DNA of 64,000 nucleotides from assembly GCF_026625125.1 (NCBI RefSeq), contig NZ_CP113097.1:1426001-1490000 (forward strand). The letters run 5' to 3'. Below the pieces are notes generated by a model. It saw only the letters and a list, made by a program, of their open reading frames with translations. It was not told where the DNA came from and did not search any database. Each line of letters opens with the position of its first letter. Positions within the stretch are counted from its first letter, which is position 1. The position numbers and the translations under genes are program-made. Shown in pieces: positions 1-64,000 of this stretch. This stretch comes from Pseudomonas putida. GTDB taxonomy: Bacteria; Pseudomonadota; Gammaproteobacteria; Pseudomonadales; Pseudomonadaceae.

Positions 1-501
1 ATCGAACTGGTGCCGCGCAAGCCTAGCGGCCCGCGCAATGGCAAGCGTGGCGACATCCAGATCCAGGGCGTCGGCAACCTGCTCACGCAGATGGCCGGCT
101 GCTGCCAGCCGCTGCCGGGCGATGCCATTGTCGGCTACATCACCCAGGGCCGCGGGGTGAGCATTCACCGCCAGGACTGTGCCTCGGTGCTGCAACTGGC
201 AGGGCGTGAGCCGGAGCGGATGATTCAGGTCAGCTGGGGGCCGATACCGGTGCAGACCTACCCGGTCGATATCGTTATCCGTGCCTACGACCGCCCAGGG
301 TTGCTGCGCGATGTGTCGCAGGTGCTGCTCAACGAGAAGATCAACGTGCTGGCAGTCAACACCCGCTCGAACAAGGAAGACAACACCGCGCTGATGTCGC
401 TGACCATCGAGATCCCGGGCCTGGATGCGCTGGGGCGTCTGCTGGGCAGGATTTCGCAGTTGCCGAACATCATCGAGACGCGGCGTAACCGTACCCCTTG
501 A
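1..501 (+). CDS. relA: RelA (p)ppGpp synthetase, C-terminal part (5' end outside window)
   Basis: The reading frame is open from the window edge and ends in TGA at 499-501, so only about the last 166 residues are present. They hold the conserved Cys-rich regulatory segment (CCQPLPGD, near residue 34 of the fragment), then a C-terminal ACT domain (DRPGLLRDVSQVLLNEKIN, followed by NTRSN). RelA makes (p)ppGpp on ribosomes stalled with uncharged tRNA. The synthetase and hydrolase domains lie upstream of the window, so RelA rather than SpoT is inferred from the ending and from the adjacent mazG, an arrangement also found in enterobacteria. No overlap with mazG; the gap is about 60 bases. Confidence 0.92.
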   Translation: MELVPRKPSGPRNGKRGDIQIQGVGNLLTQMAGCCQPLPGDAIVGYITQGRGVSIHRQDCASVLQLAGREPERMIQVSWGPIPVQTYPVDIVIRAYDRPGLLRDVSQVLLNEKINVLAVNTRSNKEDNTALMSLTIEIPGLDALGRLLGRISQLPNIIETRRNRTP

Positions 502-562
502 ACCTGCGGTGGCTTCTTTGTGGGCTTGCCCGCAACGAAGTCACCGCCGAAGGACCTGCTAC

Positions 563-1396
563 ATGACCTATTCCCTCGAAGACCTGCTGCACCTCATGGC
601 CCGGCTGCGCGACCCGCAGTACGGTTGCCCGTGGGACCTCAAGCAGAACTACGCCAGCATCGTGGCGCACACCATCGAAGAGGCTTACGAAGTTGCCGAC
701 ACCATCGAGCGCGGGGATTTCGAGCACCTTCAGGGCGAACTCGGTGATCTGCTGTTCCAGGTGGTCTACTACAGCCAGCTGGCCAGGGAGGAGGGGCGCT
801 TCGAGTTCGACGGTGTGGTCGATGCGATTACCCGCAAGCTGATACGCCGCCACCCCCATGTATTTCCCACCGGCGAGTTGTACGCGCCGCTGGACACGCC
901 GAGCCTGAGCGAGGCACAGGTCAAGTCGCGCTGGGAAGAGATCAAGGCCCAGGAACGTGCCGAGAAAAGCGAGCCTGAACAGCTGTCGCTGCTCGATGAC
1001 GTGCCGGCGGCATTGCCTGCCCTGTCCCGAGCCGCCAAACTGCAAAAGCGTGCCGCCACTGTCGGTTTCGACTGGCCAGACGCATTGCCGGTGCTGGACA
1101 AGGTCCGTGAGGAGCTCGACGAAGTGTTGCAGGCCATGGCCGACGGGGATGCCGAGTCCGTCGAAGATGAAGTCGGCGACCTGCTGTTCGCGGCTGTCAA
1201 CCTGGCCCGTCACCTCAAGCAAGACCCGGAAAATGCACTGCGTCGTGCCAACCGCAAGTTCGAGCGGCGTTTCCGCTTCATCGAACAGGCATTGCGCGAC
1301 AGCGGTCGCCCCATCGAATCGTGTAACCTTGACGAACTGGACGCCCTTTGGGGGGAAGCCAAACGTCAGGAAAAGAACCTGCCCAGCTGCGGCTGA
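563..1396 (+). CDS. mazG: MazG nucleoside triphosphate pyrophosphohydrolase
   Basis: 277 residues from the ATG at 563, which begins MTYSLEDLLHLMARLRDP; the frame is open further upstream but that extension is not MazG-like. The protein hydrolyses NTPs/dNTPs to monophosphates. Two tandem all-alpha MazG folds are visible: HTIEEAYEVADTIE plus ELGDLLFQ in the N-terminal half and REELDEVLQAM plus DEVGDLLFA in the C-terminal half, both with the EExxE...ExxD metal-binding pattern. Full length for the family. It directly follows relA, and in E. coli MazG is linked to ppGpp physiology; a functional link here is inference from neighbourhood. Confidence 0.95.
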   Translation: MTYSLEDLLHLMARLRDPQYGCPWDLKQNYASIVAHTIEEAYEVADTIERGDFEHLQGELGDLLFQVVYYSQLAREEGRFEFDGVVDAITRKLIRRHPHVFPTGELYAPLDTPSLSEAQVKSRWEEIKAQERAEKSEPEQLSLLDDVPAALPALSRAAKLQKRAATVGFDWPDALPVLDKVREELDEVLQAMADGDAESVEDEVGDLLFAAVNLARHLKQDPENALRRANRKFERRFRFIEQALRDSGRPIESCNLDELDALWGEAKRQEKNLPSCG

Positions 1397-1422
1397 GTGG
1401 CTGCATAAGTGAGTGAACATCC

Positions 1423-1962
1423 ATGAGTCTTTCCCTTCGCGATCAATTGCTCAAGGCCGGTCTGGTCAACCAGAAGCAGGTCTCCCAGGCCAACAAGGCC
1501 CAAAAGAAACAGAAACGCCTGGAGCACAAGGGCCAGGTCGAAGTCGACGACACCCAGCAGCGCCTGGCCAAGGAAGCGATGGCCGAGAAGGCCAAGCGTG
1601 ACCAGGAACTGAACCGTCAGCAGCAGGAAAAGGCCGAACAGAAGGCCCGTGCCGCGCAGATCAAGCAGTTGATCGAGGCGACCCGCCTGCCCAAGCTCAC
1701 GACCGAGGACTACTACAACTTCGTCGACGACAAGAAGGTCAAACGTATTGCGGTAAACGCCCTGATGCGTACCAAGCTGAGCAATGGCGCGCTAGCGATC
1801 GTGTCGTTTGGTGGGGGGTACGAAGTCATTCCGCGCGAGGCAGCGGTGAAGATCCAGGAGCGCGACCCTCATCGCATCCTGCTGCTCAATACCCATGTCG
1901 AGGAAGCGGATGAGGACGATCCGTATGCGGCGTACAAGATCCCTGACGACTTGATGTGGTAA
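1423..1962 (+). CDS. DUF2058 (YaiL-like) protein
   Basis: 179 residues. The N-terminal third is very rich in Lys, Gln, Ala and Glu (QVSQANKAQKKQKRLEHKG onward to about residue 75) and looks like a long charged helix or coiled coil. The C-terminal part (TRLPKLTTEDYYNFVDDKKVK and beyond) is the folded conserved DUF2058 region. The family includes E. coli YaiL, described only as a nucleoprotein/polynucleotide-associated protein; the biochemical role is unknown. It starts 26 bases after mazG, so the two are probably cotranscribed. No signal peptide or membrane segment. Confidence 0.85.
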   Translation: MSLSLRDQLLKAGLVNQKQVSQANKAQKKQKRLEHKGQVEVDDTQQRLAKEAMAEKAKRDQELNRQQQEKAEQKARAAQIKQLIEATRLPKLTTEDYYNFVDDKKVKRIAVNALMRTKLSNGALAIVSFGGGYEVIPREAAVKIQERDPHRILLLNTHVEEADEDDPYAAYKIPDDLMW

Positions 1963-2010
1963 GCATCAAGCACCCCGCCTTAGCGGTAGTGTCAGTCAGT
2001 TAGCGTTAGT

Positions 2011-2216
2011 GGGGCCGCTGCGCGGCCCATCGCTGGCAAGCCAGCGCCCACCGGTACAGCACACACCTCGAGTACTGCGCTGCCCCCAGGAAGTGGGACA
2101 CCCAGCCAATGTCTTGTGGTACTCCATCCTGTGGGGCAACCGTCTTGCACAACTTCTAAAAGCTGGCGCGATCCCGGTGGGAGCCGGCTTGCCGGCGATG
2201 GGCCGCGCAGCGGCCC
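2011..2216. repeat. Inverted pair of REP elements
   Basis: Two putida-type REP palindromes face each other: about 2011-2052 (GGGGCCGCTGCGCGGCCCAT, then CGCTGGCAAGCCAGCG) and about 2176-2216 (GTGGGAGCCGGCTTGCCGGC, then GATGGGCCGCGCAGCGGCCC). Between them lies a copy of the satellite motif TCTTGCACAACTTCTAA (2143-2159), which also recurs in the larger cluster at 7494-8021. This fills most of the 275-base gap between the DUF2058 gene and the next small gene. I see no coding sequence in it. Confidence 0.85.
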
Positions 2217-2237
2217 GAAATCAAAAACCTGTGCGGG

Positions 2238-2420
2238 TCATTGCGAAGTGCGCTGGTTTTCCTGCACTTCAAGCTCTGCCCGGTATTGGTGGGCTTCGTG
2301 TTCGTTGTGGAACATCCCGACCAATTCGCCTTGCTGGTGCACATCCCAGATCCGCACGCCAGCGGCCAGGCCTTCGTGGGACATTTTCGATTCGTCGCGT
2401 TCAGTTACTTGGACTGTCAT
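2238..2420 (-). CDS. Small hypothetical protein, 60 aa
   Basis: The start chosen is the ATG at 2420, preceded at a good distance by GGAGTTTAACG; the frame is open for 35 codons upstream but that part looks non-coding. The 60-residue product starts MTVQVTERDESKMSHEGLA and continues with VRIWDVHQQGELVGMFHNEH, ending in a charged tail. It is soluble, acidic and without Cys clusters or membrane segments. It looks like a conserved small Pseudomonas protein, but I do not recognise a family or function. It stands alone between a REP pair and the DUF3108 operon terminator. Confidence 0.65.
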   Translation of the reverse strand: MTVQVTERDESKMSHEGLAAGVRIWDVHQQGELVGMFHNEHEAHQYRAELEVQENQRTSQ

Positions 2421-2536
2421 CGTTAAACTCCACTGTTCAGTTGGTTGCGACATTCTGTCGCGCACCTCTTTTATAGAGTTTGTTAGCAGCCTAAGTAAAT
2501 AAAATAGCCATGAAACAAGTTTCATGTTGCCCAGGC

Positions 2537-2564
2537 AAAAAGAAGCCCCGCACAGGGCGGGGCT
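2537..2564 (-). terminator. Intrinsic terminator of the purM-purN-DUF3108 operon
   Basis: On the minus strand an 8-bp stem AGCCCCGC/GCGGGGCT with a 5-base loop is followed by TTCTTTTT. It lies about 22 bases after the DUF3108 stop codon. Confidence 0.85.
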
Positions 2565-2585
2565 ACGGATCTTGCGGGCTGCGGC

Positions 2586-3296
2586 TTAGCTGCCTTTGAC
2601 CGACTTGCCATCGACCGTACCATCCTGCAGCACGATCACATACTCCTTGCCATCGGTTTCGACCTGGCGCAGTTGGACCAGCAGGTAGTCCCAGTCCTTG
2701 GCGAACCACAGCTCGGTGATGCGCTTGCTCTGGCTTGGGTCGCGCACGCGCTCGACCTTCACCGCCTCGACCTGGCCGGTCTTGGTGGTGACTTTCTCAG
2801 TGCCCAGCACGCGGAAGTCGTAGGTGTCGATCTCGTCACCATCGACCACCTGGTAGGTCATGCTTTTCTTGCCAGCGGCCACATCATGCTGCAGCGCCAG
2901 CTGATAAGAGGACTTGTCCAGCACGCCGCGGTTGAGCGGCAGGCTGACGGCGTCACCCCGGTCGCTGCCGGTGACTTTCTTGCCGTTCCAGTCGAAGGTG
3001 AGGTCGACTTTCTTGGCTTTGCCCAGGCCGCCACGCTCGAAGTGATACTTCTGCGGCAGCAGGGTGTCGTTGTCCATGCGCAGGGTGCTTTGCTCGGTCA
3101 GGCTGGCGATCATCATGGAAGCCTTGAAATTAAGGTCCCAGGTACCGTTGGCATTCTTGACCAGGCTGCGCTCGGCAGTGCCGCTCATGGGAAGTTGCTT
3201 CCAGTCGGCGGTGTAACTGGCCGAGAAGGGTTTCAGATCGGCTGCCTGGAGGGGCAGGGCGAGCACGGCGAGAGCCAAGAGCAGGGCGCGACGCAT
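2586..3296 (-). CDS. DUF3108 domain exported protein
   Basis: 236 residues with a clear Sec signal peptide (MRRALLLALAVLALPLQA, cleavage predicted near residue 19). The mature part is a beta-rich DUF3108 domain (ADLKPFSASYTADWKQLPMSG to the C terminus), so it is periplasmic or outer-membrane associated. A good Shine-Dalgarno (AGGAG) precedes the ATG. It follows purN by 8 bases and is closed by an intrinsic terminator, so it is the last gene of a purM-purN operon. The biochemical function of DUF3108 is unknown; no link to purine synthesis is evident apart from cotranscription. Confidence 0.85.
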   Translation of the reverse strand: MRRALLLALAVLALPLQAADLKPFSASYTADWKQLPMSGTAERSLVKNANGTWDLNFKASMMIASLTEQSTLRMDNDTLLPQKYHFERGGLGKAKKVDLTFDWNGKKVTGSDRGDAVSLPLNRGVLDKSSYQLALQHDVAAGKKSMTYQVVDGDEIDTYDFRVLGTEKVTTKTGQVEAVKVERVRDPSQSKRITELWFAKDWDYLLVQLRQVETDGKEYVIVLQDGTVDGKSVKGS

Positions 3297-3304
3297 AAAT
3301 TCTC

Positions 3305-3958
3305 CTAGGGTCGGATCAAATGACCACTGGCCGGCAGTGGCTGGCCATCCAGTAATGCACCCTGTTCGCCCAGGCGCAAGCGCCCCTCGGCAAACCAGTG
3401 CACTGCCAGCGGGTAGATCTGGTGTTCCTGTTGGTGTACTCGCAGGGCCAGGCTTTCAGCGCTATCGCCTGACGCGACCGGTACCACAGCCTGTACGACC
3501 AGAGGGCCGCCATCGAGTTCCTCGGTGACGAAGTGTACGCTGCAGCCGTGCTCGGCGTCGCCTGCCTCCAAAGCCCGTCGGTGAGTATGCAGGCCCTTGT
3601 ACTTGGGCAGCAGTGACGGGTGGATGTTGAGCAGGCGGCCCTGATAGTGGCGAACGAAGCCGCCACTGAGGATACGCATGAAGCCGGCCAGCACCACCAG
3701 GTCGGGCGTGAAGCCGTCGATGCGCGCCATCAGCGCTGCATCGAAGGCTTCACGGCCGTCGAAGCCGGTGTGGTCCAGTACGGCGGTGGCGATACCCGCC
3801 GCCGCCGCGCGTTGCAGCCCGTAGGCATCGGCGCGGTTGGAAATCACCGCAGCGATGCGTACCGGGCTGTTTTCACCATGGCTGCTATCGATCAAGGCTT
3901 GCAGGTTGCTGCCCGAACCCGACAGCAGTACCACTACATTGCAGGGCTCGCTCGGCAT
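3305..3958 (-). CDS. purN: Phosphoribosylglycinamide formyltransferase PurN
   Basis: 217 residues. It transfers the formyl group from 10-formyltetrahydrofolate to GAR in the third step of purine synthesis. Seen: the N-terminal phosphate-binding loop LLSGSGSNLQALID, the folate/catalytic segment LLNIHPSLLPKYKGLHTHRRAL with the catalytic Asn and His, and the later Asp in VTEELDGGPLVVQ. The ATG overlaps the purM stop by one base (TGATG), indicating translational coupling. Length fits the family. Confidence 0.97.
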   Translation of the reverse strand: MPSEPCNVVVLLSGSGSNLQALIDSSHGENSPVRIAAVISNRADAYGLQRAAAAGIATAVLDHTGFDGREAFDAALMARIDGFTPDLVVLAGFMRILSGGFVRHYQGRLLNIHPSLLPKYKGLHTHRRALEAGDAEHGCSVHFVTEELDGGPLVVQAVVPVASGDSAESLALRVHQQEHQIYPLAVHWFAEGRLRLGEQGALLDGQPLPASGHLIRP

Positions 3959-5016
3959 CAGTGTGCCTTGAGGTTCTGCAGCTCGACCTGGGCAGCGCCT
4001 TCAGCGGCTTGTTCGATGCGACCGATGACCCAAGGCTGCTCGCCTTCTGCACGCAGTACATTCAGTGCTGCCTCGACCTGGTCCTGGGCCACGCAGATGA
4101 CCATGCCCACGCCGCAGTTCAGTACACGGTGCATCTCGTGCTCGTCGACGTTGCCTTTCTCTTGCAGGAAGTCGAATACCGCAGGGCGCTGCCAGCTGGC
4201 CACGTCAACCACGGCCTGGGCGTTTTTCGGCAGAACGCGCGGGATGTTGTCCAGCAGGCCACCACCGGTGATGTGGGCCATGGCCTTGACGGCGCCGGTC
4301 TGCTTGATCAGTTGCAGCAGTGGCTTGACGTAGATGCGGGTCGGTGCCATCAGCAGGTCGGTCAGCGGCTTGCCGTCGAGCTGGGTGTTCTCGATGTCGG
4401 TCGCCGACACTTCGAGGATCTTGCGGATCAGCGAGTAACCGTTGGAGTGCGGGCCGGAAGACGGCAGGGCGATCAGCGCGTCGCCGGTAGCGACCTTGGA
4501 GCCGTCGATGATCTCGGCCTTTTCCACCACGCCGACGCAGAAACCGGCCAGGTCGTAATCTTCGCCTTCGTACATGCCCGGCATTTCTGCGGTTTCGCCG
4601 CCAACCAGGGAGCAGCCGGCCAGCTCACAGCCGGCGCCGATGCCGGTGACCACGGTCGCGGCGACGTCGACGTTGAGCTTGCCGGTGGCGTAGTAGTCGA
4701 GGAAGAACAGCGGCTCGGCGCCGCAGACCACCAGGTCATTGACGCACATGGCGACCAGGTCCTGGCCGATGCTGTCGTGCTTGTTCAGGTTCAGCGCCAG
4801 GCGCAGCTTGGTGCCGACGCCGTCGGTGCCAGAGACCAGCACCGGCTGCTTGTAGCCGGCCGGGATCTCGCAGAGGGCGCCGAAGCCACCCAGGCCACCC
4901 ATGACTTCAGGGCGTGCGGTGCGTTTTGCCACGCCCTTGATGCGTTCGACCAGTGCTTCGCCGGCGTCGATGTCTACACCGGCGTCCTTGTAGCTCAGGG
5001 AGGGTTGCTTGCTCAT
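3958..5016 (-). CDS. purM: Phosphoribosylformylglycinamidine cyclo-ligase PurM
   Basis: 352 residues, normal for PurM (AIR synthetase), which closes FGAM to AIR with ATP in purine synthesis. Seen: [19 protein letters not shown] at the N terminus, [27 protein letters not shown], the [12 protein letters not shown] loop and [11 protein letters not shown], all hallmarks of the family. It heads the operon purM-purN-DUF3108. Its promoter must lie in the 317-base divergent gap 5017-5333. Confidence 0.98.
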
Positions 5017-5333
5017 TGATCCAGGCCTTTAAGAGGGAGGGATTCGTAAAAACGACCGTGACGGCCAAGGCCGGCTGGGAGCGGCGGCTGCCTGAAACGT
5101 CAGTGGTCTGTGAAGGCGCGCGATTTTATCAGGGTTGCGGTGCAGCGGCCATCCTCAGGCCGACGGGCAGGGCAGTAAATTACTGAAAAGTCCTCGCGGC
5201 TGGTTGATGCAGCCCCTTCTGTATAAGCTGCAATCAGCGAGCCCCAGTCGCGAGTCAAAGCGCTGGGGTTCTGACTGCTTTTTCTTACAGCTTGAAGCTT
5301 GCAGCTTGAAGCTCGACTGGACAGGAATCCTCA
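5017..5333. other. Divergent intergenic region between purM and the DUF2066 gene
   Basis: 317 bases without a credible gene. It must carry the purM promoter and that of the plus-strand DUF2066 gene. I see an interrupted inverted repeat CCCCAG...CTGGGG (about 5242-5266), then TGACTGCTTTTTC, then short AGCTTGAAGC repeats (5288-5313). I could not single out a confident promoter or purine-regulatory site. Confidence 0.5.
5288..5313. repeat. AGCTTGAAGC/AGCTTGCAGC short repeat
   Basis: CAGCTTGAAGCTTGCAGCTTGAAGCT is made of overlapping AGCTTGMA heptamers. It follows a CTGCTTTTTCTTACAG stretch that closely resembles the one at 41351-41380, where the same heptamers recur, so the two loci share a small dispersed element. 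Confidence 0.6.
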
Positions 5334-6401
5334 ATGCGTCTTCTCAATTATCTGTCAGCCGGCTGCCTTGCCTTGGTCAGTATCGCCGCCCAGGCCGAAA
5401 GCGTTTCCGGGCTCTATCAGGTGCGCGAACCGCTCGAAGGGCAGGGCGCTGAAGCCCGTACTGCAGCCACCACCAAGGCGCTCGATACGTTGGTGCTGCG
5501 CCTGACCGGCGACCCCAAGGCCCCGCAAAACCCGGCGCTGGCCGAGCTGCGCAAAGACCCGCAACAGATCATCAACCAGGTCGGTACCGAGGCCGGCCCG
5601 CCTGAGTCGGTGATGGTCGAGTTCGACCCTGGTAGCACCGAGCGGGCCTTGCGCAAGGCCGGGCTGGCGCTGTGGGGCAGCAATCGGCCGTCGATTCTCG
5701 GCTGGTGGCTCAATGACAGTGTCGAGGGCAGCAGCCTGGTTGGCGATGGCCAGACCAGCGCCCAGGCGCTGCGCCGTGCCGCCCAGCACCGTGGCCTGCC
5801 ACTGCGCCTGCCGCTGGCCGACCTGCAGGAGCAACTGGTGGCCAACGCCAAACAGCTCGAAGGCAACGACCCGGCGCCACTGCGCGAAGCTTCCGAGCGT
5901 TATGGTGCCGATGCGCTGTTGGCCGTACACGCCCTGGAGGCTGACGGCAAGTGGCAAGGCAAATGGCAGCTGTGGCTGGGCGACAAGCGCGAGCAAGGCA
6001 GCGCCGAAGGCGCAGACCAGGCCGCATTGGCCGATGCTGTGATGCTGGCTGTCAGCAACCGCCTGGCCCCTCGTTACGTGACCCGGCCCGGCGCCAGCAG
6101 CCAGTTGCAGGTGCAGGTGCAAGGCGTGAACCTGCAGCGTTACGCTGAGCTCAACCGCGTGCTCGAACCTTACGGCCCGCGCCTGCAACTGGCCGACGGC
6201 AAGACCTTGACCTACGGCGTCACTGCCAACCCTGAGCAGTTGCGTGCACAGCTTGGCTTGGCCAAGTTGCAGGAGGTCCCCGCTGAGCAGGCGCCTCCCG
6301 CCCCGGCTACGCCTGCGCCTGGAGCCGAAGCTACGCCAGGGCAACCGGCAACGGCTGCTGTAGCCCCCAAGCCGTTCGACGGCCTGCGTTTTCGCTGGTA
6401 A
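5334..6401 (+). CDS. DUF2066 domain exported protein
   Basis: 355 residues. The first about 20 residues (MRLLNYLSAGCLALVSIAAQ) form a Sec signal peptide, so the protein is periplasmic or envelope-bound. The body fits the DUF2066 family (LYQVREPLEGQGAEARTA near the mature N terminus, WWLNDSVEGSSLV in the middle). The C terminus is a Pro/Ala-rich linker (residues about 318-340) ending FDGLRFRW. Function unknown. It is followed 12 bases later by an AI-2E-type permease gene, so probably one operon. RBS AGGAATCCTCA precedes the ATG. Confidence 0.85.
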   Translation: MRLLNYLSAGCLALVSIAAQAESVSGLYQVREPLEGQGAEARTAATTKALDTLVLRLTGDPKAPQNPALAELRKDPQQIINQVGTEAGPPESVMVEFDPGSTERALRKAGLALWGSNRPSILGWWLNDSVEGSSLVGDGQTSAQALRRAAQHRGLPLRLPLADLQEQLVANAKQLEGNDPAPLREASERYGADALLAVHALEADGKWQGKWQLWLGDKREQGSAEGADQAALADAVMLAVSNRLAPRYVTRPGASSQLQVQVQGVNLQRYAELNRVLEPYGPRLQLADGKTLTYGVTANPEQLRAQLGLAKLQEVPAEQAPPAPATPAPGAEATPGQPATAAVAPKPFDGLRFRW

Positions 6402-6413
6402 GGATAAGCGACC

Positions 6414-7487
6414 ATGACTGATATGCGCCGTTGGATCTGGGTGGGTGTCGCCCTGCTGATCGCCCTGCTTCTTTATGGCCTGCACAACATCCTCTCACCC
6501 TTTTTGGTGGGGATCCTGCTGGCTTATCTGGCCGATCCGCTGGTCGATCGCCTGGAGCGCATGGGGTTGTCGCGGACCTGGGGAGTGGTGGTGGTCTTCG
6601 GCCTGTTCACCTTGATCCTGCTGGCACTGCTGCTCATCCTGATCCCGATGCTGGCCAAACAGTTGGTGCGGCTGTATGAACTGACGCCGCAGATGCTCGA
6701 CTGGTTGCAACATGTGGCGCTGCCCTGGGTGCAGAGCCGCCTGGGCCTGGCCGACGGGTTCTGGAAGTTCGACAAGATCAAGGCCGCGGTCAGTGAACAC
6801 ATGGGCCAGACCACGGACATCGTTGGCATGCTGCTGTCCCAAGCCACTGCCTCGAGCCTGGCGCTGCTGGCCTGGCTGGCCAACTTTGTGCTGATCCCGG
6901 TGGTGGGCTTCTATCTGTTGCGCGACTGGGACCTGATGATGGCCAAACTGCGCAGCCTGCTGCCGCGCCAGCGCGAGTCGCAGGTGGTCGGGCTGGCCGC
7001 AGAGTGCCATGAGGTGTTGGGGGCCTTCGTGCGGGGCCAGTTGATGGTCATGCTGGCGCTCGGGGTGATCTATTCCGCCGGGCTGATGCTGGTGGGGCTG
7101 GAGCTGGGGCTGCTGATCGGCATGCTGGCCGGCCTGGCGGCCATCGTGCCCTACATGGGCTTCATCATTGGCATCGGTGCGGCGCTGGTGGCCGGGTTGT
7201 TCCAGTTTGGCGGCGACCTGTACCCGATGCTGGGCATCGTCGCAGTGTTCATGGTCGGCCAGGCGCTGGAAGGCATGGTGCTGACACCGTTGCTGGTGGG
7301 GGACCGTATCGGCCTGCATCCGGTGGCGGTGATCTTCGCCATCCTTGCCGGGGGCGAACTGTTCGGCTTTACCGGCGTGCTGCTGGCCTTGCCAGTGGCT
7401 GCAGTGATCATGGTGTTGCTGCGCCATGTGCATGATCTGTACAAGGAGTCGGACATGTACGCGGGGGAGGTCGACCCTGATCTGTAA
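6414..7487 (+). CDS. AI-2E family (PerM/YdgG-like) membrane protein
   Basis: 357 residues with about eight hydrophobic segments: two near the N terminus (VGVALLIALLLYGL, ILSPFLVGILLAYLADPLVD), one at WGVVVVFGLFTLILLALLLI, then a long soluble insertion (about 85-150) and a C-terminal membrane block with the typical GFIIGIGAALVAGLF and LALPVAAVIMVLL. The conserved motif PFLVGILLAYLADPLVDRLE is characteristic of the family. Members export or exchange diverse solutes, including Na+/H+ antiport in some cases, so a role in autoinducer-2 transport should not be assumed. Confidence 0.9.
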   Translation: MTDMRRWIWVGVALLIALLLYGLHNILSPFLVGILLAYLADPLVDRLERMGLSRTWGVVVVFGLFTLILLALLLILIPMLAKQLVRLYELTPQMLDWLQHVALPWVQSRLGLADGFWKFDKIKAAVSEHMGQTTDIVGMLLSQATASSLALLAWLANFVLIPVVGFYLLRDWDLMMAKLRSLLPRQRESQVVGLAAECHEVLGAFVRGQLMVMLALGVIYSAGLMLVGLELGLLIGMLAGLAAIVPYMGFIIGIGAALVAGLFQFGGDLYPMLGIVAVFMVGQALEGMVLTPLLVGDRIGLHPVAVIFAILAGGELFGFTGVLLALPVAAVIMVLLRHVHDLYKESDMYAGEVDPDL

Positions 7488-7493
7488 GCTACT

Positions 7494-8021
7494 GTCTTGC
7501 TCTACTTCTAAAAGCTGGCGCCATCCAAGTGGGAGACTGCCGGCGATGGGCCGCAAAGCGGCCCCAGATGCTCGTTGGTGCCGTCGAGGGCGCTCGGGGT
7601 AGTACAGCTCCGCTATGGGGGCTGCTACGCAGCCCATCGCCGGCAAGCCGGCTCCCACCACGACCGCACCGTTCTTCAGGCCTGCGCTTTACCTTTGGAA
7701 GCAACCGTCTTGCCCAACTTCTAAGGCCGGCTCCCACCGCGACCGTGCAGTTCTTCAGGCCTGCGCTTTACCTGTGGAAGCAACTGTCTTGCCCAATGTC
7801 TAAAGGCAGGCGCAATCCATGTGGGAGCCGGGCTTGCCGGCGATGGGCCGCAAAGCGGCCCCCGATGCTCGCTGGTTCCGTCGAGCACGCTCGGGCTATT
7901 ACAGGTCATCTATGGTGGCTGCTACGCAGCCCATCGCCGGCAAGCCGGCTCCCACCACGACCGTGCCGTTCTTCAGGCCTGGGCTTTACCGGTGGAAGCA
8001 ACCGCCTTGCCCAATTTCTAA
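7494..8021. repeat. REP cluster with a tandemly duplicated composite unit
   Basis: The gap between the AI-2E gene and hda (7488-8176) has no gene. It holds REP palindromes at about 7529-7564 (arm partly deleted), 7617-7659, 7722-7738 (half), 7821-7863 and 7914-7956, alternating in orientation. They sit in a composite unit bounded by TCTTGCCCAANTTCTAA copies at 7494, 7708, 7787 and 8005. The segment TTCTTCAGGCCTGCGCTTTA with a following GTGGAAGCAAC precedes three of these. Spacings of 214, 79 and 218 bases show one full unit, one shortened unit and a second full unit. The unit has the look of an amplified REP-based element. Confidence 0.85.
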
Positions 8022-8176
8022 AACCCGGCGCAAACCCTGTAGGCGCCAAACTGTCTTGCAACTCTTTGATTTTGCTTGTGCTACGTGCCTTCGCGATTGT
8101 GCCACCCGCGTTGCGGGTATAGACTTTGCACACCGATCACCCTAGGCCCCCTGTGGTCTCCCGACCGCCCGCGAGC

Positions 8177-8884
8177 ATGAAACCACCGATCCAGTTGCCC
8201 CTGGGTGTGCGCCTGCGCGATGACGCCACCTTCATCAACTACTATCCGGGCGCCAATGCAGCGGCGTTGGGCTACGTAGAGCGGCTGTGCGAAGCCGACG
8301 CCGGCTGGACCGAGAGCCTCATCTACCTATGGGGCAAGCAGGGTGTCGGCCGTAGCCACCTGTTGCAAGCCGCCACTCACCGCTTCCAGCAGCGGGGCGA
8401 AGCCGCTGTGTACCTGCCGCTGGCGCAGTTGCTCGATCGTGGTATCGGGTTGCTCGATTACCTGGCGCAGTACGAACTGGTGTGCATCGACGACTTGCAC
8501 GTGATTGCCGGCAAGGCAGAGTGGGAAGAGGCGATGTTCCATCTGTTCAACCGCCTGCGCGACAGTGGTCGGCGCCTGCTGCTGGCCGCCTCGGCCTCGC
8601 CGCGCGAACTGCCGATCAAACTGCCCGACCTCAAGTCCCGCCTGACCCTGGCGCTGGTATTCCAGATGCGCGGGCTGTCTGATGAAGACAAGCTGCGCGC
8701 CCTGCAATTACGCGCTTCGCGCCGTGGCCTGCACCTGACCGACGAAGTCGGCCACTTCATCCTGACCCGTGGTACGCGCAGCATGAGTGCCCTGTTCGAC
8801 CTGCTCGAGCGGCTCGATCAGGCTTCTTTGCAGGCACAGCGCAAGCTGACCATCCCGTTCCTGAAAGAAACCCTTGGCTGGTAA
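8177..8884 (+). CDS. hda: Hda-type DnaA regulatory inactivator
   Basis: 235 residues from the ATG at 8177 (MKPPIQLPLGVRLRDDATF). The N-terminal QLPLGV is a beta-clamp-binding motif typical of Hda. The AAA+ core shows the Hda-style Walker A GKQGVGRSHLLQAA (Arg instead of Lys), Walker B LVCIDDLHVI, and sensor/Arg region LPIKLPDLKSRLTLALVFQM. There is no DNA-binding domain IV, which separates it from DnaA. Known role: with the DNA-loaded clamp it stimulates DnaA-ATP hydrolysis and prevents re-initiation. It is monocistronic, after the REP cluster. Confidence 0.92.
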   Translation: MKPPIQLPLGVRLRDDATFINYYPGANAAALGYVERLCEADAGWTESLIYLWGKQGVGRSHLLQAATHRFQQRGEAAVYLPLAQLLDRGIGLLDYLAQYELVCIDDLHVIAGKAEWEEAMFHLFNRLRDSGRRLLLAASASPRELPIKLPDLKSRLTLALVFQMRGLSDEDKLRALQLRASRRGLHLTDEVGHFILTRGTRSMSALFDLLERLDQASLQAQRKLTIPFLKETLGW

Positions 8885-9010
8885 GCCCTTGAATACGGTG
8901 CTTTGAGCGGCAAAACGAAAAAGTCACATCTTTTTCGATAAAATTTGCAAATGGGCCTGATAGAAGGCATAGTTTCCCCCTTCTAAAGGACTACAGACAC
9001 GGTCGTGCCC

Positions 9011-9655
9011 ATGCTCAAGCGCTTCGCACCCCTCGTGCCCCTCGCACTTGTGACCCTGCTGATTGGCTGCGCGGCCCAAGGCCCTGTTTCCCAGCCCCAG
9101 GATCACACCCCGGTCGCCGCCCAGTCGGCGCCCAAGGCCAAAGCTTCGGTATCGTCCGTGTTCGGCGAGCAACCCGAAGTGGCCACTGAAGATGACCTTC
9201 AGGCGTTCTCCAGCACCAGCAAGCCTTATCAGTTGCCAGCCTTGGCCGACAGCATCCTCGAACGTGGCATGTCGCTGATCGGTACCCGTTACCGCTTCGG
9301 TGGTACCTCGCAGGCGTCCGGTTTCGATTGCAGCGGTTTCATCGGCTACCTGTTCCGCGAAGAGGCCGGCATGACCCTGCCGCGCTCGACCCGCGAAATG
9401 ATCAACGTCGATGCGCCCAAGGTGGCCCGCAACAAGCTCAAGCCGGGTGACCTGCTGTTCTTCAGCACCAATGGCCGTGGCCGTGTCAGCCATGCCGGCA
9501 TCTATCTGGGTGACAACCAGTTCATCCACTCCAGCAGCCGCCGCAGCGGTGGTGTGCGCATCGACAACCTCGGTGATCGCTACTGGAGCAAGACCTTCAT
9601 CGAGGCCAAGCGCGCCCTGGCCATGGCGCCGGCGAGCAATCTCGCACGCAACTGA
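9011..9655 (+). CDS. NlpC/P60 family lipoprotein (peptidoglycan endopeptidase)
   Basis: 214 residues from the ATG at 9011; an in-frame GTG at 9005 is closer to the AAGGA at 8986-8990 and may be the real start. A lipoprotein signal ends LALVTLLIGC (lipid Cys20). A low-complexity linker (about 25-75) leads to a C-terminal NlpC/P60 papain-like domain with catalytic Cys107 in GFDCSGF, His161 in VSHAGIYLG and a third polar residue, His173, in FIHSSS. Such enzymes cut peptide stems of peptidoglycan. A second, homologous gene lies 135 bases downstream. Confidence 0.92.
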   Translation: MLKRFAPLVPLALVTLLIGCAAQGPVSQPQDHTPVAAQSAPKAKASVSSVFGEQPEVATEDDLQAFSSTSKPYQLPALADSILERGMSLIGTRYRFGGTSQASGFDCSGFIGYLFREEAGMTLPRSTREMINVDAPKVARNKLKPGDLLFFSTNGRGRVSHAGIYLGDNQFIHSSSRRSGGVRIDNLGDRYWSKTFIEAKRALAMAPASNLARN

Positions 9656-9676
9656 TATCAAAATGATGTACCCTGC

Positions 9677-9710
9677 CACGGCGACGATGCTTGAAAAGCT
9701 AGTCGCCGTG
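9677..9710. terminator. Hairpin between the two NlpC/P60 genes
   Basis: CACGGCGAC (9677-9685) and GTCGCCGTG (9702-9710) form a perfect 9-bp stem with an inner TGCTT...AAGC pairing. There is no T tract, so termination is uncertain; it may stabilise the upstream mRNA. Confidence 0.45.
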
Positions 9711-9790
9711 CGCATTTACAGAATGCGTCTAATCTAAATTCTCAACACTTTTCGGTTGCAGCCCAGCGATCTCAGACAGGATGTTCTGCC

Positions 9791-10324
9791 ATGGTGATGA
9801 TGGCGCGCTTCGCACTCCTTTCCCTGGTGGCATTGCTTGCCGCCTGCTCCAGCCGTGCCCCGGCACCGGCGCCTGTGACACAGCCTCAGGTCTCGTACAG
9901 CCAACCTCCTGCTTCGCCGATTGCCAACGACGTGCTGATGCGCGCGATCGGCCTGGTGGGTACGCCGTATCGCTGGGGCGGTAACACACCCGATTCCGGT
10001 TTCGATTGCAGTGGCTTGATCAACTACGTCTACCGGGATGCGGCGGGTATCAGCCTGCCTCGCTCCACCCGAGAGATGATCGTCATGCGTGCTCCGACCG
10101 TGGATGTCCACTCCCTGCAATCGGGCGACCTGGTGTTCTTCGCCACCAGCGGTGGCTCGCAGGTCAGTCACGCCGGTATCTACGTGGGCGAAGGGCGTTT
10201 CGTGCATGCTCCGTCCACCGGTGGCACTGTACGTCTGGATTACCTGTCCAACAGTTACTGGTCCAAAGCCTACCTGCAGGCAAAACGGGTGATCACTCAA
10301 GGGCATCTGGCGCATAACCCTTGA
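9791..10324 (+). CDS. Second NlpC/P60 family lipoprotein
   Basis: 177 residues from the ATG at 9791; ATGs at 9797 and 9800 are alternatives. Lipobox LVALLAAC gives lipid Cys19. A Pro/Ala linker is followed by the NlpC/P60 domain: Cys73 in FDCSGLINYVY, His127 in QVSHAGIYVG and His139 in RFVHAPS. It is clearly a paralogue of the gene just upstream (both share SxGFDCSG, LPRSTREMI and YWSKxxxxAKR), but with a shorter N-terminal linker. It probably arose by tandem duplication; each may act on a different cell-wall site. Confidence 0.92.
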   Translation: MVMMARFALLSLVALLAACSSRAPAPAPVTQPQVSYSQPPASPIANDVLMRAIGLVGTPYRWGGNTPDSGFDCSGLINYVYRDAAGISLPRSTREMIVMRAPTVDVHSLQSGDLVFFATSGGSQVSHAGIYVGEGRFVHAPSTGGTVRLDYLSNSYWSKAYLQAKRVITQGHLAHNP

Positions 10325-10336
10325 TCGCGCAAGGCG

Positions 10337-11653
<1,317 letters not shown>

Positions 11654-11820
11654 GTCTGCACCCCTGTGACGATGCTCTTGAAGATTCAGAGCCGGGAGAA
11701 CGGCCAGTGGTTCAGCTGAGCACTTCCCGGTCGTAGCGGCCGATCCGCTCGCAGCGATCCATGAGCAATCGATCATGCGCCTTTATCGGCATCAGATCGC
11801 TGCCAAATCACCCCCTTCGA

Positions 11821-11849
11821 TTGACGCTCCCGGTGCAACACTCTAACCT
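11821..11849 (+). promoter_or_regulatory. Putative sigma70 promoter of the cobalamin operon
   Basis: TTGACG (11821-11826) and TAACCT (11844-11849) are separated by 17 bases and lie just before the first conserved base of the riboswitch, so transcription would begin at its 5' edge. Confidence 0.6.
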
Positions 11850-11854
11850 TCGCG

Positions 11855-12055
11855 CGTGTTTCAGGTGCCCTGCAAGCCCGTCTGGGCAGGGTGAAACTGG
11901 GAAGCCGGTGTGCGCCTATAAGGTGCGAGTCCGGCGCTGCCCCCGCAACGGTAGGTGAGTCAAAAACCGCGCACGGCCACTGGATGCCAGTATCCGGGAA
12001 GGCGCGCGGGCCCGGGCCAACGCCCGCTCACGAGCCCGGAGACCGGCCTGTCACT
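11855..12055 (+). ncRNA. Cobalamin riboswitch
   Basis: Conserved cobalamin aptamer blocks occur in order: GGTGCCC at 11864, GTGAAACTGGGAAGCCGGTG, AGTCCGGCGCTGCCCCCGCA, CACTGG, then GGGAAGG and AGCCCGGAGACCGGCC near 12035. The aptamer senses adenosylcobalamin and normally represses the genes behind it. It lies about 130 bases ahead of cobO, head of a ten-gene cobalamin cluster, so feedback control of the whole set is expected. Between the aptamer and cobO there is room for an expression platform; GC-rich pairings are possible but I cannot fix one structure by eye. Confidence 0.95.
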
Positions 12056-12183
12056 GCCAACGGCATCACGGAGGGTGATGCGCGGTGCACCGTGGCGTCT
12101 GGCCACGGCCCTGCGCGCTCTCCGTCTGCCCGCCTATCGACCTGTCGCCGTGTCTTACGCGGCGACAGCCTGCGGAGACCCCC

Positions 12184-12795
12184 ATGAGCGAAACCACCGA
12201 ACGCGACGAACGTCACCTGGCGCGCATGCAGCGCAAGAAGGCGATCATCGACGAGCGCATCGCCAATTCCCCTAATGAGTGCGGCCTGCTGCTGGTGCTG
12301 ACCGGCAATGGCAAGGGCAAGAGCAGTTCGGCGTTCGGCATGCTCGCACGCGCCTTGGGCCATGGCATGCAGTGTGGCGTGGTGCAGTTCATCAAGGGCC
12401 GCAACAGTACCGGCGAGGAGCTGTTCTTCCGGCGCTTCCCCGAGCAGGTGCGTTACCACGTGATGGGCGAAGGCTTCACCTGGGAAACCCAGGACCGCCA
12501 GCGCGACATTGCCGCCGCTGAGGCAGCCTGGGCGGTTTCACGCCAGCTGCTGCAGGACCCGAGCGTCCAGTTCGTGGTGCTCGACGAGCTGAACATCGCC
12601 CTCAAGCACGGCTACCTCGACCTCGATCAGGTGCTTGGCGACATCCAGGCGCGCCCCCCCATGCAGCATGTGATCGTCACTGGCCGCGCGGCCAAAGCCG
12701 AAATGATCGAACTGGCCGACACCGTTACCGAGATGGGCATGCTCAAGCATGCCTTCCAGGCGGGTATCCGTGCACAGAAGGGCGTCGAACTGTGA
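12184..12795 (+). CDS. cobO: Cob(I)yrinic acid a,c-diamide adenosyltransferase
   Basis: 203 residues from the ATG at 12184, preceded by GGAG. It attaches the 5'-deoxyadenosyl group to cob(I)alamin precursors using ATP (CobA/CobO/BtuR type). Seen: P-loop VLTGNGKGKSSSAFGML, VVQFIKGRN, a VVLDELNIALKHGYL Walker B-like segment and VIVTGRAAKAEMIELADTVTEM. First gene after the riboswitch; its stop overlaps the next start. Confidence 0.97.
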   Translation: MSETTERDERHLARMQRKKAIIDERIANSPNECGLLLVLTGNGKGKSSSAFGMLARALGHGMQCGVVQFIKGRNSTGEELFFRRFPEQVRYHVMGEGFTWETQDRQRDIAAAEAAWAVSRQLLQDPSVQFVVLDELNIALKHGYLDLDQVLGDIQARPPMQHVIVTGRAAKAEMIELADTVTEMGMLKHAFQAGIRAQKGVEL

Positions 12796-14087
12796 GTCAG
12801 ACGCGCCACTGCCCAGCCGTCCTGATCGCAGCACCGGCATCTGGCCAGGGCAAGACCACCGTGACCGCAGCCCTGGCCCGCCTGCACCGCAACCTTGGGC
12901 GCAAGGTCCGTGTGTTCAAATGCGGGCCTGATTTTCTCGACCCGATGATCCTCGAGCGTGCCAGCGGGGCGCCAGTGTACCAGCTCGACCTGTGGATGAT
13001 CGGTGCGCAGGAAAGCCGCCGCCTGCTGTGGGACGCGGCGGGTGAGGCCGACCTTATCCTGATAGAGGGCGTGATGGGGCTGTTCGACGGCACCCCGTCC
13101 AGTGCCGACCTGGCGCGCCACTTCGGCGTGCCGGTGTTGGCGGTGATCGATGGCACGGCCATGGCCCAGACCTTTGGTGCACTGGCCCTGGGGCTGGCGC
13201 GCTACCAGCCCGACCTGCCGTTCGCTGGGGTGCTCGCCAACCGTGTCGGCAGCCTGCGCCACGCGCAGTTGCTCGAAGGCAGCCTGACCGAAGGCCTGCG
13301 CTGGTACGGCGGGCTGTCGCGCGAGCGCGGTATCGAGCTGCCCAGCCGCCACCTGGGGTTGGTGCAGGCCAGCGAGCTGAATGACCTGGATGCGCGTCTG
13401 GACGCTGCCGCCCAGGCACTGGGCAGCAGCTGCGATGCCGCATTGCCGCCGCCGGTGGCATTCGCCGCGCCGCAGGACGTGCCCTGCACCGCCTCGCTGG
13501 CGGGTGTGCGCATTGGCGTCGCCCGGGACGCAGCGTTCGCCTTCACCTACGGCGCCAACCTCGACCTGCTGCGCAACCTGGGCGCACAGCTGGCGTTCTT
13601 CTCACCGCTGCACGACCGCGCGTTGCCCGATGTAGACAGCCTGTACCTGCCGGGCGGCTACCCGGAGCTGTACCACCATGCGCTGGCCGCCAACGCCCCG
13701 ATGTGCGCCGCGATCCGTGCGCACCACGGCGCCGGCAAGCCGTTGCTGGCCGAGTGCGGTGGCATGCTCTACCTGCTCGATGCCCTGACCGACGTAGCCG
13801 GTGAACGTGCAGCGCTGCTCGGCCTGCTGCCCGGCGAGGCGACCATGCAAAAACGCTTGGCGGCGCTGGCCCTGCAAGCTGTGGAGCTGCCCGAAGGCAC
13901 TCTGCGCGGCCACACCTACCACCACTCCCTGACCAGCACCGAGCTGCAGCCCATCGCGCGCGGCCTGAGCCCCAACGGCGGGCGCGGCAACGAGGCGGTC
14001 TACCGCCTTGGGCGGCTCACTGCATCCTATGTGCACTTCTATTTCCCCTCCAACCCAGAGGCGGCGGCGGCGCTGTTGCGGCCATGA
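12792..14087 (+). CDS. cobB: Cobyrinic acid a,c-diamide synthase
   Basis: 431 residues. The GTG start at 12792 overlaps the cobO stop in GTGA. It amidates the a and c side chains of the corrin ring with glutamine and ATP. N-terminal ATP domain: LIAAPASGQGKTTVTAAL and FKCGPDFLDPMIL; LIEGVMGLFDG follows. The C-terminal class I glutaminase shows the nucleophile Cys in LLAECGGMLYL and a late HHSLTS His. Known alias cbiA. Confidence 0.97.
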   Translation: MSQTRHCPAVLIAAPASGQGKTTVTAALARLHRNLGRKVRVFKCGPDFLDPMILERASGAPVYQLDLWMIGAQESRRLLWDAAGEADLILIEGVMGLFDGTPSSADLARHFGVPVLAVIDGTAMAQTFGALALGLARYQPDLPFAGVLANRVGSLRHAQLLEGSLTEGLRWYGGLSRERGIELPSRHLGLVQASELNDLDARLDAAAQALGSSCDAALPPPVAFAAPQDVPCTASLAGVRIGVARDAAFAFTYGANLDLLRNLGAQLAFFSPLHDRALPDVDSLYLPGGYPELYHHALAANAPMCAAIRAHHGAGKPLLAECGGMLYLLDALTDVAGERAALLGLLPGEATMQKRLAALALQAVELPEGTLRGHTYHHSLTSTELQPIARGLSPNGGRGNEAVYRLGRLTASYVHFYFPSNPEAAAALLRP

Positions 14088-14734
14088 GCGAGCACGCCTT
14101 CAGCGATGCCGAGCGCGCGGCCGTCTACCGGGCAATCGGCGAGCGCCGCGACATGCGCCACTTCGCCGGCGGCAGCGTTGCGCCTGACGTGCTCGGCCGC
14201 CTGCTCGGCGCGGCGCACCAGGCCCCCAGCGTTGGCCTGATGCAGCCTTGGCGGTTCATCCGCATCAGCCAGGGGGATCTGCGCGGGCGGATCCAGGCGC
14301 TGGTCGAGGAGGAGCGGGTGCGCACGGCCCAGGCCTTGGGCGAGCGCAGCGACGCCTTCATGAAGCTCAAGGTAGAAGGCATCAACGACTGCGCCGAAGT
14401 CCTGGTGGCGGCATTGATGGACAACCGCGAGCCACATATTTTCGGCCGGCGGACCTTGCCGGAAATGGACCTCGCCTCGCTCGCCTGCGCCATTCAGAAC
14501 CTGTGGCTGGCGGCCCGTGCCGAAGGGCTGGGGCTGGGCTGGGTATCGTTGTTCGACCCGCAGGCATTGGCTGCGCTGCTGGGCATGCCTGCCGGCGCCA
14601 AACCGGTGGCGGTGCTGTGCCTGGGGCCTGTGACCGAGTTCTATCCGGCCCCCATGCTGGTGATGGAAAACTGGGCCCAGGAACGGCCTTTGAGCGACAT
14701 GCTGTATGAGAACCACTGGGGAGAGCGCCCATGA
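14084..14734 (+). CDS. bluB: BluB, 5,6-dimethylbenzimidazole synthase
   Basis: 216 residues; ATGA overlap with cobB. BluB is a flavin destructase that breaks reduced FMN with oxygen to give the lower ligand base DMB. The nitroreductase-like fold is visible: [16 protein letters not shown] at the N terminus, [17 protein letters not shown], and the [12 protein letters not shown] and [11 protein letters not shown] segments at the C terminus. Its presence means that this organism can make its own DMB aerobically, fitting CobT downstream. Confidence 0.95.
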
Positions 14735-15639
14735 GTGTCGCCTTGCTGACCGTGGCCGGTGTGGCCCTGGATGCATTGTTCGGCGAGCCGCAGCGGCGCC
14801 ATCCGCTGGTGGCCTTCGGTAACCTGGCGTCGAGCCTGGAGCAGCGCCTGAATGCCGGTGGGCGTGGTTGGCGCAGCCACGGCGTGAGTGCCTGGTTCCT
14901 GGCCGTGGTGCCCTTGACCCTGGTGGCGCTGATCCTCTCCTGGCTGCCCTACATTGGCTGGCTGGTGGATGTGCTGGCGCTGTACTGCGCCCTGGGCCTG
15001 CGCAGCCTTGGCGAGCATGTGCTGCCGGTCGCCAGCGCGCTGCGCCAGGGTGATCTGGAGGCGGCGAGGCGCCGCGTCGGTTACCTGGTCAGCCGCGAGA
15101 CCCGCGAGCTCGACGAGCCGGCCGTGGCCAGGGCCGCAACCGAATCGGTGCTGGAGAACGGCAGCGATGCCGTGTTCGCCGCGCTGTTCTGGTTCATCGT
15201 GGCCGGAGCGCCGGGCGTGGTCCTGTACCGCCTGAGCAATACGCTGGATGCCATGTGGGGCTACCGCAATGAACGCTTTGAGCGCTTCGGGTGGTGCGCG
15301 GCGCGCATCGACGATGTACTCAACTATATTCCCGCAAGGCTGGTGGCACTGACCTACGCCTTGCTCGGCAAAACCCGCCTGGCGCTGGCCTGTTGGCGCA
15401 GCCAAGGCCCGTTGTGGGACAGCCCTAACGCCGGGCCGGTGATGGCGGCGGGGGCCGGTGCGCTGGGTGTCGAACTCGGTGGCCCGGCGGTGTATCACGG
15501 TGAGCGCCACGAGCGCCCGCGCCTGGGCGAAGGCCCGGTGGCCGATGCCGGTGCCATCGAGCGCGGCTGGGCCCTGGTGCAGCGTGGCGTGTGGTTGTGG
15601 TTGCTGGTGATCTGCGTGGGAGCCTACTGCAATGCTTGA
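14731..15639 (+). CDS. cbiB: Adenosylcobinamide-phosphate synthase
   Basis: 302 residues, a membrane protein with several hydrophobic stretches ([51 protein letters not shown]). It joins aminopropanol (phosphate) to adenosylcobyric acid. Family motifs: [15 protein letters not shown] near the N terminus and [23 protein letters not shown] overlap with bluB and an eight-base overlap with the next gene. It is called cobD in the aerobic-pathway nomenclature. Confidence 0.95.
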
Positions 15640-16624
15640 ACATGGCGGCCGACTGCTCAGGGCAGTGCGGCAATACGGGATTGCCCGGGAGGCCTGGCTC
15701 GATCTGTCCAGCGGTATTGCGCCGTGGGCCTACCCGGTGCCGCCGATCCCGGCGCACGCCTGGGCGCGGCTACCCGAGACCGAAGACGGCCTCGAAGAGG
15801 CGGCCCGCCAGTACTACGGTGTTGGCCAGTTGTTGCCGGTAGCGGGCTCGCAAGCGGCGATCCAGGCCCTTCCGCATCTGCGCCCGAGCGGTCGTGTCGG
15901 GGTGCTGTCGCCGTGCTATGCCGAGCATCCACAGGCCTGGCGACGCGCCGGGCATCACGTGATCGAACTGGATGAAAGCGAGGCCCAGGCGTGCCTGGAC
16001 AGCCTCGATGTGCTGGTGCTGGTCAACCCGAACAACCCCACCGGCCACCGCGTGCCGCGCGATCGCCTGCTGGCATGGCATGCCCGCTTGGCCGAGCGCG
16101 GCGGCTGGTTGGTGGTGGATGAAGCCTTCATGGACAACACGCCCGAGCACAGCGTGGCCGGTTGCGCCGAACGCCCTGGGCTGATCGTGCTGCGCTCGTT
16201 CGGCAAGTTCTTCGGCCTGGCCGGTGTGCGCTTGGGCTGCGTGGCAGCCGAGCAGCCACTGTTGCGGCGCATGGCCGACCTGCTGGGCCCATGGACCGTC
16301 AGTGGCCCGACCCGGGTGCTGGCCCAGGCGTGTTTCGCCGACCGGGCAGCGCACCCGCTGCAGATCGAGCGTTGTGCCCGTGCCAGCCAACGGCTTGCCC
16401 GGCTGCTGGAAAACACCGGCCTGGCCCCCGCAGGTGGTTGCGACCTGTTCCAGTACGTACGCTACGAGCGCGCAGCGCACCTGCATGACTTTCTGGCCCG
16501 CCGCGGCATCCTGGTGCGCCTGTTCGAACAGCCACCTGCCGTGCGCCTGGGCCTGCCCGCCTGCGCTGCTGAAGAGCAGCGGCTGGCCCAGGCCCTGGCC
16601 GATTATCAGAAGGAAATGGCATGA
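15632..16624 (+). CDS. cobD: Threonine-phosphate decarboxylase (class I/II aminotransferase fold)
   Basis: 330 residues. A PLP enzyme that supplies the aminopropanol phosphate arm of cobalamin. Seen: [39 protein letters not shown] with the PLP-contacting Asp, and the Schiff-base Lys in [16 protein letters not shown]. It overlaps cbiB upstream and cobQ downstream. The same protein is cobC in the Pseudomonas denitrificans naming scheme, so symbols in this cluster can be confused with the phosphatase gene below. Confidence 0.93.
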
Positions 16625-18075
16625 CCACCCTCATGGTGCAAGGCACCACCTCCGACGCCGGCAAGAGCACGCTGGTGACCGCCCTGTGCCGGTGGCTGCT
16701 GCGCCAGGGGGTGGCCGTGGTGCCGTTCAAGCCGCAGAACATGGCACTCAACAGTGCCGTGACTGCCGATGGCGGTGAGATCGGCCGCGCCCAGGCGGTG
16801 CAGGCCCAGGCTTGCCGCCTGGCGCCGCACACCGACATGAACCCGGTGCTGCTCAAGCCCAACAGTGACACCGGCGCCCAGGTCATCATCCATGGCCGCG
16901 CGGTCACCAGCATGAATGCGGTGGCCTATCACGACTACAAGGCCATCGCCATGCAGGCGGTACTGGCGTCCCACCAGCGCCTCAGCGGCCAGTACCCGGT
17001 GGTGATGGTCGAAGGTGCAGGTTCGCCTGCCGAGATCAACCTGCGTGCGGGTGACATCGCCAACATGGGGTTCGCCGAAGCGGTCGACTGCCCGGTGATT
17101 CTGGTCGCCGACATCAATCGCGGCGGCGTTTTCGCCCACCTGGTCGGTACCCTGGAACTGCTGTCGCCGACCGAGCAGGCCCGGGTCAAGGGCTTCGTCA
17201 TCAACCGTTTCCGTGGCGACATCGCCCTGCTGCAGCCGGGCCTGGACTGGCTGGAGCAGCGCACGGGCAAGCCGGTGCTGGGTGTGCTGCCGTATGTCAC
17301 CGACCTGCACCTGGAGGCCGAAGACGGCATCGATGTACGCCAGGCGGCCAAGGATGAGCGCGTGCTCAAGGTGATCGTGCCGGTGCTGCCGCGCATCAGC
17401 AATCACACCGACTTCGACCCATTGCGCCTGCATCCTCAGGTGGACCTGCAGTTCATCGGCCCTGGCCAGCCGATTCCGCCTGCCGACCTGATCATCCTGC
17501 CTGGCTCCAAAAGCGTGCGTGGTGATCTGGCGCAACTGCGCGCGCGCGGTTGGGATACCGCCATCGCCCGCCATCTGCGCTACGGTGGCAAGCTCATCGG
17601 TATCTGTGGCGGCCTGCAGATGCTGGGCCGTGAGGTGCATGATCCGCTCGGCCTCGAGGGGCCTGCCGGGTCCAGCCCGGGGCTGGGCCTGCTCGATTAC
17701 GCCACGGTGCTTGAGGCCGAGAAGCAGCTGCGCAACGTAGCCGGGGCCTTGCACCTCGGACAGTCGCCTGTGGCCGGTTACGAAATCCATGCCGGCGTCA
17801 CCCAAGGCCCCGCGCTGGAGCGCCCCGCCGTGCAACTGGCCGATGGCCGCAGCGACGGAGCCATCAGCGCCGACGGGCAGATCCTCGCCACCTACCTGCA
17901 TGGCCTGTTCGAAGGCAGCCAGTCATGCGCAGCGCTGCTGCGTTGGGCGGGCCTGGCGGACGTGCAGCAGATCGATTACCAGGCCCTGCGCGAACGGGAT
18001 ATCGAACGCCTGGCCGACCTGGTGGAAAAGCACCTGGACACCGCGCAACTGCGCAAACTTTGTGGGCTCGCCTGA
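16621..18075 (+). CDS. cobQ: Cobyric acid synthase
   Basis: 484 residues. It amidates the b, d, e and g side chains of adenosylcobyrinic acid a,c-diamide. N-terminal P-loop [31 protein letters not shown] and [15 protein letters not shown]-terminal glutaminase with the active Cys in [12 protein letters not shown] and the His in [15 protein letters not shown] overlap with the preceding gene; one base separates it from cobU. Confidence 0.98.
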
Positions 18076-18076
18076 C

Positions 18077-18598
18077 ATGCGCAACCTGATCCTCGGCGGT
18101 GCCCGTTCGGGCAAGAGCCGCCTGGCCGAACAACTGGCAGCCGGTAGCGGCCTGCCGGTGGCCTATATCGCCACCAGCGAACCCCTCGACGGCGAAATGA
18201 ACGAACGGGTACGCCAGCACCGCCAGCGCCGGCCAAGCGATTGGGCGCTGATCGAAGAGCCGCTCGCCCTGGCTGCCGCGCTGCGCGCCGAAGCGGGCGA
18301 AGGGCGCTGCCTGCTGGTGGACTGCCTGACCCTGTGGCTGACCAATCTGTTGATGCTCGACGACGATCAGCGCCTGGCCCGAGAGCGCGATGCACTGCTC
18401 GACTGCCTGGAGCAATTGCCCGGCGTGATCATTCTGGTCAGCAATGAAACCGGCCTGGGTGTAGTGCCCATGGGCGAGCTGACCCGGCGCTATGTCGACC
18501 AGGCCGGCTGGCTGCACCAGGCCGTCGCCGAACGTTGCCAGCGCGTGGTACTCACCGTCGCTGGCCTGCCCCTGATGCTCAAAGGACCTGCTCTATGA
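18077..18598 (+). CDS. cobU: Adenosylcobinamide kinase/guanylyltransferase
   Basis: 173 residues from the ATG at 18077 ([20 protein letters not shown]), chosen because the P-loop GGARSGKS must sit at the very N terminus in this family; the open frame upstream lies inside cobQ. The enzyme phosphorylates adenosylcobinamide and then transfers GMP. The [11 protein letters not shown] segment carries the His expected to hold GMP, and [14 protein letters not shown] and [17 protein letters not shown] are signature blocks. Also called cobP. ATGA overlap with cobT. Confidence 0.97.
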
Positions 18599-19650
18599 AT
18601 TCGACCTGGTGGCTTGATGCCTGCCAACCTCTGGACACCGCCGCCATGGATCAGGCCCGCGCCCGTCAGCAGCAGCTGACCAAACCTGCCGGGTCGCTCG
18701 GCCAGCTGGAACACCTGGCTGTGCACCTGGCCGGGCTGCAGGGGGTTGAGCGACCGAGCCTGGATCAGGTCGCCATCACCCTCTTTGCCGGTGACCATGG
18801 CGTGGTCGAGGAGGGGATTTCGGCCTATCCGCAGGCGGTCACCGGGCAGATGTTGCGCAACTTCGTCGGCGGCGGCGCAGCGATCAGCGTGCTGGCGCGC
18901 CAACTGCAGGCAAGGCTGGACGTGGTCGACCTCGGCACCATCGACCCGAACCTGCAATTGCCTGGTGTTCGCCACCTGTGCCTGGGTGCCGGCACCGCCA
19001 ACTTCGCCCGCCAGCCGGCGATGACCGAGGTGCAACTGCGGGCGGCCCTGCAAGCCGGCCGTGACAGCGCCCTGCGCGCAGCCCAGAACGGCGCGCAGCT
19101 GTTCATCGGTGGCGAGATGGGCATTGGCAATACCACGGCTGCTGCAGCGCTGGCCAGCACCCTGCTGGGCTGCCCGGCGCGCGAACTCAGTGGCCCAGGC
19201 ACTGGCCTGGACAGCGCAGGGGTCCGCCACAAGGCTGAGGTGATAGAGCGCGCTTTGGTGCTGCACGGCCTGCGTGCCGACGACCCGCTGCAGGCGCTGG
19301 CCTGTGTGGGTGGTTTTGAGATCGCCGCCCTGGCCGGCGCCTACCTGGCCTGTGCACAGCAGGGCATAGCGGTGTTGGTGGACGGCTTCATCTGCAGCGT
19401 CGCCGCGCTGGTAGCCGTGCGCCTGAACCCACACTGCCGGGCCTGGCTGCTGTTTGCCCACCAAGGTGCCGAGCCTGGGCACAAGGCGTTGCTCGAGGCC
19501 CTGCAGGCCGAGCCGCTGCTGGCCCTGGGGCTGCGCCTGGGCGAGGGCAGCGGTGCGGCGCTGGCGGTGCCACTGTTGCGCATGGCCTGCGTGCTGCATG
19601 GGCAGATGGCGACCTTTGCCGAAGCAGCCGTGGCGGACCGGCCGGCATGA
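18595..19650 (+). CDS. cobT: Nicotinate-nucleotide-DMB phosphoribosyltransferase
   Basis: 351 residues from the ATG at 18595. It makes alpha-ribazole phosphate from DMB and nicotinate mononucleotide. Seen: [38 protein letters not shown], the [13 protein letters not shown] phosphate-binding loop and the C-terminal [13 protein letters not shown], whose Glu corresponds to the catalytic base. It completes the lower-ligand branch begun by BluB. ATGA overlap on both sides. Confidence 0.97.
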
Positions 19651-20216
19651 TGCTGCACTTGTTGCGCCACGGTGAAACCGAACAGGGTGGCGGTTTGCGT
19701 GGCAGCCTGGACGATGCCCTCACCGAACTGGGCTGGGCGCAGATGCGCAGTGCCGTGGAGGATCGCGCCCCTTGGCAAGTAGTGGTCAGCTCACCCTTGC
19801 AGCGTTGTGCGCGGTTTGCCGATGAGCTGGGTGAACGGCTGGGTTTGACGGTGCAGCGCGAAGCCGATCTGCAAGAGCTGCACTTCGGTGAGTGGGAAGG
19901 GCGCAGCGCCCTGCAGATCATGCAGACGCAAGCGGATGAGCTGGGACGTTTCTGGGCCGATCCTTACAGCTATACGCCGCCCGGCGGTGAGGCCGTCAGT
20001 GCGTTCGCCCAGCGGGTGCTGGGGGCTGTCGCCCGCTTGCATCAGCAGCATGCCGGCAAGCAGGTGTTGCTGGTCACCCACGGTGGTGTCATGCGCCTGC
20101 TGCTGGCGCGTGCGCGCGGTTTGCCCAAGGAGCAGTTGCTGCAGGTCGAAGTGGGCCACGGCGCGCTTGTACGTCTTAGCCTGGGCGGAGACGGCCAATT
20201 GACCGAGGTGCACTGA
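19647..20216 (+). CDS. cobC: Alpha-ribazole phosphatase (histidine phosphatase family)
   Basis: 189 residues. Catalytic phosphohistidine in [11 protein letters not shown] near residue 6, second-half His in [13 protein letters not shown]; the [16 protein letters not shown] block is typical. It removes the 5' phosphate from alpha-ribazole phosphate or from the final coenzyme phosphate. Start ATG at 19647 overlaps the cobT stop; an ATG at 19650 is equally possible. Confidence 0.92.
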
Positions 20217-20217
20217 A

Positions 20218-20952
20218 ATGCTGCCTTTTTGGATTGCCCTGCAGTTTCTCAGCAGCCTGCCGGTACGCTTGCCCGGTATGCCTGAACCGCGTGAGGTGGG
20301 GCGCTCGCTGCTGTGCTATCCGCTGGTCGGATTGCTGTTCGGGCTGTTGCTGTGGCTTGCCAGCCATCTGTTGCAAGGCGCGCCGGCACCTTTGCACGCG
20401 GCGTTGCTGTTGGCCCTATGGGTATTGCTCAGTGGTGCGCTGCACCTGGACGGCCTGGCAGACAGCGCTGATGCGTGGCTGGGTGGGTTCGGCGATCGCG
20501 AGCGCACGCTCAAGATCATGAAGGACCCGCGCAGCGGGCCGATTGCCGTGGTCACCCTGGTGCTGGTGTTGTTGCTGAAGTTCTGTGCGCTGTGGGTGCT
20601 TGTCGAGCGGGGTGCGGGTGCACTGCTGGTGCTGGCACCTGTGATTGGGCGGGCAGCGATGCTGGGGCTGTTCCTGGGCACGCCATACGTGCGCCCTGGC
20701 GGGCTTGGGCAAGCGCTGGCCGAGCACCTGCCGCGTCGCACGGCGCGCTGGGTGCTGGTGGGCAGTTTGCTGTTCTGCCTGCTGCTGGGAGGCTGGAGTG
20801 CGCTGTGGGTGGGCCTGCTGGCGTTCGCGGTGTTCTGCTGGTTACGACAGCTGATGTGCCAGCGCTTGGGCGGGACCACTGGCGATACCGCGGGGGCAGT
20901 GCTGGAGTTGCTGGAGCTGGCCGTGGTGCTGGGGCTCGCTTTGGGGATGTAG
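20218..20952 (+). CDS. cobS: Adenosylcobinamide-GDP ribazoletransferase
   Basis: 244 residues, an integral membrane protein of six or so segments. It joins adenosylcobinamide-GDP to alpha-ribazole, the last assembly step. Seen: IALQFLSSLPVRLPGMPEP, LVGLLFGLLLWLASHLL, the metal-binding GALHLDGLADSADAW and GDRERTLKIMKDPRSGPIAV. Last gene of the cobalamin cluster; a short inverted repeat TGCACC/GGTGCA follows at about 20954-20969 without a T tract. Confidence 0.96.
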   Translation: MLPFWIALQFLSSLPVRLPGMPEPREVGRSLLCYPLVGLLFGLLLWLASHLLQGAPAPLHAALLLALWVLLSGALHLDGLADSADAWLGGFGDRERTLKIMKDPRSGPIAVVTLVLVLLLKFCALWVLVERGAGALLVLAPVIGRAAMLGLFLGTPYVRPGGLGQALAEHLPRRTARWVLVGSLLFCLLLGGWSALWVGLLAFAVFCWLRQLMCQRLGGTTGDTAGAVLELLELAVVLGLALGM

Positions 20953-21049
20953 CTGCACCTGCCAGGTGCAATGCCCGGCAATACATCAGCAAATGCTTCG
21001 TGGGTCGGAAAGGGTATCCTCGGTTTTTTCAATTGGCCAAGGAGGCCTC

Positions 21050-22237
21050 ATGTGGCATTGGATCCTTGCCAGCTTGTTCATCTTTGCCCTGCCACCGGCC
21101 CTTGCCGCCGACCTCATGGGTTTCTGGAGCACCCCGCGCCACGGCGGTAACAGCTTCAACCGCCTGCCACCCGATCAGGCTTACTTCGACGCTTTGCGCG
21201 GTTATGGCGCCACCTGGGTGCGGTTGTCCTATGACAAATGGCAACCTGCGCAGCGCGACTTTCTGTTGGGTAGCGCCGACCATTACCGGGGCTTGGCCGA
21301 AACGGACCTCAAAACACTGCGTGAAACACTTGATCGTGCGCATGAGGCTGGCCTGAAGGTCGTGATTGCCCCACTTTCGCTGCCGGGCATGCGCTGGTCG
21401 CAAAACAACCAGGGCCAGTTCGATGACCGCCTGTGGCAAGACAAGCAGTACTGGGCCCAGGCGGCCGATTTCTGGCGTGACCTGGCGCGCGAGCTCAAGG
21501 GCCACCCGGCCATCGCTGCCTACAACCTGATCAACGAACCTGCACCGGAGCGTGAGGGCGGCCTTGCCGAGCATGCGCCCGAGCGGCACATGCAGCAGTG
21601 GTATGCGCGCGAAAAGGGCGGTACACGTGATCTGCCCGGCTTTTACCGGCAACTGCTGCTGGCGATCCGTGAGGTGGATACGCTCATGCCAGTCATGCTC
21701 GACGCTGGTTGGTATGCAGCAGCCGATGCTTTGAGCTACTGGCCCGAGCCGCTCAAGGATCAGCGGGTGCTGTACAGCATTCACATGTACGAGCCCTATG
21801 CCGCCACCAGCGCGCCAAACATGGCGCGCAAAAAACCGTATGCCTATCCAGGGCCGGTACCCTTTGCCGGGCAAACCTGGCACTGGGATGGCAAACGGGT
21901 AGAGCAGTACCTTGAGCAGCCGCTGGCGTGGATGGCGGCCAACAACGTGCCGCGTGAGCGCCTGGTCGTTGGCGAGTTCGGTTGCATGCGCCGCTTGCCG
22001 GGCTGCAGGCAGTACCTTGAAGACGTGCTCAGCGTGCTTGATCGCAACCAGTTGCACTGGGCCTTCTACAGCTTCCGTGAGGACAGCTGGGATGGCATGG
22101 ACTATGAGCTGGGTTCGGCCAAGGTGCCCTGGCGCTATTGGCAAGCCATCGATAACGGGGCACCGGACCCGCTGGCGCGCAGCGCTACCGAAGCATTCGA
22201 GCCGATCCGCCGACGTTTGAGCCCGCAGCAGCGCTGA
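21050..22237 (+). CDS. Exported GH5-like glycoside hydrolase (cellulase family)
   Basis: 395 residues from the ATG at 21050, preceded by AAGGAGG. Signal peptide MWHWILASLFIFALPPALA. The TIM-barrel pattern of clan GH-A is visible: YGATWVRLSYDKW early, AYNLINEPAPE with the acid/base Glu near residue 163, SIHMYEPYAAT, and RLVVGEFGCMRR with the nucleophile Glu. It probably cleaves a beta-1,4-glucan or related exopolysaccharide; the substrate is not evident. It follows cobS by 97 bases, outside the cobalamin pathway, but could be transcribed from the same messenger. Confidence 0.85.
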   Translation: MWHWILASLFIFALPPALAADLMGFWSTPRHGGNSFNRLPPDQAYFDALRGYGATWVRLSYDKWQPAQRDFLLGSADHYRGLAETDLKTLRETLDRAHEAGLKVVIAPLSLPGMRWSQNNQGQFDDRLWQDKQYWAQAADFWRDLARELKGHPAIAAYNLINEPAPEREGGLAEHAPERHMQQWYAREKGGTRDLPGFYRQLLLAIREVDTLMPVMLDAGWYAAADALSYWPEPLKDQRVLYSIHMYEPYAATSAPNMARKKPYAYPGPVPFAGQTWHWDGKRVEQYLEQPLAWMAANNVPRERLVVGEFGCMRRLPGCRQYLEDVLSVLDRNQLHWAFYSFREDSWDGMDYELGSAKVPWRYWQAIDNGAPDPLARSATEAFEPIRRRLSPQQR

Positions 22238-22243
22238 AACTTC

Positions 22244-22275
22244 TTGCAACATGCCAAACGCGGGTATATACACGT
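22244..22275 (+). promoter_or_regulatory. Promoter and MarR-type operator ahead of marR
   Basis: GCGGGTATATACACG (about 22260-22274) is a near copy of the perfect palindrome at 22701-22716. A TTGCAA (22244-22249) lies 17 bases before TATACA (22267-22272), so the operator covers the -10 element. The marR ATG follows only eight bases after the -10. Confidence 0.65.
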
Positions 22276-22279
22276 AACC

Positions 22280-22684
22280 ATGTTGACCAGTGAATGCATC
22301 TGCACCCACCTGCGTCGTGCCGCCCGTGGGGTGAGCCGGCATTACGACGAAGCCCTCGAAGGTTTCGGCATCAACGTCGCCCAATTTTCCCTATTGCGCC
22401 ACCTGCAGCGGCTCGACCGGCCGAGTATCACCACCCTGGCTGAAGCCATGGGCCTGGAGCGCAGCACCCTTGGCCGCAACCTGAGGGTGCTGGAAGCCGA
22501 AGGCTTGGTAGCTTTGGCTGAGGGGGATGACCAGCGCAACCGTGTCGTGCTGTTGACTGACGCGGGGGCGAGCCGCTTGCAAGCGGCCTACCCAGCATGG
22601 GAGCTGGCGCAGCAAGTACTGGTGCAGCGATTGGGTGAGGGGCAGCGCGACCAGTTGGTGCGTTTGCTGGCAGAACTGGCTTGA
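22280..22684 (+). CDS. MarR family transcriptional regulator
   Basis: 134 residues from the ATG at 22280 (MLTSECICTHLRRAARGVS). Winged-helix core: VAQFSLLRHLQRL, PSITTLAEAMGLERSTLGRNL (recognition helix) and the wing LVALAEGDDQRNRVVLLTDAG. The Cys pair near the N terminus (SECICTHLRR) is a possible redox or ligand site. No Shine-Dalgarno is visible and the ATG is about eight bases past the predicted -10, so the messenger may be leaderless. It probably represses itself and the adjacent MFS gene through matching operators. Confidence 0.9.
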   Translation: MLTSECICTHLRRAARGVSRHYDEALEGFGINVAQFSLLRHLQRLDRPSITTLAEAMGLERSTLGRNLRVLEAEGLVALAEGDDQRNRVVLLTDAGASRLQAAYPAWELAQQVLVQRLGEGQRDQLVRLLAELA

Positions 22685-22690
22685 GCCAAT

Positions 22691-22721
22691 TTGACTTAAA
22701 GCGGGTATATACCCGCATAAC
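22691..22721 (+). promoter_or_regulatory. MFS gene promoter with perfect 16-bp palindromic operator
   Basis: TTGACT (22691-22696) and a CATAAC-like -10 (22716-22721) flank the perfect palindrome GCGGGTATATACCCGC (22701-22716), which would block polymerase when MarR is bound. Confidence 0.75.
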
Positions 22722-22747
22722 CTTGTGATGTGCTGGAGATAACGACA

Positions 22748-23950
22748 ATGACTTCGGTTTGGCGAACCAGCGGGTGGGTACTGGTGGGGGCTGCGTTGAT
22801 CCTGGCATTGTCCCTGGGTGTGCGGCACGGCTTCGGCTTGTTCCTGGCGCCGATGAGCGCAGATTTTGGCTGGGGCCGTGAAGTTTTCGCGTTCGCCATT
22901 GCCCTGCAGAACCTGATCTGGGGTTTGGCGCAGCCGTTTGCCGGTGCGTTGGCAGACCGCCTGGGCGCAGCGCGGGTGGTCATCATCGGCGGCATCTTGT
23001 ATACCGCGGGCCTGCTGCTGATGAGTACGGCCGACTCGGCCTGGTCGCTGTCACTCAGTGCCGGCCTGCTGATTGGTATCGGCCTGTCCGGCACCTCGTT
23101 CTCGGTCATTCTTGGCGTGGTTGGCCGGGCGGTGCCGGCTGAGAAGCGCAGCATGGCCATGGGCATTGCCAGCGCGGCAGGCTCGTTCGGCCAGTTTGCC
23201 ATGCTGCCCGGTACGCTGGGCCTTATCGAATGGCTGGGCTGGTCGGCAGCGCTGCTGGTGCTCGGCCTGCTGGTGGCATTGATCGTGCCCTTTGTCGGGC
23301 TGCTGCGTGACCGCCCGTTGCCTGCCCTCGGTGGCGAACAAACGCTGGGCCAGGCGTTGCGTGAAGCCTGCTCGCATTCGGGTTTCTGGCTGCTGGCGCT
23401 GGGCTTTTTTGTCTGCGGCTTCCAGGTGGTATTCATTGGCGTGCACTTGCCGGCCTATCTGGTTGACCAGCACCTGGCGGCAACCACCGGTACCACCGTG
23501 CTGGCGCTGGTCGGGCTGTTCAACATCGTCGGCACCTACACGGCGGGCTGGTTGGGTGGGCGCATGTCCAAGCCGCGCCTGCTCACGGCGTTGTACCTGT
23601 TGCGCGCGGTGGTGATCGTGCTGTTCCTCTGGGCACCCGTGACCCAGTTCAGCGCCTACCTCTTCGGCATTGCCATGGGCTTGCTGTGGCTTTCGACCGT
23701 GCCCTTGACCAATGGCACCGTTGCCACGGTATTCGGCGTGCGTAACCTGTCGATGCTGGGCGGCATCGTCTTCCTGTTCCATCAGTTGGGTGCCTTCCTC
23801 GGTGGCTGGCTGGGGGGGGTGGTGTATGACCGTACCGGTAATTACGACCTGGTCTGGCAGATCTCCATTCTGCTCAGCCTGCTGGCAGCCGCACTCAACT
23901 GGCCGGTGAGTGAACGCCCGGTCGCCCGCCTGCAGGCTCAGGCGGCATGA
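22748..23950 (+). CDS. MFS transporter regulated by the adjacent MarR protein
   Basis: 400 residues from the ATG at 22748 (RBS GGAGATAACGACAATG). Twelve hydrophobic helices; the MFS signature FAGALADRLGAARVVIIGG lies between helices 2 and 3 and the second-half equivalent YTAGWLGGRMSKPR after helix 8. The family resembles the small monocarboxylate or oxalate/formate type (SLC16-like) and some efflux pumps. Substrate unknown; control by a MarR protein suggests an aromatic or toxic effector. Confidence 0.88.
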   Translation: MTSVWRTSGWVLVGAALILALSLGVRHGFGLFLAPMSADFGWGREVFAFAIALQNLIWGLAQPFAGALADRLGAARVVIIGGILYTAGLLLMSTADSAWSLSLSAGLLIGIGLSGTSFSVILGVVGRAVPAEKRSMAMGIASAAGSFGQFAMLPGTLGLIEWLGWSAALLVLGLLVALIVPFVGLLRDRPLPALGGEQTLGQALREACSHSGFWLLALGFFVCGFQVVFIGVHLPAYLVDQHLAATTGTTVLALVGLFNIVGTYTAGWLGGRMSKPRLLTALYLLRAVVIVLFLWAPVTQFSAYLFGIAMGLLWLSTVPLTNGTVATVFGVRNLSMLGGIVFLFHQLGAFLGGWLGGVVYDRTGNYDLVWQISILLSLLAAALNWPVSERPVARLQAQAA

Positions 23951-24069
23951 ACCGCTACCTGGCCCGCGCGTTGCTCGCCGTGGGGGCGGCACTGCTGCTG
24001 GTGCTGGCGTGGTGGGGCTGGCATCGGGGCGGCATGGCCCTCATGCAACTGGGCGTAGGTGTGTGTTAA
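23947..24069 (+). CDS. 40-residue single-span membrane peptide
   Basis: ATG at 23947 overlaps the MFS stop (ATGA); stop TAA at 24067-24069. The peptide starts [20 protein letters not shown] and continues with [20 protein letters not shown]: one predicted membrane helix (about residues 6-25), an aromatic WWGW interface and a terminal Cys. The coupled start and clean coding composition argue that it is real and made with the MFS protein, perhaps as an accessory subunit. No known family recognised. Confidence 0.65.
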
Positions 24070-24115
24070 GCGCTACCCTGCAAGTTCGAGGGTCGTCTTG
24101 CAGAGGAGTGTTTCG

Positions 24116-24667
24116 ATGCGTGCATATGGGTTGATGATGCCGTTGCTGGTCATGTTCGCTGCCGGTTCTGCCTGGGCGGCGGATTGCCCGGCATTGTTGC
24201 AGGGCAGCTTGCCGGAGTTGCGTGGCAAGGGTGAGGTCGACCTTTGCCAGCGTTTTGCCGGTAAGCCTCTGGTGGTGATCAACACGGCCAGTTATTGCGG
24301 GTTTGCGCCGCAGTTCGAGGGGCTTGAGAGTGTCTACAAGAAATATCACGAGCAAGGCTTGGAGATGCTTGGCGTGCCGTCCAACGATTTCAAGCAGGAA
24401 GACGCCGACAGCGAGAAGACCGCCAAGGTCTGTTATGCCAACTATGGCGTGACGTTCACCATGACCAAGACCCAGGCGGTGCGCGGCAAGGATGCGATCC
24501 CGCTGTTCGTGGGGCTGGCGGAGCAGAGCAGTGCTCCGAAGTGGAATTTCTACAAGTACGTGATTGATCGCAGGGGCAAGGTGATTGCCAACTTCTCCAG
24601 CCTGACCAAACCGGATGATGCTGAGTTCACGGCGGCGATCGAGAAGGCGATTGCATCGCAGCCCTAA
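24116..24667 (+). CDS. Exported glutathione peroxidase family protein
   Basis: 183 residues from the ATG at 24116 (RBS GAGGAG). Signal peptide [21 protein letters not shown] places it in the periplasm. The GPx fold has the peroxidatic Cys in [16 protein letters not shown] (Cys form), the Gln/Trp partners in the [12 protein letters not shown] region and [12 protein letters not shown]. Such enzymes reduce hydroperoxides, usually with thioredoxin-like donors in bacteria. The export signal is less common than the cytosolic form. Confidence 0.9.
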
Positions 24668-24704
24668 CCCCGCGCTCTTGTTTTGCCTTTTTCGCTTGGG
24701 GTTT

Positions 24705-24811
24705 GCAGCCCATCGCCGGCAAGCTGGCCCTTACAGGTACAACACAGAACCTAAAGCACTGCGCGGTCCCTGTGAGCGCCGGCGTGCCAGCGATGGGCTG
24801 CGTAGCAGCCC
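24705..24811. repeat. Inverted pair of REP elements
   Basis: About 24705-24734 (GCAGCCCATCGCCGGCAAGC, then TGGCC) and 24771-24811 (GTGAGCGCCGGCGTGCCAGC, then GATGGGCTGCGTAGCAGCCC) face each other between the peroxidase gene and the convergent fadL-type gene. Confidence 0.8.
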
Positions 24812-24869
24812 TGATATCGCGGACTGACTGGCGTCAGCCACACGGGCTGCTTTTACACAGCCGTGCGGA

Positions 24870-26135
24870 TCAGAAACGGTAGGTGAGGGAGGCACCTACA
24901 CCGTGAGCGCTGTTCTCGTACTTGGCCTGGTAGCTGCCTTTGGTGGCGCTGACCTGGTTGACCTTGGTGTCCTCTTCCCACAGGTAGGAGTAGGCCACGT
25001 CGATGGTCATGTCGTCGTTCGGGCTCCAGCCCGCACCCAGGCTGAACACCTTGCGGTCGCCAGTCGGGATGCGCGGTGAACGGTCGTGGTTGTTGGTTGG
25101 CGATTGGTCGACGGTAAAGCCGGTGCGCAGCACCCACTCCTTGTTCACCTTGTAGGACGCGCCAATGGCGTGGGCCCAGGTGTCGTGCCAGTTCTGCTCT
25201 TCGCTGATGGTCTCGAACGCCGAACCTGCAAGCGGTGCCGGCACATCGTTCTGCACGGTGATGTCTTTGAGGCGGCTCCAACGGGTCCAGGTGCTGCCCG
25301 CGTAGAGGGTCCATTGGTCGTCGAGTTCGTGGGTGACCGAAAGATCCACCGACTCCGGTGTCTTGATCTTGAGGCTGGCGTCGAACTTGTCGCCATTGAA
25401 AGGCCCGATCAGCGGGGTGCTCACACGGGTCTTGCCTTCGAGCTTGTAGTCGACCATGGAGTGGTAGGTCAGGCCGACACGAGTACGGTCGGTGGCCTGC
25501 ACCAGGATACCGATGTTGTAACCGACAGCGGTATCGTCGCCCTTGATCTTCACTTCACCGTCATTGCTGCCCGGCGTGAACGGGTTGATCAGGCTTGAGC
25601 CCAACTCGCCCTTGATGCGGTTGATGGTCGGGCCGAAACCGATCGACACCTTATCGTTGAAGGCGTAGCTGACGGTTGGCTGGAAGGTGATGACTTCGAC
25701 GTGGCTCTTTTTACCCCAATAGCGCGCGGCATCGTCGCTACCGTAGTCGGTGACCAGGCCAAACGGTACATAGACGCCGAAACCGACGCTCCAGTGATCG
25801 TCGAGGGGTTTGACGTAGTAGCCCATCGGTACGCCGACCACAGGCACCATGTCACCGTCGGTTTCCCCCCCGAGGTTGCTTCCAGGGCCCGAGATATCGG
25901 TTTTGGCAATGACGGCAGCGCCGCCCACGGTGAATTGTTCGCGCTTGAGGCGTGACATGCCTGCCGGGTTGCCAAACACAGTACTGGCATCTTCGGCAGA
26001 AGAAGAACGTCCCGCGAAACCTGTCCCCATGCTGCTGATGCTCTGTTCGTTGAGGGCAAAGCCGGCAGCGAACAGATGGCTGGAAGCGAAAGCCACGGCC
26101 AAGCCGAGGGAGGTTTTGAGCATTACTTTTTTCAT
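24870..26135 (-). CDS. FadL/OmpP1 family outer-membrane long-chain fatty acid porin
   Basis: 421 residues from the ATG at 26135, preceded by AAGGAG. Signal peptide MKKVMLKTSLGLAVAFASSHLFA; the mature N terminus starts GFALNEQSISSMGTGFAG, the hatch sequence of the FadL family with NPAGMSRL after it. The rest alternates as beta strands and ends in an outer-membrane YRF (LTYRF). It imports hydrophobic compounds such as fatty acids or aromatic hydrocarbons. Single gene; frame upstream of 26135 is open but lacks features. Confidence 0.93.
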   Translation of the reverse strand: MKKVMLKTSLGLAVAFASSHLFAAGFALNEQSISSMGTGFAGRSSSAEDASTVFGNPAGMSRLKREQFTVGGAAVIAKTDISGPGSNLGGETDGDMVPVVGVPMGYYVKPLDDHWSVGFGVYVPFGLVTDYGSDDAARYWGKKSHVEVITFQPTVSYAFNDKVSIGFGPTINRIKGELGSSLINPFTPGSNDGEVKIKGDDTAVGYNIGILVQATDRTRVGLTYHSMVDYKLEGKTRVSTPLIGPFNGDKFDASLKIKTPESVDLSVTHELDDQWTLYAGSTWTRWSRLKDITVQNDVPAPLAGSAFETISEEQNWHDTWAHAIGASYKVNKEWVLRTGFTVDQSPTNNHDRSPRIPTGDRKVFSLGAGWSPNDDMTIDVAYSYLWEEDTKVNQVSATKGSYQAKYENSAHGVGASLTYRF

Positions 26136-26281
26136 TATTAGAAACTCCTTGGGATCTCCGGGGCGAAAAGCTACCAACAATTCACGCGCCGCGCCATAGC
26201 CTGTATCGCAGGAGATAGAGCGGTTTTGTAGGACAATCCGACCAAAATTCCATTTTTTCCGGTAGTGCTGTAGGGCGTTTC

Positions 26282-26764
26282 CTAAGATGCCTGTGGCAAT
26301 TTCTGAGTAATACACAGATGCCAGGCCTGCGTGAAGTCGCGCAGACGGCCCTGGGGGTGAAAGATCTGACGCCAGATTCGCGCCTGGCCTAGCAGGTCGT
26401 CGACGGCAGGCAGGGGCGTGGCTTGCGCTTCGATGAGCATCCAGGCGATGGCGGTGGAGTAGCGCAGGTTGACTGCAAGCTCCAGGTGCGGGCCACCCAG
26501 AAACGCATGTTGGCTCGCCAGGCCGCGGACCAGGCTGGCCAGCTCAGGGTCACGGGCGAGAAAATCGTCCCAGACCGCGCGATGGCGATGCTCGCCGATA
26601 CGGTAAAGCCCGTGGCCACGGCGATCATGCAGCGCCGACCCGAGTGCCGACTGGCTGGCCGCGATGCCCAGCAAAAGGGCTTCGGCACTGGCACAATGAC
26701 GATTGAGATAGACCAATGTTGGTCGAATCACATACTGACACAATTCATTCGCCGCAATACCCAT
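26282..26764 (-). CDS. Hypothetical protein, 160 aa
   Basis: Start ATG at 26764 is preceded by GAGGG at a good distance; a TTG five codons earlier is less likely. The protein (MGIAANELCQYVIRPTLVYL) is soluble and mostly helical, with a central HDRRGHGLYRIGEHRHR segment rich in His and Arg and an aromatic C-terminal half. I do not recognise a family. Transcribed toward the fadL-type gene start with a 146-base gap. Codon use resembles its neighbours. Confidence 0.7.
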   Translation of the reverse strand: MGIAANELCQYVIRPTLVYLNRHCASAEALLLGIAASQSALGSALHDRRGHGLYRIGEHRHRAVWDDFLARDPELASLVRGLASQHAFLGGPHLELAVNLRYSTAIAWMLIEAQATPLPAVDDLLGQARIWRQIFHPQGRLRDFTQAWHLCITQKLPQAS

Positions 26765-27012
26765 GATGCCCTCGAGCAATAAGGGGCCGACGGGCGTGGG
26801 AGCTTGGCAGCTGGTGAATGATCAGGCCCGCCGGAAGCGGCAAGGACCGCTCGAGTTGAAGTGTAGTGTGATAATCGTGGTGTAAAGGGCTGTTTTTAAA
26901 TCGATTGCTGCCTGTCGTTCGGCGCTATATGCCTTGCGGCAATTAGGCCAAGAACGATCAGGTAGCTTACCGTGTGCGTCATTCAGCGACTGAATGCCAC
27001 GGTATTCGCCGC

Positions 27013-27234
27013 TCACGCAGTGAGCGACTGGCGCGTCCGGGCAATGACGGCTTGCAGCGGTTCCGAGCGGCTGTACTGTTCGGGGTACAGGCGTTCGGTG
27101 TGGCAGGCAACGCCGTGCTCGTCCACCAGGGTGAAGCTGAAGTTGCCCTTGCGTGGGGCGGTGATAAGGCACTTCAACGGCGAGAAGGCCTGGGAGAGGG
27201 TGCCAATGGCAGCCTGAATTTGTTGAGTTTGCAT
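27013..27234 (-). CDS. Small DUF3509-like protein, 73 aa
   Basis: Start ATG at 27234 (MQTQQIQAAIGTLSQAFSPL). The pattern IQAAxxxLSQAFSPLKCLI, FSFTLVDEHGVACHTERLYP, then a closing helix QAVIARTRQSL, looks like the DUF3509 group of short Pseudomonas proteins, function unknown. The family call is by pattern only. Between this gene and the 26764 gene (26765-27012) I see nothing further. Confidence 0.6.
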   Translation of the reverse strand: MQTQQIQAAIGTLSQAFSPLKCLITAPRKGNFSFTLVDEHGVACHTERLYPEQYSRSEPLQAVIARTRQSLTA

Positions 27235-28187
27235 ATTGTTGGATGTTCCTGCTTTAAACACGGGGATTATGATCCGTGCATGATAGAAACGTTCCAGTGA
27301 CGCCTTTATTAAGGGACGAACGAACCTGACTGGAACAGGGCAGCCAGAGGGGGCGCAATCATAAGGTGGGCGCTTGGGCTGACTGGTAGGTACTTCAGAG
27401 GGCAGGCAGCATGCCGGGGCCAAGGTTCAAGGCCATCGGTATGGAATCCTGATCAATCTGTCACGTGATTCGTGCTGAACAGCGCAAGGCTGGAGAGTGA
27501 ATCATCGAAAGGGCCGGTCCTGGTTTCAGCAGTGGTGCTCTTGGGGGGAGCAGGCCTGCAAGGACGCTTCTGGCCAGAATTGACTTTCAGCTTGGTACTA
27601 ACGAGGCGCACCTTACCGCAAGCTCAGAAGCTTTGCAAGCATTGCCACGTTTCTTCGGGTAAGCCGGGCAGTATGGCGCTTCTTTTGCGTTGTGTGAAGA
27701 GGGGGCAAATGGCCCATAACCGGCCGGATGTACCAATTTCGTGCATTCAAATGCAGGTTTTCGGTGCACTTGTTCACATTCCGGGCGTGACTTGTAACAG
27801 CTCGGCAACACCCCCCATCGACCCTGCCAATGCCTTGACTGATGCCTTAAGTCAATGAAAAAAAACACTATTTTTTACTGGTGAAAAAATCGTCAGTTTG
27901 ACTGAAAGCCCCGGTTCACGCGGGTTTGCGGGGTGGTTTGGGGGGTTGTCCACCGAGTTATCCACAGGAACTGTGGATTGTCCCGAGCGCTTGCTCTAGG
28001 ACGGGAGTGCCAGCAAATTACAGAACTGTCCGACAGTTATCAGTCAGCTGCAGATCCGCCGGTCATCTACTTGGGAACGTCAAGAAACGATCATCGAGAA
28101 TTTTTTCCAGGCGTTGAAAATCGTCGGGCCACGGCAAGAAAAAAAGGGTAGAGTGGCGCGCTTTTCAAATTGCCTTCTCTGTTCGTC
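27235..28187. other. Gene-poor region of about 950 bp
   Basis: Open frames here (for example 27472-27858 plus, 27587-27868 minus) have no family features and unlike-neighbour composition, so I leave them out. Base composition is lower in GC than around it, with AT tracts at about 27857-27890. The region holds a pair of inverted DnaA boxes (27958-27980) and ends in the promoter zone of the Sel1-like gene. An untranslated RNA or decayed genes are possible, but I see no proof. Confidence 0.5.
27958..27980. promoter_or_regulatory. Inverted pair of DnaA boxes
   Basis: TTATCCACA (27958-27966, perfect consensus) is followed after five bases by TGTGGATTG (27972-27980), one mismatch in the inverted copy. 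Arrangement and spacer length equal the site at 55196-55218. Confidence 0.6.
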
Positions 28188-28550
28188 ATGAAATTTCGCG
28201 GTAGATCCTCCACCGAACCCGCTGTTACGCCATCAGCCCCTTCGTCCAGACGTTTTTCCCTGAAAGTGGCCCTTTGGCTGTTGGACAACCCGCGCCTGGG
28301 CGAAAAACCTCAGGTCAAGCATCTGGCCGGGCGCCTGCTCAAGCAGCCGGCTCGGGAGGGCGTGGTGGTGGCCCAGAGCCGATTGGGGCAGATGCTTTGC
28401 CGCGACTGCGGCAACGCGCGTGACAGGCGTATCGGGCACGAACTGCTGCGCCAGGCGGCGCGCGCCGGTGACCGCCGGGCGCAACTGGAATATGCGCGGC
28501 TGTGCCAGGCCAACGCGCCAGAGCAGGCGCAGAAACGGACTGACTGTTAA
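28188..28550 (+). CDS. Short Sel1/TPR-like repeat protein
   Basis: 120 residues from the ATG at 28188 (MKFRGRSSTEPAVTPSAPSS). After a basic Ser/Pro-rich N terminus, helical pairs follow in the Sel1 manner: LAGRLLKQPAREGVVVAQSR, LGQMLCRD, then GHELLRQAARAGDRRAQLEY. A short solenoid of this kind binds proteins. Two Cys in LCRDCGN and one at the C terminus are notable. It is followed 37 bases later by rmuC. Confidence 0.75.
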   Translation: MKFRGRSSTEPAVTPSAPSSRRFSLKVALWLLDNPRLGEKPQVKHLAGRLLKQPAREGVVVAQSRLGQMLCRDCGNARDRRIGHELLRQAARAGDRRAQLEYARLCQANAPEQAQKRTDC

Positions 28551-28587
28551 GCTGCACCTCATTTGCGACAGACTGTTCGGGGTAAGC

Positions 28588-30075
28588 ATGGCAGTGGATC
28601 TGACCAGCATCGTGCTGGGCTTGGTGGCAGGCGCCTTGCCTTGCCTGGTGTGGGTCATGCAGGTGCAGCGCCGTCAGGCTGCCGGCCAAGGCGAGCGGGC
28701 CTTGCTCGAAGAACGCCTCAATGGGGCCCTGCTGGCCCAGGCAGGCCTGCAAGCACAACTGGATGCCAGCCGTGACGAGGTGAGCGACCTCAGCGAAGCC
28801 AACACGCTCAAGCAGGCCCAACTGGCCGCCCAGGGCCGTGAACTCGAGCTGCTGCAGATTGACCGCGACAATGCCCGTGACGCTGCCCACGCCTGGCACC
28901 TGGAGCGCGCCAACCGGGAAGCCGAACTGCGTCGCCTGGAGGCCCAGGCAGCGCGCCTGGAAGCGGAGCTGCGTGAGCAGCAGGACAGCCATCAGCAGCG
29001 CTTGGAAGACCTGCAGGAAGCCCGCGATACCCTCCGCGCGCAGTTCGCCGACCTGGCCACGAAAATCTTCGACGAACGTGAGCAGCGTTTCGCGCAGACC
29101 AGCCAGCAGCACTTGGGCCAGTTGCTTGACCCGCTAAAGGAGCGCATTCAGGCCTTCGAAAAGCGTGTCGAGGAGAGCTACCAACAAGAAGCCCGTGAAC
29201 GCTTTTCCCTGGGCAAGGAACTGGAGCGCCTGCAGCAACTCAACCTGCGCCTGTCCGACGAAGCCACCAACCTCACCCAGGCGCTCAAGGGCCAGAAAAC
29301 CCAAGGCAACTGGGGTGAGCTGATTCTCGAGCGCGTGCTCGAGCATGCCGGCCTGGAAAAGGGCCGCGAGTACCAGACCCAGGTCAGCCTCAAGAGCGCC
29401 GACGGTGAGCGCTTCCAGCCAGACGTACTGATCATGCTGCCCGGTGACAAGCAGGTGGTGGTCGATGCCAAGGTCAGCCTCACGGCCTACCAGCAGTTTG
29501 TCAGCAGCAATGATGAGAGCGCGCTCAAACAGCACGTACAGTCGCTGCGCAGCCACGTCAAAGGGCTGTCGAGCAAGGACTACAGCCGCCTGGACGGCTT
29601 GCACAGCCTGGATTTCGTGTTGTTGTTCGTGCCCATCGAGGCCGCGTTTTCGGCAGCCCTGCAGGCCGAGCCGAACCTGTTCCAGGAGGCCTTCGACCGG
29701 CAGATCGTGATCGTCAGCCCGACCACCTTGCTCGCCACTCTGCGGGTCATCGACAGCCTGTGGAAGCAAGAACGCCAAGGGCAGAACGCCCGCGAGATCG
29801 CCGAACGCGCCGGTTGGCTGTATGACAAGTTCGTGCTGTTCATCCAGGACCTGGACGAGCTGGGCAATCGCCTGCAGCAGGTCGACAAGGCCTATGCCGC
29901 TGCGCGCAACAAACTCTGTGAAGGGCGTGGCAACCTGGTCAGCCGCAGCGAGCAGCTCAAGCTGCTCGGCGCCCGTGCCAGCAAAAGCCTGCCGGCCGAT
30001 TTGCTGGAGCGGGCACTGACGGATGAAACGCTGGCGGACCAGGCGGTTACTGAACCAGGCTCAGATGGCGATTGA
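28588..30075 (+). CDS. rmuC: RmuC family DNA recombination protein
   Basis: 495 residues from the ATG at 28588. One N-terminal membrane helix (LTSIVLGLVAGALPCLVWVM), then a long coiled coil (about 30-200, LEERLNGALLAQAGLQAQL, LEAQAARLEAELREQ) and the C-terminal RmuC domain with a restriction-endonuclease-like fold: GNWGELILERVLEHAGLEKG, VVVDAKVSLTAYQ. RmuC limits inversions at short repeats in E. coli. Its last 29 bases overlap the 3' end of the convergent kinase gene. Confidence 0.92.
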   Translation: MAVDLTSIVLGLVAGALPCLVWVMQVQRRQAAGQGERALLEERLNGALLAQAGLQAQLDASRDEVSDLSEANTLKQAQLAAQGRELELLQIDRDNARDAAHAWHLERANREAELRRLEAQAARLEAELREQQDSHQQRLEDLQEARDTLRAQFADLATKIFDEREQRFAQTSQQHLGQLLDPLKERIQAFEKRVEESYQQEARERFSLGKELERLQQLNLRLSDEATNLTQALKGQKTQGNWGELILERVLEHAGLEKGREYQTQVSLKSADGERFQPDVLIMLPGDKQVVVDAKVSLTAYQQFVSSNDESALKQHVQSLRSHVKGLSSKDYSRLDGLHSLDFVLLFVPIEAAFSAALQAEPNLFQEAFDRQIVIVSPTTLLATLRVIDSLWKQERQGQNAREIAERAGWLYDKFVLFIQDLDELGNRLQQVDKAYAAARNKLCEGRGNLVSRSEQLKLLGARASKSLPADLLERALTDETLADQAVTEPGSDGD

Positions 30076-33000
30076 GCAGCGCGCGCAAGGCCGCAGGCTT
30101 GACCGGCTTGGCCAGGTAATCAAGGCCTGCGGCATGCACCGTGGCCAAGGTTTCCTTGCTGCCGTCGGCGCTGATCACCACCCCAGGCACCGGCTCGCCG
30201 AGGCGCGCGCGTAGCCAGCCCATCAGCCCGGTTCCGGTTTCGCCGTCATCCAGGTGATAGTCCACCAGCGCCAGGTGCGGGCGCATGCCCTGCGCCAGCA
30301 ACGCCTCGCAATCGGCGCGGTTGCGCGCCGTCCATACCTGGCAGCCCCAGCGGCTGAGCAGGCTGTTCATGCCGATCAGAATGCTGTCTTCGTTGTCGAT
30401 GCACAGCACCTGCAGCCCGGCTAGCGGTTGGCTGGCTTGCTCCACCGGGGCGCTCGGCGCGGCCGCTGCCTGGCGGGCGATCGGTACATTGACGCGGAAC
30501 ACCGTGCCTTTGCCAGGCCAGGAACGCACCTGCAGCGTGTGGCCGAGCACCCGGCACAGGCCATCGGCAATCGCCAGCCCCAGCCCCAGGCCCTTTTCGG
30601 CGCGGGTCTGGTGGCTGTCCAGGCGCTTGAACTCCTGGAAGATCACCTGCAGCTTGTCGTCGGCGATGCCCGGGCCGCGGTCCCAGACCTCCAGCCACAG
30701 CCGTTCGCCCTGGCGCCGGGCGCCCAGCAGGATCGGGCTCTTGCCATAACGCAGGGCATTGGTCAGGAAGTTCTGCAGCACCCGGCGCAGCAGTTTCATG
30801 TCACTGTCGATTCGCAGGCGGCTACCGCGCAGGCGGAACTCCAGCCCCTTTTCGGCGGCCAGGACCTTGAACTCGGCACCCAGCGTATCGAACAGCTCAT
30901 TCAGGGCAAAAGGCTTGGCGTCTGGGGTGATCTTGCCGTTTTCCAGGCGCGAGATATCCAGCAGGTCGCTGATCAGCTCTTCGGCTGAACGCAGCGAGCT
31001 GTCCATGTGCTGCACCAACTGTTGGGCTTCCTCGTTCATGCCCCCGGCCTGCTGCGACAAGGCGGCGGAGAACAAGCGCGCGGCGTTGAGCGGCTGCATC
31101 AGGTCATGGCTGACCGCCGCCAGGAAGCGGGTCTTGGACTTGCTGACCGCTTCGGCCTGGCTTTTGGCCTCCGACAGCGCCTGGTTGAGTTGCGACAGCT
31201 CGTGGGTGCGTTCGGCCACCCGCTGTTCAAGGCGCTCGTTGGCGTCGCGCAACGCCTGTTCGGCCTCGCGGAACGGGGTGATATCGGTGAAGCTCATGAC
31301 GAAGCCGCCCCCGGGCATCGGGTTGCCGATCAGTTCGATCACCCGGCCATTGGGGAACAGCCGCTCGGACGAATGCGCGCGGCCTTGGCGCATCCAGTGC
31401 AGGCGCCGGGCCACATGCACCTGCGCCTCTCCCGGGCCGCACAGGCCGCGTTCGGCGTTGTAGCGGATGATGTCGGCGATCGGCCGGCCGACGCTGATCA
31501 ACCCGTCGGGGTAGTTGAACAGCTCCAGGTAGCGGCGGTTCCAGGCCACCAGGTGCAGGTTCTGGTCGACCACACTGATGCCCTGGTTGATGTTCTCGAT
31601 GGCGCCTTGCAGCAGGGCGCGGTTGAACTGCAGCACTTCGCTGGCTTCATCGGCGATGCGCACCACGTCTTCAAGCTGCATGTCGCGGCCTTCGATGGCC
31701 GCCTTGACCACGGCGCGGGTCGAGGAGCTGCCAAGCACCCCGGCGAGCAGGCGCTCGGTGTGTTCGATCCAGTCGCCGTCAGCGTTCTGGTTGGGATTGA
31801 AGCCTTTGCCCTGGCGATAAGCAAAGCGGATGAAGCTTTGCCGGGCACGCTCCTCACCGACAAAGCGTGAGGCCAGCGTCAGCAGGTCATCGATCTGCAC
31901 CGCCAGCAGCGGTTTGCCGTTGGGGCGGGCACTGGTCTGCTGGCCAATGAAACGCCCCGCCTGCCAATGCTCCGACACGCGCGTGCGCGACAGCATCGAG
32001 ACCCAGGCGAACAACGTGAAGTTGCCCGCCAGTGACAGCACTACCCCCTGTGTGAGCGGCGTGATCGGCAGGCCCAGCGGGTTGCCGTGCAGCCACGCCA
32101 GGCCCGGGAACAGCTGCAGCGACCAGCCCAGGCTGTGGGCGGTGATTGGCAGCACCAGGGTGTAGAACCACAGGAAGATACCTGCAGCGAGGCCGGCGAA
32201 CACGCCACGGCGGTTGGCTTGCTTCCAGTACAGCGCACCGAGCATGGCCGGGGTGAGTTGGGTCACGGCGGCGAAGGCGATCTGGCCGATGGTTGCAAGG
32301 CTTGCCGTAGAGCCAAGCAGGCGATAGCTGACATAGGCCAGCAGCAGGATGACCACGATGGTCACCCGGCGCACCGACAGCATCCAGTGGCGGAACACCT
32401 CGAAGGGCCGTTCGGCGTTGTTGCGGCGCAACAGCCACGGCAGCAGCATGTCATTGGACACCATGGTCGACAACGCCACGGCCTCGACGATGACCATGCC
32501 GGTGGCGGCCGAGGCACCGCCGATGAAGGCCAGCAGAGCCAGGCTCGGGTGCGCTTCGGCCAACGGCAGGCTGATCACGAAGGAGTCGGAAATCACCGTG
32601 CCTGGCAGCAGCATTTGCCCAGCCAGGGCAATGGGCACCACGAACAACGCGGCCAAGGCCAGGTACATCGGGAACACCCAGCGCGCCAGGCGCATGTCCT
32701 GCGGCTCGATGTTCTCCACCACGGTGACGTGGAACTGCCGGGGCAGGCAGATGATCGCCATCATCGCCACGGCGGTCTGCACCACCATCGAGGGCCAGTT
32801 GATCGTCTCCTGCCAGTAGCTGTCCAGCAGCACCGACTGGCGCGCCTGGGTGAACAGGTCGTCAAACCCGTCGTACAGGTTGAACACCACGAACACGCCC
32901 ACGGCGAGGAAGGCCAGCAGCTTGATCAGGGACTCGAACGCGATGGCCAGGACCATGCCGCGGTGGTGTTCGGTGACGTCGAGGCTGCGCGTGCCAAAGA

Positions 33001-33523
33001 CGATGGCGAACAACGCCAATACCAGCGACACCACCAGCGCGGTGTCCTGCACACGGGTGCCAGTGGCGTCGGCATTCGCGCCGATCAGCAGGTTGACACC
33101 GAGCACGATGCCCTTGAGCTGCAAGGCGATGTAGGGCAGCACCCCGACCAGGCAGATCAGCGCCACCACCACGGCCAGGGTCTGCGACTTGCCGTAGCGG
33201 GCCGCGATGAAGTCGGCGATCGAGGTGATGTTCTGCTGCTTGCTGATCAGCACCATCTTCTGCAGCACCCAGGGCGCGAAGATCAGCAGCAGGATCGGGC
33301 CCAGGTAGATTGGCAGGAAGGCCCACAGCTGCTCGGCCGCCTGGCCGACCGCACCGAAGAAGGTCCAGCTGGTGCAGTACACCGCCAGTGACAGGCTGTA
33401 CACCCAGGCGCGCAGCCGCGGCGGCAATGGTGTGCTGCGGCGGTCGCCGTAGAAGGCGATGGCGAACATGACGGCCATGTAGGCCAGGGCGACCAGAGCG
33501 ATCAGCCCGCTGGACAACGACAT
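30047..33523 (-). CDS. crbS: Hybrid histidine kinase with N-terminal Na+/solute symporter domain (CrbS/MxtR type)
   Basis: 1158 residues. Residues about 1-500 form an SSS-family symporter module with about 13 helices (YSLSLAVYCTSWTFFGAVGQ and ITSIADFIAARYGKSQ). A PAS-like linker (NINQGISVVDQNLHLVAWNR) and a coiled coil lead to the kinase core with phospho-His806 in VSHDLMQPLNAARL, N-box NFLTNALRYG and GLGLGLAI, then a C-terminal receiver domain with Asp1088 in LVDYHLDDG. In Pseudomonas this architecture, with a receiver, fits MxtR/CrbS, which controls acetate (acs) metabolism with the response regulator ErdR/CrbR; CbrA is similar, but the attached receiver argues against it. The partner regulator is not in the window. 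Confidence 0.85.
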   Translation of the reverse strand: MSLSSGLIALVALAYMAVMFAIAFYGDRRSTPLPPRLRAWVYSLSLAVYCTSWTFFGAVGQAAEQLWAFLPIYLGPILLLIFAPWVLQKMVLISKQQNITSIADFIAARYGKSQTLAVVVALICLVGVLPYIALQLKGIVLGVNLLIGANADATGTRVQDTALVVSLVLALFAIVFGTRSLDVTEHHRGMVLAIAFESLIKLLAFLAVGVFVVFNLYDGFDDLFTQARQSVLLDSYWQETINWPSMVVQTAVAMMAIICLPRQFHVTVVENIEPQDMRLARWVFPMYLALAALFVVPIALAGQMLLPGTVISDSFVISLPLAEAHPSLALLAFIGGASAATGMVIVEAVALSTMVSNDMLLPWLLRRNNAERPFEVFRHWMLSVRRVTIVVILLLAYVSYRLLGSTASLATIGQIAFAAVTQLTPAMLGALYWKQANRRGVFAGLAAGIFLWFYTLVLPITAHSLGWSLQLFPGLAWLHGNPLGLPITPLTQGVVLSLAGNFTLFAWVSMLSRTRVSEHWQAGRFIGQQTSARPNGKPLLAVQIDDLLTLASRFVGEERARQSFIRFAYRQGKGFNPNQNADGDWIEHTERLLAGVLGSSSTRAVVKAAIEGRDMQLEDVVRIADEASEVLQFNRALLQGAIENINQGISVVDQNLHLVAWNRRYLELFNYPDGLISVGRPIADIIRYNAERGLCGPGEAQVHVARRLHWMRQGRAHSSERLFPNGRVIELIGNPMPGGGFVMSFTDITPFREAEQALRDANERLEQRVAERTHELSQLNQALSEAKSQAEAVSKSKTRFLAAVSHDLMQPLNAARLFSAALSQQAGGMNEEAQQLVQHMDSSLRSAEELISDLLDISRLENGKITPDAKPFALNELFDTLGAEFKVLAAEKGLEFRLRGSRLRIDSDMKLLRRVLQNFLTNALRYGKSPILLGARRQGERLWLEVWDRGPGIADDKLQVIFQEFKRLDSHQTRAEKGLGLGLAIADGLCRVLGHTLQVRSWPGKGTVFRVNVPIARQAAAAPSAPVEQASQPLAGLQVLCIDNEDSILIGMNSLLSRWGCQVWTARNRADCEALLAQGMRPHLALVDYHLDDGETGTGLMGWLRARLGEPVPGVVISADGSKETLATVHAAGLDYLAKPVKPAALRALLNRHLSLVQ

Positions 33524-33667
33524 GAAGACTCCGGAGCAAAAAAAGTAACGCGATCCCGATCAGTCAGTCTGGCACGCAGGCGGGGGTTCGTCAGCGCCGA
33601 CGATGGTCGCAGTGGCGCGTCGTCGCAGGCGCTGGCACATCGAGCTGCGCCAGTGCCCGCCATCGCC

Positions 33668-34405
33668 TCAGGAAATATCGATCTGGTAGCGGAAGCCTTC
33701 GGCTGCTGCCTGGGACACGCGGTACTCCAGCGGGCTGCGATCGTAACCCAGTGCCGTGCGCTGGATGACCACCACGGGCGCACCTTCCTTGATTGCCAGG
33801 TGGCCGGCACTGGCTGCATCGGCTGTACCCACGGTCAGTGTTTCCTTGGCCGAGGCGACGCACTGGCCACAGCTGGACTCGTAGAAGGGGTAGAGCAGGT
33901 CGCCGAAGGCCTCAGTGTCAATATCCAGCAGGGCCATGAACCGCTTGGCCGGTAGCCAGATCTGCTCATGGAACAGCGGGCGGCCGTCCACCAGGCGCAG
34001 GCGCTCGAGCCAGATGACCTGTTCTGCATCGCCCAGGCCAAGGGCTGCGCTGACTTGCTCCGGCGGCTCGCGCAGCTGCTTGTCCAGTATGCGGCTGATC
34101 GGCACCAGCCGCTGGCCGGTCGAATCCACCTGTCGGAAAAACCGCACCAGTGATCCCTCGAAGTCAGGGCGCCGGACGAAGGTGCCGCGGCCCTGGCTGC
34201 GCAGCAGCAGGCCTTCATTGACCAAGGTGTCGACCGCCTTGCGCACTGTGCCGATGGCGACACCGTAGAGGCGGGTGAGCTCCGTTTCAGTGGGGATCGT
34301 TCCCCCGGGTAGCCATTGCCCGGCGGCGATCCTGGCGAGGATTTCTTCCCGTACTTGCTGATAAAGCGGTAGGCGCGGGTCTTGTCCGAGAATCCCGTTA
34401 CTCAT
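33668..34405 (-). CDS. GntR/HutC family regulator with UTRA effector domain
   Basis: 245 residues from the ATG at 34405. N-terminal winged helix: PLYQQVREEILARIAAGQWL, GGTIPTETELTRLYGVAIGT and VRKAVDTLVNEGLLLRSQGR. C-terminal UTRA domain (ISRILDKQLREPPEQVSAAL to the end). It diverges from the amidohydrolase/carrier operon; the palindrome at 34489-34510 in the shared gap is its probable operator. The ligand is likely the organic acid or ring compound handled by that operon. Confidence 0.9.
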   Translation of the reverse strand: MSNGILGQDPRLPLYQQVREEILARIAAGQWLPGGTIPTETELTRLYGVAIGTVRKAVDTLVNEGLLLRSQGRGTFVRRPDFEGSLVRFFRQVDSTGQRLVPISRILDKQLREPPEQVSAALGLGDAEQVIWLERLRLVDGRPLFHEQIWLPAKRFMALLDIDTEAFGDLLYPFYESSCGQCVASAKETLTVGTADAASAGHLAIKEGAPVVVIQRTALGYDRSPLEYRVSQAAAEGFRYQIDIS

Positions 34406-34488
34406 TGTGCTAAGGGTCCATGGCTGACGAGTTGGCACTACTTTACCACTCGGGGCTTGATTGACAGCGTCGGTCGACTGAAGATATG

Positions 34489-34510
34489 GTCATATATTCA
34501 TATATATGAC
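34489..34510. promoter_or_regulatory. Probable GntR operator
   Basis: GTCATATAT and ATATATGAC form a perfect 9-bp inverted repeat around a TCAT spacer, in the 167-base gap between the divergent gntR and amidohydrolase genes. An AT-rich block in GC-rich DNA, it probably overlaps both promoters. Confidence 0.7.
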
Positions 34511-34546
34511 TGCATGTTTGTATAACAACGCAGCGCTCCAGCTGCC

Positions 34547-34554
34547 AATAACAA
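34547..34554 (+). promoter_or_regulatory. CA motif (possible Hfq/Crc site) before the amidohydrolase gene
   Basis: AATAACAA fits the AANAANAA catabolite-repression motif and sits 19-26 bases before the ATG at 34573. A second copy precedes the next gene (35416-35423). Confidence 0.45.
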
Positions 34555-34572
34555 TCGACCAGGGTTCGCTTC

Positions 34573-35406
34573 ATGACCAACCCCTATCTGCCCGCCATCA
34601 CCGGCGTCGATACCCATGCCCATATCTTTCGCCAAGACCTGCCGATGGTGCCCAACCGTCGCTACAGCCCAGACTACGATGCGCTGATCGAGCAATACCT
34701 CGATCATCTGGATCAGCATGGCCTGTCCCATGGCGTGCTCATCCAGCCCAGTTTCCTGGGCACCGACAACAGCTTCATGGTCCAGGCTCTGCGCCGCTTT
34801 CCTGAGCGCTTGCGTGCTGTGGCGGTCGTCGATGCCACGGTCAGCGATCAGCAGCTCGATGCGCTGGGTGACGCCGGCGTAGTGGGCATCCGCCTGAACC
34901 TGGTCGGCAAGCACCTGGCAGACTATGCCGGGCCCGAGTGGACCGCCTTGTTCAAACGCTTGGCTGCGCGCGGCTGGCAAGTGGAAATCCAGCGCTGTTT
35001 CGATGACTTGGCCTTGATCGTGCCAGCGATCCTCGCCTGCGGCGTAAACGTGGTGGTCGATCATTTTGGCCTGCCTGCCGAGGGGATCGACCCGCAAAAG
35101 GACAGCCACCGCACCTTCCTTCACCTGCTCAGCGAACCGAAGGTGTGGCTGAAGCTGTCCGCCGGTTATCGCAGCCAGACCGACCCGGCCAAAGCGCAGG
35201 TGCTGCTGGCCCAGATACGGCAGGCAGCGGGTGGCCTGGATCGGTTGCTGTGGGGAAGCGACTGGCCCAACACCCAGTTCGAGCGCCAGACCCACTACGC
35301 CGACCAGTATGCCTTCTTCGAAGCGCTGCTCCCCGATGCGGGCGAGCGTGCCCAGGTGCTGAGGCTCAATCCGGCGAAGCTGTTCGGCTTCGACCGTTCG
35401 CGCTGA
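34573..35406 (+). CDS. Amidohydrolase-family (2-pyrone-4,6-dicarboxylate hydrolase-like) protein
   Basis: 277 residues. TIM-barrel metal-dependent hydrolase of the LigI-like group: VDTHAHIF with the HxH metal motif near residue 14, VDHFG, and the late catalytic Asp in LLWGSDWPNTQFE. Relatives open lactone or pyrone rings of dicarboxylates. It is followed 32 bases later by a MatC-type dicarboxylate carrier, which supports an organic-acid uptake and hydrolysis role. Substrate unknown. Confidence 0.85.
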   Translation: MTNPYLPAITGVDTHAHIFRQDLPMVPNRRYSPDYDALIEQYLDHLDQHGLSHGVLIQPSFLGTDNSFMVQALRRFPERLRAVAVVDATVSDQQLDALGDAGVVGIRLNLVGKHLADYAGPEWTALFKRLAARGWQVEIQRCFDDLALIVPAILACGVNVVVDHFGLPAEGIDPQKDSHRTFLHLLSEPKVWLKLSAGYRSQTDPAKAQVLLAQIRQAAGGLDRLLWGSDWPNTQFERQTHYADQYAFFEALLPDAGERAQVLRLNPAKLFGFDRSR

Positions 35407-35415
35407 TACTTACAC

Positions 35416-35423
35416 AATAACAA
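35416..35423 (+). promoter_or_regulatory. CA motif (possible Hfq/Crc site) before the carrier gene
   Basis: AATAACAA immediately precedes the CAGGA ribosome-binding site at 35424-35428 of the carrier gene, so Hfq binding there would hinder initiation. Confidence 0.5.
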
Positions 35424-35438
35424 CAGGACACTCTCAAC

Positions 35439-36740
35439 ATGATGAGCATGCTAGTCGTCGCGGCCATCGTCGCCGCCGTGGCCCTCGGCTACAAGACCAA
35501 GATCAACATCGGCCTTTTCGCCATCGCCTTTGCCTATCTGATCGGTTGTTTCGGCATGGGCCTGAGCCCCTCGGAGGTCATCGGCCTGTGGCCTCTGAAG
35601 ATCTTCTTCGTGATCTTCTCGGTCTGCCTGTTCTATAGCTTCGCCACCGTCAATGGCACCCTGGAGAAGCTGGCCGAGCACCTTATCTACCGCTGCCGCG
35701 CCGTGCCGCAGTTGCTGCCGTTCGCGGTGTTCTTCGCCGCCACCGTGATCGCCGCGATGGGGGCCGGGTATTACACCGTACTGGCGTTCATGGCGCCTAT
35801 CACCCTGCTGCTGTGCGAGCGTACCCGCATGAGCCTGATCGTCGGCGGCATGGCCGTGAACTATGGCGCGCTCAGCGGGGCCAACTTCATGTCCAGCCAG
35901 AGCGGCATCATCTTCCGTGGGCTGATGACCAATGCCGGCGTGAGTGACAACCAGGCCTTCATCAATGCTGCCGGTATCTTCGTCAGCACCTTGGTCATCC
36001 CACTGCTGGTGATCGGAGTATTCGTCTTCCTTACCAGCCATGGGCGTGCGTTGAAGGCCTCTGTCGTTGCTGTCGAGGCGCCAGCGCCGCTCAACAACCA
36101 GCAGCGAACCACGTTGTGGCTGACTCTGGCGATGATGCTGATGGTGCTGGCTGCGCCTGTGGCCAGCATCGCCCTGCCGGGCAATGCCACGGTGGCGTTC
36201 ATCAACGCCAAGGTGGATATCGGCCTGATCGCCAGCCTGTTCTCGGTGATTGCCCTGTTGCTGAAACTCGGTGACGAGCGCAAGGCCATGGCGACCGTGC
36301 CTTGGGGCACGCTGATCATGATCTGCGGTGTGGGCATGCTGATTTCCGTGGCGATCAAGGCCGGCACCATCGACATCCTCGCCTCCTGGATCGGCACCAG
36401 CATCCCGCCAATCATGGTGCCGGTCGTATTCGGTGCGGTGGCGGCATTCATGTCCATTTTCTCCAGCACCCTGGGCGTCGTGACGCCAGCCTTGTTCCCC
36501 ATGGTGCTGCCAATTGCGCAGAACATGGGTATCGAGCCCATGATCCTGTTCATTGCCATTGTCGCGGGTGCTCAAGCCACCTCCATCTCGCCGTTCTCCT
36601 CCGGCGGCAGCCTGATTCTGGGTTCCTGCAGCAACGAGAAGAGCCGCATGTCGCTATTCCCGCAGTTGCTATTCAAGGCGGCGCCGATCGGTTTCGTGGC
36701 GGCGCTGGCGTTCAATGTGCTGCTGACCTTCGTGCTCTGA
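35439..36740 (+). CDS. MatC/SLC13-type dicarboxylate carrier
   Basis: 433 residues. Eleven or twelve membrane helices; two repeated ion-transporter-type halves with re-entrant-like motifs: VNYGALSGANFMSSQSGIIF in the first and GAQATSISPFSSGGSLILGS in the second, where Ser/Asn-rich loops bind substrate and ion. It belongs to the MatC N-terminal/SLC13 group, which carries malonate, succinate or similar diacids. Ends at a strong bidirectional terminator. An ATG at 35442 is an alternative start. Confidence 0.85.
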   Translation: MMSMLVVAAIVAAVALGYKTKINIGLFAIAFAYLIGCFGMGLSPSEVIGLWPLKIFFVIFSVCLFYSFATVNGTLEKLAEHLIYRCRAVPQLLPFAVFFAATVIAAMGAGYYTVLAFMAPITLLLCERTRMSLIVGGMAVNYGALSGANFMSSQSGIIFRGLMTNAGVSDNQAFINAAGIFVSTLVIPLLVIGVFVFLTSHGRALKASVVAVEAPAPLNNQQRTTLWLTLAMMLMVLAAPVASIALPGNATVAFINAKVDIGLIASLFSVIALLLKLGDERKAMATVPWGTLIMICGVGMLISVAIKAGTIDILASWIGTSIPPIMVPVVFGAVAAFMSIFSSTLGVVTPALFPMVLPIAQNMGIEPMILFIAIVAGAQATSISPFSSGGSLILGSCSNEKSRMSLFPQLLFKAAPIGFVAALAFNVLLTFVL

Positions 36741-36754
36741 CGTTCCAATGCATG

Positions 36755-36788
36755 AAAAAAAAACCGCAGCCTGGCTGCGGTTTTTTTG
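36755..36788. terminator. Bidirectional intrinsic terminator
   Basis: ACCGCAG/CTGCGGT stem (36763-36769, 36775-36781) with A and T runs on both flanks. It separates the carrier gene from the convergent chemoreceptor gene. Confidence 0.92.
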
Positions 36789-36806
36789 TGCCTGCGGTTG
36801 CGTTGA

Positions 36807-38726
36807 CTAGAACCGGAACCGGCTGATCATCTGCTGCAACTGCCCACCCAGCCGCGCCAGTTCGACACTGGAGGCGGACGTCTGATGGCTGGCTTGCGCC
36901 GTCTGTTCGGAAATATCCCTCACCGTCACCACGCTACGGCTGATCTCTTCGGCCACCGCGCTCTGCTGCTCGGAAGCTGCGGCAATCTGCTGGTTCATCG
37001 ATTGGATTCCCGAAACGCGCTGGGTTATGCCTTCCAGCGCCACCCCGGCTTCCCGCACCAGCGCCACGCTGCTCTGGGTCAGGCTCTGGCTTTCGTCCAT
37101 CAGTTCGCTCACTGAACGGGTGCCTTCCTCCAGGCTACCGATGGCCGACTCGATCTCCAGGGTGGACGCCTGGGTGCGCTGCGCCAGGCTGCGCACTTCA
37201 TCGGCCACTACGGCAAAGCCACGGCCAGCCTCGCCAGCGCGGGCCGCTTCGATCGCGGCATTGAGCGCCAGCAGGTTGGTCTGCTCGGCCACCGCCTTGA
37301 TGACGTCCATCACCTTGCCGATACGCTGGCTCTCGTTGCGTAGTGCGCCCATGGCTTGGCCAGTGGCGTCTACCTGGTTGGCCAGCCGGCCGATCTGCGC
37401 GACGGCGCGGTTGACCACGCGGTCGCCTTCGCGCGCTTCTTCGTCCGTGGCACTGGCAGCCTGCGAGGCCTCACCGGCGTTGCGCGCCACTTCGTGTACG
37501 GTGGCGGCCATTTCCTGCATGGCCGTGGCAACCTGATCCGTTTCAACTTTCTGGCTGCTGGCGCCAGCACTGGTCTGCTCGGTGATCGCCGACAGTTCTT
37601 CGGTGGCACTGGCAATCTGCGAAATACCGTCGCGCACCTGCGCGATCAGGTCGCGCAAGTTGCCGGTCATGCCCTGCAAGGCATTCTGCAACTGGCCGAC
37701 TTCGTCGCGGCGGCGGCTGGGCGGTTGCTCGCTGAGGTCCCCGGCTGCAACTTGCTGCATGGCGCGCAAGGCCTGCTGCAGTGGAGCACTGATCTGGCGG
37801 GCGATGATGAGCGCGGCGAAGACGCCCATGAGCAGCGCCAGCAGCGTGGTGAAGATCTGCAGGTTCTTGGCGAACTGGCTGTCGTTGACCACCGACAGTG
37901 CCTGGGCGTCGAGCAAATCACCGATCAGGCCTGTGAGCGTGTCGATGTCACTGGCCATGGCGTTGCGGCGCTCGATCAGCGTGTTCACTTCACCCCGGTA
38001 CGCTTCGACCGCGTCGGCATAGGCACGAACCTGTTGGTTCAGGGTGCTGAACTGTGCGTCGAAATCGCCATTGAAACGCGCCACCAGGCCAGGCAGGTCG
38101 TTCACCGTGGTGGCGATCTGTGCGTTCATCAGTTTTTCGGTGTCGGCGTTGGTGTTACCGGTGTAGCCGCGTACGTGGTAGCGGAGCAGGATCAGGTTCT
38201 CGCGGATCTGATTGATCGCTTCGCCGCGGACAACGCGTTGCTCGGCGTCGGGCAGCGCGCGTACCTGGGTGCGGATCGTTTCGATGCTGGCGAACGATCG
38301 GGTGGCGAGGGCGCCCATTTCCTTCTGTGCCGCCCGCATTTTCTGGTACGACTGGAAGCTCTGTGCCTGGTTGGCAGCATACCCTGCAAGGGTCTGCTCG
38401 GCCTTGTCGAGCAGCGCCAGGTTCTGGGGCTTGACCAATGTCCCACGCAGTTTCGCCAGCGGCGTCTTGAACGCGTCAAGCGCATCCTGCAACGCCTTGG
38501 CCTGGTCTTCTGCGCCATTGGCCATGGCATGGCTCAAGCGCGCCTCACGCAGGTCGCCCAAGGCATCGTTGAGGCGCGCCACCGCACCGACCACCTCGCT
38601 GCGGCGCACCAGGCTGCCCATGCCTTCCCAGCTGATCAGCGACTGGAGCAAGGTCAGGCCCAGCACCAGGCCGAAACCGAGGAAGAGTTTGTGGGCGATC
38701 CTGAGATCGCCTATCCAGGTAAGCAT
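36807..38726 (-). CDS. Methyl-accepting chemotaxis protein with large periplasmic sensor
   Basis: 639 residues from the ATG at 38726 (RBS AGGAG), starting [22 protein letters not shown]1 about 13-33, periplasmic all-helical ligand domain about 34-285, TM2 about 288-310 ([20 protein letters not shown]), HAMP, then the signalling hairpin with [20 protein letters not shown] and methylation helices. The 250-residue size of the sensor suits the helical bimodular type that binds organic acids such as TCA intermediates; that subtype is inference. No C-terminal CheR-binding pentapeptide is evident (ends ISRFRF). Confidence 0.9.
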
Positions 38727-38804
38727 GCTGCTGAGCTCCTTTTCTTGTGCGTTGGAGGAGACCGGAGGTCCATTCCTTCTGTTAGATACAGTCATCTATA
38801 TGTT

Positions 38805-38831
38805 TAGTCGGCAGATGTAACAAAATCTGAA
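38805..38831 (-). promoter_or_regulatory. Possible FliA (sigma28) promoter for the chemoreceptor
   Basis: On the minus strand TTCA, 15 bases, GCCGACTA resembles TAAA-N15-GCCGATAA. The match at -35 is weak (2 of 4). Confidence 0.35.
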
Positions 38832-38992
38832 CACCGATAGCAAGAAGATTGGCGTCAAAATGCCATCATTTGGGTGGCGGGCGGTCTACACGACGTAACT
38901 GGCTTGCCAGCAACAGGCTTTACCGTGCAGATTTGTGGCTTATTGCGGCCTGCGTGCCTCAAATGACTAAAGCCCCTCAGGGAACAAGGACG

Positions 38993-40870
38993 ATGAGTCA
39001 TTCCTCGCAATTCACCTTGCTCGGCAAGCGGCGCTTCCTGCCGTTTTTCATCACCCAGTCGCTGGGTGCCTTCAACGACAACCTGTTCAAGCAATCGCTG
39101 ATCCTGGCCATCCTGTTCAAGCTCAGCCTTGGCGACGGGGACCGCTCGATCTGGGTCAACCTGTGCGCGTTGCTGTTCATCCTGCCGTTCTTCCTGTTTT
39201 CGGCGCTGGGCGGGCAGTTTGGCGAGAAGTTCGCCAAGGACGCGTTGATCCGTGCGATCAAGCTGGCCGAAATTGCCATCATGGCCATCGGGGCGCTCGG
39301 CTTCGTCAGCGACAGCCTGCTGCTGATGCTGGTGGCGCTGTTCGGCATGGGTACCCATTCGGCGCTGTTCGGCCCGGTGAAGTACTCGATCCTGCCCCAG
39401 GCCCTGCGTGAAGAAGAGTTGGTGGGCGGCAACGGCCTGGTGGAAATGGGCACCTTTCTCGCCATTCTCGCCGGCACCATCGGCGCCGGTGTGATGATGG
39501 CCAGCGACAGCTACGCCACCGTGGTGGCGGGCGGGGTAGTGGGTACCGCAGTGCTGGGCTACCTGGCCAGCCGCTGGATCCCGCGCGCGGCGGCCATATC
39601 ACCGCAAATGGCGCTGGACTGGAACATCTTCAAGCAGTCGTGGGTGATCCTGCGCATGGGGCTGGGGCAACCGCCGGCGGTGTCGCGCTCCATCGTCGGC
39701 AACTCGTGGTTCTGGTTCGTCGGTGCCATCTACCTGACCCAGATCCCGGCCTATGCCAAGGACTGGCTGCACGGGGACGGCACGGTGGTGACCCTGGTAC
39801 TGACACTGTTCTCGGTGGGTATCGCCCTGGGCTCGTTATTGTGCGAGCGGCTCAGTGGGCGCAAGGTCGAGATCGGCCTGGTGCCCTTCGGCTCTTTCGG
39901 CCTGACGCTGTTCGGGTTGCTTTGGTGGTGGCATTCCGGTGATGTGCCGGCCGGCGCAGCCCCCCACGATTGGCTGGCATTGCTGGGCCTGAGCCAGGCC
40001 TGGTGGATCCTGCTGTCGATCGTCGGGCTTGGGGTATTCGGTGGCTTCTATATAGTGCCGCTGTACGCGCTGATCCAGGCGCGTACCGCCGAGGACCAGC
40101 GCGCGCGCGTGATCGCCGCCAACAATATTCTCAATGCCTTGTTCATGGTGGTGTCGGCCATCCTCACCATCGTCCTGCTGGGCCTCGCGGACCTGAGCAT
40201 TCCGCAGCTGTTCCTGGTGGTGTCGCTGCTCAACATCCTGGTCAACGCTTATATCTTCAAGATCGTGCCCGAGTTCACCATGCGCTTCTTGATCTGGCTG
40301 TTGAGCCACTCGATGTACCGGGTGGAGCACCGCGGGCTCGAGCGCATTCCCGACGAAGGCGCAGCGCTGCTGGTGTGCAACCATGTGTCATTCGTTGACG
40401 CGCTGCTGCTCGGCGGTGCCATCCGCCGCCCGATCCGGTTCGTGATGTACTACAGGATCTACAACCTGCCGGTGCTCAATTTCGTGTTCCGCACCGCCGG
40501 TGCCATCCCGATTGCCGGGCGCAATGAGGACCCGGCCATTTACGAGCGCGCATTCGCCCGTATCGCCGAGTACCTGTCGGCGGGGGAGGTGGTGTGCATT
40601 TTCCCGGAAGGCAAGCTGACCGGCGATGGCGAGATCGATGTGTTCCGCGGCGGTGTCAGCCGCATTCTGCAAGAAACCCCGGTGCCGGTGATTCCGTTGG
40701 CGCTGCAGGGGCTGTGGGGCAGCTTCTTCAGCCGCGACCCGGGCAAGGGGTTCTTCAAGCGCTTGTGGTCGCGGGTGACCATCGTCGCTGGCGCTTCCAT
40801 CCCGGTGGAGGTGGCGCAGCCTGAGTTGCTGCGTGAGCAGGTCAGCCGCTTGCGCGGCGACCTGCGTTAG
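38993..40870 (+). CDS. MFS transporter-acyltransferase (LplT-PlsC-like) fusion
   Basis: 625 residues from the ATG at 38993 (upstream AACAAGGACG). Residues about 1-420 are a 12-helix MFS domain resembling LplT (GKRRFLPFFITQSLGAFNDN, LFKQSLILAILFK). Residues about 440-625 are a 1-acyl-glycerol-3-phosphate acyltransferase domain with H464 and D469 in NHVSFVDALLL, the FPEGKLTGDGEIDVF block and VIPLALQGLWGSFFS. Likely role: flipping lysophospholipids inward and re-acylating them. The AMP-binding (Aas) domain that follows in longer relatives is absent. Confidence 0.9.
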   Translation: MSHSSQFTLLGKRRFLPFFITQSLGAFNDNLFKQSLILAILFKLSLGDGDRSIWVNLCALLFILPFFLFSALGGQFGEKFAKDALIRAIKLAEIAIMAIGALGFVSDSLLLMLVALFGMGTHSALFGPVKYSILPQALREEELVGGNGLVEMGTFLAILAGTIGAGVMMASDSYATVVAGGVVGTAVLGYLASRWIPRAAAISPQMALDWNIFKQSWVILRMGLGQPPAVSRSIVGNSWFWFVGAIYLTQIPAYAKDWLHGDGTVVTLVLTLFSVGIALGSLLCERLSGRKVEIGLVPFGSFGLTLFGLLWWWHSGDVPAGAAPHDWLALLGLSQAWWILLSIVGLGVFGGFYIVPLYALIQARTAEDQRARVIAANNILNALFMVVSAILTIVLLGLADLSIPQLFLVVSLLNILVNAYIFKIVPEFTMRFLIWLLSHSMYRVEHRGLERIPDEGAALLVCNHVSFVDALLLGGAIRRPIRFVMYYRIYNLPVLNFVFRTAGAIPIAGRNEDPAIYERAFARIAEYLSAGEVVCIFPEGKLTGDGEIDVFRGGVSRILQETPVPVIPLALQGLWGSFFSRDPGKGFFKRLWSRVTIVAGASIPVEVAQPELLREQVSRLRGDLR

Positions 40871-40880
40871 GCGTAGGCGG

Positions 40881-41198
40881 TCAGCTGGCGCTGACTTTCA
40901 GGCCGATCAGGCCGGTAACGATCAGCGCCACACTGACCAGCCGCACCAGGGCCATGGACTCACCGAACAGGATGATGCCGGCGATGACGGTGCCGACGGC
41001 ACCCACGCCGGTCCAGATGGCATAGGCGGTGCCCAGCGGTAGCTCTTTCATGGCCAGGCCCAGCAGGCCGAGGCTGATGACCATTGCGCCGACGGTAAGC
41101 ACGGTGGGAAGCGGGCGGGTGAAGCCGTCGGTGTATTTGAGGCCGACAGCCCAGCCGACTTCGAACAGGCCGGCGAAGAACAGGATGATCCAGGACAT
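40881..41198 (-). CDS. sugE: SugE/Gdx-type SMR guanidinium exporter
   Basis: 105 residues, four membrane helices. N terminus [20 protein letters not shown] with the essential Glu13, then [13 protein letters not shown] typical of the SugE (Gdx) branch rather than EmrE, and [20 protein letters not shown]. Gdx proteins exchange guanidinium for protons. The guanidine-II riboswitch right upstream supports guanidine export instead of general quaternary-ammonium efflux. Confidence 0.95.
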
Positions 41199-41224
41199 GA
41201 GTAAGTCTCCATCGTTTGACTGAT

Positions 41225-41273
41225 GGGGCCGTCCCCGTAATGGTCACGCAGTGCGTCGTGAGGTCGTCCTCAC
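41225..41273 (-). ncRNA. Guanidine-II (mini-ykkC) riboswitch of sugE
   Basis: On the minus strand two small hairpins, each with an ACGR tetraloop: GTGAGG-ACGA-CCTCAC (41258-41273) and GGGG-ACGG-CCCC (41225-41236), 21 bases apart and just ahead of GATGGAGACTTACTC and the sugE ATG. This is the defining structure of the class, which binds two guanidinium ions and frees the ribosome-binding site. Confidence 0.92.
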
Positions 41274-41283
41274 AGAGGCCCTG

Positions 41284-41312
41284 ATAATGCAGCTTCAAGC
41301 TTCAAGCTTCAA
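41284..41312 (-). promoter_or_regulatory. Putative sugE promoter embedded in tandem repeats
   Basis: On the minus strand TTGAAG (41307-41312), 17 bases, CATTAT (41284-41289). The -35 hexamer is part of the GCTTGAA repeats; the predicted start is next to the first riboswitch hairpin. Confidence 0.55.
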
Positions 41313-41320
41313 GCTTCAAG
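41291..41320. repeat. Four tandem copies of a 7-bp repeat
   Basis: AGCTTCA is repeated four times head to tail (41291 to about 41318). Degenerate heptamers (CAGCTTGCAGCTTACAGCTT) recur at 41370-41389 on the other side of the hairpin. Confidence 0.85.
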
Positions 41321-41369
41321 CAGTACGGCGGTGTATTGAGCACCGCCGTACTGCTTTTGATTTTTCTTG
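41318..41369. terminator. Perfect 16-bp hairpin between sugE leader and rdgC
   Basis: AAGCAGTACGGCGGTG (41318-41333) and CACCGCCGTACTGCTT (41341-41356) are exact inverse complements with a 7-base loop. The T-rich tail (TTTTGATTTTTC) is on the plus strand, whereas the nearest gene ending here, rdgC, is on the minus strand, so the role as its terminator is unclear. Confidence 0.55.
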
Positions 41370-41399
41370 CAGCTTGCAGCTTACAGCTTGAGGCTGCCT

Positions 41400-42320
41400 T
41401 TAGACCCCTTGGGGGATCTCTTCGCCGCCGAGGGCTTCGAACAGCACCGGGAGGAATTCGCTGAAGGTCATCATCATCAGCTGGAAGCTGGCATCGAACT
41501 GCTGGGCCGCTTCATCGCCGCCATCCTGCTCGGCCTGCTCTTGCAGCAGCTCCTCGAACTTCAGGCGCTTGATCACCATCTTGTCGTCCAGCACGAACGA
41601 CAGCTTGTCCTGCCAGGCCAGAGCCAGTTGCGTGACCACCTTGCCAGTGCTCAGGTGCAGCTGGATTTCCTCGCCAGTCAGGTCCTGGCGTTTGCAACGC
41701 ACGATGCCGCCATCTTCGGCCGTGTCGCGCAGCTCGCATTCATCCAGCACATAGAAACCTTCGGCAGCCTGCTGCGACTTGACCCAGTCGGTCATGGTCG
41801 CGGTCGGTGCGATTTTTACCGTCGCCGGGCGCACCGGCAACGAACCCATCACCTCACGCAGCGTCGACAGCAGGTCTTCGGCGCGCTTGGCGCTCGCCGA
41901 GTTGACCAGGATCATGCCCAGGCGCGGGGCGATGGCGGCGAAGATCATCGAGCGGCGGATGAACGCCCGCGGCAGGAACGCCTGGATGATCTCGTCCTTG
42001 ATCTGGTCGCGCTCCTTTTTATAGACCTTGCGCATCTGCTCGGTCTCGATCTCTTCGACCTTCTCCTTCACAGCATCGTTTACCACGCTGCTTGGCAGAA
42101 TGCGTTCTTCCTTGCGCGCGGCAATCAGCAGGAACTCGCCGCTGACGTGCACCAGTGGGGCGTCTTCGCCCTTGCCGAACGGAGCGACGAAACCGTAAGT
42201 GGTCAGCTCCTGGCTAGCGCAGGGGCGGGCCGGCTTGCTGGCCAGGGCGGCCTCCAGTGCTTCAGCCTCGAATGGGACATCCTGGGTCAGGCGGTAGGTC
42301 AGCAGGTTCTTGAACCACAT
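41400..42320 (-). CDS. rdgC: Recombination-associated protein RdgC
   Basis: 306 residues from the ATG at 42320 ([20 protein letters not shown]), the standard RdgC start. Seen: [54 protein letters not shown] and the acidic C-terminal half. RdgC forms a ring on DNA and modulates RecA. Single gene; I see no regulatory site in the 216 bases to the tRNA unit other than the tRNA promoter. Confidence 0.97.
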
Positions 42321-42487
42321 GAGGGTGAGTCTCTCCTTAATGCATAAGGGGGGCATTATTCTCCGTGCAGCCGTTCCAGGCCAGCCCTGTCATTGGGCCA
42401 GCAGCTATATAGGAAGAAAGAAACCCTGGACCGCGCTAGGTCTTTGAAAGGCCTGAACATTTTTTTTAGAAAAGTTGAAAAATGTGC

Positions 42488-42516
42488 TTGCCAGGGTGGC
42501 GGCCCATCCGTAGAAT
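42488..42516 (+). promoter_or_regulatory. tRNA unit 1 promoter
   Basis: TTGCCA (42488-42493), 17 bases, TAGAAT (42511-42516), then GCGCGCC, a GC-rich discriminator typical of stringently controlled stable-RNA promoters. Confidence 0.8.
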
Positions 42517-42536
42517 GCGCGCCACACCGAGACGAA

Positions 42537-42612
42537 GGGTGATTAGCTCAGCCGGGAGAGCATCTGCCTTACAAGCAGAGGGTCGGCGGTTCGATCCCGT
42601 CATCACCCACCA
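42537..42612 (+). tRNA. tRNA-Val (TAC), copy 1
   Basis: 76 bases. Acceptor GGGTGAT/ATCACCC with encoded ACCA, D arm TAGCTCAGCCGGGAGAGCA, anticodon TAC in CTTACAA, T arm GGCGGTTCGATCCCGTC. Confidence 0.97.
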
Positions 42613-42625
42613 CTCGATGTATAGC

Positions 42626-42702
42626 GCAGCGGTAGTTCAGTCGGTTAGAATACCGGCCTGTCACGCCGGGGGTCGCGGGTTCGAGTCCCGTCCGCTGCGC
42701 CA
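42626..42702 (+). tRNA. tRNA-Asp (GTC), copy 1
   Basis: 77 bases. Acceptor GCAGCGG/CCGCTGC with encoded GCCA, anticodon GTC in CTGTCAC, T arm GCGGGTTCGAGTCCCGT. Confidence 0.97.
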
Positions 42703-42745
42703 TATTCCACTTCCAGGGCCCACTGAACACCCGGAAGTAACGAAG

Positions 42746-42772
42746 AAAGCGACCTTAGGGTCGCTTTTTTTG
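42746..42772 (+). terminator. tRNA unit 1 terminator
   Basis: AAGCGACC/GGTCGCTT stem (42747-42754, 42759-42766) followed by a run of T. Confidence 0.92.
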
Positions 42773-42822
42773 TGCCTGCTGTTTGGGGTTTCGATTTTTT
42801 TCAAAAAAAACAGCCCTACGGC

Positions 42823-42851
42823 TTGCCAGGCTTGCGCTTGCTCCGTAGAAT
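42823..42851 (+). promoter_or_regulatory. tRNA unit 2 promoter
   Basis: TTGCCA (42823-42828), 17 bases, TAGAAT (42846-42851), then GCGCGCC. The -35 and -10 hexamers match unit 1 while the spacer differs. Confidence 0.8.
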
Positions 42852-42871
42852 GCGCGCCTCACCGAGACGAA

Positions 42872-42947
42872 GGGTGATTAGCTCAGCCGGGAGAGCATCT
42901 GCCTTACAAGCAGAGGGTCGGCGGTTCGATCCCGTCATCACCCACCA
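42872..42947 (+). tRNA. tRNA-Val (TAC), copy 2
   Basis: Identical to copy 1 over all 76 bases, 335 bases downstream. Confidence 0.97.
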
Positions 42948-42960
42948 CTCGTTGAATAGC

Positions 42961-43037
42961 GCAGCGGTAGTTCAGTCGGTTAGAATACCGGCCTGTCACG
43001 CCGGGGGTCGCGGGTTCGAGTCCCGTCCGCTGCGCCA
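42961..43037 (+). tRNA. tRNA-Asp (GTC), copy 2
   Basis: Identical to copy 1 over all 77 bases; the short spacer between the two tRNAs differs slightly (CTCGATGTATAGC versus CTCGTTGAATAGC). Confidence 0.97.
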
Positions 43038-43078
43038 TATTCCACTTCCAGGGCCCACTGAACACCCGGAAGTCACAA

Positions 43079-43107
43079 AAAAAGCGACCTTAGGGTCGCT
43101 TTTTTTG
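43079..43107. terminator. Bidirectional terminator of tRNA unit 2 and map
   Basis: AAGCGACC/GGTCGCTT stem (43082-43089, 43094-43101) with a run of A before and T after, so it can also stop the convergent map transcript. Confidence 0.92.
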
Positions 43108-43125
43108 TGTCTGTATCCCGTGCTT

Positions 43126-43902
43126 TCAACCCACGCGTTCTTCCTTGCGTAGCGTCAGCACCTCGACCCCATCCTCGGTCACCGCCACGGTATGCTCCCA
43201 CTGCGCCGACAGCGTATGGTCGCGGGTAATCACCGTCCACCCGTCCTTCAAGGTCCGTGTGCCACGCCCGCCCTGGTTGATCATCGGCTCGATGGTAAAC
43301 ACCATGCCCGGTTTGAGCTTCATGCCCATGCCGCGCTGGCCGTAATGCAGCACCTCTGGCGCTTCGTGCATCTGCTGGCCAATGCCATGGCCGCAGTACT
43401 CGCGCACCACGCTGTAGCCCGCCGCTTCGGCATGGGCCTGGATGGCGTGGCCGATGTCGCCAAGCGTCGCCCCCGGGCGCACCTGCTCGATCCCCCTCCA
43501 CAAAGCCTCATAGGTGGTGTCGACCAGGCGCCGTGCCTCATCGCTGATCGGGCCCAGGCAATACATCTTCGACGAGTCGGCGATGTAGCCGCCTTGTTCC
43601 AGCGTGATATCCACGTTGATGATCGACCCTTCACGCAATACCTCATCGGCCTTGGGCATGCCGTGGCAGACCACATGGTCCACCGAGGTATTGAGCGAGT
43701 AGGGGAAGCCGTACTGGCCCTTGCTCGCCGGGCGTGCCTTGAGGGTGTTGACGATGAAGGCCTCCGCGCGGTCGTTGATCTGCATCGTGGTCACGCCGGG
43801 GCGAATGAACGTGTCGAGGTCGGCGAATACCTGGGCCAGTAAACGGCCGGCGTTGCGCATCAGGTCGAGTTGAGCAGGGGTCTTGAGGATCACTTGTGAC
43901 AT
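43126..43902 (-). CDS. map: Type I methionine aminopeptidase
   Basis: 258 residues from the ATG at 43902 (MSQVILKTPAQLDLMRNAGR); an ATG at 43923 would add seven residues (MSYCAPH) and cannot be excluded, since neither has a strong Shine-Dalgarno. Metal ligands are visible in NVDITLEQGGYIADSSKMY (two Asp), GHGIGQQMHEAPEV (His), FTIEPMIN (Glu) and the C-terminal WEHTVAVTEDGVEVLT (Glu). It removes initiator Met. Stand-alone gene away from rpsB, so perhaps a second map copy; that cannot be checked here. Confidence 0.95.
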   Translation of the reverse strand: MSQVILKTPAQLDLMRNAGRLLAQVFADLDTFIRPGVTTMQINDRAEAFIVNTLKARPASKGQYGFPYSLNTSVDHVVCHGMPKADEVLREGSIINVDITLEQGGYIADSSKMYCLGPISDEARRLVDTTYEALWRGIEQVRPGATLGDIGHAIQAHAEAAGYSVVREYCGHGIGQQMHEAPEVLHYGQRGMGMKLKPGMVFTIEPMINQGGRGTRTLKDGWTVITRDHTLSAQWEHTVAVTEDGVEVLTLRKEERVG

Positions 43903-44097
43903 GTGGGGGGCGCAGTAACTCATGCTGGGATTTGCCCCAGCATAGCGCCATGGGGCGTTGGGGTGCCACCGCATGGTGCGTTGCCCTGCTGGCCTTGCCT
44001 GCTCCCCCCGCGTTGAAATACCGGTGATCCTGCAGCGGCCGGCTTGCCGGCGACGGCGCGGCAGGGCTGGCCCGACAATTGCTCAAAGACCCCCATC
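43903..44097. other. Divergent gap between map and nasA leader
   Basis: Contains the promoters of map and nasA and a degenerate REP-like palindrome (GGCCGGCTTGCCGGCGACGG, about 44038-44057). A sigma54-type site would be expected for nitrate control, but I see no convincing GG-N10-GC match. Confidence 0.45.
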
Positions 44098-44192
44098 AAG
44101 GCCGTCAACGTCGACTGCCTTCAACCCTTCACGACAAAGGCGCCGTGTTGCCCTCGCTTGCCAAGCAAGCCGGGGCAGCCGGCGCCTTTTGC
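44098..44192 (+). promoter_or_regulatory. Two-hairpin ANTAR-type antitermination leader of nasA
   Basis: Hairpin P1: AAGGC-C-GTC, loop AACGTC, GAC-T-GCCTT (44098-44121). Hairpin P2: CACGAC, loop AAAGGC, GCCGTG (44130-44147, one A-C mismatch). Both hexaloops have A first and G fourth, as known for RNA targets of ANTAR proteins such as NasR/NasT. P2 overlaps the left arm of a terminator-like stem AAAGGCGCCG/CGGCGCCTTT (44136-44145, 44180-44189), with further pairing inside, ending in TTTTGCG. P2 and the terminator cannot form together. The same design precedes nirB. Confidence 0.75.
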
Positions 44193-44215
44193 GTTTGCAC
44201 CAGGAGACCCGCCCC

Positions 44216-47200
44216 ATGGCCAGCACCGAAGTACGCAGCGTCTGCCCCTATTGCGGCGTAGGCTGCGGCATCGTCATGAGCGTGGCCGATGGCAAGGTCA
44301 GCAAGATCAGCGGTGACAAGCAGCACCCGAGCAACTTCGGCCGTCTGTGCACCAAAGGTCTTACCGCGCACCTGCCCCTGACCGCCGCCGGGCGCATGGA
44401 CAGTGCCTTTGTGCGCCAGCAACGCGACCATGAACCGGCGCGCAGCAGCATGGACCAGGCCATCGCCCAGGCTGCCGAGCGCCTGCGCGGCATCATCGAC
44501 CAGCACGGCCCGGACGCCGTAGCGCTTTACGTTTCCGGGCAGATGTCACTGGAAGCCCAGTACCTGGCCAACAAACTGGCCAAGGGCTTTATCCGCACCC
44601 GTCATATCGAGTCCAATTCACGCCTGTGCATGGCCAGCGCCGGCAGCGGCTACAAACTCTCGCTGGGAGCCGATGGCCCGCCCGGGAGCTACCAGGACTT
44701 CGAGCGTGCCGAGGTGTTCCTGGTGCTGGGTGCCAACATGGCCGACTGCCACCCGATCCTCTTCCTGCGCCTGCTCGACCGGATCAAGGCGGGGGCGAAG
44801 CTGATCGTGGTCGACCCACGCCGCACCGCCACCGCCGACAAGGCCGACCTGTTCCTGCAAGTGCGCCCCGGTAGCGACCTGGCACTGCTCAACGGCCTGT
44901 TGCATCTGCTGCACCGCAATGGCCAGACCAACCCCGACTTCATCGCTCGCCACACCGAGGGCTGGGAGGCGCTGCCGGCCTTCCTCGACGACTACACACC
45001 TGAGCGCGTCGCCGCCATCACCGGCCTTGCAGAAGATGATATCCGCCAGGCTGCCGCATGGATCGGCAGTGCAGGGGAGTGGATGAGCTGCTGGACCATG
45101 GGCCTGAACCAGAGCGTGCACGGCACCTGGCATACCAACGCAATCTGCAACCTGCACCTGGCCACCGGCGCCATCTGCCGCCCCGGCAGCGGGCCGTTCT
45201 CGCTGACCGGCCAGCCCAATGCCATGGGTGGCCGCGAGATGGGGTACATGGGGCCGGGGCTGCCGGGCCAACGCTCGGCGCTGGTCGACACCGACCGTAG
45301 TTTTGTCGAAGCGCAATGGGGCCTGGCACCCGGCAGCCTGCGGGCAGAAAGCGGCGAGGGCACGGTAGCCCTGTTCGAGCAGATGAAAACCGGCGAAGTG
45401 AAAGCCTGCTGGATCATCTGCAGCAACCCGGTGGCCAGCGTCGCCAACCGCCAGCAGGTGATCGATGGCCTGCGCCAGGCGCAGCTTGTGATCACCCAGG
45501 ATGCCTTTCTCGACACCGAAACCAACCCATACGCCGACATTCTTCTGCCCGCCGCACTCTGGGCTGAAGGCGAGGGTGTGATGATCAATAGCGAACGCAA
45601 CCTCACACTGATGCCTCGCGCCGTGCCGGCACCGGGCCAGAGCTTGCCGGACTGGCAGATCATCGCCCGGGTCGCCTGTGCCATGGGGTACGCCGAAGCC
45701 TTCGACTACGCCGACGCTGAAGCGGTGTACGACGAAATCCGTCGCTTCTACAACCCGCTCACCGGTTACGACCTGCGTGGGGTGGGCTACCCGCAACTGC
45801 GCGACAAGCCGCACCAGTGGCCTTGCCCGCCCGGCCGCGTGGACGACCGCAGCCCGGTGCGTTACATCGAGGACGGCGCATGCGCTGCCCCGGTGTTCCC
45901 CACCGCCAGTGGCAAGGCCCGCTTCTTCGCCCGGCCCTGGCTGCCCGCGCCGGAGCTGCCCGACGCCGACTACCCACTGGTGCTCAATACCGGGCGCGTG
46001 CAACACCAATGGCACACCCTGACCAAGACCGGCAAGGTGCCGGCCCTGAACAGGCTGGAGCCCGGCCCCTTCGTCGAGCTGCATCCCGAGGATGCCGCCC
46101 GGCTGGGCATCCAGGGTCGGGACCAGGTGGCGATCCGCTCGCGGCGGGGCCAGGCCGTGCTGCCGGCGCGTGTCAGCGACCGGGTCATGCCGGGCAATTG
46201 CTTCGCGCCGTTCCATTGGAACGATGTGATCGGCGAGCAACTGGCAATCAATGCCGTGACCTGCGATGCGGTCGATCCGCTGTCGCTGCAGCCTGCCCTC
46301 AAGCACTGCGCCGTGGCCCTCGAGCGGGTTGCTGGAGAACGCATCGATGCCCTGGACCTTGGCACCACCACCCATGCACCGGAGCCTGCCCGTATGCCGA
46401 CCGCGATCCTCTCTCGCCTGCTTGGTCTGGACACCCTCCCAGCCCCCGTACTGGCCGAAGACGAACGCCATTACCTGCAGGGCTTTCTGCTCGGCCTGGA
46501 CCAGGCGCGAGCCGAAGGGGTTCCCCGTTTGCCGGCCAGTGCGCCCTTGGCGGCCTCGCGCCGGTCGTTCGTGGATGGGCTGCTGGCCGGCCTGTACGCC
46601 CAGCAGCCGGCAGCAGCGGCGCTGCTCCCCGCCACGGCCCGGCATCAGGTGCTGTGGGCCTCGCAAACCGGCAACGGCGAGGCGCTGGCCGAGCGCTGCG
46701 CAGAGCGTTTGCGCGGCGCAGGGCTGCAGGTGCAGCTCAGTTGCATGGAGGCGATCAGCCCAAGCCAGTTGCAAGGCGCGGCGAGTGTGCTGCTGATTGC
46801 CAGCACCTTTGGCGATGGTGATGCGCCGGACAGCGCCACCGGGTTCTGGCGGGCGCTGCAAAGCGAGGAGGGCGCCCACTGCGCTGAGCTGCCTTATGCG
46901 GTGCTGGCCCTTGGCGACTCCAGTTACGCCCAGTTCTGCGGCTTTGGTCGCAAGCTCGATCAGCGCCTGGCCGAACTTGGGGGGCGCCGCCTGCTGCCGC
47001 GGGTCGACTGTGAACCGGATTTCGATGAGGCCTTTGCCACTTGGCTCGACGCGCTGTTGCCCCAGCTGGGCAGCGCTGCCGTGGCGCGCCCGGTCAACCA
47101 CGCCGCCGCCGCTGCGCCGTACAGCAAGCAACGGCCGTGGGCGGCGACGCTGCTGGAAAACACCCTGCTCAGTGGCCCCGGTTCAAGCAAGGAAACCCGC

Positions 47201-48205
47201 CAGCTGGTGTTCGAGCTTCCCGGCAGCGGCTTCACCTACGCGGTGGGCGATGCGCTGGGCGTGTGGCCCCGCAACTGCCCGGCGCTGGTGGAGGAGCTGC
47301 TGGCGCTCATGCAGCAGGACGGCCAGGCCCTGGTCGAACTCAAGGGCCAGCCGCCCATGCCGTTGGCCCAGGCCTTGGCGTCGCACCTGGAAATTGCCAG
47401 GGTCACCCCTCAGCAACTGCAGGTCTTCAGCCAGCAGGCTGAAGACCTCCGGCACCTGTTGCAGCCTGAGCGCACGGCAGCCCTGCAGGATTGGCTATGG
47501 GGCCGGCAGTTGGCCGACGTGCTGCGCGCGTTTCCACAAGACCTGCCGTTGGCAACCTGGCTCGAGTTGCTCAAACCCTTGCAACCGCGCCTGTACTCGA
47601 TCAGTTCCAGCCCATTGGCCCACCCCGGCCAGGTGCATCTGACCGTCTCTACCGTGCGTTATGGCCAGCGAAAAGGGGTGAGTTCGAGCTTCCTCGCTGA
47701 CCGGGGGCAGGCTGTGAAAGTGGCGATCTTTCCCCAGGCATCCCGGCATTTCCACCTGCCTGAAGACGATGACGTGCCGCTGATCATGGTTGGTCCCGGT
47801 ACAGGCATCGCGCCGTTTCGTGCGTTTCTCGAAGAGCGCGAGGCGCGGGGGGCAAAAGGGCATAACTGGCTGTTCTTCGGCGAGCAATGTGCAGCCACCG
47901 ATTTTTACTACCAGGCGCAGTTGCAGGCCTGGCAGGCCAGCGGCCACCTGCGCCTGGATACCGCGTTCTCCCGCGATCAGGCAGAAAAGATCTATGTGCA
48001 GCAGCGGATGCGTGAGCAGGGTGCGCAGGTGTGGCAGTGGCTGGAGGCGGGGGCCTACTTCTATGTGTGCGGTGATGCTCAGCGCATGGCCAAGGATGTG
48101 GATGCAGTGCTGCGCGAGATCATTGCCGAGCACGGTGGTGTGGATGCCGATGCCTACATGCAGGCCTTGAGCAAGGCCAGGCGTTATCGCCGGGATGTGT
48201 ATTGA
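44216..48205 (+). CDS. nasA: Assimilatory nitrate reductase fused to a CysJ-like flavoprotein reductase
   Basis: 1329 residues from the ATG at 44216 (RBS CAGGAGA). Residues about 1-700: molybdopterin oxidoreductase with a [4Fe-4S] site of Cys10, Cys13, Cys17 and Cys45 (CPYCGVGC...RLCTKG), bis-MGD binding, and the Mo-bis-MGD C-terminal dinucleotide domain ([20 protein letters not shown]). Residues from about 812: flavodoxin ([17 protein letters not shown]), FAD domain (RLYSISSS at about 1125) and NAD(P)-binding domain ([16 protein letters not shown] at about 1193), ending in Tyr as diflavin reductases do. One chain thus carries electrons from NAD(P)H to nitrate, replacing a separate electron-donor subunit. 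Confidence 0.95.
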
Positions 48206-48400
48206 AGTGCTCCAGGATGGGGAGCAGTGCACCTTGAGTGGGCGTGGTTCGGGTTGGCTCAAAGGTCGGTAAGCCGGCTTTCACGCCTGCAGCACAGGGC
48301 CAAATGACAGCAAAGCCCCTGTATGCGCCGGGTTGCCGGCGATAGAGCCGCGACAGGCGAGGTAACTGGCACATTCCCTGCTTTATCTCCAGCACAACAA
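48206..48400. other. Gap between nasA and the nirB leader
   Basis: No gene seen. It includes a degenerate REP-like stretch (GCGCCGGGTTGCCGGCGATA, about 48327-48346). It may hold a nirB promoter, but I found no clear one. Confidence 0.4.
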
Positions 48401-48491
48401 GCCCCACTGATCAACGGCGATCAACCGGGGGCACTCCGTGATGAATACAGGCAAAGGCGCCTGGAGCTTCGGCTCCAGGCGCTTTTTTTTT
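48401..48491 (+). promoter_or_regulatory. Two-hairpin ANTAR-type antitermination leader of nirB, with terminator
   Basis: P1: TGATC, loop AACGGC, GATCA (48408-48423), extended by outer GCCCC/GGGGC. P2: CAGGC, loop AAAGGC, GCCTG (48448-48463). A strong intrinsic terminator GCGCCTGGAGC-TTCG-GCTCCAGGCGC plus nine T (48457-48491) starts inside P2, so P2 and the terminator exclude each other. The P2 loop is identical to that in the nasA leader. nirB starts 17 bases after the T run. Confidence 0.8.
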
Positions 48492-48507
48492 GATCGAGGA
48501 TCGGCTT

Positions 48508-51060
48508 ATGAAGGCAACAGCGAGCAGCGGGCAACGAGAGCGACTGGTCATCGTCGGCAACGGCATGGTGGGCCACCATTGCGTCGAGCAACTGGTCGAA
48601 CGCGGCGCGCTGGCGCGCTTCGAGTTGCGCGTGTTCGGCGAGGAGCGCCAGCGCGCCTACGACCGCGTGCACCTGTCTGAATACTTCAGCGGCAGCTGTG
48701 CCGAAACCCTGGCCCTGTGCGAGCAGGGTTTCTATGGCGCCAACGGGGTGCACCTGCACCTGGGTGAAGCGGTGCTGCAGATCGACCGCGAGCGCTGTGA
48801 AGTGGTGACCGCCGAAGGCCGCTACGGGTACGACCATCTGGTCCTGGCCACCGGCTCTTACCCCTTCGTGCCCCCGATCGAGGGCTCCAGCGGCAACGCC
48901 CGCCTGGTCTATCGCACCCTCGACGATCTCGACGCGATACGCGCCGCAGCCGTCGATGCCACCCGTGGCGTGGTGGTGGGCGGCGGTCTGCTGGGCCTTG
49001 AGGCGGCCAATGCCCTCAAGTCCCTGGGCCTGGAAGCGCACGTGGTGGAGTTCGCGCCACGGCTGATGCCGGTGCAACTGGATGCTGAAGGCGGCGCCGC
49101 GCTCAAGGCGCAGATCCAAGCCCTGGGCGTAGGCGTGCACCTGTCGCGCGCCACCCAGTCGATCAGCGACGGCGAGGCCTACCGCTATCGGATGAATTTC
49201 GACGGTGGCGAACACCTGGAAACCGACCTGGTGGTGTTCTCTGCCGGCATTCGCCCGCAGGATGCCCTGGGCCGTGCCTGCGGCCTGGAGATCGCCGCGC
49301 GCGGCGGGGTGGTGGTCGACAACCACTGCCGCTCCAGCGACCCCCGGATCTTCGCCATCGGTGAATGCGCCTCGTGGAACGGCAGCGTGTTCGGCCTGGT
49401 TGCGCCGGGCTACAGCATGGCGCGCAACGTCGCGGCGCTGTTGTTGGGCGAGGCGGCTGGGGAATTCACCGGGGCCGACATGTCGACCAAGCTCAAGCTG
49501 CTGGGCGTCGATGTCGGCTCCATCGGCGATGCCCATGGCGCCACGCCGGGCTCGCGCAGCTACCGCTTCATCGACGAGGCCAATGCCGCCTATCGCCGGC
49601 TGGTGGTCGATGCCAGCGGCAAGCACGTACTCGGTGCCGTGCTGGTGGGCGACAACAGCTACTACGATACATTGCTGCAATACGCCCAGAACGGCATCGC
49701 CCTGCCTGCCGACCCGGCGGCCTTGATCCTGCCGCAAAGCGGCGGCGTACCAGCCCTGGGCGCCGATGCGCTGCCTGACAGCGCGACCCTCTGCTCGTGC
49801 CACAACGTCAGCAAGGGCGCAGTCTGCGCAGCGATTGACAGTGGTTGCGCCGACCTGGCTGCGGTCAAGGGCTGCACCAAGGCTGCCACCGGCTGTGGCG
49901 GCTGCGCGGCGCTGCTCAAGCAGGTGTTCGAGCATGAACTCACCGCCCGTGGCGTGGCCGTGGACAAGCGCCTGTGCGAACACTTCGCCTACACCCGGCA
50001 GGAGCTGTACGGGCTGGTGCGGGTGGGTGGCATACGCACCTTCAATGATTTGCTGGCGCGCCATGGCCAGGGCCATGTCGGCTGCGACATCTGCAAGCCG
50101 GCGGTGGGCAACATCCTCGCTTCGTGCTGGAACCAACCGATCATGGACCCTGCGCTGGTGCCGCTGCAGGACACCAACGACACCTTCATGGCCAACATGC
50201 AGAAAAACGGTACCTATTCGGTGGTGCCGCGCATTCCCGGCGGCGAAATCACCCCGGACAAACTGATCGTGATCGGTCAGGTGGCCAAGAAGTACGACCT
50301 TTACACCAAGATCACCGGCGGCCAACGCATCGACCTGTTCGGCGCCCAGTTGCACGAGCTGCCGCTGATCTGGGGCGAGCTGATCGAGGCCGGCTTCGAG
50401 ACTGGCCACGCCTACGGCAAATCGACCCGCACGGTGAAGTCCTGCGTAGGCAGCACCTGGTGCCGCTACGGTGTGCAGGACAGCGTCGCCATGGCGCTGC
50501 GCCTGGAGGACCGCTACAAGGGCCTGCGCAGCCCGCACAAGCTCAAGTTCGCGGTCTCTGGCTGCACCCGCGAATGCGCCGAGGCGCAAAGCAAGGACAT
50601 CGGCGTGATCGCCACCGACAAAGGCTGGAACCTCTACGTCTGCGGCAATGGCGGCATGCGCCCACGCCATGCCGAGCTGTTCGCTACCGACCTGGACGAC
50701 GAGACCCTGGTACGCCTGATCGACCGCGTGCTGATGTTCTACATCCGCACCGCCGACAAGCTGCAGCGCACGTCGGTGTGGCGTGAAAGCCTGGATGGCG
50801 GCCTGGACTACCTCAAGCAGGTGATCCTCGAAGACCGCCTGGGCCTGGCTGCCGAGCTGGAAGCGCAGATGCAGCATGTGGTCGAGCAGTACGAGTGCGA
50901 ATGGGCCAATGCCCTCAATGATCCGGAAAAGCTCAAGCGCTTCCGTACCTTCGTCAACGATCGACGCGCCGACCCGGACGTGCACTTCATCCGCGAGCGT
51001 GAACAACGTCGCCCCGCTGCACCCCTGCACCTGATCCCTACCGTCGAGGAGGCTGTCTGA
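48508..51060 (+). CDS. nirB: NADH-dependent assimilatory nitrite reductase, large subunit
   Basis: 850 residues from the ATG at 48508 (GAGGA eight bases ahead); an upstream TTG is inside the terminator T run and is rejected. N-terminal FAD/NADH reductase (LVIVGNGMVGHHCVEQL, GVVVGGGLLGLEAANALKSL), a BFD-like [2Fe-2S] segment (CSCHNVSKGAVCAAI and CTKAATGCGGC), then the sirohaem/[4Fe-4S] half with Cys ligands in KSCVGSTWCRYG and SGCTRECAEAQS. It reduces nitrite to ammonium. Its stop overlaps nirD. Confidence 0.97.
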   Translation: MKATASSGQRERLVIVGNGMVGHHCVEQLVERGALARFELRVFGEERQRAYDRVHLSEYFSGSCAETLALCEQGFYGANGVHLHLGEAVLQIDRERCEVVTAEGRYGYDHLVLATGSYPFVPPIEGSSGNARLVYRTLDDLDAIRAAAVDATRGVVVGGGLLGLEAANALKSLGLEAHVVEFAPRLMPVQLDAEGGAALKAQIQALGVGVHLSRATQSISDGEAYRYRMNFDGGEHLETDLVVFSAGIRPQDALGRACGLEIAARGGVVVDNHCRSSDPRIFAIGECASWNGSVFGLVAPGYSMARNVAALLLGEAAGEFTGADMSTKLKLLGVDVGSIGDAHGATPGSRSYRFIDEANAAYRRLVVDASGKHVLGAVLVGDNSYYDTLLQYAQNGIALPADPAALILPQSGGVPALGADALPDSATLCSCHNVSKGAVCAAIDSGCADLAAVKGCTKAATGCGGCAALLKQVFEHELTARGVAVDKRLCEHFAYTRQELYGLVRVGGIRTFNDLLARHGQGHVGCDICKPAVGNILASCWNQPIMDPALVPLQDTNDTFMANMQKNGTYSVVPRIPGGEITPDKLIVIGQVAKKYDLYTKITGGQRIDLFGAQLHELPLIWGELIEAGFETGHAYGKSTRTVKSCVGSTWCRYGVQDSVAMALRLEDRYKGLRSPHKLKFAVSGCTRECAEAQSKDIGVIATDKGWNLYVCGNGGMRPRHAELFATDLDDETLVRLIDRVLMFYIRTADKLQRTSVWRESLDGGLDYLKQVILEDRLGLAAELEAQMQHVVEQYECEWANALNDPEKLKRFRTFVNDRRADPDVHFIREREQRRPAAPLHLIPTVEEAV

Positions 51061-51422
51061 TGACCCTGTCCAATGCTGCTGTGGCAAAGCAACCCAACTG
51101 GCAAGCGGTGTGCCACACCGCTGACCTGGTCGCCGACTCCGGTGTGGTGGTCTGGCTCGATGGTATCCAGGTCGCCCTGTTCTACCTGCCGGGGCAGGCG
51201 CAGAGCCTGTACGCGGTGGACAACCGCGACCCACGCTCGGGGGCCAACATCATTGGCCGCGGGCTGGTGGGCAGCCTGCAGGGTGAGCTGGTGGTGGCAG
51301 CCCCGCTGTACAAGCAGCACTTCAGCCTGCACAGCGGGGCCTGTCTGGAAGATGCCAGCCAGCACTTACGTGTTTGGCCGGTACGGCTGAACGGGGAGGC
51401 AGTGGAAGTGGCGCTGGCCTGA
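51060..51422 (+). CDS. nirD: Nitrite reductase small subunit
   Basis: 120 residues, TGATG overlap with nirB. Rieske-like fold (LYAVDNRDPRSGANIIGRGL, VAAPLYKQHFSLHSGACLED) in which the Cys/His cluster ligands of true Rieske proteins are missing, as is normal for NirD. It is the companion of NirB. Confidence 0.95.
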   Translation: MTLSNAAVAKQPNWQAVCHTADLVADSGVVVWLDGIQVALFYLPGQAQSLYAVDNRDPRSGANIIGRGLVGSLQGELVVAAPLYKQHFSLHSGACLEDASQHLRVWPVRLNGEAVEVALA

Positions 51423-51548
51423 TCCCGGCTCGGGTTCTGCGTGTGCTTCTGAACAAGCGATAGCGCGGGCGCCGCCGATTGCGACTTCTAAAGACCGGGG
51501 CGAGGAACCCTGGGTACGCCACAGGTGGCGATGCGGTAAGCTTGGCGC

Positions 51549-52481
51549 ATGAACCTCGACACCCGCATCAAGTACCGCCACCTGCTGTGCTTTCTGGAGA
51601 TTGCCCGGCAGGGCAGCCTGGCCAGGGCCGCTGACATTCTGGCGATCAGCCAGCCTGCGATTTCCAAGACCCTCAAGGAGCTTGAGGACCTGCTCGAAAC
51701 GCGTCTGTTCGAGCGCAGCCGCCAAGGGGTCGAGCTGACCCCGGCCGGCACCCGTTTCATGCATTACGCCGGGCCCAGCGTGCAGGCCCTGCGCGACGGC
51801 GTGAGCAGCTTGCGCGGTGAAGCGCGGGCACCGTCGCAGGTGCGCATCGGCGTGCTGTCCACGGTCGAAGGCCTGCTGATGCCCGAAGTGCTGTGCCGGT
51901 TGCACCAACGCCACGAGGCATTGCTGATCAGCGTGGTGACCGGGGCCAGTGCACAGTTGCTCGGGCAGTTGCGCCTGGGGGAACTGGAATTGGTGGTGGG
52001 GCGCATGACCGACAGCCCGCAGATCCAGGGTTTGTCGTTCGAACACCTGTACAGCGAGTCGATGGCTTTGGTCGTGCGCCCCGGCCACCCATTGCTGGCC
52101 AGCACGCAAGTAGACCGAGCCCGCGTCAGCCGATACCCGCTGGTGCTCCCGCCACCGGGCACGACCATTCGCCAGCACGCCGACAGCCTGTTCGTGCAAT
52201 GCGGCATTCAACTGCCGGCCCAGCGCCTGGAGACCCTCTCACTGGCCTTGAGCCGCCGCTACCTGCTAGGCAGTGACGCCGTGTGGGTGGCGCCGCGTGA
52301 TGCGGTGCTGCTCGACCTGCGCCGCGGCGAACTGGCCGAGCTCGACCTAGGGGTGCGGGAACCGGGTGGGTCGGTGGGTATCTGCCGCAATGCCGCCTTG
52401 GCGCTGAGCCTGCCCGGGCAGTGGGTGTGCGATGTATTGCGGGAAGTGGCGGGGCAATATCGCGAGCGGTCGTACCCGTAA
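51549..52481 (+). CDS. pcaQ: LysR-type regulator, PcaQ-like
   Basis: 310 residues. N-terminal HTH: RIKYRHLLCFLEIARQGSLA, RAADILAISQPAISKTLKEL, the pattern of the PcaQ branch that controls protocatechuate genes. A periplasmic-binding-protein-like effector domain follows (VRIGVLSTVEGLLMPEVLCR onward). No pca genes lie in the window, so the target is elsewhere or the assignment is to a PcaQ-like homologue. Only 126 bases separate it from nirD; I see nothing coding there. Confidence 0.75.
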   Translation: MNLDTRIKYRHLLCFLEIARQGSLARAADILAISQPAISKTLKELEDLLETRLFERSRQGVELTPAGTRFMHYAGPSVQALRDGVSSLRGEARAPSQVRIGVLSTVEGLLMPEVLCRLHQRHEALLISVVTGASAQLLGQLRLGELELVVGRMTDSPQIQGLSFEHLYSESMALVVRPGHPLLASTQVDRARVSRYPLVLPPPGTTIRQHADSLFVQCGIQLPAQRLETLSLALSRRYLLGSDAVWVAPRDAVLLDLRRGELAELDLGVREPGGSVGICRNAALALSLPGQWVCDVLREVAGQYRERSYP

Positions 52482-52494
52482 GCTTCGTCGTAGC

Positions 52495-52521
52495 CGAGCG
52501 TTCCTGGCCGAGGAACGCTCG
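52495..52521. terminator. Hairpin between convergent lysR and delta-60 genes
   Basis: CGAGCGTTCCT/AGGAACGCTCG, a perfect 11-bp stem with a 5-base loop. It has no T run on either side. Confidence 0.5.
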
Positions 52522-52543
52522 TGGGCTTGATGCTCAACTGCTG

Positions 52544-53860
52544 TCAAGCGCTTGGCAAGGCCACCGCTGCCACACAGGGAACAGTCGAGCCGCGGATCTC
52601 ATCGTCACGGCCATTGATCAACAAGCGCTGGTTGCCTGCATCGAGCGAGACCGTCGATCCAGAGGCATAGAAGCCGTCCTCTGGTACTTTTGCGCCGAAC
52701 TGGCCGTAGCCGAAGGGCGGGACGAAGCGGGTGTCGAACGTGCCCTCGGAGGTCAAGCTGAAGGCAAGCATATAATCGTAGAAATGACCGTAACCCACCA
52801 GGCCACCGGCAGTTTCTACGCCGGCGAACCAACCGCCCGGCTTGTCAAATACCAACGCTTCGCCGCCGTTGAACTCCCTGGCCGGCGCCCCCGAGTAGTC
52901 GATGCGGTAAACGGTCGGGTAGCTGATATTTTCAGCGACGTCGAACAGTTCCCCGTAAAATGTGATTCGCTTGGCGACCGGGTCTACGGAAAACCCATTA
53001 TTGATGATCCAGGGGGCGGACCAGTGGAAACCTTCGGTGCCAAAGGTATCATCCACGATCCCGTCAAGGGTCATGGCTGTGGTAACGCTGTAGGCGTCTT
53101 CCCCCCGCATCAGATACCAGGTCAATACCAGCTGCTGCGCATTCGAGGGGGACATGAAATTGGCAATGCCGTCGACGAAGTGTGAACGGGTATCGGGTAT
53201 TAGCTTGCCGACATCGACCAGGCCATCAGCACCAAAATCCACGCGCAATGCGCCGTCATTGTCCAGCCCCAGCACCACCGGCTCGAAGTTCTCCGACTTG
53301 CGAGCGGTGGCGAAAATGAGGCCCTTCGTCACTGCCAGGTGCTCCAGCAGCAAATCTTCGCCGATCAAGTCGCGGGGGTCGACGTACCCATTGCCCTTCC
53401 CAAATTCCCGGTCCGGTTGCCCCTCGGCACTCAGTTTCCAAAGGTGGCTGGCTGATTGCTCCTGCATCGTTATGGATATCAGCAAATTTCCCCTGGCATC
53501 CTCCACGATGCACTCGGGGGCTGAGTATTCGGTGCTCCCTGCCTTGTTGAAATCGAAGATTCCACCGTCACCAAAGCTGTTGTCCAGGGTGCCTCTATCC
53601 TTCAGGCAAGCGACGAAAACCTTGGCTTCATTCGTTTTGGGGTTGTGACTTGTACCGATTACATAAGTGCGACCAGCGCTCACCGTGCTGTTGATGATTG
53701 CATAGGTGTTAGCCCGTGACCCGGCGATTTTTTCAAAGATGTAGGCGAGCCCATGGATGCCGTAATCACAATCGAGGGGGGCCTGCGGCAGCTTGATGGA
53801 TGTGCGGGGCCCGGCATGGGCTTTACGGGTTGAGCGGTTGGGCTTTGGTGAAATGTTCAT
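52544..53860 (-). CDS. Delta-60-repeat-like beta-propeller protein
   Basis: 438 residues from the ATG at 53860 (RBS GAGGAAGAGCC). No signal peptide; a basic Lys/Arg-rich start (MNISPKPNRSTRKAHAGPRT). Several repeats of the type GTLDNSFGDGGIFDF, GQPDREFGKGNGYVD and ALRVDFGADGLVDVG (about 60 residues apart) mark it as a delta-60-repeat protein, common in Pseudomonas, function unknown. GC content looks lower than in the neighbouring genes, which may hint at acquisition. Monocistronic. Confidence 0.75.
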   Translation of the reverse strand: MNISPKPNRSTRKAHAGPRTSIKLPQAPLDCDYGIHGLAYIFEKIAGSRANTYAIINSTVSAGRTYVIGTSHNPKTNEAKVFVACLKDRGTLDNSFGDGGIFDFNKAGSTEYSAPECIVEDARGNLLISITMQEQSASHLWKLSAEGQPDREFGKGNGYVDPRDLIGEDLLLEHLAVTKGLIFATARKSENFEPVVLGLDNDGALRVDFGADGLVDVGKLIPDTRSHFVDGIANFMSPSNAQQLVLTWYLMRGEDAYSVTTAMTLDGIVDDTFGTEGFHWSAPWIINNGFSVDPVAKRITFYGELFDVAENISYPTVYRIDYSGAPAREFNGGEALVFDKPGGWFAGVETAGGLVGYGHFYDYMLAFSLTSEGTFDTRFVPPFGYGQFGAKVPEDGFYASGSTVSLDAGNQRLLINGRDDEIRGSTVPCVAAVALPSA

Positions 53861-54207
53861 GGCTCTTCCTCGGTAATGAGTAAACGCGGGGCCGTGCGGC
53901 TTAGGGGGGTGATCAGCCATTGCGCGTCAGGTGCGTTGCAGGCTCATTGGAAACCAGGCTCAAGGAGGGCGCTACTGGCAGAAATGCCAGCTTGGGGCCG
54001 GCCGCTGGAAGGGCCAAGTTTGCAGGGGCGTTTGCTGGGCTTATGGTCAATACTGGCCAAAGGCCCTTAAGGTTGAGTGCAAGCGCGCTACCGAGTGAAC
54101 TAACTCCATGAAACCCGCTCTTATGCCGGTAGCCATTGGTAATGGCCGCCTGATAAGCTCGCGGCTTTACCCTGATTGCCCACATGGCGCATGAACAAGG
54201 AAATAGC
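53861..54207. other. Divergent gap before the FKBP gene
   Basis: 347 bases with no believable gene; it must contain the promoters of the delta-60 gene and of the FKBP lipoprotein gene. I recognise no operator or repeat in it. Confidence 0.4.
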
Positions 54208-54960
54208 ATGAAACAGCATCGTTTGGCGGCTGCGGTTGCCCTGGTAGGCCTGGTACTGGCTGGCTGTGATCAACAAGCCAGCAGCCCCGAGCTGAAAACT
54301 CCGGCACAGAAAGCCTCCTACGGTATCGGCCTGAACATGGGCAAGAGCCTGGCTCAGGAAGGCATGGAAGACCTTGATTCCAAAGCCGTCGCCCTCGGCA
54401 TCGAAGACGCCGTTGGCAAGAAAGAACAGCGCATCAAGGACGAAGAGCTGGTAGAAGCCTTCACCGCGCTGCAGAAGCGCGCCGAGGAGCGCCTGGCCAA
54501 GGCCAGCGAAGAAGCCGCCTCCGCCGGCAAGAAGTTCCTCGAAGAAAATGCCAAGAAGCCAGGTGTGGTCACTACCGCCTCGGGCCTGCAGTACGAAGTG
54601 GTCAAGAAGGCCGACGGCCCACAGCCCAAGCCGACCGACGTGGTGACTGTCCACTACGAAGGCAAGTTGATCGATGGCAAGGTGTTCGACAGCTCGGTCG
54701 AGCGTGGCAGCCCGATCGACCTGCCGGTCAGTGGTGTCATTCCAGGCTGGGTCGAAGGCCTGCAGCTGATGCACGTTGGCGAGAAGTACAAGCTGTTCAT
54801 CCCGGCTGAACTGGCCTACGGCGCACAGAGCCCAAGCCCGCTGATCCCGGCCAACTCGGTGCTGGTGTTCGACCTGGAACTGATCGCCATCAAGGACCCG
54901 GCCCAGCTGCAAGGCGACGCGCCTGAAGCTGAAGCTCCGGCTGAAGCACCAGCCAAGTAA
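54208..54960 (+). CDS. FKBP-type peptidyl-prolyl isomerase lipoprotein (FkpA/FklB-like)
   Basis: 250 residues from the ATG at 54208 (RBS AAGGAAATAGC). Lipobox LVGLVLAGC. N-terminal dimerisation helices (KASYGIGLNMGKSLAQEGME, about residues 30-120) precede the FKBP domain: VTVHYEGKLIDGKVFDSS, the GVIPGWVEGLQLMHVGEKY segment and IPAELAYGAQSP. An Ala/Glu/Pro-rich tail ends the protein. It acts as a periplasmic folding factor, probably anchored. A terminator follows. Confidence 0.93.
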   Translation: MKQHRLAAAVALVGLVLAGCDQQASSPELKTPAQKASYGIGLNMGKSLAQEGMEDLDSKAVALGIEDAVGKKEQRIKDEELVEAFTALQKRAEERLAKASEEAASAGKKFLEENAKKPGVVTTASGLQYEVVKKADGPQPKPTDVVTVHYEGKLIDGKVFDSSVERGSPIDLPVSGVIPGWVEGLQLMHVGEKYKLFIPAELAYGAQSPSPLIPANSVLVFDLELIAIKDPAQLQGDAPEAEAPAEAPAK

Positions 54961-54976
54961 TACCGGCTGGTAGCGC

Positions 54977-55008
54977 ACAACGCCCCGTTCTACGGGGCGT
55001 TGTCGTTT
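54977..55008 (+). terminator. Terminator of the FKBP gene
   Basis: ACAACGCCCCG/CGGGGCGTTGT stem with a 5-base loop, 17 bases after the stop; a short T-rich tail (CGTTTGT) follows. Confidence 0.8.
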
Positions 55009-55195
55009 GTGCAGCAGGCCTCGGGCCGAACCTCCGCGGCAGCAGACTGTCCGAGAAAGGGCAGCGTGAAGAAGCAGGAGGCTTCTGACGCAAATCGTTT
55101 GCGGTTTTGAAACGACTGTGTAAAAAACGCCCGATCTGACCGGGGCCCTTGCTTTACAGGCACCTGCCGTCAGAAACTTCGCCCTGTTCACAAGG

Positions 55196-55218
55196 TTATC
55201 CACAATAAATGTGGATAA
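55196..55218. promoter_or_regulatory. Perfect inverted pair of DnaA boxes
   Basis: TTATCCACA (55196-55204), ATAAA, TGTGGATAA (55210-55218): two consensus DnaA boxes as an exact inverted repeat, with arms extending by two bases (GG/CC). They lie 20 bases ahead of the DUF1232 start. Confidence 0.75.
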
Positions 55219-55239
55219 CCTCTCCCTGCTGGAGGCTAC

Positions 55240-55680
55240 ATGAGCGCACCCTGGAATTTCGCCCGCTTCCTGCCCTTGGCCGAGCGCCTGCTAAGCCGTG
55301 GCCGCTTGCCGGCTTTGCTGTTCGCGGTGGCCCGCAAAGGCCCGCGCCTGGGCCAGTTGCGTGAAGACATCAAGCTGTTGCAGTCGCTGTGCCTGGCCTG
55401 GTGGCGTGGCGAGTACCGCGCGATCAGCCCGAAGGCGCTGGTGACCATCGTCGCCGGCCTGCTGTATTTCGTCAGCCCCATCGATGCGATCCCCGACTGG
55501 CTGCTGGGCGTAGGTTTTCTCGATGACATCGCCGTGCTCGGCTGGGTGCTGAAAACCGTCTCCGATGAGCTGGCGCGGTTCAAGGCTTGGCGCGACAACC
55601 AGGCACCCGAGCGCTTGCGCGTGGTCGAGCGCTTGCCTGACACCCCTGAAGCGTTGCGCCTGGAGCGTAAAACGCCCTAA
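55240..55680 (+). CDS. DUF1232 (YkvA-like) membrane protein
   Basis: 146 residues. One hydrophobic segment (ALVTIVAGLLYFVSPIDAIP) containing the DUF1232 hallmark YFVSPIDAIPDWLLGVGFLDD. An N-terminal amphipathic, basic half and a charged C terminus. Function unknown. The leader carries the DnaA-box pair, so the gene may be under DnaA control (inference). Confidence 0.85.
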   Translation: MSAPWNFARFLPLAERLLSRGRLPALLFAVARKGPRLGQLREDIKLLQSLCLAWWRGEYRAISPKALVTIVAGLLYFVSPIDAIPDWLLGVGFLDDIAVLGWVLKTVSDELARFKAWRDNQAPERLRVVERLPDTPEALRLERKTP

Positions 55681-55753
55681 AAGCACCGTTTTCCAATGGT
55701 GCAAAGGGTTCGGCTACAATACACACACTGCATGCTAACCAAGGGTCATAGAG

Positions 55754-55924
55754 ATGGAAAAGCTCAGTTTGGAAGCCAAGAAAGCTTGGTTCGCCAAGCA
55801 CCGCAAAGCCAACTATGCGGCCAGCCTGCGCCTTGAAGGTGTATGGGTGTCGAATGGCGAGGGTGAGATCAAGCTGCCAACGCGTGCCGCAGCCCTCAAA
55901 GCAGTGCGGCTGATCAAGGCTTGA
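55754..55924 (+). CDS. FicA/YhfG-type antitoxin
   Basis: 56 residues from the ATG at 55754 (MEKLSLEAKKAWFAKHRKAN, then YAASLRLEGVWVSNG). The segment SLRLEG (residues 24-29) fits the (S/T)xxxE(G/N) inhibitory motif that class I Fic antitoxins insert into the Fic active site, with Glu28 as the blocking residue. A TACAAT -10 lies at 55715-55720. Its stop codon overlaps the fic start (TTGA), as is usual in ficA-ficT pairs. Confidence 0.85.
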   Translation: MEKLSLEAKKAWFAKHRKANYAASLRLEGVWVSNGEGEIKLPTRAAALKAVRLIKA

Positions 55925-56529
55925 GTTCGGACAAGTACGGTTCTGAACAAGACTCGGACTGCTATCCGGGTACTGACGTTCTGATTAACCTGCTCGAGTT
56001 GCACGACCCTGACGATCTCGAAGATGCCGAACGCTACCTCAGCGCGCTCGCGGCTTCCCGTTTGGAGTTTTTACCGCCTCCTTACAGCCTGGATTCGCTG
56101 AAGCAAATCCACAGTGCCCTGTTTTCCCGCATCTACAGCCGGGCAGGGCGAGTTCGCAGCAGTGCGATCAGTAAGGGAAGTACGCGGTTTTGTAGCCCAG
56201 AATTCATAGAACCTGAAACCAGGAAGGAGTTTTCAAAGATCGCTGCGGCAGGGTGGTTTGAAGGGTATTCGCGTGACCATCTGATCACCGCAGTAGCTGA
56301 AGCTTACGGTACATTGAATGTCGCGCACCCCTTCAGGGAAGGCAATGGCCGTACGCAGCGCATTCTGTTTGAGTGGATCATCATCAATGCGGGCTTTTCG
56401 ATTACGTGGGAGGCTGTCGGGCGTGAAGAGTGGATTCACGCCAACATTCTTTCCTACCATGGCGACGACGGATATTTAGCCCAGATATTCGCTCGGTGTA
56501 TCGGTCAGCCGATCCTGGAAAATGACTAA
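55921..56529 (+). CDS. Fic-domain AMP-transferase toxin (FicT-like)
   Basis: 202 residues starting at TTG 55921, which overlaps the antitoxin stop. There is no in-frame ATG before the conserved DKYGSEQDSDCYPGTDVLIN, so TTG is required. The complete catalytic motif HPFREGNGRTQR is at residues 136-147, with the flap region near SSAISKGSTRF. Relatives AMPylate DNA gyrase GyrB and topoisomerase IV ParE and stop growth when the antitoxin is lost. GC content is lower than in surrounding genes, suggesting acquisition. Confidence 0.92.
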   Translation: MSSDKYGSEQDSDCYPGTDVLINLLELHDPDDLEDAERYLSALAASRLEFLPPPYSLDSLKQIHSALFSRIYSRAGRVRSSAISKGSTRFCSPEFIEPETRKEFSKIAAAGWFEGYSRDHLITAVAEAYGTLNVAHPFREGNGRTQRILFEWIIINAGFSITWEAVGREEWIHANILSYHGDDGYLAQIFARCIGQPILEND

Positions 56530-56773
56530 ACGCTGCCTGTAGGCGCCAGCGCATTCGCGTGATTGTCCTCCTTGACTGACGAGAGCGCGCGGCAGGTGGA
56601 AATCCCTTACAATGAGATATAACAGAAGAAGAGCAGCCCGATTGCCTTTCGCTATTGGTCGACGACGGCTTTATGCATCGGCAAGCACGCGCAGTTAAGG
56701 CAGGCCTGTGAGAGATGCAAGCCTGGGGCTGTTGAGCGGATTACATGCGGTAATCCTACGTAAGGGGGTTGTT

Positions 56774-57112
56774 ATGGGTATTCAGGTCATTAGCCGGGAC
56801 GGTCAGCCCGAGTACGCCGTCGTTCCCTGGGAGCAGTATCAGGCGCTGCTCAAGGCGGCCGGCCAGGCGCCTGCCGAGGCGGTTGGCGAAACCCGCGATC
56901 ACACTGAGCCAAGTGCCAGTTTGCCCGCGTTCAGCGAGGTAGGGCAGTTGCGTCAGGCCAAAGGCATTGCACCCGAGCAATTGGCGCGCAATGTGGGGGT
57001 AAGCCCCGCCTACCTGGCGATGATCGAGTCTGGTGAACGCCAGCCGGATGCAGCGATCCGCCGTGCCCTGGCCTGGCACCTGGGGGTGGCGGGCTGGAGC
57101 GAGCCGTCATGA
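56774..57112 (+). CDS. HTH (XRE-type) protein with antitoxin-like N terminus
   Basis: 112 residues from the ATG at 56774 (RBS AAGGGGG). The N terminus MGIQVISRDGQPEYAVVPWE plus QYQALL resembles the dimerisation part of Phd/YefM-like antitoxins; the C-terminal half (LRQAKGIAPEQLARNVGVSP, then AYLAMIESGERQP) is a Cro/CI helix-turn-helix. It overlaps the next gene (ATGA). The 244 bases before it hold only candidate promoters. Confidence 0.8.
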   Translation: MGIQVISRDGQPEYAVVPWEQYQALLKAAGQAPAEAVGETRDHTEPSASLPAFSEVGQLRQAKGIAPEQLARNVGVSPAYLAMIESGERQPDAAIRRALAWHLGVAGWSEPS

Positions 57113-57477
57113 GCCAGGTCAGGATCAGCCGTCAGCATTGGCAGAGCTTGCTGGACGAGCTTGACCTGGCCCGCCGCCAACGGCATTTGCTGACTTACCG
57201 CGCACTGATCGAGCGTTTGCAATTGCCCAGCCCTGCCATGCAGACGCTGACTGCGGCGCTCGAGTACCTGGCGGTGCTCGATGCCCGTGCCGAGCAGCCG
57301 CTGCGTAGCTCACTGGTGATCAGCCAGGGCGCCAGCCGCCTGCCGCGCACCGGTTTTTTCGAATGCGTTGAGCGCCTTGGGCGCTTCTCCGGGCCGGTCG
57401 ACGGCATGGAGGCCGCGTCGTGGCATGCTTCGGAAGTTGTGCGGGTCTTCGAGTATGCCTACCCGGAGATTGCCTGA
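57109..57477 (+). CDS. Conserved hypothetical protein coupled to the HTH gene
   Basis: 122 residues, ATGA overlap with the HTH gene. Helical N-terminal half (MSQVRISRQHWQSLLDELDL, then LTYRALIERLQLP) and a C-terminal part with LRSSLVISQGASRLPRTGFF and WHASEVVRVFEYAYPEIA. I recognise no toxin family. Overlap with an HTH partner resembles a toxin-antitoxin layout, but the pair could equally be an ordinary regulator and partner next to prc. Confidence 0.7.
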   Translation: MSQVRISRQHWQSLLDELDLARRQRHLLTYRALIERLQLPSPAMQTLTAALEYLAVLDARAEQPLRSSLVISQGASRLPRTGFFECVERLGRFSGPVDGMEAASWHASEVVRVFEYAYPEIA

Positions 57478-57563
57478 CAGGTTGAGGGCGGCACTGTGAA
57501 TGCGGTCGTAGGCCGATAGACGTGCGCCGCACTGTTGCCACCCATGGTACACACCGAAAGTAG

Positions 57564-57600
57564 AAGGGGCCGAGCACTTACGTGCTCGGCCCCTTTTGTG
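57564..57600. terminator. Bidirectional terminator between the HTH operon and prc
   Basis: AAGGGGCCGAGCAC/GTGCTCGGCCCCTT, a 14-bp stem with a TTAC loop (57564-57577, 57582-57595), followed by TTTTGTG on the plus strand. Confidence 0.88.
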
Positions 57601-57621
57601 TCACATCAGCGCGATGACTGA

Positions 57622-59703
57622 CTACTGCTTGGCTACCTTGGTGCTGGCACTGAGGTAATCGATCAGGATGCGACCCGTCTCGGACAGGTAAGCGTCGTCT
57701 TCGGGCTTGGTGTTTTCATCCTCGGTCGGCAGGGCGTCCTCGTCCTCTTTCTTCAGTTCCTTGAGCGGCTCTTCACCCTTGGCCTTGCGGCGGATGTTTT
57801 CCAGCGCGAGCTGCTTGGCCTCGATTTCATCGTGGCGGGCGCGGCGGTCCTGCTCGTTGAGGCTGACGGTCTTCTCATTCATCAGCTTCTGGGTCAGGGC
57901 CAGGCGGTCACGGATATAAGTGAACTCCGCGTCCTTGTCGCTGCGCGCTTCATGCTGCGCCTTGAGCTGCGCCAGGAAGGGCTTGAAAGGGTCGGCCGCT
58001 GGCTTGACCACCGGACGGATGGTGTCCCACGGCATGGCCTCGGGCAGGGCGCTTTCACCGATTTCCTTGGTGTCGATGATCGACGGGTAATCGATGTCCG
58101 GCAGCACGCCCTGATGCTGGGTGCTCTGCCCGGAAACCCGGTAGAACTTCGCCAGGGTCAGTTTCAGCTCGCCATGGTTGAGCGGCTGAATGGTCTGCAC
58201 GGTGCCTTTACCGAAGGTCTGGCCGCCGATGATCAGCGCGCGGTGATAATCCTGCATGGCGCCGGCGAAGATTTCCGAGGCCGAGGCCGAGAGGCGGTTG
58301 ACCAGCAGCGCCAGCGGGCCTTTGTAGAAGGCGCCAGGGTTTTCGTCTTCCAGCACGTCCACCCGGCCATCGCTGTTGCGAACCAGCACCGTAGGGCCCT
58401 TCTCGATGAACAGGCTGGTCAGCTCGGTAGCTTCTTGCAGGGAGCCGCCGCCGTTGTTGCGCAGGTCGATGACCACGCCGTCGACTTTTTCCTTCTGCAG
58501 TTCGGTGAGCAGCTTTTTCACGTCACGCGTAGTGCTCTTGTACTCCGGGTCCCCGGCGCGATACGCCTTGAAGTCCAGGTAGAAGGCCGGAATTTCAATG
58601 ATCCCCAGCTTGTAGTCACGGCCAGCCTGCTTGAGCTTGAGCACCGACTTCTTCGCCGCCTGCTCTTCAAGCTTGACCGCCTCGCGGGTGATCGATACCA
58701 CTTTGCTGGTCTGGTCGCTCGGGGCATTGCTGGCCGGGATGATTTCCAGGCGCACGACCGAGCCTTTCGGGCCACGGATCAGCTTGACCACTTCGTCCAG
58801 CCGCCAGCCGACCACGTCGACCATTTCCTTGTTGCCCTGGGCAACGCCGATGATCTTGTCGGCCGGGGCCACTTGCTTGGTCTTGGCTGCAGGGCCTGCA
58901 GGGACCAGGCGCACGATCTTGACCTGGTCGTTGTCGCTTTGCAGCACCGCGCCGATGCCTTCGAGCGACAAGCTCATGTTGATGTCGAAGTTCTCGGCGT
59001 TGTCCGGCGACAGGTAGTTGGTGTGCGGGTCGTAGGACTGGGCGAACGTATTGATGTAGGCCTGGAAGATGTCTTCGGCACGGGTCTGGTCCAGGCGCGA
59101 CAGCTGGTTCTTGTAACGCTTGGTCAGGGTTTCCTGAATCTGCTTGGGCTCTTTGCCGGCGATCTTCTGGCGCAGCACCTCGTCCTTGACGCGTTTGCGC
59201 CACAGGTCGTCCAGCTCGGCCTGGTTCTTCAGCCACGGCGCGTCCTTGCGGTCGATCAGCAAGGTTTCCTTGGTGGTGAAGTCCATCTTGTCGACGCCCT
59301 TGTTCAGCTCGGCCAGGGCGAAGTCCAGGCGTTGCTTGACGCGGTCCAGGTAGCGCTTGTAGATGGTGAAGCCAGGGTCGAGGTTGCCGCTTTTGAGGAA
59401 GTCGTCGAACTGGCGCTTCCACTTGTCGAACTCGGCGATGTCAGCCGCAGTGAAGTAGCTGCGCGCAGGGTCGAGCAGCTTGATGTAGCTGTCGTAGATG
59501 ATCACCGAACGGGCGTCATCGAGCGGCGGCTTGCTGTAATGGTGACGTTTGAGCAACTCAACCACATTGAGGCTGGCGACGATTTCGTCACGGTCCGGCT
59601 GCAGGCTGTCCCATTTGTTGGCGGCCGACGCATTGCCGCCGAGCGTGAGGCTACCCAGCCCGATCATCAGGGCCAGGGCGGTGCTTGGAAGGAAATGCTT
59701 CAT
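57622..59703 (-). CDS. prc: Tail-specific periplasmic protease Prc (S41)
   Basis: 693 residues from the ATG at 59703 (MKHFLPSTALALMIGLGSLT, a Sec signal); an ATG at 59736 would add 11 residues. N-terminal helical domain, PDZ (SLSLEGIGAVLQSDNDQVKI, near 240), then the S41 core: VVIDLRNNGGGSLQEATEL, the catalytic Ser in LSASASEIFAGAMQ and the Lys in GGQTFGKGTVQTIQ. It degrades periplasmic proteins by their C termini; in Pseudomonas (AlgO) it influences alginate signalling. The acidic C-terminal tail is typical. Confidence 0.95.
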   Translation of the reverse strand: MKHFLPSTALALMIGLGSLTLGGNASAANKWDSLQPDRDEIVASLNVVELLKRHHYSKPPLDDARSVIIYDSYIKLLDPARSYFTAADIAEFDKWKRQFDDFLKSGNLDPGFTIYKRYLDRVKQRLDFALAELNKGVDKMDFTTKETLLIDRKDAPWLKNQAELDDLWRKRVKDEVLRQKIAGKEPKQIQETLTKRYKNQLSRLDQTRAEDIFQAYINTFAQSYDPHTNYLSPDNAENFDINMSLSLEGIGAVLQSDNDQVKIVRLVPAGPAAKTKQVAPADKIIGVAQGNKEMVDVVGWRLDEVVKLIRGPKGSVVRLEIIPASNAPSDQTSKVVSITREAVKLEEQAAKKSVLKLKQAGRDYKLGIIEIPAFYLDFKAYRAGDPEYKSTTRDVKKLLTELQKEKVDGVVIDLRNNGGGSLQEATELTSLFIEKGPTVLVRNSDGRVDVLEDENPGAFYKGPLALLVNRLSASASEIFAGAMQDYHRALIIGGQTFGKGTVQTIQPLNHGELKLTLAKFYRVSGQSTQHQGVLPDIDYPSIIDTKEIGESALPEAMPWDTIRPVVKPAADPFKPFLAQLKAQHEARSDKDAEFTYIRDRLALTQKLMNEKTVSLNEQDRRARHDEIEAKQLALENIRRKAKGEEPLKELKKEDEDALPTEDENTKPEDDAYLSETGRILIDYLSASTKVAKQ

Positions 59704-59845
59704 GCTGATTCGACGTGGAGGCAATTGATCACGCATAGTAGGCCGTCTTTTCCGTTGCCGGTTCCATGGAGCCGGACAAATACTGCAAAAAGCCAGGGGC
59801 GTGGGTACCCCAGGCTCAGTCATGTCAATCAACTATGGAGGCACT

Positions 59846-60808
59846 GTGAAGGCATTGCAAGGCGAAGACGGACATGTGGAGTGGGTCGAGGCCGAGCGCC
59901 CGGCCCTGGATGCTGGCCAGGTACGCATTCGCGTGGCTGCGGCGGGCCTGAATCGGGCCGATCTGCTGCAAATGAAGGGGCTTTATCCGCCACCGCCCGG
60001 CGCCAGCCCTTACATGGGCCTGGAATGCGCCGGGGTGGTGGAAGAGGTGGGCGCGGGTGCCGACTGGCGGGTAGGCGACCGAGTGTGCGCGCTGCTGGCC
60101 AGCGGGGCCATGGCCGAAGAAGTGGTGGTCGATGCCCGCCATGTGCTGCCGGTGCCCGAGGGCCTGACCCTGCACGAGGCCGCAGCGCTGCCCGAAGTCT
60201 ACGCCACCGCGTGGCTGAACATTTTCCAGCTGGGCGCAGTGAAAGCTGGCGAGAAGGTGTTGGTACACGCCGGTGCCAGTGGCGTCGGCTCGGCCGCCAT
60301 CCAGTTGTGCAAGGCGTTCGGCAACCCGGTGTACGTCAGCGTTGGCTCGCAGGAGCGCCTGGCGTACTGCCAGGCACTGGGCGCGACAGGCGGGGTGGTG
60401 CGCAACGAAAACCTGGACGCGCTGGAGGGCATGGGCCCGTTCGACGTGATTCTCGACCCGGTGGGCGCCAGCTACGGGCAGCTCAACCTCAAGCTGCTGG
60501 CACGCGATGGGCGCTGGGTGATCATCGGCCTGATGGGCGGGCGCACGGTTGAACTGGACCTGGCGCAGGTGCTGGGCAAGCGCCTGGAAATCACCGGCTC
60601 CACGTTGCGCAACCGTGACGACGGGTTCAAGGCCGAGCTGCTGCGCGAGTTGCAACAGCAGGTGTGGCCGTTGTTCAGCGAAAAGCGTTTGTCGCCGCAG
60701 CTGGTGGACACCTACCCGGTCGAGTTCGCCCAGGCAGCGTATGCCGAACTCGAGAGCAATCAGGTGTCGGGCAAGCTGGTGATGGTGATCGACCCTAGCC
60801 TGGCGTGA
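59846..60808 (+). CDS. NAD(P)H quinone oxidoreductase (zinc-free MDR family, PIG3-like)
   Basis: 320 residues with a GTG start at 59846, chosen because GGAGG lies five bases before it and family members begin (M)KALQ; an ATG at 59822 lacks such a site. Seen: LNRADLLQMKGLYPPPPG, GLECAGVVEEVGAGADWRVG, and the Rossmann motif VLVHAGASGVGSAAIQLCKA. It reduces quinones or related enones with NADPH. Divergent from prc, with the promoters in the short gap between. Confidence 0.92.
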   Translation: MKALQGEDGHVEWVEAERPALDAGQVRIRVAAAGLNRADLLQMKGLYPPPPGASPYMGLECAGVVEEVGAGADWRVGDRVCALLASGAMAEEVVVDARHVLPVPEGLTLHEAAALPEVYATAWLNIFQLGAVKAGEKVLVHAGASGVGSAAIQLCKAFGNPVYVSVGSQERLAYCQALGATGGVVRNENLDALEGMGPFDVILDPVGASYGQLNLKLLARDGRWVIIGLMGGRTVELDLAQVLGKRLEITGSTLRNRDDGFKAELLRELQQQVWPLFSEKRLSPQLVDTYPVEFAQAAYAELESNQVSGKLVMVIDPSLA

Positions 60809-60923
60809 GAGTGCCGGGGCTGCTTTACGGCCCAACCGCGACACCGGCCCGCTGCTGCAGGGGCGTGCAAGCTCCTGCAGCCGCCGTGGGTCGCGATTGG
60901 GGCGCAAGGCGCCCCCGCGGCCC

Positions 60924-61577
60924 TCAAGACCAGCTCAAGATTGGCCAGCCATTCTTCTCGGCATGCTCGCGCAGCACCGCATCAGGGTTTACTGCATGCG
61001 GGTGATCCACCTTCAGCAACAACGGCAGATCATTGCGCGAGTCGGAATAGAAGCTCGCCCCCTCCAGGTTTTCCTGCTCCTGGTCCAGCCACTCCAGCAA
61101 GCGGGTGATCTTGCCCTCACGGTAAGTCAGCACGCCGTGGGTCTTGCCGGTGTACACCCCGTTCACACCCTCCAGCTCGATCGCCAGGTACTCGTCCACG
61201 CCTAACCGCGCCGCAATCGGCCCGACCAGGTGGGTGCCGGAAGCAGAAATGATCAGGATGCGGTCGCCACGCTTGCGGTGCTCGGCGATGCAGCGGCAGG
61301 CATCACCGAAAATGATCGGCTCGATGACGTCCTCCACCCAAGGCTCAACCAGGTGCTCGACTTCTTCCAGGGTGCGCCCGGCAATCGGCTCCAGGCTGAA
61401 GGCCATGTACTCCTCCATCTGCAGGTGGCCTTTGCCGTAGGCCTCCATCAGGTCATGGTCGCGGCGCAGGAACTCCTTGCCGTCGACCCAGCCCAGCCGC
61501 GCCATCTGCTCGCTCCATAGCGACGCGCAGTCGCCGTGGATCAGGGTTTCGTCCAGATCGAAAATTGCCAGTGCCAT
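60924..61577 (-). CDS. HAD-superfamily (subfamily IB) hydrolase
   Basis: 217 residues from the ATG at 61577 (RBS AAGGAG). HAD motif I LAIFDLDETLIHGD at the N terminus, motif II ILIISASGTH near residue 100, motif III YSDSRNDLPLLL near 187. Similar to phosphoserine-phosphatase-like IB enzymes. It follows an ABC ATPase gene by 13 bases and is cotranscribed, so it may dephosphorylate the imported compound. The 115 bases after it (to 60809) hold no gene. Confidence 0.88.
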   Translation of the reverse strand: MALAIFDLDETLIHGDCASLWSEQMARLGWVDGKEFLRRDHDLMEAYGKGHLQMEEYMAFSLEPIAGRTLEEVEHLVEPWVEDVIEPIIFGDACRCIAEHRKRGDRILIISASGTHLVGPIAARLGVDEYLAIELEGVNGVYTGKTHGVLTYREGKITRLLEWLDQEQENLEGASFYSDSRNDLPLLLKVDHPHAVNPDAVLREHAEKNGWPILSWS

Positions 61578-61590
61578 GCGTTGAGTCTCC

Positions 61591-62580
61591 TTAGGCCACT
61601 TCCCGTAGCGCCGTGGGGTCGATCGACAAGGATACCCGTTGGCCGTCCGCGTGCAGATCGGCCGATGAGCGATTGAGCACATCCACCACCAGTTCCACGT
61701 CACGCACCCGTACCCGGTAGCGGATCACATTGCCGAGCAGGCTGTGGCTGCGCACTTCGCCGTCCCGTTCGCCCTCCAGGCTCAAGGTGATCGACTCGGG
61801 GCGAATCGCCAGGCGGCTGGTCACCGGGCGCTGCAGCAGGCGGCTGGCGCTTTGCGGGTCGAGCAGGTTGTAGTTGCCGATAAAGCCGGCGGCGAACAGG
61901 TCCACCGGTGCCGTGTAAAGGGTTTCGGCATCGCCGCTCTGGACGATACGCCCTTGGTTCATCAGGAAGATGCGATCAGACATGGTCAGCGCTTCTTCCT
62001 GGTCATGGGTAACGAAGATGGTGGTCAGCCCCAACTCGCGCTGAATGGCGCGGATCTGCTCGCGCAGGTGCTTGCGAATACGTGCATCCAGCGCCGACAG
62101 CGGCTCGTCGAGCAGCAGCAGGCGTGGGCGGGTGACCAGCGAGCGGGCCAGGGCCACACGCTGGCACTGGCCGCCGGACAGCTGGTGCGGGTAGCGCCCG
62201 GCAAAGCTGCCCAGCTCCACCAGGTCCAACGCCTCGCGCACCCGTACCTGCGTGTCACTGGCCTTGACCTTCTGCATGCGCAGGCCAAAGGCGACGTTCT
62301 GTTCCACGGTCATGTTGGGGAACAGCGCATAGCTCTGGAACACCATGCCAATGCCGCGCTTTTGCGGGCTCAGCGGCACGATATCCTGCCCATCGAGCAG
62401 GATCTGCCCGCCGTCCACCGGGGTCAGCCCGGCGATGCAGCGCAGCAGGGTGGACTTGCCGCAGCCGGAGGGGCCGAGCAGGGTGACGAATTCGCCGCGT
62501 TCGATGTAGCAGTCGATATGTTCGAACACCGGGGTCCCGGCATAGCGTTTGTGCAGTTTCTGTACGCTGACGAAGCTCAT
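61591..62580 (-). CDS. ABC transporter ATPase (PotA/FbpC-like)
   Basis: 329 residues. Walker A GPSGCGKSTLLRCIAG, signature LSGGQCQRVALARSL, Walker B LLLLDEPLSALD, switch His in VTHDQEEALTMSD, and a C-terminal TOBE-like regulatory domain (VTSRLAIRPESITLSLEGER). It powers the import system with the two permeases upstream (62582-64000). The class carries polyamines, ferric ion, or 2-aminoethylphosphonate; no binding protein is in view to decide. Confidence 0.93.
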   Translation of the reverse strand: MSFVSVQKLHKRYAGTPVFEHIDCYIERGEFVTLLGPSGCGKSTLLRCIAGLTPVDGGQILLDGQDIVPLSPQKRGIGMVFQSYALFPNMTVEQNVAFGLRMQKVKASDTQVRVREALDLVELGSFAGRYPHQLSGGQCQRVALARSLVTRPRLLLLDEPLSALDARIRKHLREQIRAIQRELGLTTIFVTHDQEEALTMSDRIFLMNQGRIVQSGDAETLYTAPVDLFAAGFIGNYNLLDPQSASRLLQRPVTSRLAIRPESITLSLEGERDGEVRSHSLLGNVIRYRVRVRDVELVVDVLNRSSADLHADGQRVSLSIDPTALREVA

Positions 62581-62581
62581 G

Positions 62582-63388
62582 TCAGGTCTTGTCCTTGTTC
62601 AGGCGGTTGGCGACCCAGGTGAGTACCAGCACGAAGGCGAAGTACGAGATCACCAGCGCGCTGTTGAAGTGGCCGCTGCTGTTGCGCATGTTGTTCAGGT
62701 ACACCTGCAGGGTTTCGTAGCGCGTGCCGACCAGCAGGTTGGCGAACACGAATTCGCCGAACAGGAACGAGAACGACAGCAGCAGCGCCACCATCAGGCC
62801 TTTGCGCAGGTTGGGCAGCACCACCAGGAATGCCGCCTGCCAGGTGCTGGCGCCGAGCAACTGGGCGGCGTCCATCAGGTCGCGCAGGTTGATCGCCTGC
62901 AGGTTGTTGGTGATCGCCCGGTACATGAACGGCAGGGCGATGGTGAAGTAGCAGCCGATCAGGATCCACGGCGTGCCGACCATGGCCATCGGCCCGCTGC
63001 CGTACAACTGCAGCAGGCCCACCGAGGACACCACTGGTGGCACCGCGAAGGGCAGCAGGATGAGGATGTTCATCAGTGCATCGAGCCTGGGGAAGTGGTA
63101 GTGCACCACGAACAGCAGCGGCAGGATCAGCACCACCGACAGTAGCAGCGCGCCCAGGCACACCAGCAGCGACTGGCCGAAGGCCGCGAGAAAGCGCGGC
63201 TCGCCCCACAGCGCCACGTACCACTTCAGGGTCAGGCCGCTGGGCAGCAGGCTGGCTGACCAGCTGGTGGCCAGCGAGTAGAGCAGGGTGCCGGCCAGTG
63301 GTAGCAGCAAAATGAGAAACAGCAGGTACACCACGACGCGGTGGTAGAGGCTGCCGGCGCTCGGCCTGGTTGAGCGGTTAGCGTGCAT
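62582..63388 (-). CDS. ABC transporter permease (second)
   Basis: 268 residues, six membrane helices. N-terminal VVVYLLFLILLLPLAGTLLY; the EAA loop region LMDAAQLLGASTWQAAFLVV contacts the ATPase. It ends one base before the ATPase start and overlaps the first permease by 11 bases. PotC-like. Confidence 0.92.
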   Translation of the reverse strand: MHANRSTRPSAGSLYHRVVVYLLFLILLLPLAGTLLYSLATSWSASLLPSGLTLKWYVALWGEPRFLAAFGQSLLVCLGALLLSVVLILPLLFVVHYHFPRLDALMNILILLPFAVPPVVSSVGLLQLYGSGPMAMVGTPWILIGCYFTIALPFMYRAITNNLQAINLRDLMDAAQLLGASTWQAAFLVVLPNLRKGLMVALLLSFSFLFGEFVFANLLVGTRYETLQVYLNNMRNSSGHFNSALVISYFAFVLVLTWVANRLNKDKT

Positions 63389-64000
63389 GGTAGCTCCGTT
63401 TCAGCAGCCATTGATGAACGAGCGTGACCACCGTCATCAAGCCCACCAGCACCATGGCCAGCGCGCTGGCCAGGTTGGGGTCCAGGCTGATGTCACCGGC
63501 CACCAGGCCGGCGATGCGGATCGGCAGCACGTTGAAATTGCCGGTGGTCAGCGCATACACCGTGGCATACGCGCCCAACGCGTTGGCCAGCAGGATGACG
63601 AAGGTGCCGAGCAGGGCCGGTGTCAGCACCGGCAGGCCGATGTGCCGCCAGTATTGCCAGTGGCTGGCGCCCAGCAACGCGGCCGATTCGCGCCAGTCTT
63701 CGCGCAGGGCATCGAAGGCCGGGTAGAGCAGCAGCACGCCCAGGGGGATCTGGAAGTAGGTGTAGACCAGGATCAGGCCGTTGCTGGAGTAGATGCTGAA
63801 GTCTTCCAGCAGGCCAATCTGCTTGAGCAGCAGGGTCAGCGCCCCATTGAAACCCAGCAGGATGATGAACGCGAAGGCCAGCGGCACGCCGGCGAAGTTG
63901 CTGGTCATGTTGGCGAAGGCGCTGACGAAGTCGCGCAGGCGCGAATCGACCTGGCGCAGCGAGTAAGCACCGAGGGTGGCGATGATGATGCCGAACAGGC
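63378..64000 (-). CDS. ABC transporter permease (first), 5' end outside window
   Basis: The frame stays open to the window edge (last full codon at 63998), so at least 206 residues are present and the start lies beyond. Seen: LLEDFSIYSSNGLILVYTYF and the EAA loop EDWRESAALLGASHWQYWRH. Six-helix PotB-like permease that pairs with the second one; a binding-protein gene is expected further upstream. Confidence 0.9.
   Translation of the reverse strand, partial: LFGIIIATLGAYSLRQVDSRLRDFVSAFANMTSNFAGVPLAFAFIILLGFNGALTLLLKQIGLLEDFSIYSSNGLILVYTYFQIPLGVLLLYPAFDALREDWRESAALLGASHWQYWRHIGLPVLTPALLGTFVILLANALGAYATVYALTTGNFNVLPIRIAGLVAGDISLDPNLASALAMVLVGLMTVVTLVHQWLLKRSYHAR

Follow-up and report, generated by a model that had tools for sequence, protein, structure and literature searches.

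Whether the nitrite reductase genes nirBD are expressed as the end of the nasA messenger, or are gated separately behind nasA, is the question raised by this locus of the soil bacterium Pseudomonas putida. The first-pass annotation had favoured a separate gate, because it found two antitermination leaders, one in front of nasA and one in front of nirB. The locus was analyzed in the window (the whole stretch of 64,000 nt), in the genome to which it belongs and in relatives. The best reading of the results is that nasA, nirBD and a nitrate transporter gene form three separate units, each opened only when nitrogen limitation and nitrate coincide (an AND gate). Each leader is very probably an ANTAR-type transcription attenuator that is read by NasT and preceded by its own sigma54 promoter.

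Anatomy of the nasA and nirB leaders

The features of the locus are given below, with the evidence for the promoters and leader elements in brackets.

44068..44083, + strand: sigma54 -24/-12 promoter of nasA, TGGCCCGACAATTGCT (10/11 consensus positions)
44098..44121, + strand: nasA leader P1 hairpin, loop AACGTC (sequence, covariation, RF03032 match)
44130..44147, + strand: nasA leader P2 hairpin (antiterminator), loop AAAGGC (sequence, conserved in relatives)
44136..44190, + strand: nasA terminator-like hairpin with bulged stem and a T run of four (dominant fold)
44216..48205, + strand: nasA, 1329 aa, an assimilatory nitrate reductase with a fused CysJ-like flavodoxin/FAD/NAD reductase
48367..48382, + strand: sigma54 -24/-12 promoter of nirB, TGGCACATTCCCTGCT (10/11 consensus positions)
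48401..48432, + strand: nirB leader P1 hairpin, outer stem GCCCC/GGGGC, inner stem TGATC/GATCA, loop AACGGC (fold, covariation)
48448..48463, + strand: nirB leader P2 hairpin (antiterminator), loop AAAGGC (fold, conserved in relatives)
48453..48486, + strand: nirB intrinsic terminator, T run to 48491 (sequence, fold, terminator scan)
48508..51060, + strand: nirB, nitrite reductase large subunit
51060..51422, + strand: nirD, nitrite reductase small subunit

All four loops of the two leaders had A in the first and G in the fourth position (A1/G4), and a C-G pair closed each hexaloop. Both leaders therefore agreed with the dual-hexaloop definition of an ANTAR target, namely a pair of hairpins, each with an A1/G4 hexaloop on a stem of 3 bp or more. 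In the nasA leader, P1 was AAGGCcGUC[AACGUC]GACuGCCUU (44098-44121) and P2 was CACGaC[AAAGGC]GcCGUG (44130-44147), the latter with one A.C mismatch. The long hairpin at 44136-44190, the left arm of which opens with the P2 loop and the P2 right arm, was the dominant predicted structure and was mutually exclusive with P2. The region 44060-44206 folded better than 200/200 shuffles (z -3.3). The consensus scan did not call the hairpin at 44136-44190 a terminator and reported just a 5 bp stem at 44172-44188 in this leader (shuffle mean 0.5). It called 0 terminators for the hairpin of the transporter leader, and both hairpins went uncalled because their stems are bulged and their T run is short.

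In the nirB leader, P1 was GCCCC-ac-UGAUC[AACGGC]GAUCA-accg-GGGGC (48401-48432) and P2 was CAGGC[AAAGGC]GCCUG (48448-48463). P2 was embedded in an intrinsic terminator of textbook form, AAAGGCGCCUGGAGC-UUCG-GCUCCAGGCGCUUUU (48453-48486), and the two folds were mutually exclusive. This terminator was the sole one called by the scan in 48000-48600, and the region 48380-48500 folded better than 200/200 shuffles (z -5.0). The spacing between P1 and P2 was 8 nt in the nasA leader and 15 nt in the nirB leader (24 nt counted from the inner P1 stem).

The first-pass annotation had described the leaders as matched, each with two hexaloop hairpins and a terminator overlapping P2. The loops, the overlap, the nirB terminator and the common hexaloop plan stood, but the nasA hairpin was left uncalled by the scan, and the two leaders differed in spacing (8 vs 15 nt) and in terminator quality. 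In the proposed folding with P2 forced and unforced, forcing P2 in the full-length RNA cost 15 to 17 kcal/mol, yet P2 was favoured when the transcript ended at P2, with pair probabilities of 0.71, 0.99 and 0.96. The two sigma54 promoters and a third copy of the leader had been absent from that annotation. NtrC-like sites at 43965 and 48229 (8/10) were rejected as evidence, since 447 and 249 of 2000 shuffles equalled their scores.

Distribution and conservation of the leaders

The genome was found to encode one ANTAR protein, NasT, with REC plus ANTAR domains. The nasS gene, encoding an NMT1-like protein, adjoins nasT, so the NasS-NasT system that the first-pass annotation had suggested looking for elsewhere in the genome was present. 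A third sigma54-leader unit sits between nasT and the nitrate transporter gene. Two covariance models were used, R1 for the compact class (nasA and transporter leaders) and R2 for the nirB leader type, both built with this genome's own leaders included. In the own-genome searches, 150 first-look candidates were scored out of 4880 and 5100. Among the 150 scored, R1 ranked the transporter leader first at 58.4 bits, ahead of the nasA leader at 56.7 bits and then a match of 17 bits (E 0.56); R2 matched the nirB leader (118 bits) and an opposite-strand overlap of it (E 1.5). Strong leader matches were thus three among the 150 candidates scored per model: nasA, nirB and transporter. Further NasT targets among the weaker R1 matches were rejected, as the scores dropped directly from 56.7 to 17 bits. 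Also dismissed were a 30-bit P11 match at G000:C1:2289732, which runs antisense within a 360 aa reading frame, and a CRISPR-DR36 match at 47549-47585 (19 bits, E 0.93), which was attributed to chance.

Across 149 genomes of the genus, the R1 leader and an ANTAR gene were both present in 131 and both absent in 13, with the ANTAR gene only in 2 and the leader only in 3; the table concerns compact leaders, is silent on nirB-type leaders, and its PF03861 matches do not tell NasT from other ANTAR proteins. The association was strong (Fisher 3.4e-14, kinship uncorrected). Two of the leader-only genomes had weak R1 matches and a completeness of 87-88%. The third, G139, had a strong R1 match and an internally deleted nasA, and neither nirB nor nirD was matched in the 7.5 kb fetched. 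This co-occurrence, together with the three leaders in the genome, was the outcome of the covariance-model search that the first-pass annotation had called for.

Furthermore, 50 genomes were hand-picked from 80 loci to take in odd leaders, and an ANTAR protein was present in 47 of this non-random sample. Among the 48 with adequate sequence upstream of nirB (that of L046 and L054 was too short), the 3 without an ANTAR protein were exactly the 3 without a nirB leader, and this coincidence held under a broader pattern too. With the labels NasT, NIT-ANTAR-only and none assigned by hand, the first hexaloop was found before nirB in 37/37 testable NasT genomes of the 50, and was often lacking in NIT-ANTAR genomes, where NasT is absent. 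Pfam searches showed NIT and ANTAR within a single protein in 5/8 cases, and for the other 3 this was taken from neighbouring matches in one open frame.

The P2 motif preceded both genes in 38/38 nasA-to-nirB loci (window included). A gapless scan called a terminator in 33/38 nirB leaders and 3/38 nasA leaders. The first hexaloop went uncalled in 3/38 nasA leaders: in L018 and L024 the loop was present with stem mismatches exceeding the filter, and in L048 no first hexaloop was found. Hexaloop stems of at least 5 bp between the promoter and P2 carried A1/G4 in 13/14 nasA cases (expected 0.7) and 36/52 nirB cases (expected 3.3) among relatives, a count that skipped 5 nasA and 3 nirB regions because the P2 pattern was missing there. 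A P2 with loop GAAGGC or GACGGC is nevertheless present in those 5 nasA regions; the 3 nirB regions (L086, L088 and L090) had no P2 even under the broader pattern.

For covariation, the nasA alignment A1 held 28 of 29 non-redundant rows (L042 left out) and the nirB alignment A2 held 32 rows of the two-hexaloop type out of 65 nirB rows. A3 held 33 of 42 cores (41 plus the window), and A4 held 16 of 23 rows, seven more divergent rows that seemed unalignable having been dropped. P1 covaries in both leaders, more weakly for nasA alone. Cells changed on both sides numbered 32 against 10.0 in shuffles for nirB (0/500 as high), 25 against 7.9 for nasA plus transporter (0/500) and 8 against 4.0 for nasA only (1/500), bearing in mind that related rows can beat shuffles without structure. 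Other measures of covariation gave a weaker signal: pairs with changes on both sides were matched by 12/500 shuffles for nasA alone, 35/500 for nirB and 54/500 for nasA plus transporter, and the number of further pair types by 126/500 (nasA alone) and 368/500 (nasA plus transporter). The five paired positions of nasA P2 were invariant in 28/28 aligned rows (window included) and nirB P2 was invariant in 32/32, counts that are conditional on the choice of rows, made with patterns that prescribe the loop class and some right-arm letters (three for nasA). Because P2 is invariant within each set, its pairing is without covariation support. The covariation of the hexaloop stems, on which the first-pass annotation had staked its reading, was accordingly seen in P1, and P2 was uninformative.

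Proposed mechanism and rival readings

Under nitrogen limitation, NtrC and sigma54 would start transcription at 44068-44083 for nasA and independently at 48367-48382 for nirB; NtrC dependence of these promoters is probable. P1 would fold first and P2 next, and the P2 loop and right arm would double as the left arm of the longer terminating hairpin. Without nitrate, NasS would hold NasT, P2 would give way to the longer hairpin after a few tens of further nucleotides, and RNA polymerase would stop. Judged from the sequence, such termination probably takes place at the leaders in vivo, with the least confidence for nasA because of its short T run. With nitrate or nitrite, free NasT would bind the nasA and nirB leader RNAs by capturing their A1/G4 hexaloops; P2 would be kept, the terminator could not form, and nasA or nirBD would be transcribed. 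The transporter downstream of nasT would be driven by the third unit of the same design.

The nirB leader might instead mainly attenuate read-through from nasA, with nasA-nirBD as one operon containing an internal gate. nirB follows nasA in the same orientation after some 300 nt, 48000-48600 has no terminator-like site besides the leader's own, and a terminator just upstream of nirB would cut nasA read-through as well. This arrangement is nevertheless unlikely, because a sigma54 score of at least 9 was found in 78/79 nirB upstream regions against 132/1580 shuffles (nasA: 39/39 against 87/780), among them some from loci that lack a nasA match and two in which nasA is divergently oriented, and the leader RNA is described as initiated at a sigma54 promoter in the available text of PMC12830290. 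The nirBD transcripts would presumably arise from their own promoter rather than from nasA read-through. The separate gating of nirBD proposed by the first-pass annotation was strengthened by the sigma54 promoter before each leader and by the finding that all 38 loci carry the P2 motif ahead of nasA as well as nirB. True attenuation at nirB only, with weak or non-terminating hairpins at nasA and the transporter where NasT acts little or otherwise, would suit the bulged stems, the T run of four, the lack of a scan call and the 3/38 nasA leaders called by the gapless scan. We consider it quite unlikely, since the nasA and transporter leaders of relatives keep both hexaloops and the long-hairpin overlap, and R1, which is built on these leaders, tracks ANTAR genes. 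In addition, NasT is stated to activate PP_1703, although the part of PMC7261876 consulted gives no data on its leader.

The elements could also be ordinary terminators with chance hexaloops, control being exerted at the promoters only. P2 overlaps the terminator and is invariant, and its conservation could partly be a terminator constraint. P1, however, is no part of the terminator, shows covariation and retains A1/G4, the leader and the ANTAR gene co-occur, and the first hexaloop precedes nirB in every testable NasT genome, which makes this explanation very improbable. Direct sensing of a small molecule by the leaders is hardly credible: the Rfam entry RF03032 goes no further than the label cis-regulatory RNA, but the leaders consist of two simple hairpins that bear the signature published for ANTAR targets, and leader and ANTAR gene are jointly absent from the 13 genus genomes mentioned above.

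With three NasT-read attenuators as the preferred reading, nitrate assimilation here would consist of three separately started and gated units under one antiterminator, and the differences between the gate architectures are conserved. The leaders of nasA and the transporter are compact with a short T run, the nirB leader has wide spacing and a long T run, and in many relatives nirB is preceded by three hexaloops. A tentative suggestion is that architecture tunes the gates: the nasA and transporter gates might leak and open at low free NasT, the nirB gate might stay shut until NasT is plentiful, an extra hexaloop might help to recruit or hand over NasT, and the first hexaloop might often be dispensable with NIT-ANTAR. 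If so, weaker NasT binding (e.g., through c-di-GMP) would close nirBD before nasA and nitrite would be released, which may explain why nitrite is set free transiently, and the three-hexaloop nirB leaders of other Pseudomonadaceae would represent the nirB gate in enlarged form. Nie 2024 is said to have found that high c-di-GMP raises nitrite export. The compact, wide, three-hexaloop and NIT-ANTAR-associated leaders form a natural series for relating the ANTAR response to hexaloop number, spacing and terminator strength.

Comparison with known systems

The fit to ANTAR targets (NasR, and NasT with NasS) put forward by the first-pass annotation was upheld by the A1/G4 loops, the covarying P1 and the NasS-NasT pair in the genome. 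NasT loss blocks growth on nitrate in P. putida, according to the available text of PMC7261876. In the consulted parts of a 2026 review (PMC12830290), NasT is required for nirBD expression, which agrees with the predicted dependence of nirB on NasT, and NalA is the nirBD leader RNA, a NasT target initiated by sigma54, for which Romeo 2012 (P. aeruginosa) and Nie 2024 (P. putida) are cited. Protein binding and nitrate-dependent read-through are described there for the nirBD leader, rather than the nasA leader, in strains other than this one. Gating of nirBD by a NasT-read leader was thus in print before the first-pass annotation.

The nirB leader resembles NalA in its position before nirB, its sigma54 promoter, its blocking hairpin and NasT. 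Rfam P11 (RF00625), taken here to be the same RNA as NalA, aligned over 48355-48483; the nirB leader, at 36.3 bits, stayed below the gathering score of 70 and is therefore likened to P11 by position and parts rather than by membership. The P11 consensus adds a middle hairpin with loop AuaGAA (A1, G4, G-C closed), whereas the nirB leader of the window has two hexaloops. The narK RNA family (RF03032, gathering score 43.2) included the nasA leader (44069-44146, 48.5 bits) and the transporter leader (74.5 bits), but not the nirB leader region (15.9 bits).

The Paracoccus denitrificans NasT target, as presented in the text available from PMC5424462, is similar in having two hairpins upstream of nasA under NasS-NasT control, and reporter mutants were made in each hairpin. 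These hairpins lie 137 and 91 bp upstream of nasA, about 46 nt apart, which is near the nirB spacing here, but one leader heads the single nasABGHC operon. The EutV and NasR leaders, in the consulted parts of PMC3369931, PMC7496416 and PMC8934654, share the A1 and G4 hexaloops, the C-G closing pair and the overlap of P2 with the terminator. The Enterococcus faecalis eut genes also have several gates for one regulator, as far as these sources describe them, while EutV (phospho-regulated) and NasR (one-component) differ from NasS-NasT. The eut linkers measure 5-12 nt, and lengthening to 14 nt hurt induction (PMC3369931, in part). The nasA spacing falls inside this range; the nirB gap of at least 15 nt falls outside and counts against the preferred reading, although the range is EutV-specific and not defining, as the search model of that paper allows a variable linker. 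The mechanism and the nirB switch are already published, and the paired layout, the third copy and the three-hairpin variant of relatives are useful additions to them.

Anatomy and promoters of the leaders

The first-pass annotation had placed matched two-hairpin, ANTAR-type antitermination leaders before nasA and nirB, and this anatomy was borne out. The first hairpin (P1) has the loop AACGTC in the nasA leader and AACGGC in the nirB leader, the second, antiterminator hairpin (P2) has the loop AAAGGC in both, and the loop and right arm of P2 form the start of the left arm of a longer hairpin. The genome containing the window is 5.86 Mb; in it, nirB, nirD and a LysR gene come after nasA. The sigma54-type element directly before each leader was absent from the earlier account.

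Leader units and their promoters
44068-44083: sigma54-type -24/-12 element directly before the nasA leader
44216-48205: nasA, molybdopterin nitrate reductase fused to a CysJ-like reductase
48367-48382: sigma54-type -24/-12 element directly before the nirB leader
L016:5327-5457 (fetched region; G000:C1 ~1827326-1827456 in the window's own genome), minus strand: third sigma54-leader unit, between nasT and the gene of a NarK-family transporter

The third unit, downstream of nasT, comprises the sigma54 element TGGCCCAGCTCTTGCT, a leader with P1 loop AACGGC, P2 loop AAAGAC and a long hairpin, and genes for the transporter, a kinase-phosphatase and cobA, in that order. Its leader was the genome's best match to RF03032, the Rfam narK RNA (74.5 bits). 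The P2 stems differ in sequence among the nasA (CACGaC/GcCGTG), nirB (CAGGC/GCCTG) and transporter (CGAC/GTCG) leaders, but the pairing is kept. By the consensus terminator scan, the nirB hairpin was a textbook terminator; the nasA hairpin, long and stable yet bulged and with a T run of four, received no call, and the transporter hairpin was alike in all of this.

In relatives, a sigma54-type element (score at least 9 out of 11) was present in 39/39 nasA upstream regions vs 87/780 shuffles, and in 78/79 nirB upstream regions vs 132/1580 shuffles. NtrC-like sites were no better than the chance level. The 5' ends of RF03032 and RF00625 (Rfam P11) both span a promoter-like stretch of this type, where RF00625 even draws base pairs; part of what these models score is probably not RNA, because the stretch resembles promoter DNA. 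In two relatives without an ANTAR protein (loci L088 and L090), a sigma54 element stood 58 nt upstream of nirB with no leader.

Several other features of the window were recorded. An identical tRNA gene pair is present as two tandem copies whose flanks are also repeated (42537-42699 and 42872-43034), a Guanidine-II riboswitch (41224-41275, minus strand) precedes a 105 aa membrane protein, SMR type by eye, and a cobalamin riboswitch lies at 11846-12065 (98.9 bits). The LysR gene after nirD (51549-52481) scored above the cut-off for the PcaQ model, and a LysR gene is closely 3' of nirD in many relatives too.

Folding, covariation and proposed capture of P2

Positions 44060-44206 and 48380-48500 were each more stable in folding than 200/200 shuffles. 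Loops with A first and G fourth (A1/G4) were found in 13/14 hexaloop stems between promoter and P2 in nasA relatives (19 non-redundant regions; expected 0.7) and in 36/52 in nirB relatives (47 regions; expected 3.3). P1 covaried, with 32 cells changed on both sides vs 10.0 in shuffles for nirB (0/500 as high), 25 vs 7.9 for nasA and transporter together (0/500), and 8 vs 4.0 for nasA only (1/500). By weaker measures, the observed values were reached by 12 (nasA), 35 (nirB) and 54 (nasA and transporter) of 500 shuffles for pairs with changes on both sides, and by 126, 1 and 368, respectively, for further pair types. P2 did not vary within each alignment set, so covariation is silent on its pairing.

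Forcing P2 in the full leader cost 17.0 (nasA), 15.1 (nirB) and 15.2 kcal/mol (transporter), yet its mean pair probability was 0.71, 0.99 and 0.96, respectively, when the transcript ended at P2. Once the transcript extended 16 nt beyond P2, the probability had fallen to at most 0.03 in the nasA and nirB leaders; it was back up to about 0.25 at 24-32 nt in nasA, and was 0.00 by 40 nt in all three. These costs and this decay indicate that P2 is an early, short-lived structure, which has to be captured to persist.

NasT and leader variants in relatives

NasT is the single ANTAR protein of the genome, and nasT adjoins the NasS gene. With 150 of about 5000 first-look candidates scored in each search, the model of the compact leader (nasA and transporter type) found the transporter and nasA leaders and no further match above 17 bits, and the nirB-leader model found the nirB leader and one chance-level opposite-strand match over it. 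Among 149 genus genomes, this one included, 134 had the compact leader (E 0.01 or better) and 133 had an ANTAR protein. The two occurred together in 131 genomes and were both missing from 13, with ANTAR only in 2 (G104, G117) and leader only in 3 (Fisher test 3.4e-14, kinship uncorrected). Two of the leader-only genomes (G128, G186) had weak matches and completeness of 87-88%. In the third, G139, a strong match precedes nasA (regions L196/L197, G139:C3), and no ANTAR match was found in the genome. This leader looks like a relic, because nasA is internally deleted, no nirB or nirD match was found in the 7.5 kb fetched, and a LysR gene comes next. Of 50 genomes selected by hand, 47 had an ANTAR protein; among the 48 with sufficient sequence before nirB, the three without one (L086, L088, L090) were exactly the three without a nirB leader.

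Three new observations concern variation. Loop-to-loop spacing differs by leader type: it is 29 nt (nasA) vs 40 nt (nirB) in the window, and among relatives the distance from the P2 loop to the nearest hexaloop upstream of it is 17-30 nt in nasA leaders (mode 24; hexaloop called in 28/34) and 38-47 nt in 60/71 nirB leaders (called in 71/76). Beyond the putida group, many nirB leaders, including several of L055-L085 in Stutzerimonas and other Pseudomonas, have three A1/G4 hexaloops. Under a strict rule, 26 non-redundant nirB leaders in which promoter and P2 lie over 100 nt apart had an extra outer hexaloop in 17, a middle one in 10 and both in 7, vs 1.7%, 0.9% and 0.2% in 1040 shuffles; at the outer and middle places, a stem with a different loop stood in 4 and 1 of the leaders. 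In the members that were aligned, both extra hairpins and their outer stems covaried (23 cells vs 6.0, 0/500). The stem sequence of the putida-type P1 is nearest the outermost hairpin, which suggests that this leader may have lost the middle hexaloop. Furthermore, 8 of the 50 genomes (L047, L048, L050, L053, L065, L066, L068, L072) had a NasR-like NIT-ANTAR protein but no NasT, and in 5 of them the P2 motif precedes nirB although no A1/G4 first hexaloop was recognised. The first hexaloop was present before nirB in 37/37 testable NasT genomes, and six NasT genomes also had a NIT-ANTAR frame. This pattern should be taken as a lead rather than a tested rule, because the 50 genomes were picked with unusual leaders in view and several of them are closely related.

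Probable separate gating and comparison with known systems

In all 38 loci that have nasA immediately upstream of nirB, counting the window, the P2 motif preceded both genes. The first hexaloop was called in 35/38 nasA and 38/38 nirB leaders, and a terminator in 3/38 vs 33/38 by our own gapless scan. In L095 and L096, where nasA is oppositely oriented, each gene had its own sigma54 element and P2, and in the window the nirB promoter is about 160 nt past the nasA stop. These results fit nasA and nirBD being two separately started, separately gated units, in agreement with the earlier proposal for nirBD. A terminator located there would stop nasA read-through too.

The nirBD leader RNA has been described as NalA. 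According to a 2026 review (PMC12830290), a sigma54 promoter together with NtrC initiates its transcription, the RNA folds into a blocking hairpin when NasT is absent, NasT opens it, and NasT binding is weakened by c-di-GMP; the sources named are Romeo 2012 (P. aeruginosa) and Nie 2024 (P. putida). PMC7261876 reports that a P. putida nasT deletion gave no growth on nitrate, and that PP_1703 and nirBD are both activated by NasT. In PMC7801951, nirB and nirD of the wild type were up 13-fold and 17-fold under nitrogen limitation, and their regulation was called not clear. No description of the P. putida nasA leader as a dual-hexaloop target was found in the literature searched, the coverage of which was partial. 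The paired leaders are genuine and well supported, and the kind of switch that they represent is largely known; worth following are their pairing over consecutive steps and their differing spacing and terminator strength. The capture of a transient P2 would agree with the published ANTAR model (PMC8934654).
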